A stretch of DNA of 32,393 nucleotides. Origin: a virus. The translations under genes were made by a program, and so were the position numbers. The notes under the pieces were generated by a model. The model did not search any database. It was not told the DNA's origin and saw nothing but the letters and a program-made list of their open reading frames with translations. The DNA is taken from positions 1 to 32,393 of the IMG/VR virus record IMGVR_UViG_3300009432_000026; one strand, given 5' to 3'. Each line of letters starts with the position of its first letter. The stretch's first letter is position 1. Below, one piece after another: positions 1 to 32,393 of the stretch.

Positions 1-541
1 CTTCCTGTTCGGCAATGTCAACCTTAATCTTATCAACGGATGAACCAACTAAACTATCACGGATAGCTGATAATTCTTCTGAATCAACACCCTCATACTC
101 TACCACCTCGACATCTTTTTGTTCTTCGATAAAGTATTTAACCACACCGTTCTTGTGTATTTCTGCATCTTTAAGCCAGTTATGAATTACCTGAAAGCTT
201 TCTGGTTGACTTCGTATAACCCAGTTAACGTATTTTGTTTTCTCGTCAGCCTCTTGTACTTCCACTTCATTTTCAGTATTTGGAGTGAACGACATTATAT
301 TGCCTGAGCCAAGAAAAACTCTTGCTAGACTTGGCATGTCTGACTCAATAACATCAGCTATATCAGTGGACACTACGCTTGATTGATTGGGAATTGCTGC
401 AAAATCACCAGTTTTATCACCTAGATATGCCTCTAGGTATTTGGTGTTCTCTCTCATTAAATCACCACTAAAAATAGCGGCTTGGCGTTCTGCCTCGCCA
501 ACTAAACTTAATAGCTCGTTATCTGTCATTTTAGTTGGCAT
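1..541 (-). CDS. Portal protein, N-terminal part (cut by window edge)
   Basis: The first 180 residues of a long open frame run off the left edge. Portal forms the dodecameric ring at the capsid vertex through which DNA enters and leaves. The visible part has the layout of podovirus portals: a helical N-terminus, then SSVVSTDIADVIESDMPSL followed by ARVF, a segment on membership of a stem or wing domain (KYVNWVIRS), and KDAEIHKNGVVKY. The position just downstream of terminase on the same strand supports the call. The start chosen is ATG at 541 (MPTK...), with a second ATG four codons on (MTDN); neither has a strong ribosome-binding site, so the exact start is uncertain. A TATAAT box lies about 40 bases upstream. 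Portals of this class are usually 600-750 residues, so well over half is outside the window. Confidence 0.82.
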   Translation of the reverse strand, partial: MPTKMTDNELLSLVGEAERQAAIFSGDLMRENTKYLEAYLGDKTGDFAAIPNQSSVVSTDIADVIESDMPSLARVFLGSGNIMSFTPNTENEVEVQEADEKTKYVNWVIRSQPESFQVIHNWLKDAEIHKNGVVKYFIEEQKDVEVVEYEGVDSEELSAIRDSLVGSSVDKIKVDIAEQE

Positions 542-577
542 TAAGAATCACTCAATAGTTAAAAGATTGTTTTACTT

Positions 578-607
578 ATTATACTATATGGGGTAGTGTT
601 AATCCAA
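578..607 (-). promoter_or_regulatory. Possible promoter for portal and the late genes
   Basis: Reading leftward there is TTGGAT (607-602), an 18-base spacer and a perfect TATAAT (583-578), about 40 bases before the portal start. The -35 match is weak, so this could be a sigma70 promoter helped by an activator or a chance match. Confidence 0.35.
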
Positions 608-631
608 TCAGTCAATTTAGGAATCAAATAA

Positions 632-811
632 ATGAAAATGTTAAGGAACTTTAAGTGTGGCAATAGTCACATAACAGAACGCTTAATTGATAGTAGTGAG
701 TTAACTATAGTGTGCCCCGAATGTAACGAGATAGCACTCAAAATGTTAAGTGCTCCCCGGTCGTTTGGCAATACTACTGGTCGTAGTCCATCAGCAACTT
801 ACAAGAAGTAG
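632..811 (+). CDS. Small zinc-ribbon (FmdB-like) protein, antisense to the late operon
   Basis: A 59-residue frame starting ATG with AGGA about ten bases upstream; it is on the plus strand although terminase and portal on both sides are on the minus strand. The sequence reads FKCGNSHITERL then TIVCPECNEIALKMLSAPRS. Cysteines near residues 9, 28 and 31 plus a histidine at 13 resemble an FmdB-type zinc ribbon, a family whose members often carry a final SAPR-like motif and occur in phages near portal and terminase. One expected cysteine seems replaced by the histidine. Its stop (809-811) directly abuts the terminase stop (812-814), so the two genes are convergent. Function unknown; a DNA, RNA or protein-binding role is inference. 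Confidence 0.6.
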   Translation: MKMLRNFKCGNSHITERLIDSSELTIVCPECNEIALKMLSAPRSFGNTTGRSPSATYKK

Positions 812-2266
812 TTAATAGTTGTTAGTCTTACCATAGTTTAATGCTTTCCTTGCCTTTTTAACTGGAGGTTGAAACATTAGCATCATCAAGCTATCTGCCA
901 TACCCGGCGAATCAATACCCTGACTTTTCATCTCTTGCTTATTCATTAGCTGCTGTAAACCATTACTGTTATTCTTACGTGGTATACGACATAACTCAGA
1001 ACGTAATGCTGGAATACTTTCAATACCATCACTATCAAATGATATCATCTCTTCTGGATCAACATATTCACCCTTCACTACACAACGATAAGTGTTATAA
1101 CATCTATCAGCTAATGATATGTAATACTGCGCCCGGTTATTCTTAAATACCTCAGCATTGGTTAGGTTGTTATTCTTATCGCCATAGCCTTTTTGGTACA
1201 TCTTATCAGCATGGTCTTGTCCCTTACCTGACAATGAACCTTTGAACATTTGATACTTAGTATTGGTTGAGTCTAGATTGTTAGCAACTTGCCGCTTAAG
1301 ACCAGCACCCATACCGTCACCATCCCAAACAAACCAATCTGCTTTGTGTTCACGCGCTAAGTTGGTGGCCCAATCACAACCTACATCTATTTCACCTGAG
1401 TTCTTTTCGTAGATATGCTGAACTATAGAGCCGTGCCTCATGGCATAACCCTTGTTATCTTTACCAGTATCGCTAGGGTCATGTGCTGCTATCCTAGCCC
1501 CTAATGGTTTAAATACTTCTTTAAGTTTATCTACTTTATGTGCATCTATACAGGCATCAAACCACTCAGCCTTGACTATACTATCAGCCACTTCATCGTT
1601 AAATTTCCCTTCCCAAACCCAGTCATATTTGGCGCGAGATAGATTAGTGTAGTCCCATTTTCTTAATGTTTCCTGCTCAATATTCCACCACGGATTATCA
1701 CGCCAGTTAACCACAATAATTAAGTGTAAGTCGTCCTCATAATAACCATGTTTATTTAGTTCTCTAAGGTACGGCACGATAAATCTTTGACTAAATGGAT
1801 CTGCACTAGACTGTGGGTTAGCACTAAACCAACATTCTGCACCGGGATTACGTAATATTGTAGGTAGGAGTTTATCAATTGAAGCCTGACTCATTGTCTG
1901 TGCCTCTTCAAACCAAGAATATTTATACCCTTGCGCTGATTGAATGGAGTTAGGGTTTCTCGCTGCTCCTTTGTAAGCTGTCTGGGCACCCTCTGGTGAT
2001 ATAATACGCTTCTCTTGTACATTCCATCCATCAAGCATTAAGCGGTCATTAATGGACCCCTCAAACACCCTGTGAACAGAATCAGATATAGAGTCTTGGA
2101 ATTCACGCAAACAATATATATCAGCTTTCTCTGTTGCCATTTTAAATGTTAACGCGTCACCGATACCAATACTTTTACCACTACCCCTTCCACCTATGGC
2201 AATTTTAAGCTGCTTGGGTTTTGTTAGGAATGGCTCAAGTTTTTTGTTAATCCTTAATGTCGGCAT
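812..2266 (-). CDS. Terminase large subunit (packaging ATPase and nuclease)
   Basis: 484 residues from the chosen ATG at 2266. The enzyme drives DNA into the prohead and cuts it. The ATPase half has a Walker A GGRGSGKS (residues 25-32) and a Walker B-type segment YSWFEEAQ (about 116-123) with the catalytic glutamate. The C-terminal nuclease half shows the expected acidic positions: AAHDPSDTGKD, FVWDGDGMGAG and GMADSLMM near the end. The frame is open further upstream, to 2335, but the ATG at 2266 is preceded by GAGG inside the end of the small subunit gene, and the protein then starts just ahead of the ATPase fold as in relatives. It overlaps the small subunit gene by 20 bases, typical of translational coupling. 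Family style is close to P22/Sf6 and PBSX-type terminases. Confidence 0.93.
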   Translation of the reverse strand: MPTLRINKKLEPFLTKPKQLKIAIGGRGSGKSIGIGDALTFKMATEKADIYCLREFQDSISDSVHRVFEGSINDRLMLDGWNVQEKRIISPEGAQTAYKGAARNPNSIQSAQGYKYSWFEEAQTMSQASIDKLLPTILRNPGAECWFSANPQSSADPFSQRFIVPYLRELNKHGYYEDDLHLIIVVNWRDNPWWNIEQETLRKWDYTNLSRAKYDWVWEGKFNDEVADSIVKAEWFDACIDAHKVDKLKEVFKPLGARIAAHDPSDTGKDNKGYAMRHGSIVQHIYEKNSGEIDVGCDWATNLAREHKADWFVWDGDGMGAGLKRQVANNLDSTNTKYQMFKGSLSGKGQDHADKMYQKGYGDKNNNLTNAEVFKNNRAQYYISLADRCYNTYRCVVKGEYVDPEEMISFDSDGIESIPALRSELCRIPRKNNSNGLQQLMNKQEMKSQGIDSPGMADSLMMLMFQPPVKKARKALNYGKTNNY

Positions 2267-2570
2267 CTTGTACCTCGGCATTAATAAACTCAACAGTCCA
2301 CTTACCATCAGTCTTGAATGACTCACCCTCGGCATTCTTTATCTCGACACTTTTAACGTCAGGCAGGTACTTACTAACCAACTTTAGCTTAGTGTCTATT
2401 ACAGCCCTTTTACGTTGAACTGCTATAGCATCCATATCTATAGTTAAATCATTTAATTCATCACATATATCAACGACATGCTGAATATGCCCCCCAGCGC
2501 TTAAAGACTCACGTAAAGCCTCTTGTCTTATAGCGCGATTAACGTTTGCTTTTGATATACCTTTTTCCAT
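2247..2570 (-). CDS. Terminase small subunit
   Basis: 107 residues, directly upstream of and overlapping the large subunit gene. Small terminases recognise the pac or cos site and form rings that regulate the large subunit. The N-terminal third is helical with an HTH-like stretch (KANVNRAIRQEALRESLSAG), the middle is a helical hairpin (DICDELNDLTIDMDAIAVQ, then KLKLVSKYLP), and the C-terminal strand region (WTVEFINAE) would contact the large subunit. The identification rests on position, size and helical pattern rather than a catalytic motif. Start ATG at 2570 has a modest GGAC upstream. Confidence 0.8.
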   Translation of the reverse strand: MEKGISKANVNRAIRQEALRESLSAGGHIQHVVDICDELNDLTIDMDAIAVQRKRAVIDTKLKLVSKYLPDVKSVEIKNAEGESFKTDGKWTVEFINAEVQDADIKD

Positions 2571-2618
2571 GTGCGAGTCCTTATGGTTATTCGCTTGCTT
2601 GCTGTCTAGCTTTGTTGG

Positions 2619-3020
2619 CTACCCTATAAATTTTGTGGTTAACCCGCCAATAATAGCAAGGGTCATTAATGTGCCTAATATTTTAGCAACAAAACCCCGT
2701 GCCTCTTTTTGGTTTGTCTTTATTTCTTCGAGTGATTGTTTGATGTGTTGTTTATCTTGCAAACTTAATTTGATATTAGTTTCATTTGCCGAAACCTTTT
2801 TACTTAAGTCATTTAATGTTTTTCGCTGTGCCTCCTGCGCTTTTTCCAATACATTCACGTTAGAAACCACCTGCGTTAATTTTACTAAGTTTTCAGAAAC
2901 ACCCTTGTTTGTTTCAATTACTACGTTCATTAACGCAGTGACCTCAGTATCTTTTAAGTTAATTTTATCAGATAGCGTGGTTATTTCACGCTGTAAGCTT
3001 GCTGCATCAATGTTAGACAT
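2619..3020 (-). CDS. Coiled-coil protein with C-terminal membrane anchor (XhlA-like?)
   Basis: 133 residues. Residues 5-105 are almost entirely helical and coiled-coil in character with little proline or aromatic content (KINLKDTEVTALMNVV, LEKAQEAQRKTLNDLSKKV, LEEIKTNQKEAR). The end is a single hydrophobic segment FVAKILGTLMTLAIIGGL (about 109-126) followed by TTKFIG. This arrangement recalls XhlA-type phage lysis-associated proteins, in which a helical domain precedes one C-terminal membrane helix. It stands between the endolysin and terminase genes, with its own promoter just upstream. A role in lysis or membrane attachment is inference; a structural role cannot be excluded. Confidence 0.6.
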   Translation of the reverse strand: MSNIDAASLQREITTLSDKINLKDTEVTALMNVVIETNKGVSENLVKLTQVVSNVNVLEKAQEAQRKTLNDLSKKVSANETNIKLSLQDKQHIKQSLEEIKTNQKEARGFVAKILGTLMTLAIIGGLTTKFIG

Positions 3021-3055
3021 AATAAATGAATCAAATGGATTTTATACATTGTAAC

Positions 3056-3084
3056 ATTTTATTATATAGGGAGGTAGTTATCAA
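3056..3084 (-). promoter_or_regulatory. Sigma70-type promoter before the coiled-coil/terminase genes
   Basis: On the minus strand TTGATA (3084-3079), 17-base spacer, TAAAAT (3061-3056), about 35 bases before the ATG at 3020. Both boxes match the consensus at five of six positions. It lies just after the terminator that ends the endolysin operon, so it probably starts a new transcript covering the membrane protein and the terminase genes. Confidence 0.6.
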
Positions 3085-3094
3085 ACTCCAGAAA

Positions 3095-3122
3095 GCAAAA
3101 AACCAACTTTGGCGAGTTGGTT
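3095..3122 (-). terminator. Rho-independent terminator after the endolysin gene
   Basis: An 8-bp perfect stem, AACCAACT (3101-3108) with AGTTGGTT (3115-3122), and a 6-base loop. Reading leftward the stem is followed by TTTTTTGC, so it ends the minus-strand transcript that carries the endolysin, about 110 bases after its stop. Confidence 0.8.
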
Positions 3123-3233
3123 CTTTAGATGAGTACTTTACAAGAGGACTCTATATTCGTCACTTCTTCAGAGGAAGTAAATTAATATTAATACAAAAGT
3201 TATTGCGTGTCAATTTTTTTAAAGATGATAATG

Positions 3234-3590
3234 TCACCCTTTCCAGCGTGATTTATTTGCCCTAACGTCAATATGCGTAAATGACTTATATAATCCAATC
3301 CCATAATGATTAGGTGAGTATTCGTCAACAAACTTATACACATCATACGGCTTAACATCTTTGATCTGTATGTCACATGCAATACCCTGCAAATGTTTGC
3401 TGGTTTTCACGCCACCAGATTGCTTGTTGAAATTTTCACAGCGTGCGGCACTTGTGATCTTAACTGGTTTTTTAAACCGCTCTCGGATAGCCTCCAATAA
3501 ATAAACCAACTTAATATCAGCGGTGGCAAACCCGCAACCGCAATTACATGCAAATTCAGACCTTGAAAAGTTTGCGCTTAAATCACCCAT
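3234..3590 (-). CDS. Endolysin, M15-family D-Ala-D-Ala peptidase type
   Basis: 118 residues. It should cut the peptide bridges of peptidoglycan at the end of infection. Zinc ligands are in the usual M15 order: His66 in SKHLQG, Asp73 in ACDIQ, and His106 in THIDVR; an arginine-containing ITSAARCENFNKQSGG and GIGLYKSFTH are also as in the family. The N-terminus has a small NFSRSEFACNCGCG segment often seen in M15_3 lysins. No signal peptide or membrane helix is visible, so a holin would be needed for export; the best holin candidate is at 10737-11147. A good AAGGAGG lies before the ATG, overlapping the end of the upstream gene. Confidence 0.9.
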   Translation of the reverse strand: MGDLSANFSRSEFACNCGCGFATADIKLVYLLEAIRERFKKPVKITSAARCENFNKQSGGVKTSKHLQGIACDIQIKDVKPYDVYKFVDEYSPNHYGIGLYKSFTHIDVRANKSRWKG

Positions 3591-3593
3591 TAT

Positions 3594-3767
3594 TTATCCC
3601 TCCTTATGTTTTGGGTTATCAATTAACCATTGTACTTCATTAAGAGCGTCTTCAAACCCCTTCCTATAGAACTCCCTCTTCTCGTTGGTGTCATTGTAAG
3701 GCCTAAAAGGTCTACGTTTAAAAGCAGATACAGCTACGTTTTCTAACTCTGTAATATAGTGACCCAT
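3594..3767 (-). CDS. Hypothetical 57-residue phage protein
   Basis: A short frame from ATG at 3767, ending KHKEG, whose last codons also carry the ribosome-binding site of the endolysin gene. It is basic and aromatic (AFKRRPFRPY, REFYRKGFEDALNEVQWLID) with a likely helix in the second half. Small proteins with a F.GF.DAL...WL pattern are common in phages, but I do not know a function. Translational coupling with the endolysin suggests late expression. Confidence 0.65.
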   Translation of the reverse strand: MGHYITELENVAVSAFKRRPFRPYNDTNEKREFYRKGFEDALNEVQWLIDNPKHKEG

Positions 3768-3777
3768 AATTATTTTC

Positions 3778-3927
3778 CTATGTAAACCAAATTATAATGC
3801 CATTAATAACAGCAATTGGCACCATTATAGCGCCGGCAATCAACAAACCCCAAGATTCTTCGTTAAAGCAGTGTATAACGTGAGTAAACCAAGCCGCAAT
3901 AAATGCTAAATATAAAATCCAAGTCAT
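3778..3927 (-). CDS. Small two-helix membrane protein
   Basis: 49 residues starting at ATG 3927, which overlaps the stop of the upstream gene (TAATG). There are two hydrophobic segments: WILYLAFIAAWFTHVI (3-18) and GLLIAGAIMVPIAVINGIII (27-46), separated by a polar CFNEESW turn. Its place just before the endolysin makes a lysis role (antiholin, pinholin or spanin partner) conceivable, but no family is recognised, so this is only context. Confidence 0.6.
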   Translation of the reverse strand: MTWILYLAFIAAWFTHVIHCFNEESWGLLIAGAIMVPIAVINGIIIWFT

Positions 3928-4136
3928 TATTTATTCTCCATGTTAGCTAAAAAATCTAATTCTTTATTAAACTCATTGCGTAATTTATTTAAAACTTCTA
4001 AAAACTTTTCATCAGCACCTAAGCCATGCTTTAAAAGCTCAAGATGTAACAATGATAAACCAAGTGACTTACCACCAGCAACGCCACGCTCGTACATGTC
4101 ACGACCATAATTGTTAATTGTATTACTATCTATCAT
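3927..4136 (-). CDS. Hypothetical 69-residue helical protein
   Basis: The first gene of the short minus-strand operon that ends with the endolysin. Preceded by AAGGAG close to the ATG. Residues 20-67 are predicted helical (LSLLHLELLKHG, FLEVLNKLRNEFNKELDFLANM). No catalytic motif, signal peptide or membrane segment. Function unknown; its stop overlaps the start of the next gene by one base, so expression is coupled to the membrane protein and endolysin. Confidence 0.65.
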   Translation of the reverse strand: MIDSNTINNYGRDMYERGVAGGKSLGLSLLHLELLKHGLGADEKFLEVLNKLRNEFNKELDFLANMENK

Positions 4137-4161
4137 TATACGCTCCTTTTAGTTAATTTGG

Positions 4162-4208
4162 ACGGTTGCTTGTGTGGGTTTATTTGCAGCGGTTGGATGG
4201 CAAACCGT
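4162..4208. repeat. CGGTT motif cluster, possible operator
   Basis: ACGGTT at 4162-4167 and its exact inverse AACCGT at 4203-4208 flank a third copy CGGTT at 4190-4194. The cluster lies between a leftward operon (start 4136) and a rightward cassette (promoter 4269). It may be an operator or form a hairpin (4190-4207); no cognate regulator can be named. Confidence 0.3.
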
Positions 4209-4268
4209 AAATTATTTCCCGCTGTTGAAATCTAATATACCTACATTTTTGTATAAGTAAACAAAAAC

Positions 4269-4297
4269 TTTACTTTATATGGAATTAATTTTAATAT
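4269..4297 (+). promoter_or_regulatory. Promoter of the plus-strand cassette
   Basis: TTTACT (4269-4274), 17-base spacer, TAATAT (4292-4297), 30 bases before the ATG at 4327. Each box matches the sigma70 consensus at four of six positions, but the spacing is optimal and the region is very AT-rich. Confidence 0.45.
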
Positions 4298-4326
4298 GGC
4301 TTAACTTAATTAATAAGGCGTAGAAA

Positions 4327-4491
4327 ATGGACGGTATAAGTGAGGAATTAAATAAACAAATTGACGAAGAGGTCATGATTGAAAAGCTTAGAAAACAAGC
4401 TAAAAAGATTATTGACACCCGGAGGCCAATAACTAGAGCTAAAATTCAAGAGCTAAAGGAGTTGCGGCAAATTGAAAAAGACTTTGAATAA
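4327..4491 (+). CDS. Hypothetical 54-residue charged helical protein (moron-like)
   Basis: A small plus-strand gene between two minus-strand operons, flanked by its own promoter and terminator. The product is highly charged and helical throughout (EELNKQIDEEVMIEKLRKQAK, then RAKIQELKELRQIEKDFE in two parts) with no cysteine and no membrane segment. AAGGCG lies nine bases before the ATG. The layout of promoter, single gene and terminator against the direction of its neighbours is that of a moron, an autonomously expressed accessory gene. No family recognised; host takeover or a small DNA/RNA-binding role is speculative. Confidence 0.65.
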   Translation: MDGISEELNKQIDEEVMIEKLRKQAKKIIDTRRPITRAKIQELKELRQIEKDFE

Positions 4492-4493
4492 AC

Positions 4494-4520
4494 AAAAACC
4501 GCTAATTGAAGCGGTTTTTT
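4494..4520. terminator. Bidirectional terminator between convergent genes
   Basis: Stem AAACCGC/GCGGTTT around CCGCTAATTGAAGCGG (4499-4514). On the plus strand it is followed by TTTTTT; on the minus strand by TTTTTG. It ends both the 54-residue gene and the recombination operon. Confidence 0.85.
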
Positions 4521-4521
4521 A

Positions 4522-4590
4522 TTATTTCATTATAACTAAAAATATTATGATAAATATTAATACTACTATCTTCTCATCTACATATTTCAT
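4522..4590 (-). CDS. 22-residue membrane peptide
   Basis: A short frame starting with an ATG that overlaps the stop of the gene before it (ATGA), ending just before the shared terminator. Sequence MKYVDEK followed by a single strongly hydrophobic stretch VVLIFIIIFLVI. It is the last gene of the recombination operon. No family can be assigned; coupled start, clean membrane helix and position support that it is translated. Confidence 0.45.
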   Translation of the reverse strand: MKYVDEKIVVLIFIIIFLVIMK

Positions 4591-4841
4591 CTTCTGTACT
4601 CCTCAAGGTATTTTAACTCAGCCATAGTCACTGCTTGTATAACTTTGTCATACTTGCCACTAGAAGTTGCTGTAATTATCTTCCTGCAAGCGTCATATAA
4701 GACATTATCTTTTGTTTTATCTCTTATCTTTTTACAGCATTTAGCAATTTTAATTGATCGTGATTTAATATCTAAACCTTGGTGTACGCGACTGGTTAAT
4801 AATATTGAAAGCGTGTCGTTTTGTATCTGTATTGCACTCAT
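4587..4841 (-). CDS. Hypothetical 84-residue protein after ssb
   Basis: Follows the single-strand-binding gene by about 45 bases. Helical and basic: KSRSIKIAKCCKKIRDKTK in the middle and VIQAVTMAELKYLEEYRR at the end. No motif that I recognise. Membership of the recombination operon suggests a DNA-metabolism accessory role, but this is context only. Its ribosome-binding site is weak (GAGCGA), and a short hairpin (4863-4877) lies between it and ssb. Confidence 0.6.
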   Translation of the reverse strand: MSAIQIQNDTLSILLTSRVHQGLDIKSRSIKIAKCCKKIRDKTKDNVLYDACRKIITATSSGKYDKVIQAVTMAELKYLEEYRR

Positions 4842-4862
4842 AATTGTCGCTCGTTAAATAAA

Positions 4863-4877
4863 GCGGCTACTAACCGC
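4863..4877. other. Hairpin between ssb and the next gene
   Basis: GCGG ctactaa CCGC, a short inverted repeat of the same GCCGC-like family found elsewhere in the window, about ten bases after the stop of the -1 frame SSB tail. Too short and without a T-run, so not a convincing terminator; it may stabilise the mRNA end or attenuate. Confidence 0.4.
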
Positions 4878-4886
4878 CTCTGTTAG

Positions 4887-4940
4887 TTAAAAAGGTATAT
4901 CGTCATCAAAATCAAAATGCTGAACCTTATCTACTTTCCC
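4887..4940 (-). other. Putative -1 programmed frameshift site and SSB acidic tail
   Basis: At 4940-4934 the minus strand reads G GGA AAG in the ssb frame, directly followed by the stop TAG (4933-4931). G GGA AAG is the slippery heptamer used in the lambda G/GT tail genes. A -1 slip there continues as VDKVQHFDFDDDIPF and stops with TAA at 4889-4887. That 15-residue extension is a textbook SSB C-terminal tip (acidic, ending in Pro-Phe). A G-rich stretch (GGTGGGGG) about 18 bases upstream could act as an internal Shine-Dalgarno stimulator, and a weak 6-bp hairpin starts ten bases downstream. The -1 frame is closed by a TAA upstream near 4957, so the shift must occur in the last few codons. A one-base deletion in the nearby AAAA run (4947-4950) would give the same picture and is the main alternative. 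Confidence 0.6.
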
Positions 4941-5383
4941 GAATGGTTTTGCCAATTACCCCCACCGTTTTGTGGTTGAAAGTTATTTTGTGGTGCTTGT
5001 TGTTGAAAGTTATTTTGTGGCGCTTGTTGTTGCTGCTGTTGCGGTTGTTGTTGCTGTTGTGGTGCTTGACCAGTATGAACATAACCCAACTTAGCATTTA
5101 ACATATCAATACTTAATACAGCGCCATTGTTACCGTTATAAGAATCAATCTTTAACTGCTCACAGCTAACTTCAATAACTGAACCTTCAACAAGGGCACT
5201 TTGATAAAATTGTATCTGACCCGGAGACTTTGCAAATATAACTGCTGAATAATTGCACCAATCATCTTGTTTAGTTTTTGGATCACGGTATTTAACACCC
5301 AACCTAATACCAAACCCGGTTGAATCTCCTGCTTGAAATTGATTTGCTGCTTTGTTTAATTTGCCGGTAATAGTTGTACTCAT
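4931..5383 (-). CDS. ssb: Single-stranded DNA-binding protein, zero-frame form
   Basis: 150 residues in the zero frame. The first 105 or so form an OB-fold-like domain (WCNYSAVIFAKSPGQIQFY, then LVEGSVIEVSCEQLKI and AVLSIDMLNAKLGYV). A low-complexity Gln/Asn/Pro linker follows, with QQQ runs and a tandem QQAPQNNFQ unit, as in bacterial SSB linkers. The frame stops at HSGK without an acidic tip. The tip (DDDIPF) is encoded immediately downstream in the -1 frame, reached through a G GGA AAG heptamer, so a 165-residue frameshift form is likely or the gene carries an indel. SSB coats single strands in replication and recombination; the tip recruits partner enzymes. It is the third gene of an operon with Erf-like and Exo-like genes. 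Confidence 0.88.
   Translation of the reverse strand: MSTTITGKLNKAANQFQAGDSTGFGIRLGVKYRDPKTKQDDWCNYSAVIFAKSPGQIQFYQSALVEGSVIEVSCEQLKIDSYNGNNGAVLSIDMLNAKLGYVHTGQAPQQQQQPQQQQQQAPQNNFQQQAPQNNFQPQNGGGNWQNHSGK
4976..5029 (-). repeat. 27-bp tandem repeat in the ssb linker
   Basis: Two copies (4976-5002 and 5003-5029) differing by a single base, each encoding a QQAPQNNFQ-like unit. Followed by CAA-rich simple repeats (5026-5063). Expected to expand or contract easily and change linker length in steps of nine residues. Confidence 0.85.
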
Positions 5384-5385
5384 TT

Positions 5386-6015
5386 TTATTCTTCCTTAAC
5401 AGTTAGTTTTTCAATTAATTCATTCATTTTATTTACAAATACATAAGCTTTTTCTTTCATGTCAGTTATAAATTCTTCATTACGATAAACCCTCTGTTCC
5501 AAATAACCAGCCTTACCACTTAATCTTGGGTCAAAGCTTACAAAATCACACCACTCGCGCCCGGTAACCCATAACTGGCATTGAATCTGCGCTTTATAAC
5601 TTGAGCTATAATCATCTGACAAAGCCCGCTTAAGCTGTGTTGTTGTGTTAGGGCATTTAATCTCTAACAATCCATCATCACCCACTAATCCGTCAGGTGA
5701 AATGCCTATAAACTCGTTATGCTCTACAAATGCAACTTCATCTATATCAAAGCGGTGGTTTCTAATAGAATAAACCGCCCTTGCCTCACCCTCCATTTCA
5801 GTACCCCAACGCATAGCATCATTCTCAAAAAACGGCTTTGATAATCCCGTCAAACGCTCAGCTATCAATTCCATCATGTAAGACTCTGCCATTTTACTTG
5901 GTGCCGTACCCCTGCCCTTAGATAGTAAATCACTAATGCGCGAGGCTGTAACCTTACCAAGACGCATTGCTAGCCATTCAGGTGAACCCTGCTCACAGGT
6001 TGTAATTATTTTCAT
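5386..6015 (-). CDS. YqaJ / lambda-Exo-type recombination exonuclease
   Basis: 209 residues. These enzymes are toroidal 5'-3' double-strand exonucleases that leave 3' tails for an annealing protein. Motifs visible in order: GSPEWLAMRLGKVTASR (N-terminal substrate motif), MRWGTEMEGEARAVY, the active-site aspartate in ISPDGLV (about 106-112), the Glu-X-Lys in LEIKCP (about 118-123) and the QIQCQLWVTG helix (about 144-153). Length matches phage lambda Exo. It starts on an ATGA overlap with the Erf-like gene and ends two bases before ssb, so annealing protein, nuclease and SSB are expressed together as a complete single-strand-annealing recombination system. Confidence 0.93.
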   Translation of the reverse strand: MKIITTCEQGSPEWLAMRLGKVTASRISDLLSKGRGTAPSKMAESYMMELIAERLTGLSKPFFENDAMRWGTEMEGEARAVYSIRNHRFDIDEVAFVEHNEFIGISPDGLVGDDGLLEIKCPNTTTQLKRALSDDYSSSYKAQIQCQLWVTGREWCDFVSFDPRLSGKAGYLEQRVYRNEEFITDMKEKAYVFVNKMNELIEKLTVKEE

Positions 6016-6512
6016 ACTAATCCTTTAATATAATTGCGGTAATCTACATCTTTTATATCAGCAAGATTGGCTAAGTTTGATTGAATAGACTTAACCCAAG
6101 CTAAGTCATCTTCATTTGGCTCACGCGGGCTTGCCGCATTACCGTCATCATCTGCACTTGGAATACCCGCTGCTGCCTGTAAACTATAACGTCTACAATA
6201 TGTAATAGCTGAACCAGCACCCTGAGCATCTTGTTTGGTTAACTGTACAGTAAAAGAACTTGATATCCACTCACCGGAATTATGCATTAGAATGGTTTCC
6301 ACACCCACTCTGCCACCATCTTCAATAGGGAATTGAATATAACTCAAGCCGTTATTGGAGAATGGCCCTTTTACCGCGTTAACTACTGACCCTAGATCAG
6401 CATATTTAGACTTAAAGAATGGGTTTTTAGCCCCTTTACTAGCGCCGCCCATTTCAGATTGCGCCACGTTCATAGCTATTGCTAAGCTTTTAATTGATGC
6501 TGATTTATTCAT
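6012..6512 (-). CDS. Erf-family single-strand annealing protein
   Basis: 166 residues, similar in layout to the P22 Erf core. Family features: MNVAQSEMGGASKGAKNPFF at the start, FKSKYADLGSVVNAVKGP, NNGLSYIQFP, VGVETILMHNSGEW and AITYCRRYSLQAAAGIP with the DDDGNAA that follows. Erf anneals complementary strands and works with the downstream exonuclease. At 166 residues it is a little shorter than P22 Erf (about 204), lacking most of the C-terminal tail. Its start overlaps the end of the 47-residue gene upstream. Confidence 0.92.
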   Translation of the reverse strand: MNKSASIKSLAIAMNVAQSEMGGASKGAKNPFFKSKYADLGSVVNAVKGPFSNNGLSYIQFPIEDGGRVGVETILMHNSGEWISSSFTVQLTKQDAQGAGSAITYCRRYSLQAAAGIPSADDDGNAASPREPNEDDLAWVKSIQSNLANLADIKDVDYRNYIKGLV

Positions 6513-6648
6513 TTAATCCACCTGCTACCTTTTCTTCATGCTCGTATTGAAATTTATGTAAAGCGTGTAAAATTTCGTTGATGTCACTTGTAACTAAATC
6601 TTCAATTACAATTTCGTCATGTTTAATTTTAAGCGTTAGTTCAACCAT
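6505..6648 (-). CDS. Hypothetical 47-residue protein, first gene of the recombination operon
   Basis: Starts at ATG 6648 with an excellent AAGGAG eight bases upstream, and overlaps the Erf-like gene start by eight bases. Acidic, mixed strand-helix (MVELTLKIKHDEIVIEDL, then INEILHALHKFQYEHEEK). No recognised family. As leader gene it may mainly serve translational coupling, or be a small accessory of the annealing complex. Confidence 0.65.
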   Translation of the reverse strand: MVELTLKIKHDEIVIEDLVTSDINEILHALHKFQYEHEEKVAGGLNE

Positions 6649-6711
6649 AATATTCTCCTTGGTTATTAAGACGTTTCTTAACCTCGAAGTAACCTTATCA
6701 ACTTAAAAATA

Positions 6712-6755
6712 AATTTGCAACAAGTTTTAGTTGATTGTTATTAATTAATTTGCAA
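6712..6755. promoter_or_regulatory. Twin AATTTGCAA sites, candidate operator for the Arc-like protein
   Basis: AATTTGCAA occurs at 6712-6720 and again at 6747-6755, 35 bases apart, in the divergent region between the recombination and replication operons. The second copy overlaps the -10 box of the rightward promoter. A similar TTTGCAA occurs at 11181-11187, upstream of the other rightward operon. Ribbon-helix-helix repressors of the Arc/Mnt type bind such half sites, so this is a natural candidate operator. Confidence 0.4.
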
Positions 6756-6759
6756 TAAT
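6731..6759 (+). promoter_or_regulatory. Rightward early promoter
   Basis: TTGATT (6731-6736), 17-base spacer, AATAAT (6754-6759); the ATG of the Arc-like gene is 28 bases further on. Good sigma70 match, and the -10 overlaps a candidate operator. Confidence 0.6.
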
Positions 6760-6787
6760 GATTTTGAACTTAACTAAGGGGTAATTT

Positions 6788-6937
6788 ATGAATAATAAAA
6801 TCAGAGGCTCATTTCAAATGAGTGAATCAACAAAAAAAGCAATTGCATTAACTGCAAAAGAAGAAGGTAGAACTTGGAATAATATGCTTGAGCAATTATG
6901 CATTAGAGCTATTAAATCCAATTTAAAGCACGTATAA
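6788..6937 (+). CDS. Arc-like ribbon-helix-helix regulator
   Basis: 49 residues with AAGGGG before the ATG. The pattern is that of Arc/MetJ-type regulators: an N-terminal strand KIRGSFQMS, then helix A (ESTKKAIALTAKEEG), a turn RTWNN and helix B (MLEQLCIRAIKS). Such proteins bind DNA as dimers of dimers through the strand. Located between its own promoter and a terminator, at the divergence of the recombination and replication operons, it probably autoregulates and controls both. It has no partner antirepressor in the window. Confidence 0.8.
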   Translation: MNNKIRGSFQMSESTKKAIALTAKEEGRTWNNMLEQLCIRAIKSNLKHV

Positions 6938-6940
6938 AAA

Positions 6941-6968
6941 AACCGCTGATATGAGTAGCGGCTTTTTG
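6941..6968 (+). terminator. Terminator after the Arc-like gene
   Basis: CCGCT (6943-6947) pairs with AGCGG (6957-6961) and is followed by CTTTTTG. It lies between the Arc-like gene and the O-like replication gene, so replication genes would need read-through, antitermination or leaky termination. Confidence 0.75.
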
Positions 6969-6991
6969 ATTACAATACAGGGGTATTATAT

Positions 6992-7744
6992 ATGAAAGCA
7001 AATAAGAAGTCTTTTTTAATACATATTGATAGTTTAGATATACTTGATGATTTAACAAATGGTCAGGCAGGTGTTTTATTTAAAGCAATAAAAGCATATC
7101 AACATGAAGAAGAATATAATTTAGATAGTATAGTAAAAATAGCTTTTTCACCGTTTAAAAATCAGTTTTTACGTGATGATGAAAAGTATGTTAAAACTTG
7201 TGAAAGGCGCGCCATTGCTGGCTCTAAAGGAGGTAAGCAAAAGGTAGCAAATGCTAGCAATAGTAAGCAAGAGTTAGCAAACGTAGCAGATAATAAGAAT
7301 AAGAATAAGAATAAAACAAAGAATAATAAAGAAGTAACTAAAGACACTCGGTTTAAACCACCGAGTGATATTGAGACAATTGATTATTTTGTTAGTAAGG
7401 GTTCTGACCCGGGTGAGGCAGAAAGATTTTGGTTATTTTACGATTCTAAAAACTGGTTGGTTGGTAAGAGTAAAATGAAAAAGTGGCAGTCAGCGGCTAG
7501 TGGATGGATTAAAAGAAAGGGAGAATGTAATGGACAAGTCAATGCAAACAATGCGGGCACTGGTAAAAAACTATCAGCATACGAACGAGCAAAAGCCGCC
7601 AACGCAGAGTATAGATCGGACGAACCCAATGAACGCGAAATGGGTTTGGGAGCAAATGACGGATATCTGGGGCGAACAGTGGATGAGGGAACGAGGGGAG
7701 CAACCATCGACCTTATGGATAATGGAACTTTCGTTGATTACTAA
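6992..7744 (+). CDS. Phage replication initiation protein, O-like
   Basis: 250 residues. The N-terminal part (LIHIDSLDILDDLTNGQAG, LFKAIKAYQ, AFSPFKNQFLRDDEKYVKTCERR) is the DUF6291-type domain common at the start of phage replication initiators. A Lys/Asn linker (NKNKNKNKTKNNKE) follows, then FWLFYDSKNWLVGKSKMKKW and AASGWIKR, the pattern of the origin-binding or primosome region in O-like proteins. The last 71 residues, ending GTFVDY, are encoded in DNA that also codes for the start of the P-like gene in the +1 frame. The protein would bind the origin and recruit the helicase loader encoded next. Confidence 0.8.
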   Translation: MKANKKSFLIHIDSLDILDDLTNGQAGVLFKAIKAYQHEEEYNLDSIVKIAFSPFKNQFLRDDEKYVKTCERRAIAGSKGGKQKVANASNSKQELANVADNKNKNKNKTKNNKEVTKDTRFKPPSDIETIDYFVSKGSDPGEAERFWLFYDSKNWLVGKSKMKKWQSAASGWIKRKGECNGQVNANNAGTGKKLSAYERAKAANAEYRSDEPNEREMGLGANDGYLGRTVDEGTRGATIDLMDNGTFVDY

Positions 7745-8153
7745 CCAACATTTAAAAAGAGGCGTAGGACGCGTTTTAAGCGACCGATTAGCTTGGCCTC
7801 CGTCATTGCCTCAGTTCTTGAGTTTGTGCCTTGATTTCGATACTACAGACGCTTTTAAGCGCATGATTGACGGTGTAGCTGCTAAAGATGATGTTGAATA
7901 CTACACAAGAGCAGATGTTAGCTTTCGATGTAAAAGACAATTACCAGAAGATAAAGCGCGTAATTTGTTTGATAAAGTATTTAAAAGAAAATTAGATTTA
8001 AAGCGTCAGGGTAAGTTGCCGCCAAGGGACCAAAAGTTGCTTAGTTGTAAGTCGGTGGTTACTGAAACTGATAAAGCAATTACTGATCGCGGCAATGGTG
8101 GAAGTAAAATTGAAATAAGAATGGCCAACATAATTAAAAACAAAAAAAATTAA
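7530..8153 (+). CDS. Helicase loader, lambda P-like
   Basis: 207 residues from the chosen ATG at 7530, which has AAAGGGAG upstream; an earlier in-frame start at 7500 has no such site. The core WVWEQMTDIWGEQWMRERGE, then WIMELSLITNQHLKRGVGRV and WPPSLPQFLSLCLDF, is the typical lambda P-like pattern. Lambda P carries host DnaB helicase to the origin complex. The first 215 bases overlap the O-like gene in another frame, and the overlap includes part of the conserved core, so both frames seem to be under selection. Confidence 0.85.
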   Translation: MDKSMQTMRALVKNYQHTNEQKPPTQSIDRTNPMNAKWVWEQMTDIWGEQWMRERGEQPSTLWIMELSLITNQHLKRGVGRVLSDRLAWPPSLPQFLSLCLDFDTTDAFKRMIDGVAAKDDVEYYTRADVSFRCKRQLPEDKARNLFDKVFKRKLDLKRQGKLPPRDQKLLSCKSVVTETDKAITDRGNGGSKIEIRMANIIKNKKN

Positions 8154-8165
8154 AAGAGGTTGCTA

Positions 8166-8615
8166 ATGAGTGATTTTAAATTAACACTTACAACAATTGA
8201 TGATTGCACAAAACGCATAAAAGCTTTATTTGTTAGTGACCCGGCAAGTAAGTTTAGAGTAAAAATCATCAAGTGGTCTAGTAAGAGAAGTGTATCAATT
8301 AACAGGCAACAGCACTTATTTTATAATCAGATCGCAAAATGGTACGGTGATAGAACACCGTTATCAGTTAAGACGGAATGCAAGGCGGTTTTTGGTATAC
8401 CAATTTTATTAAACAGTGAAATTCACGGTGATAATTTTGAGTTCATACTCCATGAATTAAAATATTACAATAAAAATTATGAAGATAAAATGCGCTTAAT
8501 ACAATGCTTAAGTGTTACGTCAGAATTCAACACTGCTGAGTCAAAAGAATATACCGACCAGATGATATATTTTTTTAATGACATTGGCATACCGTTACAG
8601 TATCAGGATAATTAA
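8166..8615 (+). CDS. ninB: NinB-like recombination protein
   Basis: 149 residues from ATG 8166 (AAGAGG six bases upstream); a TTG six bases earlier is in frame but less likely. It shows NinB family features: VKIIKWSSKRSVSINRQQH, LFYNQIAKWYGD and VKTECKAVFGIPILL. NinB (Orf) of lambda is a DNA-binding recombination mediator acting in place of RecFOR in the Red pathway. It lies between the P-like and NinG-like genes as in lambdoid phages, although these early genes run opposite to the recombination operon at 4522-6648. Confidence 0.78.
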   Translation: MSDFKLTLTTIDDCTKRIKALFVSDPASKFRVKIIKWSSKRSVSINRQQHLFYNQIAKWYGDRTPLSVKTECKAVFGIPILLNSEIHGDNFEFILHELKYYNKNYEDKMRLIQCLSVTSEFNTAESKEYTDQMIYFFNDIGIPLQYQDN

Positions 8616-8629
8616 CCGGGGTTTTAATT

Positions 8630-9220
8630 ATGTCAAACAGTAAAAGAAAATGTAAAAAATGTGGTAATCATGTCCGGGAATACGTTGTAATTAATAACAT
8701 GGCCTTTTGTACATTTGAAGCTGCTGTAAAGTATGCCAGTGCAAACAAAGCCAAAGGCGCAAAAATAAAGCAAAAAGAACAAAAGAAAAAAGATGTTATT
8801 AGAAAGAAAGAATTGATGACCCGTACTGAATGGTACACCAAATTGAAAACTTACATACACCGTTACATTGTTCACGTTAGAGATAAAGATAAAGGTTGCT
8901 ATACGTGCGGAAAAACAAGCACTGGCGTAAAATATGATGCTGGCCATAGACACCATGCCGGAAGGGGTGGTGGTGATAGACGCAGATTTATACCAGAAAA
9001 CATACACAAGCAATGCTCAGTAAATTGCAATCAACATGGCTCTGGGATGCCTGTTGAATATGATAAAGCGTTAAACAAAGAATATGGTGAAGGGTTTGCT
9101 GAGCATTTATCGTGTGTCGCTAATTACCCCACGTTAAAGGAGTTATTTCCGACACATTATGATATTGAACTAGAGATAAAAAGGTACAAGAAACTTTTAA
9201 AGGAAGGTGATATTAAATAA
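8630..9220 (+). CDS. ninG: NinG-like (Rap) Holliday-junction endonuclease
   Basis: 196 residues. Lambda NinG (Rap) is a structure-specific nuclease that cuts branched recombination intermediates. Visible features: a first CKKCG zinc pair (about residues 8-12), basic coiled region with KEQKKKDVIRKKEL, TRTEWYTKLKTYIHRYI, then CYTCGK and the metal-binding DAGHRHHAGRGG, INHK-like PENIHKQCSVNCNQH, and LKELFPTHYDIELE at the end. These match the family in order and length. It forms an operon with ninB and replication genes. Confidence 0.93.
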   Translation: MSNSKRKCKKCGNHVREYVVINNMAFCTFEAAVKYASANKAKGAKIKQKEQKKKDVIRKKELMTRTEWYTKLKTYIHRYIVHVRDKDKGCYTCGKTSTGVKYDAGHRHHAGRGGGDRRRFIPENIHKQCSVNCNQHGSGMPVEYDKALNKEYGEGFAEHLSCVANYPTLKELFPTHYDIELEIKRYKKLLKEGDIK

Positions 9221-9308
9221 AAAAAACAAATTAACTCCATTAAGTAGTTGTTGGAGCTAGCAAAATAAATTAATATAAAATTAGTTAACTTTTCAAAAGG
9301 ATTTTAAA

Positions 9309-10505
9309 ATGAACAAAGTAAATTCAATTACAGAAGAAATTTATAATCTTGGAACGGATAAACAAAAAGCGATTGTTAATGCTGTCCGGGAGACTGGAAC
9401 CTATAAGTTAGCTGCTGAAAAAGTGGGCTTAGGTAACGCCTCTACAGCGGCTAGATATATATCACAGCTATTAAAAAAAGCGGCCAAGCATCACGGATTA
9501 GTTAAAGGTCTACCTATGATGCCATTAGCTGAGGGTAATGTACTCGGCAAAGTAACAACAACTATTGAAAAAGACGGATCAATTGGTCGTGTTTGGTATC
9601 GTCAGAATAGTGAATACCAGTCACTAATGGAGGCGCTAGAAGATACTGCAAATATCCTTGATATTAAAGCACCTAAAATAAAAAGCCCACGACTTACCAA
9701 TTCAGATCTTCTTTCTGTTTATAATATTGGTGACATGCACTTTGCAATGCACGCATGGCACGAGGAAACTGGAACAGACTTCAACCTTAAAATAGCAACA
9801 CATGATTTATTATTAGCGATGTCAGATTTGATTGGTCGCGCTGTAAATTCTGAGACTGCAATTATATTAAATCTCGGTGATGCGATACATTTCCACGATG
9901 ACACACATCAAACAAAAGGCCACGGCAATCCACTTGATGCCGATGGTCGAGTTGATAAGGCATTCAGAGTAACTTGTTTAGTAATGAATAAGTTGGTTGA
10001 AATGGCATTACAAAAACATAAAAAAGTAATCGTTAGAAATGTACGCGGAAACCATGATGAAGAGTTAGCTATGGCTTTGAGATATCAAATGGATGCGTAT
10101 TGGCGCAACGAGAAGCGCGTTAGTATTGAAATGTCACCCGCTGACACTTGGTTTTATGAATTTGGCAAAGTCATGTTGATGGCAACTCACGGCCACATGC
10201 TAGCGCCCATTAAAATGATACCGTATATGTCAGCAAGGATGCCGGAAATGTGGGGTCGCTGTAAATTAAGACGGGCGCTTCACGGACACTTCCATTCTAA
10301 GTCTATTATCGAATCATTAGGCGGCAAAACAGAATGCTTTAGTAACCTAGCACCAAATGATGCTTGGCATGAATCAAAAGGCTATCGCAGTGAATTAGAA
10401 TGCGTTTGTGTTATGTATCATAAATGTGGCAAAGAGATTGGCCGACAAAATTATATGTTACACCATGACGAAGTTGGCTCTGACGATGTTAAAGGAGTTA
10501 ATTAA
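9309..10505 (+). CDS. Calcineurin-like metallophosphoesterase with N-terminal HTH
   Basis: 398 residues. The metallophosphoesterase signature is complete: GDMH (141-144), GD (190-191), GNHDE (247-251), THGH (293-296) and GHFH (326-329). The first 60 residues (AIVNAVRETGTYKLAAEKVG, STAARYISQLLKKA) look like a helix-turn-helix, joined by a linker. Phages carry similar enzymes among early genes; substrates are not known, and DNA, nucleotide or phosphoprotein cleavage all fit the fold. An 88-base gap with no clear promoter separates it from ninG. It has AAAGGA before the ATG. Confidence 0.88.
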   Translation: MNKVNSITEEIYNLGTDKQKAIVNAVRETGTYKLAAEKVGLGNASTAARYISQLLKKAAKHHGLVKGLPMMPLAEGNVLGKVTTTIEKDGSIGRVWYRQNSEYQSLMEALEDTANILDIKAPKIKSPRLTNSDLLSVYNIGDMHFAMHAWHEETGTDFNLKIATHDLLLAMSDLIGRAVNSETAIILNLGDAIHFHDDTHQTKGHGNPLDADGRVDKAFRVTCLVMNKLVEMALQKHKKVIVRNVRGNHDEELAMALRYQMDAYWRNEKRVSIEMSPADTWFYEFGKVMLMATHGHMLAPIKMIPYMSARMPEMWGRCKLRRALHGHFHSKSIIESLGGKTECFSNLAPNDAWHESKGYRSELECVCVMYHKCGKEIGRQNYMLHHDEVGSDDVKGVN

Positions 10506-10594
10506 TGAGTCATTATCACGGTGAACGAGAAAAAGATTTATACGACAGAAAAAGGGAAGAACAAGAAAAAAAGGATAAGGAAAAAGAAGAGTAA
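10505..10594 (+). CDS. 29-residue highly charged peptide
   Basis: Starts on the last base of the metallophosphoesterase stop (TAATG). MSHYHGEREKDLYD followed by Lys/Glu-rich KREEQEKKDKEKEE. Precedes a terminator. Translational coupling supports expression; no function can be assigned. Confidence 0.4.
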   Translation: MSHYHGEREKDLYDRKREEQEKKDKEKEE

Positions 10595-10601
10595 GGACAA
10601 T

Positions 10602-10626
10602 GGGGCAAATAAAAATAATTTGCCCC
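10602..10626. terminator. Bidirectional terminator between convergent operons
   Basis: Perfect 9-bp stem GGGGCAAAT (10602-10610) and ATTTGCCCC (10618-10626) with a 7-base A/T loop. It separates the rightward replication operon from the leftward holin genes. No long T-run, but the stem is strong. Confidence 0.7.
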
Positions 10627-10631
10627 ACCCT

Positions 10632-10733
10632 CTATTTCTTGCCTTTCTTTTTATCTACTTTCTTTTTGTCCACTTTCTTTTTAGCCGGTGGACGTCCGAC
10701 TTTTTTACCGTAACTACCTTTACCTGTTGGCAT
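10632..10733 (-). CDS. 33-residue Lys-rich protein
   Basis: Begins MPTGKGSYGKKVGRPPAKKK and continues with VDKKK repeats. Very short basic proteins starting MPTGxGxYGxxVGRPP are common in phage genomes, often among structural or lysis genes, so this looks like a real conserved gene despite its size. The Gly-Arg-Pro-Pro could bind DNA minor groove (AT-hook-like GRP). The start ATG at 10733 is four bases before the end of the holin gene. Confidence 0.65.
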   Translation of the reverse strand: MPTGKGSYGKKVGRPPAKKKVDKKKVDKKKGKK

Positions 10734-10736
10734 AAA

Positions 10737-11147
10737 TTACCCCTTGTTTTTAGCACCGATGTTTTCAGCAATACCCTTGCCGAAGTAGAATATAATTATT
10801 GTAACAGTAATCCATCCTATTTTGAACGCCTCACAAAGAGATATAACAGCGTTAATCATTATTGTAGTGTCAACGCTTAGCCAGTGGCCAACAACAGCGC
10901 TTATCAAGCATATAGCAAACGACAATAGGAACGTTATGCAAAACATCATAGCAATATACCGCCGCGCAAGATTCATACCTTGTGTAGCATTTAGCCATTT
11001 TAATTTATAATCAAGCGTCTTAAAATTTGCTTGGCTTTTTTCTTGCTCTGTAAATTGCTGCTCATCAATCCAATTGCCGACACCCTTTGCTGCCTCAAAT
11101 ACTTTACCCGGTTCTGAAGCAAATAAACCTTTAATAAATCCGAACAT
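10737..11147 (-). CDS. Holin-like membrane protein
   Basis: 136 residues: a polar N-terminus with amphipathic start MFGFIKGLFA, then membrane segments about 64-88 (YIAMMFCITFLLSFAICLIS) and about 97-122 (INAVISLC, then WITVTIIIFYFGKG). The layout resembles the GTA/3TM-type phage holin family, where a cytoplasmic WLNATQGMNLARRYI-like stretch leads into the first helix. A holin would open the inner membrane and release the cytoplasmic endolysin (3234-3590). It is 7 kb from the endolysin gene, which is unusual. Good GGAGG before the ATG; a perfect TATAAT lies 24 bases upstream (11176-11171) but without a good -35. Confidence 0.75.
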   Translation of the reverse strand: MFGFIKGLFASEPGKVFEAAKGVGNWIDEQQFTEQEKSQANFKTLDYKLKWLNATQGMNLARRYIAMMFCITFLLSFAICLISAVVGHWLSVDTTIMINAVISLCEAFKIGWITVTIIIFYFGKGIAENIGAKNKG

Positions 11148-11215
11148 AAAACCTCCTGACTAAAACCCTATTATAAACTATTTGCAATTAATTTAATATT
11201 TAACACAATTAGGTG

Positions 11216-11244
11216 TTGACGTTAGTACAAAATAGTATTAATAT
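11216..11244 (+). promoter_or_regulatory. Strong rightward sigma70 promoter
   Basis: TTGACG (11216-11221), exactly 17 bases, TAATAT (11239-11244). The first ATG of the operon is 33 bases downstream. It is the best sigma70 promoter in the window and should be active immediately after entry. Confidence 0.78.
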
Positions 11245-11276
11245 CACCTCATCAACAACGCATAAGGATTTAGAAA

Positions 11277-11366
11277 ATGTCAGATACTAAAAAAATGTTA
11301 CTCGTCGCCGGCTTGTTTATTCTTGCAAGCTGTATTGATTCTTTACTTTTAACAATAGGATTATAA
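11277..11366 (+). CDS. 29-residue membrane peptide
   Basis: First gene after the strong promoter, with AAGGA upstream. MSDTKK followed by a single hydrophobic segment MLLVAGLFILASCIDSLLL. It ends one base before the next ATG. The FILASC resembles a lipobox but is late for a signal peptide of this length; a small membrane protein made early in infection is the safest reading. Confidence 0.5.
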   Translation: MSDTKKMLLVAGLFILASCIDSLLLTIGL

Positions 11367-11367
11367 A

Positions 11368-11538
11368 ATGAAATTAAAAGATTATATTAAAGCTTGGCAT
11401 AGCGGCAACATCAGCGAATTTGCTAGGTTTTACAGTGTTAAACCAAATCAGGCGCAGCGTTGGATTGACCGAGGTTGCAAGGTTGAACATGATAAAGTCT
11501 GGTGTCCAGTTACAAAACATAAAAAGGTAAAATTATGA
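11368..11538 (+). CDS. Small HTH DNA-binding protein
   Basis: 56 residues. DYIKAWHSGNISEFARFYSV followed by KPNQAQRWIDRGCKV has the shape of a Cro/YdaS-like helix-turn-helix, with a short basic tail. Its stop overlaps the start of the methylase-like gene (ATGA). It may be a Cro-type early repressor; the operator is not evident, though TTTGCAA and the strong promoter lie upstream. Confidence 0.6.
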   Translation: MKLKDYIKAWHSGNISEFARFYSVKPNQAQRWIDRGCKVEHDKVWCPVTKHKKVKL

Positions 11539-12158
11539 AAATACTAGTAGCTTGTGAAGAATCCCAAGCGGTTACAATTGAACTACGTAAACTAGGCCAC
11601 GAGGCATATAGTAATGATTTAATTGAATGTAGCGGAGGTTATCCTGAGTGGCATATTCAAGAGGATAGTTTAAAAGTTATCAAAGAAAACAAATGGGATA
11701 TGATAATTATGCACCCACCCTGTACTGCAATGACTGTTTCAGGCAATAGCACTTATGGCACTTGCATGGATGGCACACCAAAAACCAAACATCACGAACG
11801 TATAGCGGCAGTTAAGTGGACGCAATCACTTTGGGATTTAGCAATTAGTGTTTGCGATAAGGTGGCAATGGAAAACCCAGTCGGCGTGCTTAATAGTCTT
11901 GGCAACTTCCCTAAACCACATTATATTCAACCATACCAATTTGGGCATAAAGAGCAGAAAAAAACAGGATTCTGGTTACATGGTTTAAAAGCATTAGAGG
12001 AAACTAATAACGTTTATGATGAAATGATGCTACTGTCAATTAAACAACGTCAACGTTTACACTATTTACCCCCAAGTAAAGAGCGCGCTAAATTAAGGAG
12101 CAAAACCTTTCCCGGTATTGCTCAGGCAATGGCAAAACAATGGAGTTTGAAATTATGA
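11535..12158 (+). CDS. C5-cytosine-methylase-like protein (small, motif I divergent)
   Basis: 207 residues. Contains MHPPCT (about 60-65), corresponding to the catalytic Pro-Cys motif IV of cytosine-C5 methyltransferases, and MENPVGVLN (about 116-124), corresponding to the ENV-type motif VI. The N-terminus KILVACEESQAVTIELRKLG, then HEAYSNDLI, is placed like motif I but lacks the FxGxGG glycine loop that binds S-adenosylmethionine. There is no room for a target recognition domain. Phage relatives are often annotated as DNA methylases. It may protect phage DNA, or be a non-methylating relative. Tightly coupled to genes on both sides by ATGA overlaps. Confidence 0.7.
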   Translation: MKILVACEESQAVTIELRKLGHEAYSNDLIECSGGYPEWHIQEDSLKVIKENKWDMIIMHPPCTAMTVSGNSTYGTCMDGTPKTKHHERIAAVKWTQSLWDLAISVCDKVAMENPVGVLNSLGNFPKPHYIQPYQFGHKEQKKTGFWLHGLKALEETNNVYDEMMLLSIKQRQRLHYLPPSKERAKLRSKTFPGIAQAMAKQWSLKL

Positions 12159-12256
12159 TTAAAATTATTAGAGCTATAAAATCTAAACCACATTGGCTGG
12201 TAGCCGTGGTTTTATTTTGTTTATTCGCTATCGAAATGTCGGTATGGAGGTATTAA
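12155..12256 (+). CDS. 33-residue membrane peptide
   Basis: ATGA overlap with the methylase-like stop. Basic N-terminus MIKIIRAIKSKPH then hydrophobic WLVAVVLFCLFAIEMSV. It ends two bases before the next start. One membrane helix with positive-inside orientation; function unknown. Confidence 0.5.
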   Translation: MIKIIRAIKSKPHWLVAVVLFCLFAIEMSVWRY

Positions 12257-12257
12257 A

Positions 12258-12737
12258 ATGTTAGATGCAATTAGACGGATATATGGCGCACCATCAATCA
12301 ATTTGTATATTGAAAGTGACGAGGAACAGCCTTGGTCTAGGTATTCATTATCAGTAAAAAAAGAAGCGTTAAGCATGTATGCCAGACTTGGTAGCTTCCC
12401 GGAAGTCGAAAAAGCTATGGGTGTAAGTCGAAGCACCGTTAGGTTGTGGCATAAAAAATATAACTCAAGAGGGACATTAAATAACGTAGATGACCTTTAT
12501 TCAAAATCTGTACCAAGAGTTGCGAATACAAGGGGTCGAAATGAAATTAGTGCTGTTGATAGGCAAAAACATTTAGTGGAAGTTGTATTTAATAACCCTA
12601 TGAATACAGAGGCGCTGGTAGACGTATTGAATGTCACCGCAGCAACGGTTAGAAGGGACGTTATAGCACTTTTAAAGCAAAAGCGTATAGTTGATCTAAG
12701 TGAGAATCCAAAGGCGCGTATTGTCGTTTCAAGGTAA
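12258..12737 (+). CDS. Double helix-turn-helix regulator
   Basis: 159 residues with two DNA-binding elements. The first (about residues 33-65: KKEALSMYARLGSFPEVEKA, then GVSRSTVRLWHKKY) is like transposase or terminase-type HTHs. The second (about 114-145: NTEALVDVLNVTAATVRRDV) is a DeoR-type winged helix. GGAGG lies before the start, within the upstream gene. Likely a late-gene activator or other phage transcription regulator, by position at the end of the early rightward operon and because the late promoters here lack good -35 boxes. That role is inference. Confidence 0.7.
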   Translation: MLDAIRRIYGAPSINLYIESDEEQPWSRYSLSVKKEALSMYARLGSFPEVEKAMGVSRSTVRLWHKKYNSRGTLNNVDDLYSKSVPRVANTRGRNEISAVDRQKHLVEVVFNNPMNTEALVDVLNVTAATVRRDVIALLKQKRIVDLSENPKARIVVSR

Positions 12738-12747
12738 GGGGAATAAG

Positions 12748-12951
12748 ATGTTTTTAATAGAGTATGATACAGGTGTTTATATTAATGCTGAAGAAATAAC
12801 TTGGATGGACGTTAGTAGGGGTATGGTTTTATTTAGAATAAGTAGTGATCATGAAAGGTTTGAAGTTGGCGAGGATTATAATGAACATTTTTTAAAGCAA
12901 CTAAAGTACCTTGATCGTAATAAACACGCTGAATTAAATAAGACTTTATAA
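12748..12951 (+). CDS. Hypothetical 67-residue protein
   Basis: Start chosen at ATG 12748 (MFLIEYDTG...) with AAGGGG upstream; the frame is open further back but that part lies inside the previous gene. Acidic, strand-rich first half (FLIEYDTGVYINAEEITWMD, MVLFRISSDHERFEV) and a helical end. No family recognised. Last gene of the rightward operon, facing the terminator of the late operon. Confidence 0.65.
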   Translation: MFLIEYDTGVYINAEEITWMDVSRGMVLFRISSDHERFEVGEDYNEHFLKQLKYLDRNKHAELNKTL

Positions 12952-12953
12952 GC

Positions 12954-12978
12954 AAAAAGGCCGCTTATTATAGCGGCC
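12954..12978 (-). terminator. Terminator at the end of the late operon
   Basis: Perfect stem GGCCGCT (12959-12965) and AGCGGCC (12972-12978), loop of six. Leftward it is followed by TTTTT, so it ends the minus-strand late transcript after the 77-residue gene. It may also stop the convergent rightward transcript. Confidence 0.85.
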
Positions 12979-12986
12979 TCTCTCAT

Positions 12987-13220
12987 TTAGTATGGCGCCC
13001 AACGCCCATGTTCTTCCCTTTCAAACTCCTGCTTACAGTGTGCCTCTTGCCAAAAGAAAAGCATGTCAACCGCCTTTTCTATATAGTTCCAATTCTTTAG
13101 CTCTAACACCTGCGAACAATAATGCGTTCGAGCTGAAAAAGTATAAAACCTAGAGCCACCTGTCAAGGTGTTTAGTATATGGCTTAACATTGATAAGTTT
13201 GTAAATATGTAACTTTTCAT
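12987..13220 (-). CDS. Conserved-looking 77-residue phage protein
   Basis: The last gene of the late operon. MLSHILNTLTGGSRFYTFSA, then RTHYCSQVLELKNW, and HCKQEFEREEHGRW near the end. The NxLTGG...SAR pattern recalls small proteins of several tailed phages, of unknown function. AAAGGAG lies directly before the ATG and directly after a hairpin. Two conserved cysteines and histidines might bind metal (inference). Confidence 0.65.
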   Translation of the reverse strand: MKSYIFTNLSMLSHILNTLTGGSRFYTFSARTHYCSQVLELKNWNYIEKAVDMLFFWQEAHCKQEFEREEHGRWAPY

Positions 13221-13232
13221 TGTACTCCTTTA

Positions 13233-13250
13233 GCCGCTAATTAAAGCGGC
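13233..13250 (-). other. Hairpin directly before a ribosome-binding site
   Basis: GCCGCT (13233-13238) / AGCGGC (13245-13250), loop of six. On the minus strand the stem is followed at once by TAAAGGAG and the ATG of the 77-residue gene. Same core (CCGCTAATTAAAGCGG) as at 15133 and 16551. Confidence 0.75.
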
Positions 13251-13293
13251 TGTTTAGTTGTGGTTGTAACTTCCTTGTTGCCGCTTTTAGCTA

Positions 13294-15090
13294 CTATCTT
13301 GAGTATACTTTAGTTATCTTTAAGTTACTGATTGTTGATGGTACATTTGGGGCGGAATGATTAAACAAGAAAGAAACCGTTTCAATTAACGGGGTGTATT
13401 CTAGTGATGTATTAGTCATACTTGTAGAAGATAGCACAGTACCACCACCCCCAAGCCCACTCCTAGCATATAATGCGCCCCCCGAGGTTGATGATGACCA
13501 CTCTATCTTATATCTATCTCCTGCAATCATATCGTAAGCGTTAATGTAAAAAGATGGAGTACCCTCAGAGCTTGATGTCAGTTGAACTGTATCACCCGAA
13601 ACTGATATCACATTAGTTCCAGTTGCCAATACGTTTGACGGGTCATAATAATCGCTTAAGGTTATCGCCAATATTTTTGGCTCAACCATCTTATCACCCA
13701 TCACTATGTTACATCTATCTATATAAATCACATCACCGACATTCACATAAGCCGCGAATCTAATATATGCCGCCCCTTTTAATATGCTAATTTCGGGCGT
13801 GAGTATCTCCCACATCCATTCATCTCTTGCGCTTGATTGTGGCAATGATGAGACACCACCTAAATTAGTAGCAGCAAATAGTCTCCCAGAATTTCCACTA
13901 GCATTTGATGATGGGATATAGACTCGCATCATCATTATAATGTGAGATGAATTTTTTAGTTTATTAATTTCACTAGGAGTTAAATCTACTCTAAAATTGC
14001 CAAGTCCTGATGTACCTGTTAGCTTTAAGCTACTACCACTTTCCTGTATAATAGCCTCTTTTTCGACAGTACAATTAGTTGAGGTTGTGTTTAATGGTGT
14101 AGTTTGGCTATAAACAAAATCTTTAAAGAATGGGTCACGAGTAATACTCTCACTGTCAAACGCTAATGAATTTATTTTTGTATTAACTGTGTAATTATTA
14201 GAATTAAGTTGATTTATACACACGTTAGCCCACGCTTTAGAGCCTTGCGCATTCGGATGGACATCGTCTGCCATCCAGTTGGCAATTTCACCGATTGACT
14301 GCTTGTATTTAAACAGTGAATAAATGTCAATTGTGGGCAACGATAGCAAGTTGGCAATGTCTTTTAGCGCCGTTACTGCTCGCAATGAATAATCTTCAAA
14401 AGCAGTGCGAAAGTTTTGTAAAGTTATGACAATTTCTGCTGTATATTGGTCTTGAATTAATCCAGCAATACCTTGTAAATGGCTTGTGTAAATTAATTCA
14501 TACGAGTTATTAGTGCCGCCATTATGCCCTAAGTTGTGTATAATTAAATCAAACTCTCTACCCGCATAAAGATTTGTTTTTCTGTCGCCCTGAAAATAAT
14601 AAGTGTTCGCGCCCGCATGAGAAGCGTTATAAAAATACAAGGTATTAGCACCAAGCCCAGTTGATATTGTTGTCGGTGTAAGGTAGTCCCCAGCCGTGTC
14701 ATCCCAGAGATAATACAAAACAGTATATTCAGGATAATTCATAGCTAAGTTTTCAACTGTTAAATAAACCCATTCACTGTTTTCGTTTCCTGTAGAGTCA
14801 CCCATGACATAAGCAAAAGCATCGCCTAGGTTAGCACTTAGTTTTAACTTTAGTTTGTGACCTATCCCGATGGTATTAATGTTTTGCTGAGATGCAATAT
14901 TAGAGTTTTGTAGTGTTATGTTTTGATACTCATCAATTAATACGTTTTTATTAGTTGCTTGCGCTGCTGTCTTAACTAAATACTTAGCCTGTCCAGCATC
15001 ACCTTTTACGTAATACCCACTTGTTTCTACGAACTGGCCAGCCTGTAATGTGGCTAATTTCATCTGTGCAACGTTTATAAATGTTTTCAT
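13294..15090 (-). CDS. Tail spike with SGNH/GDSL-type esterase domain
   Basis: 598 residues. Residues 1-40 (MKTFINVAQMKLATLQAGQF, then VETSGYYVKGDAGQAKYLV) are a virion-attachment or adaptor module shared with the next spike (15165-16508). The centre has the SGNH hydrolase blocks: GDST (97-100, nucleophile Ser99), LGHNGG (187-192, Asn190) and DDVHPN (275-280, Asp and His278). Such spikes remove acetyl groups from capsule or O-antigen. The rest (about 330-598) is strand-rich with carbohydrate-binding or trimerisation appearance. Preceded by two hairpins and a modest AAGG. Third receptor-binding gene in a row. Confidence 0.82.
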   Translation of the reverse strand: MKTFINVAQMKLATLQAGQFVETSGYYVKGDAGQAKYLVKTAAQATNKNVLIDEYQNITLQNSNIASQQNINTIGIGHKLKLKLSANLGDAFAYVMGDSTGNENSEWVYLTVENLAMNYPEYTVLYYLWDDTAGDYLTPTTISTGLGANTLYFYNASHAGANTYYFQGDRKTNLYAGREFDLIIHNLGHNGGTNNSYELIYTSHLQGIAGLIQDQYTAEIVITLQNFRTAFEDYSLRAVTALKDIANLLSLPTIDIYSLFKYKQSIGEIANWMADDVHPNAQGSKAWANVCINQLNSNNYTVNTKINSLAFDSESITRDPFFKDFVYSQTTPLNTTSTNCTVEKEAIIQESGSSLKLTGTSGLGNFRVDLTPSEINKLKNSSHIIMMMRVYIPSSNASGNSGRLFAATNLGGVSSLPQSSARDEWMWEILTPEISILKGAAYIRFAAYVNVGDVIYIDRCNIVMGDKMVEPKILAITLSDYYDPSNVLATGTNVISVSGDTVQLTSSSEGTPSFYINAYDMIAGDRYKIEWSSSTSGGALYARSGLGGGGTVLSSTSMTNTSLEYTPLIETVSFLFNHSAPNVPSTISNLKITKVYSR

Positions 15091-15101
15091 GTTATACCTT
15101 A

Positions 15102-15148
15102 GCCGCTACTGAGGGCGGCATTATTAAGTTAACCGCTAATTAAAGCGG
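15102..15148 (-). other. Tandem hairpins before the esterase spike gene
   Basis: Two hairpins in 47 bases: CCGCT/AGCGG (15133-15148, core identical to 13234 and 16551) and GCCGC/GCGGC with an 8-base loop (15102-15106, 15115-15119). The second ends four bases before AAGG and twelve before the ATG. Same layout as 16521-16566. Confidence 0.75.
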
Positions 15149-15164
15149 CTGTTTGTTGTGCGTA

Positions 15165-16508
15165 TTAATAAGACCTTACAAAAGCCCTAAGGTTAAGACC
15201 AAAGTTGCTTATAGTCGTGTTAGTAACATTAGTGAATCTTATTTTTGCTTGTCCTGCCGCTGTGTCTATATATGAAGTAACTATAAACCCATTAGGTGCA
15301 GTTGATGCAAAAGTCGGTGTTATTGTAATCTCAGAGCTTCCCCAGTTTATTGTATTTGCACCAAAGACAACGGAAAACAACAAGTCAACCGATGATTGAG
15401 CCGCCACATTGCCAGTACCTACTGACGGTGCAAAATAAGTATTATCAAATGTTTTCTTAGCGCCCCCACCAACAGTTATGGCTGGTAAACTCATTGAACC
15501 GTCATTTTTTATAGATGTAATTCGTTGAGTGTTTGCTGGGTTAAAAACTTCAAAAATAGAAGAGCCATCTTGAGTTGCTGGAACGTGCTTGTAGGATGCG
15601 TCAGTTTGAAAAGCTAGCATTGTGTGTCTACTTATAGAGCTGTCCATAACAACGCCATCAACACACTCTTGTAGTTTAAGTCCTTCTTTCCAGTTATATA
15701 GCCCACTGCCATTTCTTCTAACCCACATTGCAGGTGCTATACCAGCAACGGTTGATAGGTCACCAGTACCAGCTATGTATAGCCCTGCAATTGGAGCAGT
15801 GATTAGCGAATAATCTATACCTATATCAATATTAACATCTAACTCATAACCAAAAGCCTCCGCTAATCCGTCATGACCTGTGTGTACATTAGTCACAGTG
15901 TTTAAAGCCCACAATCTAGGTTGTGTGGCCCCTAGTGAATCTGCCCCAAAGTATGCGCCAACAACATTTTTAAAATCACCAACCGAATTATCCACTTCGC
16001 TAATTACATCTACTGCAAACCCTTGCTCATGCTTGCCATTGTCATAAATACTCTTACCTATAAACTGCCTAGAATAGTCACTAGTTATTCTATGCTCTGG
16101 GTTTGAGCGTAACCTTGGTGCGTACCCTATTCCTAGTATCTTAGCATTATTTATAAATTCAACATCAATTTTTATATTTTCTGAGAATACTATATCTCTT
16201 GTCAACAGTACATCTGTATCAATCACTATTGTAACTGGTCGCGAAAGTAAAGACTCGAAGGCATCGCTACTGTCTGACGTCCCTGTTATCCCAAAAGTGC
16301 TTGCGTATGCTGATTTACCAACCTGTAACAACGCAACAGTGCCATTAGCTAGTGTATGGTCGCCATACCCATCAGCCGCCTGTGCTGCTACAACCAAATA
16401 CCTTGCGGCACCTGCATCGCCTTTAGTGTGATAGCCGAAAGTCTCCACATACTGACCCGCTTTTATAGTGGCCAGTTTCATCTGAGCTACACTGTTAAAT
16501 ATCTTCAT
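15165..16508 (-). CDS. Tail spike or fibre 2, with shared N-terminal adaptor
   Basis: 447 residues. The first 40 (MKIFNSVAQMKLATIKAGQY, then VETFGYHTKGDAGAARYLV) match the adaptor of the esterase spike closely. Then a tailspike-type entry segment (YASTFGITGTSDSSDAFESL) as found before beta-helical domains, with DVEFINNAKILGIG strands and, at 200-330, strand-rich sequence. The C-terminus (VTNTTISNFGLNLRAFVRSY) resembles a trimerisation domain. No catalytic residue identified. AAAGGA before the ATG and a hairpin pair directly upstream. Confidence 0.78.
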   Translation of the reverse strand: MKIFNSVAQMKLATIKAGQYVETFGYHTKGDAGAARYLVVAAQAADGYGDHTLANGTVALLQVGKSAYASTFGITGTSDSSDAFESLLSRPVTIVIDTDVLLTRDIVFSENIKIDVEFINNAKILGIGYAPRLRSNPEHRITSDYSRQFIGKSIYDNGKHEQGFAVDVISEVDNSVGDFKNVVGAYFGADSLGATQPRLWALNTVTNVHTGHDGLAEAFGYELDVNIDIGIDYSLITAPIAGLYIAGTGDLSTVAGIAPAMWVRRNGSGLYNWKEGLKLQECVDGVVMDSSISRHTMLAFQTDASYKHVPATQDGSSIFEVFNPANTQRITSIKNDGSMSLPAITVGGGAKKTFDNTYFAPSVGTGNVAAQSSVDLLFSVVFGANTINWGSSEITITPTFASTAPNGFIVTSYIDTAAGQAKIRFTNVTNTTISNFGLNLRAFVRSY

Positions 16509-16520
16509 GTTGTTCCTTTA

Positions 16521-16566
16521 GCCGATACGGAGGTCGGCATTATAAGTTAACCGCTAATTAAAGCGG
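16521..16566 (-). other. Tandem hairpins before spike gene 2
   Basis: CCGCT/AGCGG (16551-16566) and GCCGA/TCGGC with an 8-base loop (16521-16525, 16534-16538). Compared with the copy at 15102, the closing pair has changed from C-G to A-T on both arms together, which suggests the fold is kept by selection. Followed by TAAAGGA and the ATG. Confidence 0.75.
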
Positions 16567-16575
16567 TATTATTGG

Positions 16576-18993
16576 TTAAGATGTTGAATCAGTTATAATA
16601 CCAAGATTTGTTAATTTTAAAATTAAATCCGTCAAAGCAGCGTTTGCACCCTTACTACCTGTTACATCTTGTCGTACAATTGGTGTTGCTCCGTAAAAAG
16701 AAATTCTAGGCACAGTACCAAAACCAAGTGAAAGCATTGTCTGGTCTACAACTTCCGCACCAACCACTGCCGCTGCTCCAGTGTTAAAGTTAAGTTGTTG
16801 TCCCGTTGTTATCATTTCAAAATTTTGGTAATTTTCGGCTACCCCTGTCCAACGTCTAATTTTTAATCTACTGTTATCATCACTAGATTTGGATAACTCT
16901 ATAGTTGAATCTCTTAAATTTTCACCAACTTTTATTTTAGCGTCAGCGATTCTTAAAATTGTGACGTCATTACTTACAATATCAAACTCAGAGTCATTCA
17001 TAAATGTTAATGAACTGTTTGCAGCGCCATTTATATTTGCATACTTAACAATAGAGCCACTACCACTACCACCTATTATTGCATTTTTCTTACCTGTGCA
17101 GTACAAATCAACAACATACTTCTGCTTGCTGTTTGTTGTGCCGTACACGCCCGTTAATATTGATGAATTCTCCGCTTTTATACCAGCACCACCAGAATTC
17201 AAGTCAGCAGCACCTTCCCAATTATTTTCGACATGAATATTAGTAACCATTGAGTTATTGTTATTTGATAACTTTACCCCATGCGCTTGAGCTAATATGA
17301 ACGTTCCGCCTGTTATTTTAGCGTCTTCCACGGGGCTATCTACATGAACACCATTAAACCACCCTGCTGTAACACATGCTATCAATTCTATAGATGATGG
17401 ATTGCCAGCAGCACCAAACTCAAAGAAAAAACCCTTACCTGTGGTGTTTTGTGTTGCCCTAGCAAAACAAGATATGATGTTAACTTCAAATACGTTGTTT
17501 AATATATGTAACCCATGCCCGTTTGAGTTTTCAAATCTATTGTTACTCAAAACCATGTTATACATATACTGGCCTAATGGGCCGGCTGAACCATCACCAC
17601 CATCAAGTTCAAGTAAAGATGTTTCTGTAGATACACCATGCTCACCTCGGAATGTTATTGAGTCTATATCTATGTTTCTAACAACCGCGCTAGATACTAT
17701 GCGCAATAGTGGAGATGCTACCGTTAAATTACTTAGAATCCTAGACGCGTTACCTTTTAACTTCTTTAATGGAATACTGTTTGCAGTAAATTCAATCAAT
17801 AACGGTGTATTGATATTAATATCACCCTTATCTAACTGAGCATCTACTTGATTATCACGCCAGTAATTTAGAAAGTTTTGTAACTGCACACTACCATCAG
17901 AACCATCTCGAGGAACACCCCATTGTGTGTCTAATATAAATTCGCCAATTCGCAGCACTAAAGACAATGTTGGAACACCAGTACACTGTACAATGTTATA
18001 ACCATTCTCTGTAACACTACCAGATAACACAACATCCCAAGTTGCACCACCACCGTTTCCAGTGCTTCGTTCTTTTAAATTTAAAACCTTACCTACCGGT
18101 AAAACTACAGTGCTAACAATTGCATCTTGAAGCGTATCGAACTCATAAGCCTGTGATAAATCTTTGATTATATTATTTGTTATGTCTACGTTTATACTTC
18201 CCTTAGTGCTATTCTGCGCTAAGGTTACAATTGAGCCAGCCGGGTATGATTCAAATAAAGTAATAGTGCTAGGCGTTGTTAACGATTGATTAATATCTTC
18301 GCTTGACAATAACCTACTATCAACACCAATTCCGTTAATGTGGAATTCCGAAGATTCTGTCGTTAGCGTACTAAATGTTACAACAGTCTGCCCATCAGTT
18401 AAAACAACCTCTTCCTCAACTGTTGTTACAACTGCGCTACCAGTACTAGTGTTTTTAGAAAGCGTTACTAACGCCCCTGCTGGGTATGAATCAAACAGAG
18501 TAATAGTTGCGAGGGTAGTTAGTCCCTCGTTAATATCTAAGCTAGTTAATAATCTACTATCTAAGCCTTGACCGTTAATGTGAAATTCCGCGCCCGCTGT
18601 GGTTTGTGCTGTAAACGTTACAACAGTCTGTCCATCTATTAATGTTACAGTTTCACTTACTGGGGCTAGTGCTACAGCCTCCGCCAAATCTGCAGCACCA
18701 GTGATAGAGTCAGCTAATCTTAAAGCGTTTGAAGTATTATTGGCTTCGGCCTCAGCTTCGGTGGGGAATAACCACAGGTCATACGTACCATTCACATATG
18801 GAATTATTAACGCATTACCAGCAGATACAAGGAAACCGTCCACATTTACTTCTGACTTAGAAATAAAGGTAGATAGTGTTGAGTCTGTAGCCATTACGAC
18901 TGGTGTAGTGGTTCCCGGCTCATAAGCCTTGAGCCAATAGTTTTTGTAATCTCTGTAGTTTGCTGCTGTAAAAGCTATCGGTGAATAAGCCAT
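16576..18993 (-). CDS. Tail spike 1, beta-helix with repeated N-terminal domain
   Basis: 805 residues. N-terminal 1-110 (YRDYKNYWLKAYEPGTTTPV, DGFLVSAGNALIIPYVNGTY, DLWLFPTEAEAEANNTSNAL) is the virion-binding domain seen in marine podophages. Two copies of an 80-residue unit follow (about 113-192 and 193-270), each with LxDGQTVVTF, EFHINGxGxDSRLL and ITLFxSYPAG. After a short linker comes a parallel beta-helix of the pectate-lyase type (about 300-720; NGHGLHILNNVFEVNIISCF, GVHVDSPVEDAKITGGTF). A C-terminal helix (LTDLILKLTNLGIIT) may trimerise it. It is probably the main adhesin or depolymerase. Confidence 0.82.
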   Translation of the reverse strand: MAYSPIAFTAANYRDYKNYWLKAYEPGTTTPVVMATDSTLSTFISKSEVNVDGFLVSAGNALIIPYVNGTYDLWLFPTEAEAEANNTSNALRLADSITGAADLAEAVALAPVSETVTLIDGQTVVTFTAQTTAGAEFHINGQGLDSRLLTSLDINEGLTTLATITLFDSYPAGALVTLSKNTSTGSAVVTTVEEEVVLTDGQTVVTFSTLTTESSEFHINGIGVDSRLLSSEDINQSLTTPSTITLFESYPAGSIVTLAQNSTKGSINVDITNNIIKDLSQAYEFDTLQDAIVSTVVLPVGKVLNLKERSTGNGGGATWDVVLSGSVTENGYNIVQCTGVPTLSLVLRIGEFILDTQWGVPRDGSDGSVQLQNFLNYWRDNQVDAQLDKGDININTPLLIEFTANSIPLKKLKGNASRILSNLTVASPLLRIVSSAVVRNIDIDSITFRGEHGVSTETSLLELDGGDGSAGPLGQYMYNMVLSNNRFENSNGHGLHILNNVFEVNIISCFARATQNTTGKGFFFEFGAAGNPSSIELIACVTAGWFNGVHVDSPVEDAKITGGTFILAQAHGVKLSNNNNSMVTNIHVENNWEGAADLNSGGAGIKAENSSILTGVYGTTNSKQKYVVDLYCTGKKNAIIGGSGSGSIVKYANINGAANSSLTFMNDSEFDIVSNDVTILRIADAKIKVGENLRDSTIELSKSSDDNSRLKIRRWTGVAENYQNFEMITTGQQLNFNTGAAAVVGAEVVDQTMLSLGFGTVPRISFYGATPIVRQDVTGSKGANAALTDLILKLTNLGIITDSTS

Positions 18994-18994
18994 G

Positions 18995-20962
18995 TTATTT
19001 TTTCCCTTGTTTGCTTTCTTTTAAGTAATCTCTCATGGCTTGAATAGCCTTATCGTCATCAACTCTTTTTAATTTCCTCATTGCGGCACCTACGGTTTTC
19101 AAACCTAGATCAACCGCACCTGTTGGCAAGCTACCCATATTCACAGAACCCGCTGATTGCGTGATGCCTTGCATAGATGCGTCAGCGTATGCGCCAAGCC
19201 TCTTATCCAATCCAATAGCAAAAAAAGCTTGTTTTATAGCATCACCACTCAAGTTTGCGCCCAAGTCATTTGATGTTTTGTATATACCTTTTACAGCCTC
19301 AGCTAAATCCTGACCGTTAGCGTAGTTAGTTAATATCTTCCTAACTTGCAACCCTGCGTTTTTGGTATTCACGCCATCCCAGTCAACTCGCGCATTTGCA
19401 GGTACGTTTTCATTGAATTTATTTAACGGCTCTATAACTTGTCTAAAGTCATCGTTAGCGGTCTTATAATCGCTTGAGGCGCCCCTTAGTGACTCGTTAA
19501 TATCGCGCCTTAAATCATTTAATAATAATTCAGCCTTTGGCACCAAGCCACCTTCTGATTTTTTAGCCGTGGTTATTTGTGATGGTAAATTCTGCTTAAC
19601 AGTGTGTAAATTAAATCCATCTAAACCAAAGTCAAGCTCTGTTAGTCTTTTCATTTGATTTCTAAGTAACTTTTCAGACTGTGGCGAACCAAAGTAAGGT
19701 GAGTTTCTAAAATCAATGTTTCTGTACTGCCTAACATTTGTTACGGGTCTACCATTATTTATAACAACACCATCATCAATCAACTTACCTATAAAGCTAT
19801 CAACCGCGGGCGCATAATCTACATCAACACCCCTTAAGTCTTGTGCTGCCTTACCAACTCTACGTCCTGCATCTTTCTTTTTATCTAGCAAGAAAGACAC
19901 ACCCTCACTTATAGATTGGCCAGACTCAAATATAGGTCTACTGTCAGACTTTAGCGCCATGTTATCCCTTGCGTCATCATATATTTTTAGCATCCGCTCC
20001 ATCACGGTAACATCACTTTTACTTGACGCTTGGATTAATCCCAATAAACTTTGGTCCCACTCCTGACCAACGGCACTTTTAAATGATTTTTTCTTGTCTA
20101 AAGTAGGCATTTCTCGTGCCATCTTTATTGCAAAATCCCTGTCACTACCAAGTTTTTCAGCAAGAATTGTCACTTCCGCCTTTGTTGGTTCATGCCAGCC
20201 ATCTCTGTTTTTTAATTTATACTCGGCAAGCTTTCTACTAGAATCGCCCTTTTGTATTTCATCTATAATCTCAAGGTCTTTCTTTGCCTTATTTAACTGG
20301 CCTTTATTAATAACGCCTTTAGTAGCAAAAAACGCAGCAGCAATATCGCCAGACGATTTTACTAATGCTGCCATGATTGGGCTTTCGTATGCCTTGTAAT
20401 TTAATTCTGCAAAATGCTCTGCCATACCCTTTTTTTCTATATTAGCTAATACAGCTTTTGCCTCGTCAATATCTTGAGTTTCAATCAACTCAGAAATCGC
20501 ACCCCAACCAGCAGGAATCTTTCTACCGTAAAGTAAAGCCTCCTTTAATAGTGCCGTTGACTCTATCCCCGCTTCTGTTTGCGGTGCAAAAAAATCACCG
20601 ATTGTTTGCTGTGTTTTTTGCCCTTCCTTTAGTGCCTCTTCCCACCCAGAAAAAGGTGCTCTACCTAGCATCTCAAGACCACCAACAGCGGCAGCAACCG
20701 TACCGCCAAACATTTGAGTTGCTGGGTCAGCAAAGGTATCAATAATAGGATCTAACGGACCATCACTAGTTAAACCCTCTGCAAGTTGCATTTCTGGCTC
20801 TTGCGGTGCTAACTGCTCTTGCTGTGCTTGTTGCTGTAAAGGCTCGCCTGTATTTAGATCAATAACCCCACCAATACTTTCAACTGGTGCTGGTTCAAAT
20901 CCAGCAGGGACAACAGGTTTTTGTGTTGTCTCCTCGCCTGTGGTTAGGTCTATTATAGCCAT
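18995..20962 (-). CDS. Ejection protein, gp16-like (large internal virion protein)
   Basis: 655 residues in the place of P22 gp16. Acidic, Gln/Pro-rich N-terminus with two related copies of IDLxTGE (IDLTTGEETTQ, IDLNTGEPLQQ), then weakly hydrophobic helices (FGGTVAAAVGGLEMLGRAPF; AALVKSSGDIAAAFFATKGV) and a long helical Lys/Glu/Asp-rich body. Such proteins leave the capsid ahead of the DNA and help cross the envelope. The hydrophobic stretches could insert in membrane. Motif evidence is thin; the call rests mainly on gene order after gp7- and gp20-like genes. Start overlaps the previous stop (TAATG). Confidence 0.65.
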   Translation of the reverse strand: MAIIDLTTGEETTQKPVVPAGFEPAPVESIGGVIDLNTGEPLQQQAQQEQLAPQEPEMQLAEGLTSDGPLDPIIDTFADPATQMFGGTVAAAVGGLEMLGRAPFSGWEEALKEGQKTQQTIGDFFAPQTEAGIESTALLKEALLYGRKIPAGWGAISELIETQDIDEAKAVLANIEKKGMAEHFAELNYKAYESPIMAALVKSSGDIAAAFFATKGVINKGQLNKAKKDLEIIDEIQKGDSSRKLAEYKLKNRDGWHEPTKAEVTILAEKLGSDRDFAIKMAREMPTLDKKKSFKSAVGQEWDQSLLGLIQASSKSDVTVMERMLKIYDDARDNMALKSDSRPIFESGQSISEGVSFLLDKKKDAGRRVGKAAQDLRGVDVDYAPAVDSFIGKLIDDGVVINNGRPVTNVRQYRNIDFRNSPYFGSPQSEKLLRNQMKRLTELDFGLDGFNLHTVKQNLPSQITTAKKSEGGLVPKAELLLNDLRRDINESLRGASSDYKTANDDFRQVIEPLNKFNENVPANARVDWDGVNTKNAGLQVRKILTNYANGQDLAEAVKGIYKTSNDLGANLSGDAIKQAFFAIGLDKRLGAYADASMQGITQSAGSVNMGSLPTGAVDLGLKTVGAAMRKLKRVDDDKAIQAMRDYLKESKQGKK

Positions 20963-22197
20963 TATTTACCGCCAATTGATTTTAACTTTTTAATTGTATC
21001 TTCTATACTCAAATGATTAGCTGCCGCTGTATCTTGGAGTGATTGTAAAGTATACGTTTTTTTATTATCCCCGGTACCAAATGAAATAGGCTCGTTCATA
21101 TCAAAACTATATCTATCAGAGCTATGTCCGTCATCAATCCACTTATCAAACTGTTGTGCTTGCTTATCAGAAAACCATGATGCCCTAAGTAGTGATGCCG
21201 TCCTTGCTTGGTTGGCAAACGCACCGTCACCTAGTGAACCCGCGATATCCTCAGTAACCCTAAACTCGAAGTCTGTTGTTGGCCCTTTAAACTTCTGTAG
21301 CTCATCCAATGCTAGATTTTTATAAGCCGAAGATAGTGCCGCCTCATCCTTAACATCAATGCCGGGGAATATTTTTGCAAGCCCTAGTAAAACTCGACCA
21401 CCAATACCCTGTGTGGCACCTTCTGATAGCTTTTGTACCTCACGTAGTTTACGTGCAGAATTCTTAGCCTGTCTTCTTTGTGTTGAGTATTCTTGCTTTA
21501 ATGTTGACGTTCTACCCTCTGCTAATTCCATTCGCTTTTTCTTTGTTGAAAAAAGAAGATTTCTTTCTTCTATTTGCGCAGGGGTTTCTTGGAATGAACC
21601 CTCAACAGGAATCCTATTAGTCGTACCTGTGTTAGCGTCAAATGTCTCTATAAACCTTTGACCTGTTTTAGCGTCAGTTACAGGTGCGTAAGACTTTGTT
21701 GAAACACCTCTTTGACCCGGCTTAGCACCAAATAAGCCACGATTTGCAGCGATGCTTTGTGTTGTATTGATAGACTCAGCTATGCCCGCTAAATTGCCTT
21801 GCTGGGCCATAGCTAAAGCCTCAAGTGTTTGTGTTTTGTCAGCGTTTGGTGGTAATGACCCCAGTCTAGTGGTTAAGCTTTCTATAACCCTTACTGGATC
21901 GTTCGCCATCAATGCTGGCTTTAATGTTTCACCATATTCAGCAATACTTAAAATATTAGCATTTTCTTTATTTAACGCTATATTCTGTGAGTTAATTTCT
22001 AAATTCTGTTGAGCTTGTTGCGCCAACATTGGGTTCATCAAATCAGCTTGTGCCATCTGCTGTTGATTTTGCGCCATGCCTTGCTGTCTCATATTACGAA
22101 CTTGAGCATTATTTAAGGCATTCTCAAATATATTTATGGCATTTGTAGTGGTGTCTGGCGTTTTAATTGCCAGTGATATTCTAGGGTCGATAGCCAT
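20962..22197 (-). CDS. Ejection protein, gp20-like
   Basis: 411 residues from the chosen ATG at 22197 (MAIDPRISLAI), which has CGGAGG ten bases upstream and starts three bases after the previous stop; a TTG 30 bases earlier is in frame but has no such site. The N-terminal third is Gln/Asn/Met-rich and helical (NMRQQGMAQNQQQMAQADLM, MLAQQAQQNLEINSQN). The rest is helical with KKRMELAEGRTSTLKQEYST and RRQAKNSARKLREVQKL. No enzyme motif. Like P22 gp20 it would be an internal virion protein released with DNA; the call is by order and composition. Confidence 0.62.
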   Translation of the reverse strand: MAIDPRISLAIKTPDTTTNAINIFENALNNAQVRNMRQQGMAQNQQQMAQADLMNPMLAQQAQQNLEINSQNIALNKENANILSIAEYGETLKPALMANDPVRVIESLTTRLGSLPPNADKTQTLEALAMAQQGNLAGIAESINTTQSIAANRGLFGAKPGQRGVSTKSYAPVTDAKTGQRFIETFDANTGTTNRIPVEGSFQETPAQIEERNLLFSTKKKRMELAEGRTSTLKQEYSTQRRQAKNSARKLREVQKLSEGATQGIGGRVLLGLAKIFPGIDVKDEAALSSAYKNLALDELQKFKGPTTDFEFRVTEDIAGSLGDGAFANQARTASLLRASWFSDKQAQQFDKWIDDGHSSDRYSFDMNEPISFGTGDNKKTYTLQSLQDTAAANHLSIEDTIKKLKSIGGK

Positions 22198-22199
22198 TG

Positions 22200-23114
22200 T
22201 TAAGTGCCTCCGGGGTACGTGCCCCAAGATGTTGAGTTAAATACTGGTTGTGATGATAAATTTAAACTAGAACCAAATCCACCACCGCCCGGCATACTTG
22301 GAGGAGGTGTTATACCACCCATACCCGGTGGCGCTCCTGCCGCAGCCGCAGCCGCTTTACCAATAAGGTTTAATGTAGTACCAGCTCCAGCTTGCTTAGC
22401 GTTAGCATAACCGATCATACCAGCCGCCTGTGCTGCTGCCGCACTACCCAATAAGTTCCCCACATTAGCTTGGTTGCCTGCCGCTAAGTTGGCTTGATTT
22501 ATTGCTGTGTTGCCAATTACATCAGCACGTTGACCACCTAGCGTATTGGTTATATTGGCTTGGTTAAGTGCTGTATTCTGGCCTATATTGGCCTGTTGGC
22601 TTGCTGCATTCTGACCCATCATTAACTGGTTTTGAATGGCATTCTGTTGTTGAGCGATTAGTGGTGAAGCTGTTAATAATGCATTCTGGTTTAACTGCTG
22701 TAGTGTATCACCAGCAGATAAACGACCTCTTGCCGCTGCCATTTGATTTGTTTGCGTGTTAGCGTTATCTAAACCCATTTGAAATAACGGGTTGTTTTGT
22801 AGGAAGTCAAACTGAGCATTAGGGTCAGTTAAGAATCCAGCCTGTTCAACACCTTGTTGGCCTAACTGAGCGAACGGGTCGAATAAACCACTAGCCGCTT
22901 GTCCTGCTTGGCCCAGTGTGTTATTAGCACCATAAGCACCAGATCTTAATTCCGCTAACTGATTAGCTTGTGCACTCTGTAATAGTGCCTGATTTTCTTG
23001 GCCAACAATACCAGCCTGTGCCGCGTTCTCTGTTGCTTGCTCTGATTGTAACTCACCAGCATTGCGAGCCGCTTTTGCAGCATCTTTACCAGTAAGTTGT
23101 CTTATGAATCCCAT
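22200..23114 (-). CDS. Ejection protein, gp7-like (Ala/Gln/Asn-rich)
   Basis: 304 residues. MGFIRQLTGKDAAKAARNAG at the start is typical of phage DNA-transfer or ejection proteins. The body is made of degenerate Asn/Gln/Ala repeats (QANIGQNTALNQANITNTLG; VIGNTAINQANLAAGNQANV), a composition that forms helical bundles. The end is Gly/Pro-rich (MGGITPPPSMPGGGGFGSS). It follows a gp14-like gene, as in P22, where gp7, gp20 and gp16 form the ejectosome. Confidence 0.7.
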   Translation of the reverse strand: MGFIRQLTGKDAAKAARNAGELQSEQATENAAQAGIVGQENQALLQSAQANQLAELRSGAYGANNTLGQAGQAASGLFDPFAQLGQQGVEQAGFLTDPNAQFDFLQNNPLFQMGLDNANTQTNQMAAARGRLSAGDTLQQLNQNALLTASPLIAQQQNAIQNQLMMGQNAASQQANIGQNTALNQANITNTLGGQRADVIGNTAINQANLAAGNQANVGNLLGSAAAAQAAGMIGYANAKQAGAGTTLNLIGKAAAAAAGAPPGMGGITPPPSMPGGGGFGSSLNLSSQPVFNSTSWGTYPGGT

Positions 23115-23548
23115 TTTGTGTACTCCAATACATTTACATTATAAGTTTTACCGTTTTTTATATAGTCGTTTTCTTTTGTGTCAATAACCTTAAAGTCATT
23201 TAACAAAGCAAAATCTAAAACGTTTTTATATAAGTCTGGTATCTCTGCGTAAAGTGGTAGAGTGCCTCTAAAATGCAAGACTTGTTCTCCAAATTTTATT
23301 GCATGTTCTTTTCTGTGCTTTGGCAGTACCTGTACATGGCAGGCATTACCGTCTAAATATTTGTGATATACCATTAACCCGATTATCTCACCGTTAACAT
23401 ATCCACCAATATATAAATATTCATCTGATATAGGTGGCTCAAACTCACTTAGTGAAGGGCTGTTATCATCACTTATTGTATCATAAATAGCTGGATTGCA
23501 TAATACCGCTTTTATATCACTGTTATCGCGTGTCTCTTTAAGTATCAC
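23102..23548 (-). CDS. GNAT-fold head assembly protein, P22 gp14-like
   Basis: 148 residues. DEYLYIGGYVNGEIIGLMVY, CHVQVLPKHRKEHAIKFGEQ and PLYAEIPDLYKNVLDFALLN, then DFKVIDTKENDYI, follow the strand-helix order of a GNAT acetyltransferase. Phage relatives (DUF2824 type) include P22 gp14, annotated as a head assembly protein. The QxxxKHR segment is close to the acetyl-CoA-binding turn (Q/R-x-x-G-x-G/A), but the glycines are missing, so catalysis is doubtful. It overlaps the genes on both sides by a few bases. Confidence 0.68.
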   Translation of the reverse strand: MILKETRDNSDIKAVLCNPAIYDTISDDNSPSLSEFEPPISDEYLYIGGYVNGEIIGLMVYHKYLDGNACHVQVLPKHRKEHAIKFGEQVLHFRGTLPLYAEIPDLYKNVLDFALLNDFKVIDTKENDYIKNGKTYNVNVLEYTKWDS

Positions 23549-23889
23549 AGTGCTGTTATAGTTGCGGTTATATTAACGTTAATAGAGTTATTGGCGCTTG
23601 CTTTGGCTTGTATTACCCCACCTGTAACCAGTGCTTGACCTATTATAGCGGGTGCTAAACTGTAACTTTGAGATCTTAAATTCTCATCGGTTATCACCTC
23701 GTTCAAGTCATTTGGCACACCAGCTTGAACTAACCTAACGCTAAAGGTCTGGCTAGTCGTGGTGTAGTTATTCAAAACAACGGCATCAATACCGATTGTT
23801 TCAGCAGTAGATGGCACAGTGTACAAGGTAGACCATGCCGTAGTTAATCCAAAATTAAATACGATAGGCTGTAATGGTTTTGTTGACAT
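23545..23889 (-). CDS. Small beta-rich virion protein
   Basis: 114 residues, almost entirely beta strand in pattern (IVFNFGLTTAWSTLYTVPST, QTFSVRLVQAG, SINVNITATITAL). It resembles the small decoration or fibre-like proteins of tailed phages, and lies between a repeat-containing structural gene and the gp14-like gene. No specific family recognised. Likely a surface or tail accessory protein. Confidence 0.6.
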   Translation of the reverse strand: MSTKPLQPIVFNFGLTTAWSTLYTVPSTAETIGIDAVVLNNYTTTSQTFSVRLVQAGVPNDLNEVITDENLRSQSYSLAPAIIGQALVTGGVIQAKASANNSINVNITATITAL

Positions 23890-23894
23890 TTTAT

Positions 23895-24881
23895 TTACTC
23901 CTGTAACTCTGAACCTTCGGCCAGAAATTTGACTGATATATTACCCTGTGCGGTATTATTCATTAATTCGTAAATAATAATTTCGAGTGATTCGCCTAAT
24001 GCACCATCAAGCCTAATAGCAACACCGTGATTCTCTTGGCCCGCAAAGGCAACGCCTGCAACTAAGCCCTTTGTCGTGTTACCTGATTTTGGTTCAAATG
24101 TTCTTATGTCATTACCATGAATCGCAATATCAAAATTAGTTCTATAGGTGAATATATTCTTATACTTACCATTACCACGATTAATCCTTAATGTCATACC
24201 TGCAACAAGCGGCGGTGCTCCACCAAACGTTGTTAAATCACTACTATTAGGCGAAGTGGTAGCTAGTTTAATTAATGTAATATCACCCGATTGACTAGGT
24301 TTCGGCTCTAGTGAAAATATTACCGGAGTGACACTTCCATCAATTGCAACGCCTGTTGCTGAATCTTGAGCCATATTATTATTACCAGTAAATATACTGG
24401 TTGTTGCAGTGTCGTATATTTCAGAAATAGGTGGAGCAACTTCGACAACATCACCAGTAATAGTAAGGATTTCACCGCGATAAAAGTGGCCGTCAGCGGT
24501 ATGTGTAAGGTCTATAATATGCCCCGCACTGTTTGCTGTTGTGAGACCGTGACCTGTTGTTAAAGTTAATACACGCTGATTTGTAATAGTGTTAGCGCCA
24601 AGTGTTAACCCTGTCACCTTCTTTTGTAAAAAGAATAAATCCAAGGGGTCAGTTGTTTGGTCTTGCACAAATACAGGCACACCAACACCACCTCTACTAG
24701 TAGTTTCAAGCGGGCTTATTATTGACACTGGTAATGGGTCGGGTGAGCTTATCGACACTGGTAATGGGTCGGGTGAGCTTATTGATACTGGCAGTGGGTC
24801 GGGTGAGCTTATTGATACTGGCAGTGGGTCAGGGCTAATTACATTAACGTCCACCACATCAGGGAATACATTATTACTCAT
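23895..24881 (-). CDS. Structural protein with SSPDPLPVSI repeats
   Basis: 328 residues. Residues about 14-54 consist of four tandem copies of the 10-residue unit SSPDPLPVSI (first and last divergent), a likely stiff extended or beta-like stalk. The rest is strand-rich (LTLTTGHGLTTANSAGHIID, FYRGEILTITGDVVEVAPP, GNGKYKNIFTYRTNFDIAIH) with an LxGALGESLEIIIYEL segment. Phage proteins of this type occur near head-tail connector genes, possibly a head fibre or tail attachment protein. No known enzyme motif. Confidence 0.65.
   Translation of the reverse strand: MSNNVFPDVVDVNVISPDPLPVSISSPDPLPVSISSPDPLPVSISSPDPLPVSIISPLETTSRGGVGVPVFVQDQTTDPLDLFFLQKKVTGLTLGANTITNQRVLTLTTGHGLTTANSAGHIIDLTHTADGHFYRGEILTITGDVVEVAPPISEIYDTATTSIFTGNNNMAQDSATGVAIDGSVTPVIFSLEPKPSQSGDITLIKLATTSPNSSDLTTFGGAPPLVAGMTLRINRGNGKYKNIFTYRTNFDIAIHGNDIRTFEPKSGNTTKGLVAGVAFAGQENHGVAIRLDGALGESLEIIIYELMNNTAQGNISVKFLAEGSELQE
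24721..24840 (-). repeat. Four tandem 30-bp repeats
   Basis: Units at 24721-24750, 24751-24780, 24781-24810 and 24811-24840 are near-identical, differing at a few third-codon positions and at the edge of the last copy. Each encodes SSPDPLPVSI (read leftward). Copies 1-2 and 3-4 form two more similar pairs, pointing to recent duplication. Confidence 0.95.
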
Positions 24882-25355
24882 CTAAATTTCACTCCAATCA
24901 GTACCATCAAAGATAAGGTGCATACTGTAATTTAATAAATTGATTGTCTTATTTGTAAAGCCATCTATTGAGCCAATAACCTCAATACTTACACCGCGTC
25001 TTTTAATATGCACTTCATCATCCTCAACAGCTTGTGGGTCTAGCGTTATACTTATCGGCACTGTATTTTTGCAGATAACAACTTGATAATCCCTAGTTGT
25101 TAAGTCACTGATTGTATTGACTATTTCAAACTGCCTTAGTTCCAACGAATTTATTCTTGCTGCGTTTCTACTAACCCGGCTTGATGAGCTTGTTATGTTA
25201 TTTTTTGACTCTTCGACTTCATCAGTGTTGCCACCTGTTCTTTGCCATAGTTGGAAAAGTATAGTATCTCTATCCCTTTCGTAGTCGCGCCACTCTCTAT
25301 CCTCCAAGATAATTCTTGGCATCTTTAGCGCTGGTGGTGGATTGACATTAGCCAT
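24882..25355 (-). CDS. Probable tail needle or fibre-like protein
   Basis: 157 residues. Pro-rich start (NVNPPPALKMPRI), a helical middle (DRDTILFQLWQRTGGNTDEV, NNITSSSSRVSRNAARINSL) consistent with a trimeric coiled coil, and a C-terminal beta domain (TVPISITLDPQ, EVHIKRRGVSIEVIGSIDGF, MHLIFDGTDWSEI). In P22 the gene after gp10 is the tail needle gp26, also coiled-coil plus a tip, so position and architecture agree. The beta domain is also found in other phage tail proteins. Not proven. Confidence 0.55.
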   Translation of the reverse strand: MANVNPPPALKMPRIILEDREWRDYERDRDTILFQLWQRTGGNTDEVEESKNNITSSSSRVSRNAARINSLELRQFEIVNTISDLTTRDYQVVICKNTVPISITLDPQAVEDDEVHIKRRGVSIEVIGSIDGFTNKTINLLNYSMHLIFDGTDWSEI

Positions 25356-26785
25356 TATTTACCAGCCAAACGCAAATCAATGGTGGCCGAGTAAATAGAA
25401 TAATTAACAGGGTCAGTTGTTGATAACCTAAAAATCCTATCGTAAAAAGAGCCTAAGTTAAACCACTCTACCTGTAAAGTAAATTGACCTAATCGCCCAA
25501 CCTTCGGCCATGAACCTCCGCGCCAAGTGTTACCACCATCATCAGAATACTCAACCATAATTCTAGGGTTATCGCCTTGACCAGCCATCAAACCAACGCC
25601 TGACTCCATGATAAACTTAATACATGACATCTGTACTCTTTTACCTTTTGAGTTAAGTAGATCGCCATTGACGGATTGTGTGACCCTAACCCGCTGTAGT
25701 GGCTCACTGTTGTTTGTATAGGTATCTAAATCTAACGTATAAACATTACCATTATCTATATCAGCAATAACATTCTTACCATAGACACTAATAACTGAGG
25801 TGCCTTGGTACATTTTAGAATCTAACGGGCTACTTACTCCGCTTGATAATTCAAACCAACCTTGCTCACCTAGACTTTCATTTACAATAAATGTTTTCTT
25901 GCCTGTTGGGAACGTTATCATATAGAAGTTCTGGCCCTCTAATGTGAAAGTACTGCCGATAGCATCACTTACATCAGAATAACGCTGTAATTCGTGCGAT
26001 ATGGCGTCTGTGCTTATTCTTTGGTGCGAACCTGCTGAAGCCCTGTATATAGCGTAATCATCACCCAACCAATAAAATGCTTCATCAGTTTCAGATATTG
26101 AGTTTATAGCCGCTAAGCCAACGTCAAATATTCTACCTTGTAGCTTGTCTATTGGTGGTGATCCAACTCCTGAGTTATACCAACCCACAATAGATCGAAC
26201 ACCACAACGATAAATAACCTCATCAAATACAAAGTCACGCACAAGGTTATCAGGCAAAGTTTCTTCACCAACGATATTTAAACCACTAGCCACTGCACCG
26301 TTACCAACGTTTGAGATAGTAGAGAACCTATCAAAAGTATATATAAATTGATTGTTAAAAAAGTCAACGGACTTTGCGCCCGTAATGTTTGGGTCGGTAA
26401 CTTCGATTACTGTGTTGGTATCGGTTGAATACTGCCATACCTTTAAATCAGAAACGATAAACATATTTATGCCATCGTCTTTTATTATTGCTCTGCCGCT
26501 GCCGGGTATCTCTCCACGTAATGTATGAGCACCAGCATTGTCTATTTCATAAAGGAATCCGCCTTTAACTTGATATAACACCTCAGCCATACGATGAAAG
26601 CCTCGGTCTACACCCGGTAATGTTCCTAATACTTTTAAGCCCGGGAATGGTAGTAGGACATAACTCTCCTTTCCTTGTTCATTAAACTGTTGATACCAGT
26701 TTTGTGTTTTTTGGCTTGATAGTGGTCTTGACCTACTTTGATAGGAAGGTCCAGTTACATTTACAGGTATAGTTTGAAACGTCAT
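25355..26785 (-). CDS. Packaged-DNA stabilisation protein, P22 gp10-like
   Basis: 476 residues. SQKTQNWYQQFNEQGKESYV, LPFPGLKVLGTLPGVDRGFH and MAEVLYQVKGGFLYEI are characteristic of the gp10/Phage_stabilise family, a beta-propeller-like tail-hub protein. Further blades are visible in strand-rich repeats (VDFFNNQFIYTF, EAFYWLGDDYAIYRAS, WRGGSWPKVGRLGQF). It binds below the adaptor and seals the DNA-filled head. Length is close to P22 gp10 (472). It overlaps the adaptor gene by four bases. Confidence 0.88.
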   Translation of the reverse strand: MTFQTIPVNVTGPSYQSRSRPLSSQKTQNWYQQFNEQGKESYVLLPFPGLKVLGTLPGVDRGFHRMAEVLYQVKGGFLYEIDNAGAHTLRGEIPGSGRAIIKDDGINMFIVSDLKVWQYSTDTNTVIEVTDPNITGAKSVDFFNNQFIYTFDRFSTISNVGNGAVASGLNIVGEETLPDNLVRDFVFDEVIYRCGVRSIVGWYNSGVGSPPIDKLQGRIFDVGLAAINSISETDEAFYWLGDDYAIYRASAGSHQRISTDAISHELQRYSDVSDAIGSTFTLEGQNFYMITFPTGKKTFIVNESLGEQGWFELSSGVSSPLDSKMYQGTSVISVYGKNVIADIDNGNVYTLDLDTYTNNSEPLQRVRVTQSVNGDLLNSKGKRVQMSCIKFIMESGVGLMAGQGDNPRIMVEYSDDGGNTWRGGSWPKVGRLGQFTLQVEWFNLGSFYDRIFRLSTTDPVNYSIYSATIDLRLAGK

Positions 26786-27408
26786 ACAATCATACCTCGA
26801 TCTAGTGACATTGACATTGCAGGGCCAAATCGGCCTTTCTTATCTGCCTTGTTAGCACCTTTGATTGCGCCAATAAATAACTGGATGTACTTTGCAACCT
26901 GCTGATCGTCTTGAGCGTATATGAACACCTGAGTCAACGCACCATATAAATAAATAGACGGGTGCTTAGTTAGTATCTCATTTGTTTGGTTTGATGATGT
27001 TAACGGGTCAGCTTTTTTAAAGAACTGTATCTCTATTGTGTACTCTGAATCAGGCGTTCTATCTAACTGTATTTTATCACCTATAATGGTAAAAAACTGT
27101 GGTCTACCAGTGAAAGGATGATTTAACATTTGCTCAGGCGCCTGAAACCTTAACTCGCCACCACCATCATTTGTTAACAACCTAATACTACGTGCTGACT
27201 CAAAGCCAGTAGGTAATGTTAGCAAGCGGCCAGTAGTTAATACTGTGGTTATTGTCTCCATACTGCGAACGTTTAATATCTCTGTTTCGTTTGCATACAT
27301 AGAATTTTCAGTGAGTGCTATGAAGTCGGCCATCTTAGTGCCCAAATCTTCACGGTGCGACCAGTCAGTGACTTGCTTAACCAGTTCATCAAAATTTGTT
27401 AATGCCAT
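26782..27408 (-). CDS. Head-tail adaptor, gp4/SU10-adaptor-like
   Basis: 208 residues. Helical start (FDELVKQVTDWSHREDLGTK, MADFIALTENSMYAN) and a beta middle (MNVRSMETITT-like, LLTLPTGFESARSIRL, YTIEIQFFKKADPLT), ending in helices with LYGALTQVFIYAQDDQQVAK. This is the arrangement of phage adaptor proteins that extend the portal ring. It precedes the gp10-like gene, as gp4 precedes gp10 in P22. Confidence 0.8.
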   Translation of the reverse strand: MALTNFDELVKQVTDWSHREDLGTKMADFIALTENSMYANETEILNVRSMETITTVLTTGRLLTLPTGFESARSIRLLTNDGGGELRFQAPEQMLNHPFTGRPQFFTIIGDKIQLDRTPDSEYTIEIQFFKKADPLTSSNQTNEILTKHPSIYLYGALTQVFIYAQDDQQVAKYIQLFIGAIKGANKADKKGRFGPAMSMSLDRGMIV

Positions 27409-27749
27409 TAGATTCGCCCCTGCTTTGTTCTAAGCTTTGACCACTCACTAGAGTTAATCTTTGCTATTAAAAATGTCTTATTGTCGTTGTGTAATGGATT
27501 GCAATTATGTAAGCCTTTCGCTTTTAATTCTTCACGCCACATATCAACAACAATTAATGGTATAGAGGCGACTTTGTGCATGTCGCCAGCCCAGTTATTA
27601 CCACTGGAGTGAGTATTTAACTCATTATTATTTGCGTTAAATATAGCATCCGTATTTTGATGCTTGCGAATGACGTTTTTACCCTCGTATTTTTGGAAGG
27701 TTTCAATTACACCCGTATATTTATCCGCATCAAAAAAACGTTCACTCAT
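27408..27749 (-). CDS. Hypothetical 113-residue connector-region protein
   Basis: Between the small 56-residue gene and the adaptor gene. Features: FFDADKYTGVIETFQKYEGK, AGDMHKVASIPLIVVDMWRE, HNDNKTFLIAKINSSEW and LRTKQGRI. Proteins with MHKVASIPLxVxxxW are found in similar phages just after the capsid gene. Function unknown; head completion is plausible by position. Confidence 0.65.
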   Translation of the reverse strand: MSERFFDADKYTGVIETFQKYEGKNVIRKHQNTDAIFNANNNELNTHSSGNNWAGDMHKVASIPLIVVDMWREELKAKGLHNCNPLHNDNKTFLIAKINSSEWSKLRTKQGRI

Positions 27750-27750
27750 A

Positions 27751-27921
27751 TTAAATAGCCTTTACTTTTTTAAATAACTCAATCTCTTTACTTGTTGGGG
27801 TACATTCTTCGCCAATCTTCACTATACCGTCTTTAGTGGTAAAGAGTTTCTTGCGGGCAATGCATTTGATAGGTTTTTTTTCAGCTTTAACTTCTTTGGG
27901 TTTTTTAATTTCTTTAGTCAT
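27751..27921 (-). CDS. Hypothetical 56-residue Lys-rich protein
   Basis: First gene after the capsid terminator. Basic N-terminus (KKPKEVKAEKKPIKC) and a small strand-rich domain KLFTTKDGIVKIGEECTPTS followed by KEIELFKKVKAI. Proteins with this short KxFxxxDG...xxGE pattern are common after phage capsid genes. Weak Shine-Dalgarno (AAGG 13 bases upstream). Function unknown. Confidence 0.6.
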   Translation of the reverse strand: MTKEIKKPKEVKAEKKPIKCIARKKLFTTKDGIVKIGEECTPTSKEIELFKKVKAI

Positions 27922-27935
27922 GATTATAACCTTAA

Positions 27936-27963
27936 ATTAAAGGGGTATTTCTACCCCTTTTAT
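27936..27963 (-). terminator. Terminator or attenuator after the capsid gene
   Basis: Perfect 9-bp stem AAAGGGGTA (27939-27947) and TACCCCTTT (27952-27960) with a 4-base loop, just after the capsid stop. Probably trims or attenuates the late transcript so capsid message is made in excess. Confidence 0.75.
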
Positions 27964-27985
27964 ACTCGCTAAACCAACTTAATTA

Positions 27986-28930
27986 CTAAGCTGTTTTAGT
28001 GTTATCAGCAATGATACCTGAAGCTGCTTCGTTCTTAGAAGTCAACGTGTACTCAGATAACAATTGAACGCGATCTGAATCACCATTTTTAGCTAAAGGT
28101 GTTTCTTGGAAACTAGCCAAGCTTGACATACAGAACTTATCCATTTCAAGCACAAGAACTGACTCTTGAACCATAAAGCGGTTAGGTACTACAGCAAGTG
28201 AACCAAAGTCACTAACATAAATATCAATAGCAGTGTTAACACGCGAACTATCACCATCAACAGTACGTTGTGCAGGACCACTTGCGCCACCACCAACAAA
28301 AGCAGACATTGCTTGCTTATTGAATGAGCCAGCCATAATGATATCTGGATTACCGCCATTATCCCAACAAGAAGCTAAAGTAGCCTTCAAGTCAGCTTCA
28401 CTAAATGCCGTTAAAGCACCCGCTGTACGAATATCAGTACCATCACCAGTAGGTGCTGTTCCTGAACCAGCCCAGTTAGTAGCTAACCAAGACTCAATAC
28501 CAGCAAGTTGACGGGCCAAGATTTCTGAACCAGCAACTTTAGCTTTATTCGATAACAAGATTAACTCTTGATCACGCTTAAGCTCTTTAGCCATCTTCAT
28601 TACTTGATAATCCATCTCATCACCACGGCCTGCAGAATCAATTTGACGCTGTGTACGTGAAACTTGTGGAGTCTTAGTACTGATTTGAGTGTAATTACCC
28701 AAACGAGTAGTAGGAGTTGAAATAGTAGTTGCTGCGTCAGCACCCTCAATTGCAGCATTGTTAGCGGCACCTGATAAGCTATCTGTTTGCCACTCGTGAT
28801 TAGTAGCAGTTGCAGTGTCTTTAGAAATACCAGATACAAATGGTGTTTCCATTGGGCTAATATCATAAATCATATTAGATAAATCTTCGCGGTTACCAAT
28901 TGCGTCATAGGTAGAAAATACGTCAGCCAT
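27986..28930 (-). CDS. Major capsid protein, SU10/DUF5309 type
   Basis: 314 residues. The start MADVFSTYDAIGNREDLSNM, then IYDISPMETPFVSGI and THEWQTDSL-like NHEWQTDSLSGAA, is typical of the SU10-type HK97-fold capsid family. YTQISTKTPQVSRTQRQIDS, MAKELKRDQELILLSN and a final EYTLTSKNEAASGI are also in order. The protein forms the icosahedral shell around the scaffold encoded upstream. It has strong AGGAG before the ATG and a terminator after it, as usual for the most abundant late product. Confidence 0.92.
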   Translation of the reverse strand: MADVFSTYDAIGNREDLSNMIYDISPMETPFVSGISKDTATATNHEWQTDSLSGAANNAAIEGADAATTISTPTTRLGNYTQISTKTPQVSRTQRQIDSAGRGDEMDYQVMKMAKELKRDQELILLSNKAKVAGSEILARQLAGIESWLATNWAGSGTAPTGDGTDIRTAGALTAFSEADLKATLASCWDNGGNPDIIMAGSFNKQAMSAFVGGGASGPAQRTVDGDSSRVNTAIDIYVSDFGSLAVVPNRFMVQESVLVLEMDKFCMSSLASFQETPLAKNGDSDRVQLLSEYTLTSKNEAASGIIADNTKTA

Positions 28931-28941
28931 GATAGGCTCCT

Positions 28942-29901
28942 TTATTTGTTAAGTTGTCGTTTAAGTTGTCGTAATTTAACAAAATCAGACTCTCTGCCAG
29001 AACTGCGCACCTTTTTCTCTAGTGCTGCAATATCTGATGTTATATGTGATTTTGTCGCTGCTCTTGGTTTTGTACTTACCGGGGCTTTGCGTACCTTTTT
29101 CTCGATGGCAGCATTGCTTTTATTTACTGATTGATATCTAGCGGCATCTAGCATAATTTCATAATGCCTAGCCTCAAAAGTTGATAAATCATTCTGACCA
29201 ATACCACGACTTTCTGCGTAAGCAGTCATTAGGTTTGTGTCATCTTGGAATCGCTGGCTTTGCTTACCGTTTACCGTCCATTCTGGATGGTTATTAAATA
29301 AGTCAGCACTGACTTTTGCAACATCTACACCTGAAGCGATTTGTTTATTTTCGCTCAAAAGCCTTTTACGATTACTTAGCTTTTCGGTGTACTCAATATA
29401 CTTTTCCGGGTCATACTCTCGCCATTCTGCCAAATCCTCTGTACTTGGCGTTTCTTCACTAATGATCGCGTTTAGTTGTGCGAGTTTATCATTTAGCTCA
29501 GATTGCTTCGTTACAAAGTCTGCCTTTTCAATATTGAAGCTATCAACATTCTTGGCGTGATCTTGCGTTTTGCGAGTATAATCAGATTGCCTAAGGTTAC
29601 CTTGCTCCCATTCCTCAACTTCTCGAAGATTTATTTCACGTCCTTTATATTCAACGTAAAGGTCTTCATCCGTATCAGTCCTTGGTTCGCGGTTACCCTC
29701 TTCGTGCTCTGACTCTTCAACTTCCGGCTCAACTTCATCATTAGCTAACGCTTCTGGCTCAGCTTCACTTTCAATTGGCGCATCTTGCGACACATCAACG
29801 ACATCTGTATTTTCAGGTTGCTCTTGCGAGTCCGTAGATTTAGAGTCGATTCTTTTTTTAAGGGCATCGCCCTCAGAAATACTTGGTGCAAATTCAAACA
29901 T
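28942..29901 (-). CDS. Scaffold protein
   Basis: 319 residues, just upstream of capsid. Acidic disordered N-terminus (VEPEVEESEHEEGNREPRTD), then the motif YVEYKGREINLREVEEWEQG, LRQSDYTRKTQDHAK, which occurs in many podovirus scaffolds, followed by a long coiled-coil and a basic helical C-terminus (SDFVKLRQLKRQLNK). The basic tail would bind capsid. It is removed from the head after assembly. Confidence 0.87.
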   Translation of the reverse strand: MFEFAPSISEGDALKKRIDSKSTDSQEQPENTDVVDVSQDAPIESEAEPEALANDEVEPEVEESEHEEGNREPRTDTDEDLYVEYKGREINLREVEEWEQGNLRQSDYTRKTQDHAKNVDSFNIEKADFVTKQSELNDKLAQLNAIISEETPSTEDLAEWREYDPEKYIEYTEKLSNRKRLLSENKQIASGVDVAKVSADLFNNHPEWTVNGKQSQRFQDDTNLMTAYAESRGIGQNDLSTFEARHYEIMLDAARYQSVNKSNAAIEKKVRKAPVSTKPRAATKSHITSDIAALEKKVRSSGRESDFVKLRQLKRQLNK

Positions 29902-29926
29902 TTGTCAGTCCTATTGGTTGTTGACG

Positions 29927-30229
29927 TTAAATCCTATTTAGTGCTTGTAAACCTTTTTCTAATATACTAAGTGTCTCCTCTGCTCTGACACCTTGCTTAA
30001 CTATACTCTCAAATTTACCTTGAAACTGTTTCATTAATTGCATTCTTTGCCATAACTCATGACGCTGTAAGTTATCCTCAAGCTTAGAGTCATTAAACTG
30101 CTCAAACATTGCCGCTCTCATTGCTGTAATAGCCTCAAGATATAACGGGTTATTTAGCAACTCTGTAGCCCTATGTGCTCTACTTATATCAGCAACCGCT
30201 TGGTTGGTTTCTTGCTGTGGTGATTTCAT
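29927..30229 (-). CDS. Hypothetical 100-residue helical protein before scaffold
   Basis: Almost all helix (RAHRATELLNNPLYLEAITA, MRAAMFEQFNDSKLEDNLQR, HELWQRMQLMKQFQGKFESI, EETLSILEKGLQALNRI). Small helical proteins with this LLxxPxYxEAx...LW pattern lie between portal and scaffold in many phages. Probably an assembly chaperone or head-associated protein; not demonstrated. Start ATG at 30229 with a distant AAGG. Confidence 0.65.
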   Translation of the reverse strand: MKSPQQETNQAVADISRAHRATELLNNPLYLEAITAMRAAMFEQFNDSKLEDNLQRHELWQRMQLMKQFQGKFESIVKQGVRAEETLSILEKGLQALNRI

Positions 30230-30253
30230 TATAACGCGTTACCTTGTTAGTTA

Positions 30254-32393
30254 CTAGTTTAGTGGGTCATACCCAAATTCATGTATAGAATTACCATCTG
30301 TAGCAATATCCTTAGCCTTAACCTTCTTACTTAGTATATGCCAACCCTTCTCGCCTTCCATATGGTCTTGTGCGTACTCTTTGGTTGTTGTTATCCAATC
30401 GGTAGCGTTAATCTCTTTAACGTCTTTAGGTACTGCTCTGTAGATAGTAACAGACTTTTCTGGCTTACCCTTCATACCTTGAATTACTTTTATGGCTTTG
30501 TCATCATAACTAGCTCCAGTTCCAAAGAACCTTTTAGCGTTACCTGTGTATATGTCTTTATCAAAAACGGCTGTTAAGTCATCACCACTAGGGTTATCAC
30601 CTCGCATAGGTGCTGTATGTTGCATTTTGTAAGAGTCTTGTAGTGCTGCCTCTCTTGCGTTATTTATGGCATCATTAGCCTTTCTAGCTTGGAACTCTGT
30701 GGCTCTTTGCTCTGGCGTTAACACTCCCTCTGCTGTGTTTAGTATATCATCTTTTATGATATTGCCTGTCTGCTCTACGTCATTAGCAAATACAACGTTA
30801 CCTGTCTTAGGGTCAATCATATCACTAGTGCCATTATCTTTATAGAATATATCTAACCCGTCACCTTTTTTAAGGTAGCCACCCTGTCTTATACCTGCAT
30901 TGTCAAGGGTTTTCATCTGGTTAACTAACTGCTCTGGCGTGTAGCCTTGCAGGTCTGTTATGTGCTTTATATTCTCAGCTTTGCCTTTAGTTGGTAAGTC
31001 CCATACAGACAGCTTCGCCCCTCTCCTTGCTGCTACCTTATCTGAGAATTTGGTAAACTCACCCATAGCATCTGCTTTTATGATATTGCTTGCTACATCC
31101 ACTGGTGCTTGGCTTGTTCCCTCTACAGAGTTAGCAAATCTAGCGCCCTGCTCTGTCAACTCATCACTATGCTTAATTGACTTAAAGTCTTTTTTGGCCT
31201 TACTCATTAACTTACTAGCAAGCCCTTTCTTTTGATTGCTTGGTAATGTGAATACGTTAGATATTACACCGTCCTTTCCATCCCTTGACATTATTTGTAA
31301 TGCGCTAACTGGCTCACCACCATCCATCATTACATATCTAGTGCTGCCATTAGGGCTAGTGAATTTAGCTATACCATCCTTTTTTACTGCTCCCTTTTCA
31401 AATCCGATATTAGCTGTTTGGCCTTTAGGTTTTAATAAGTCTAGCATGGCATCCATGTTTGCTGCGCCTTGGTTAGCTTTGAATGCTGGCTTGATATTGC
31501 TTGCTACATCTACTGGTGGCTTAATTGCTTTCTGGTCAAATACCTGTATATCACCATCAAGTACAGCACCATCATAACCCTGTTGTCTCAACTCATCAAT
31601 AGAGTACTTATCTAGCTCATCAAACCCTGCTACTTTCTTTAATTCAACCTCACGTTCTAATACTCTACCCTTACCACTTGCCGCACTAGCTGAACTAGCT
31701 GGGTCTGCAAAGTTCTTCTTATCACCTGTGAACCAAGCAGTGCCATCAGCACCTTTGCTTAAATCAAACTCATCAAACTGCTCTGATGTTTGGTGGAATA
31801 CTTTACCTTTGAATGTTTTGTCTGGCTCTGCCTTAACTTCTACTGGTTTAGCTTTTGGTTTAGCTGCCATATCTAGCCTGAGTAGGTCACTCTTTGCCGC
31901 GTCTAATGGCTGCCTAAGCTCCTTTGATTGCTTTAATATCTCAGCCTTTCTTTCTGCTGATGCTCCTGCTCTATACTCAGCTTGTAATGGTGCTATATCA
32001 CTCTTGTATTTAAGCTCTATATCATCCACTAGTTTTCTTGCTACATCTACTGGTGCTTGGCTTGTTTGTTTGATTTTGTTTGCATCAAATACCAGTGCTA
32101 CATCATCTGTACCTGAGCCGCCAAACCATCCAGAATCCTGCATATCCTTGAATATAACACCATCATATCCCTCATCTACTGCTAGCCTAGCCTCTCTTGA
32201 TTGCTTCACCTCATCCCATGCTTTACCGCCAAAATCAACCTCTTTCATGTTTTCGGTTGGTAACTCAGCCTCAATAATGCGGCCTGTTTTCTCCTCATCC
32301 ACCCATTCATCTAAACTATACGGGTGTCCCTCATAATGTAACGGGCTTAGCTGACTTTCTGCATTGGATATCTGCTTACCGCCAGCCTCTATA
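30254..32393 (-). CDS. Polyvalent protein with ADP-ribosyltransferase-like domains (N-terminus outside window)
   Basis: The frame is open at the right edge; 712 residues are visible and the true start is beyond it, so the GTG at 32302 is not the start. Several domains joined by a repeated linker: an ART-PolyVal type C-terminus (YDGVIFKD, DDVALVFDANKIK); a second ART-like domain (KVFHQTSEQFDEFDLSKGAD to GYDGAVLDGDIQVFDQKAIK); a GNAT-like domain (VISNVFTLPSNQKKGLASKL); an unknown domain (LQGYTPEQLVNQMKTLDNAG); and a C-terminal ART (SVTIYRAVP, DWITTTKEYA, GNSIHEFGYDP, with Arg, Thr and Glu in the R-S-E order). Phages inject polyvalent proteins to counter host defences or reprogramme the host. 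Its place after portal fits a virion-packaged protein. Confidence 0.72.
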   Translation of the reverse strand, partial: IEAGGKQISNAESQLSPLHYEGHPYSLDEWVDEEKTGRIIEAELPTENMKEVDFGGKAWDEVKQSREARLAVDEGYDGVIFKDMQDSGWFGGSGTDDVALVFDANKIKQTSQAPVDVARKLVDDIELKYKSDIAPLQAEYRAGASAERKAEILKQSKELRQPLDAAKSDLLRLDMAAKPKAKPVEVKAEPDKTFKGKVFHQTSEQFDEFDLSKGADGTAWFTGDKKNFADPASSASAASGKGRVLEREVELKKVAGFDELDKYSIDELRQQGYDGAVLDGDIQVFDQKAIKPPVDVASNIKPAFKANQGAANMDAMLDLLKPKGQTANIGFEKGAVKKDGIAKFTSPNGSTRYVMMDGGEPVSALQIMSRDGKDGVISNVFTLPSNQKKGLASKLMSKAKKDFKSIKHSDELTEQGARFANSVEGTSQAPVDVASNIIKADAMGEFTKFSDKVAARRGAKLSVWDLPTKGKAENIKHITDLQGYTPEQLVNQMKTLDNAGIRQGGYLKKGDGLDIFYKDNGTSDMIDPKTGNVVFANDVEQTGNIIKDDILNTAEGVLTPEQRATEFQARKANDAINNAREAALQDSYKMQHTAPMRGDNPSGDDLTAVFDKDIYTGNAKRFFGTGASYDDKAIKVIQGMKGKPEKSVTIYRAVPKDVKEINATDWITTTKEYAQDHMEGEKGWHILSKKVKAKDIATDGNSIHEFGYDPLN
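31087..31118 (-). repeat. Interdomain linker repeat, copy A
   Basis: About 30 bases coding TSQAPVDVASNI. Nearly identical to 32038-32067 (one difference) and similar to 31497-31518; the stretch GATATTGCTTGCTACATC is shared with copy B. Confidence 0.75.
31491..31518 (-). repeat. Interdomain linker repeat, copy B
   Basis: Codes KPPVDVASNI. Shares TTGATATTGCTTGCTACATC with copy A and ACATCTACTGGTG with copy C. Confidence 0.65.
32038..32067 (-). repeat. Interdomain linker repeat, copy C
   Basis: Codes TSQAPVDVARK. Differs from copy A by one base over 30. Lies between the first ART-like domain and a helical segment. Confidence 0.75.

Follow-up and report, generated by a model that had tools for sequence, protein, structure and literature searches.

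The window, the whole 32,393-nucleotide stretch of DNA analyzed here (IMG/VR record IMGVR_UViG_3300009432_000026), carries an ssb gene on the minus strand directly after the genes for a YqaJ/RecE-like exonuclease and an Erf annealing protein (positions 5386 to 6512), with which it forms a recombination cassette. The SSB protein matches the PHROG family phrog_44, "single strand DNA binding protein" (E = 5e-16), and has no Pfam match, PF00436 being reached by two of the loci described below (L200 and L065) but not by the window protein. The ssb ORF terminates in NGGGNWQNHSGK, its final codons are TCG GGA AAG TAG, and a C-terminal acidic tip is present only in the -1 fusion product and is absent from the zero-frame product (Table 1). 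The first-pass annotation, made from the letters alone, had described the ssb frame as ending HSGK-stop without an acidic tip, the heptamer G GGA AAG as lying in the correct phase with the stop directly after it, and a -1 slip as leading into an SSB-type tip, and translation of the minus strand agrees on each of these points. GGGAAAG occurs at two sites in the entire 32-kb window, both strands counted, and the (D)(D/E)xPF-stop signature occurs once, 36 nt from one of the two.

Table 1. Features of the window ssb gene and of its overlapping -1 extension
Feature	Position	Strand	Basis
ssb zero-frame ORF, 150 aa	4931..5383	minus	Translation: OB-fold SSB and Q-rich linker, acidic tip absent, C-terminus HSGK-stop
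OB-fold/DNA-binding part, residues 1-104	5072..5383	minus	Portion conserved among relatives (tblastn matches span residues 1-105)
Q/N/G-rich linker	4941..5071	minus	Translation; presumably disordered
Shine-Dalgarno-like GGTGGGGGT (GGGGGT), candidate 5' stimulator	4958..4966	minus	Anti-SD duplex energy -9.8 kcal/mol
Slippery heptamer G_GGA_AAG, zero-frame phase	4934..4940	minus	Sequence; 12 aligned sites share the heptamer (required by the search pattern)
Zero-frame stop TAG, immediately 3' of the heptamer	4931..4933	minus	Sequence
-1 frame extension GK-VDKVQHFDFDDDIPF-stop	4887..4940	minus	-1 translation; the fusion product would have 165 aa
Acidic tip FDFDDDIPF and stop TAA, -1 frame	4887..4916	minus	-1 translation and signature scan

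The ssb gene of IMGVR_UViG_3300022164_000264 (L038, also listed as L001) encodes a protein with 97% identity to the window SSB over residues 1 to 104 and with a different linker and tail. It ends in CCG GGA AAG TAA where the window has TAG, and its -1 frame gives GKVSGSPHYDFDDEVPF; the heptamer, the stop position, and the tail length are unchanged between the two contigs, and the choice of stop codon and a large part of the tail have diverged. The heptamer and stop, whose conservation the first-pass annotation had proposed to check, are thus kept in this relative, and the arrangement is present in ten further contigs. The -1 tails of the pair differ by 2 synonymous and 7 nonsynonymous changes, so that the pair by itself shows no codon-level selection. 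The ssb genes of two other relatives (L002 and L003), with OB domains 86% identical to that of the window, have an acidic tip in no frame nearby, and tipless phage SSBs therefore seem to exist near the window lineage. L004, L005, and the Vibrio phage relatives carry the acidic tip in frame, and among the named isolates checked (Vibrio and other phage relatives), in-frame tips predominate, some SSBs are tipless, and Vibrio phage K375 is different. Since tipless and in-frame-tip genes also occur, the GGGAAAG-stop arrangement is not universal among relatives. The first-pass annotation had counted against recoding any relatives that encode the tail in one frame without this arrangement; L004, L005, and the Vibrio phages do encode it in one frame, and because these more distant relatives lack the GGGAAAG-stop arrangement, they are read as lineage turnover rather than as a contradiction.

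IMG/VR and GTDB genomes were searched for GGGAAAG with an acidic tip downstream, and the frame of the long upstream ORF was then determined. The search patterns fixed the heptamer as GGGAAAG and left the frame of the upstream ORF free, so that the invariance of the heptamer is not evidence, and the frame test is unaffected and is evidence. A zero-frame ORF with a stop 0 to 9 nt past the heptamer and a tip in the -1 frame was found at 12 loci, namely, the window and L038, -39, -40, -44, -61, -65, -70, -193, -200, -202, and -208. At 9 of these loci the heptamer runs straight into the stop, and at the remaining 3 the stop follows within 9 nt; the codon is always TAA or TAG, and the -1 acidic tip is retained in all 12. 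All of these positives are metagenomic contigs from IMG/VR or, for L193, a Colwellia MAG, which was the one frameshifted case in the species genomes scanned. A host chromosomal trait was considered and rejected: of 393 further genomes from the Colwellia order, none has the pattern.

Judged from sequence, the same arrangement spans several unrelated ssDNA-binding protein families, and the proposed recoding of ssDNA-binding proteins has apparently evolved more than once. L200 and L065 encode E. coli-type SSBs (Pfam SSB, E = 3e-39 and 1e-37, respectively), and the window and L202, together with L044 and L208, match phrog_44 or group with it. L039 and L040 have no PHROG match and are matched by an HMM of the SSB group of the window, both being in the seed set of that HMM. 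L070 matches the gp2.5-like ssDNA-binding proteins of phrog_112, and L061 shows a weak likeness to phrog_2300. L193 encodes a small phrog_37570 protein with a predicted all-beta structure of low confidence (pLDDT of 49), so that its SSB nature rests on the gene order of its phage relatives, which lie directly behind exonuclease/recombinase genes. Three further loci are candidates only: L257 (DUF669) and L207 (phrog_862, T7-like phages) have a -1 tip after GGGAAAG and later zero-frame stops, and Curvibacter phage P26059B (L407), an isolate, combines a G_GGA_AAC in zero phase with a -1 ORF whose end is EYEDLPF. In the phrog_862 protein of Autographiviridae, represented by L207 and L407, a conserved-looking zero-frame C-terminus is overlapped by a -1 acidic xPF tip, and in Burkholderia phage Paku (L409) the tip of this protein is in frame.

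The frame of the ORF was compared with that of the tip at sites of the form NNNAAAG-T(A/G)(A/G) with a tip in the -1 frame and an immediate zero-frame stop. The two frames disagreed at 8 of 8 GGGAAAG sites and, among the matches listed, at 0 of 8 AAAAAAG sites, 0 of 1 CCC/TTT sites, and 0 of 55 sites in other AAAG-stop contexts; the Fisher probability from these immediate-stop counts, with controls that are samples among the matches listed, is approximately 1e-10. With the stop allowed within 12 nt, 11 of 13 informative GGGAAAG cases disagreed, compared with 0 of 99 for CCCAAAG in any phase among the matches listed. GGGAAAG with a +1 tip gave 2 disagreements in 22, both in non-SSB genes, and with a zero-frame tip it gave none in 14. 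Disagreement between ORF and tip frames is almost exclusive to GGGAAAG with a -1 tip. Some loci share ancestry (L044, L202, and L208), and the effective number of independent loci is therefore smaller than the counts, with several unrelated backgrounds remaining. Other slippery heptamers were rejected as equivalents, since the CCCAAAG and AAAAAAG controls combined showed frame disagreement at 0 of 107 sites among the matches listed. Disagreements in the non-SSB loci L217, L252, and L264 (with a loose tip, also L054 and L067) were treated as chance background.

Alignment of the 12 early-stop sites gave the consensus CAAGGNGGTTATCAAAATCAGCCGGGAAAGTA. Nine of the 12 loci have a strong 9-mer of Shine-Dalgarno type (-9 to -12 kcal/mol), the end of which lies 11 to 16 nt 5' of the heptamer, and L207 and L257 have one with comparable placement; in nearly all loci carrying such a 9-mer, no other site in the 180 nt upstream is stronger. 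When SD-like sites were placed at random, the observed sum was reached in 0 of 20,000 trials. L039, L061, and L070 have no well-placed SD-like site upstream of the heptamer. In the window, no site in the 180 nt upstream is stronger than GGTGGGGGT, which lies 17 nt before the heptamer, outside the 9 to 14 nt given for -1 stimulation in a 2016 review (PMC5009743), and its stimulatory strength is therefore uncertain. A search of the 70 nt downstream of the heptamer, pseudoknots aside, revealed no consistent 3' stem-loop across loci. Measurements in E. coli place G_GGA_AAG in the top three -1 motifs for efficiency (PMC4066793), and the 2016 review rates it as highly shift-prone (PMC5009743).

Selection on the -1 frame was shown in one family. 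The tails of L044 and L202 differ by 7 synonymous and 2 nonsynonymous codon changes in the -1 frame, and by 0 and 9, respectively, in the zero frame. Across L044, L208, and L202, the -1 tails vary chiefly at -1-frame third positions, and the zero-frame stop shifts (TAG, CAG TAG, and TAT TAG) but never beyond one codon.

Very probably, a programmed -1 frameshift like those of dnaX and lambda G/GT would yield tipless and tipped SSB from a single ssb mRNA. The ribosome would first translate the OB domain and linker and would then pause, held by pairing of the SD-like G-rich stretch with the 16S rRNA anti-SD and by the stop codon about to enter the A site. A fraction of the ribosomes would then slip by -1 on G_GGA_AAG, with tRNA-Gly moving to GGG and tRNA-Lys to AAA in tandem, and append VDKVQHFDFDDDIPF, and the remainder would terminate to give tipless SSB. 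We infer that tipped and tipless products are both made, as well as a ratio between them and a function for it. The infected cell would contain SSB with and without the docking tip, probably as tetramers of mixed composition, each bearing fewer than four tips. Fewer tips may limit the recruitment of host and phage partners or tune the binding mode or condensation, with ssDNA cover still ample; mostly tipless subunits could thus coat ssDNA without excess partners or set the composition of the tetramer.

A variant that is compatible with programmed frameshifting, and to which only a minor chance is given, is that the shift is a regulated switch in which RF1, tRNA-Lys charging, or the state of translation is coupled to the stage of infection, rather than a fixed ratio. 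TAA and TAG are both RF1 codons, and the proximity of such stops to the heptamer in all 12 loci fits a switch of this kind, but the later zero-frame stops in L207 and L257 do not. It is improbable that the window gene has undergone a genuine frameshift mutation in which the tip was lost, a tipless SSB was tolerated, and the -1 tail survives as a relic. Tipless SSBs do exist nearby in L002 and L003, but the -1 tail remains open and tip-like across diverged relatives, the -1-frame changes between L044 and L202 are largely synonymous, and the junction repeatedly carries this heptamer, in most cases preceded by an SD-like site.

It is more doubtful still that a base was lost by sequencing or assembly near the end of a gene that is truly in a single frame, an alternative that the first-pass annotation had itself raised. 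The window is a single metagenomic contig with an AAAA run near the junction, and one added A would join the frames through WQKPFGKVDK. This repair works in the window and fails for ten other contigs, which have different upstream sequences, so that a missing A is an insufficient explanation. In addition, the 12 contigs share the heptamer, its phase, and an early stop across differing families and upstream contexts, the stop is TAA in L038 and TAG in the window, and the CCCAAAG and AAAAAAG control sites among the matches listed do not disagree in frame. Equally slight is the chance that the fusion arises from transcriptional slippage, in which the polymerase adds or drops a base, since the longest run in GGGAAAG is three, long homopolymers are missing at most other junctions, and the phase, stop, and SD-like site are marks of ribosomal slippage; the point in its favor is an A7 run just before GGGAAAG in the gp2.5-like gene of L070 (L070:11381-11478). 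On this run, slippage by either the polymerase or the ribosome could lead into the same -1 frame as slippage on GGGAAAG.

Programmed -1 frameshifting is well known from dnaX, tail chaperones, and IS elements. The E. coli dnaX tau/gamma system (A_AAA_AAG with an SD-like stimulator and a stem-loop) likewise involves a replication gene, an X_XXA_AAG heptamer, and an upstream SD-like site, and gives a longer and a shorter product that differ by a C-terminal part, whereas ssb would use G_GGA_AAG with no clear 3' stem-loop and would add a short tail bearing the SSB docking tip. The heptamer of the lambda G/GT tail chaperone frameshift is GGGAAAG, as in ssb, and there too a fraction of the ribosomes make a C-terminal extension of a phage protein; however, the gene and function are unrelated, ssb encoding a DNA replication/recombination protein that would gain a short linear motif. 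Reversed dnaX-type versions, with the zero-frame stop directly past the shift site, are described in PMC5009743. The SSBs with an in-frame tip (E. coli SSB and those of phages L004, L005, and L041 to L043) share the OB fold, the Q/G-rich linker, and a terminal (D/E)xPF-type tip, but they carry the tip on every subunit, and in the window it lies behind a stop and a frame change. According to PMC7145534, partners of E. coli SSB dock mainly at the acidic tip, at least two tails per tetramer are required in vivo in E. coli, and fewer tails per tetramer alter cooperativity and binding mode. The tetramers of Antony et al. 2013 (as cited in PMC7145534), in which E. coli SSB was engineered to have fewer tails, are artificial, whereas in the window the number of tails would be set by natural recoding. 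In the literature searched, which consists mostly of papers outside subscription journals and includes GeneTack, PRFect, and excerpts of the 2016 review (PMC5009743), no frameshift in SSB or gp2.5 was found, in line with the first-pass annotation, which knew of no SSB controlled in this way; the case would therefore be a known recoding mechanism in an unreported gene class.

Through its tips, SSB recruits many proteins of replication and repair, and it is chiefly from engineered proteins that the number of tips per tetramer is known to matter. If the proposed frameshift is true, recoding that naturally sets the ratio of tipped to tipless subunits would open tip dosage to direct tests, phage recoding would gain a replication gene class besides the tail chaperones, and such genes would at present be annotated as tipless SSBs or hypothetical proteins. 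More broadly, it is rather likely, with less assurance than for the window gene, that phages repeatedly and independently evolved a GGGAAAG -1 frameshift that tips only a fraction of an ssDNA-binding protein, in unrelated families (E. coli-type SSB, phage SSB, gp2.5-like, and perhaps the DUF669-like and phrog_862 proteins, the latter of Autographiviridae), and that tip dosage is a general, selected control point of phage replication or recombination.

At the ssb end of L006, a tip-like ADDTPFAPVGL lies in the -1 frame and a slippery heptamer is absent; its relatives L010 and L014 carry DDDIPFAP(I/V)GL in frame, so that a mutation or an error is likely in L006. In Vibrio phage K375 (L276), the zero frame of the ssb gene from position 895 ends in ADFDDD-stop, and the +1 frame directly downstream ends in SLGIPF-stop; in L007, the corresponding ends of the ssb gene from position 3001 are FAPQQ-stop and CGIPF-stop. 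These two gene ends may represent +1 recoding or simple frameshift mutations.
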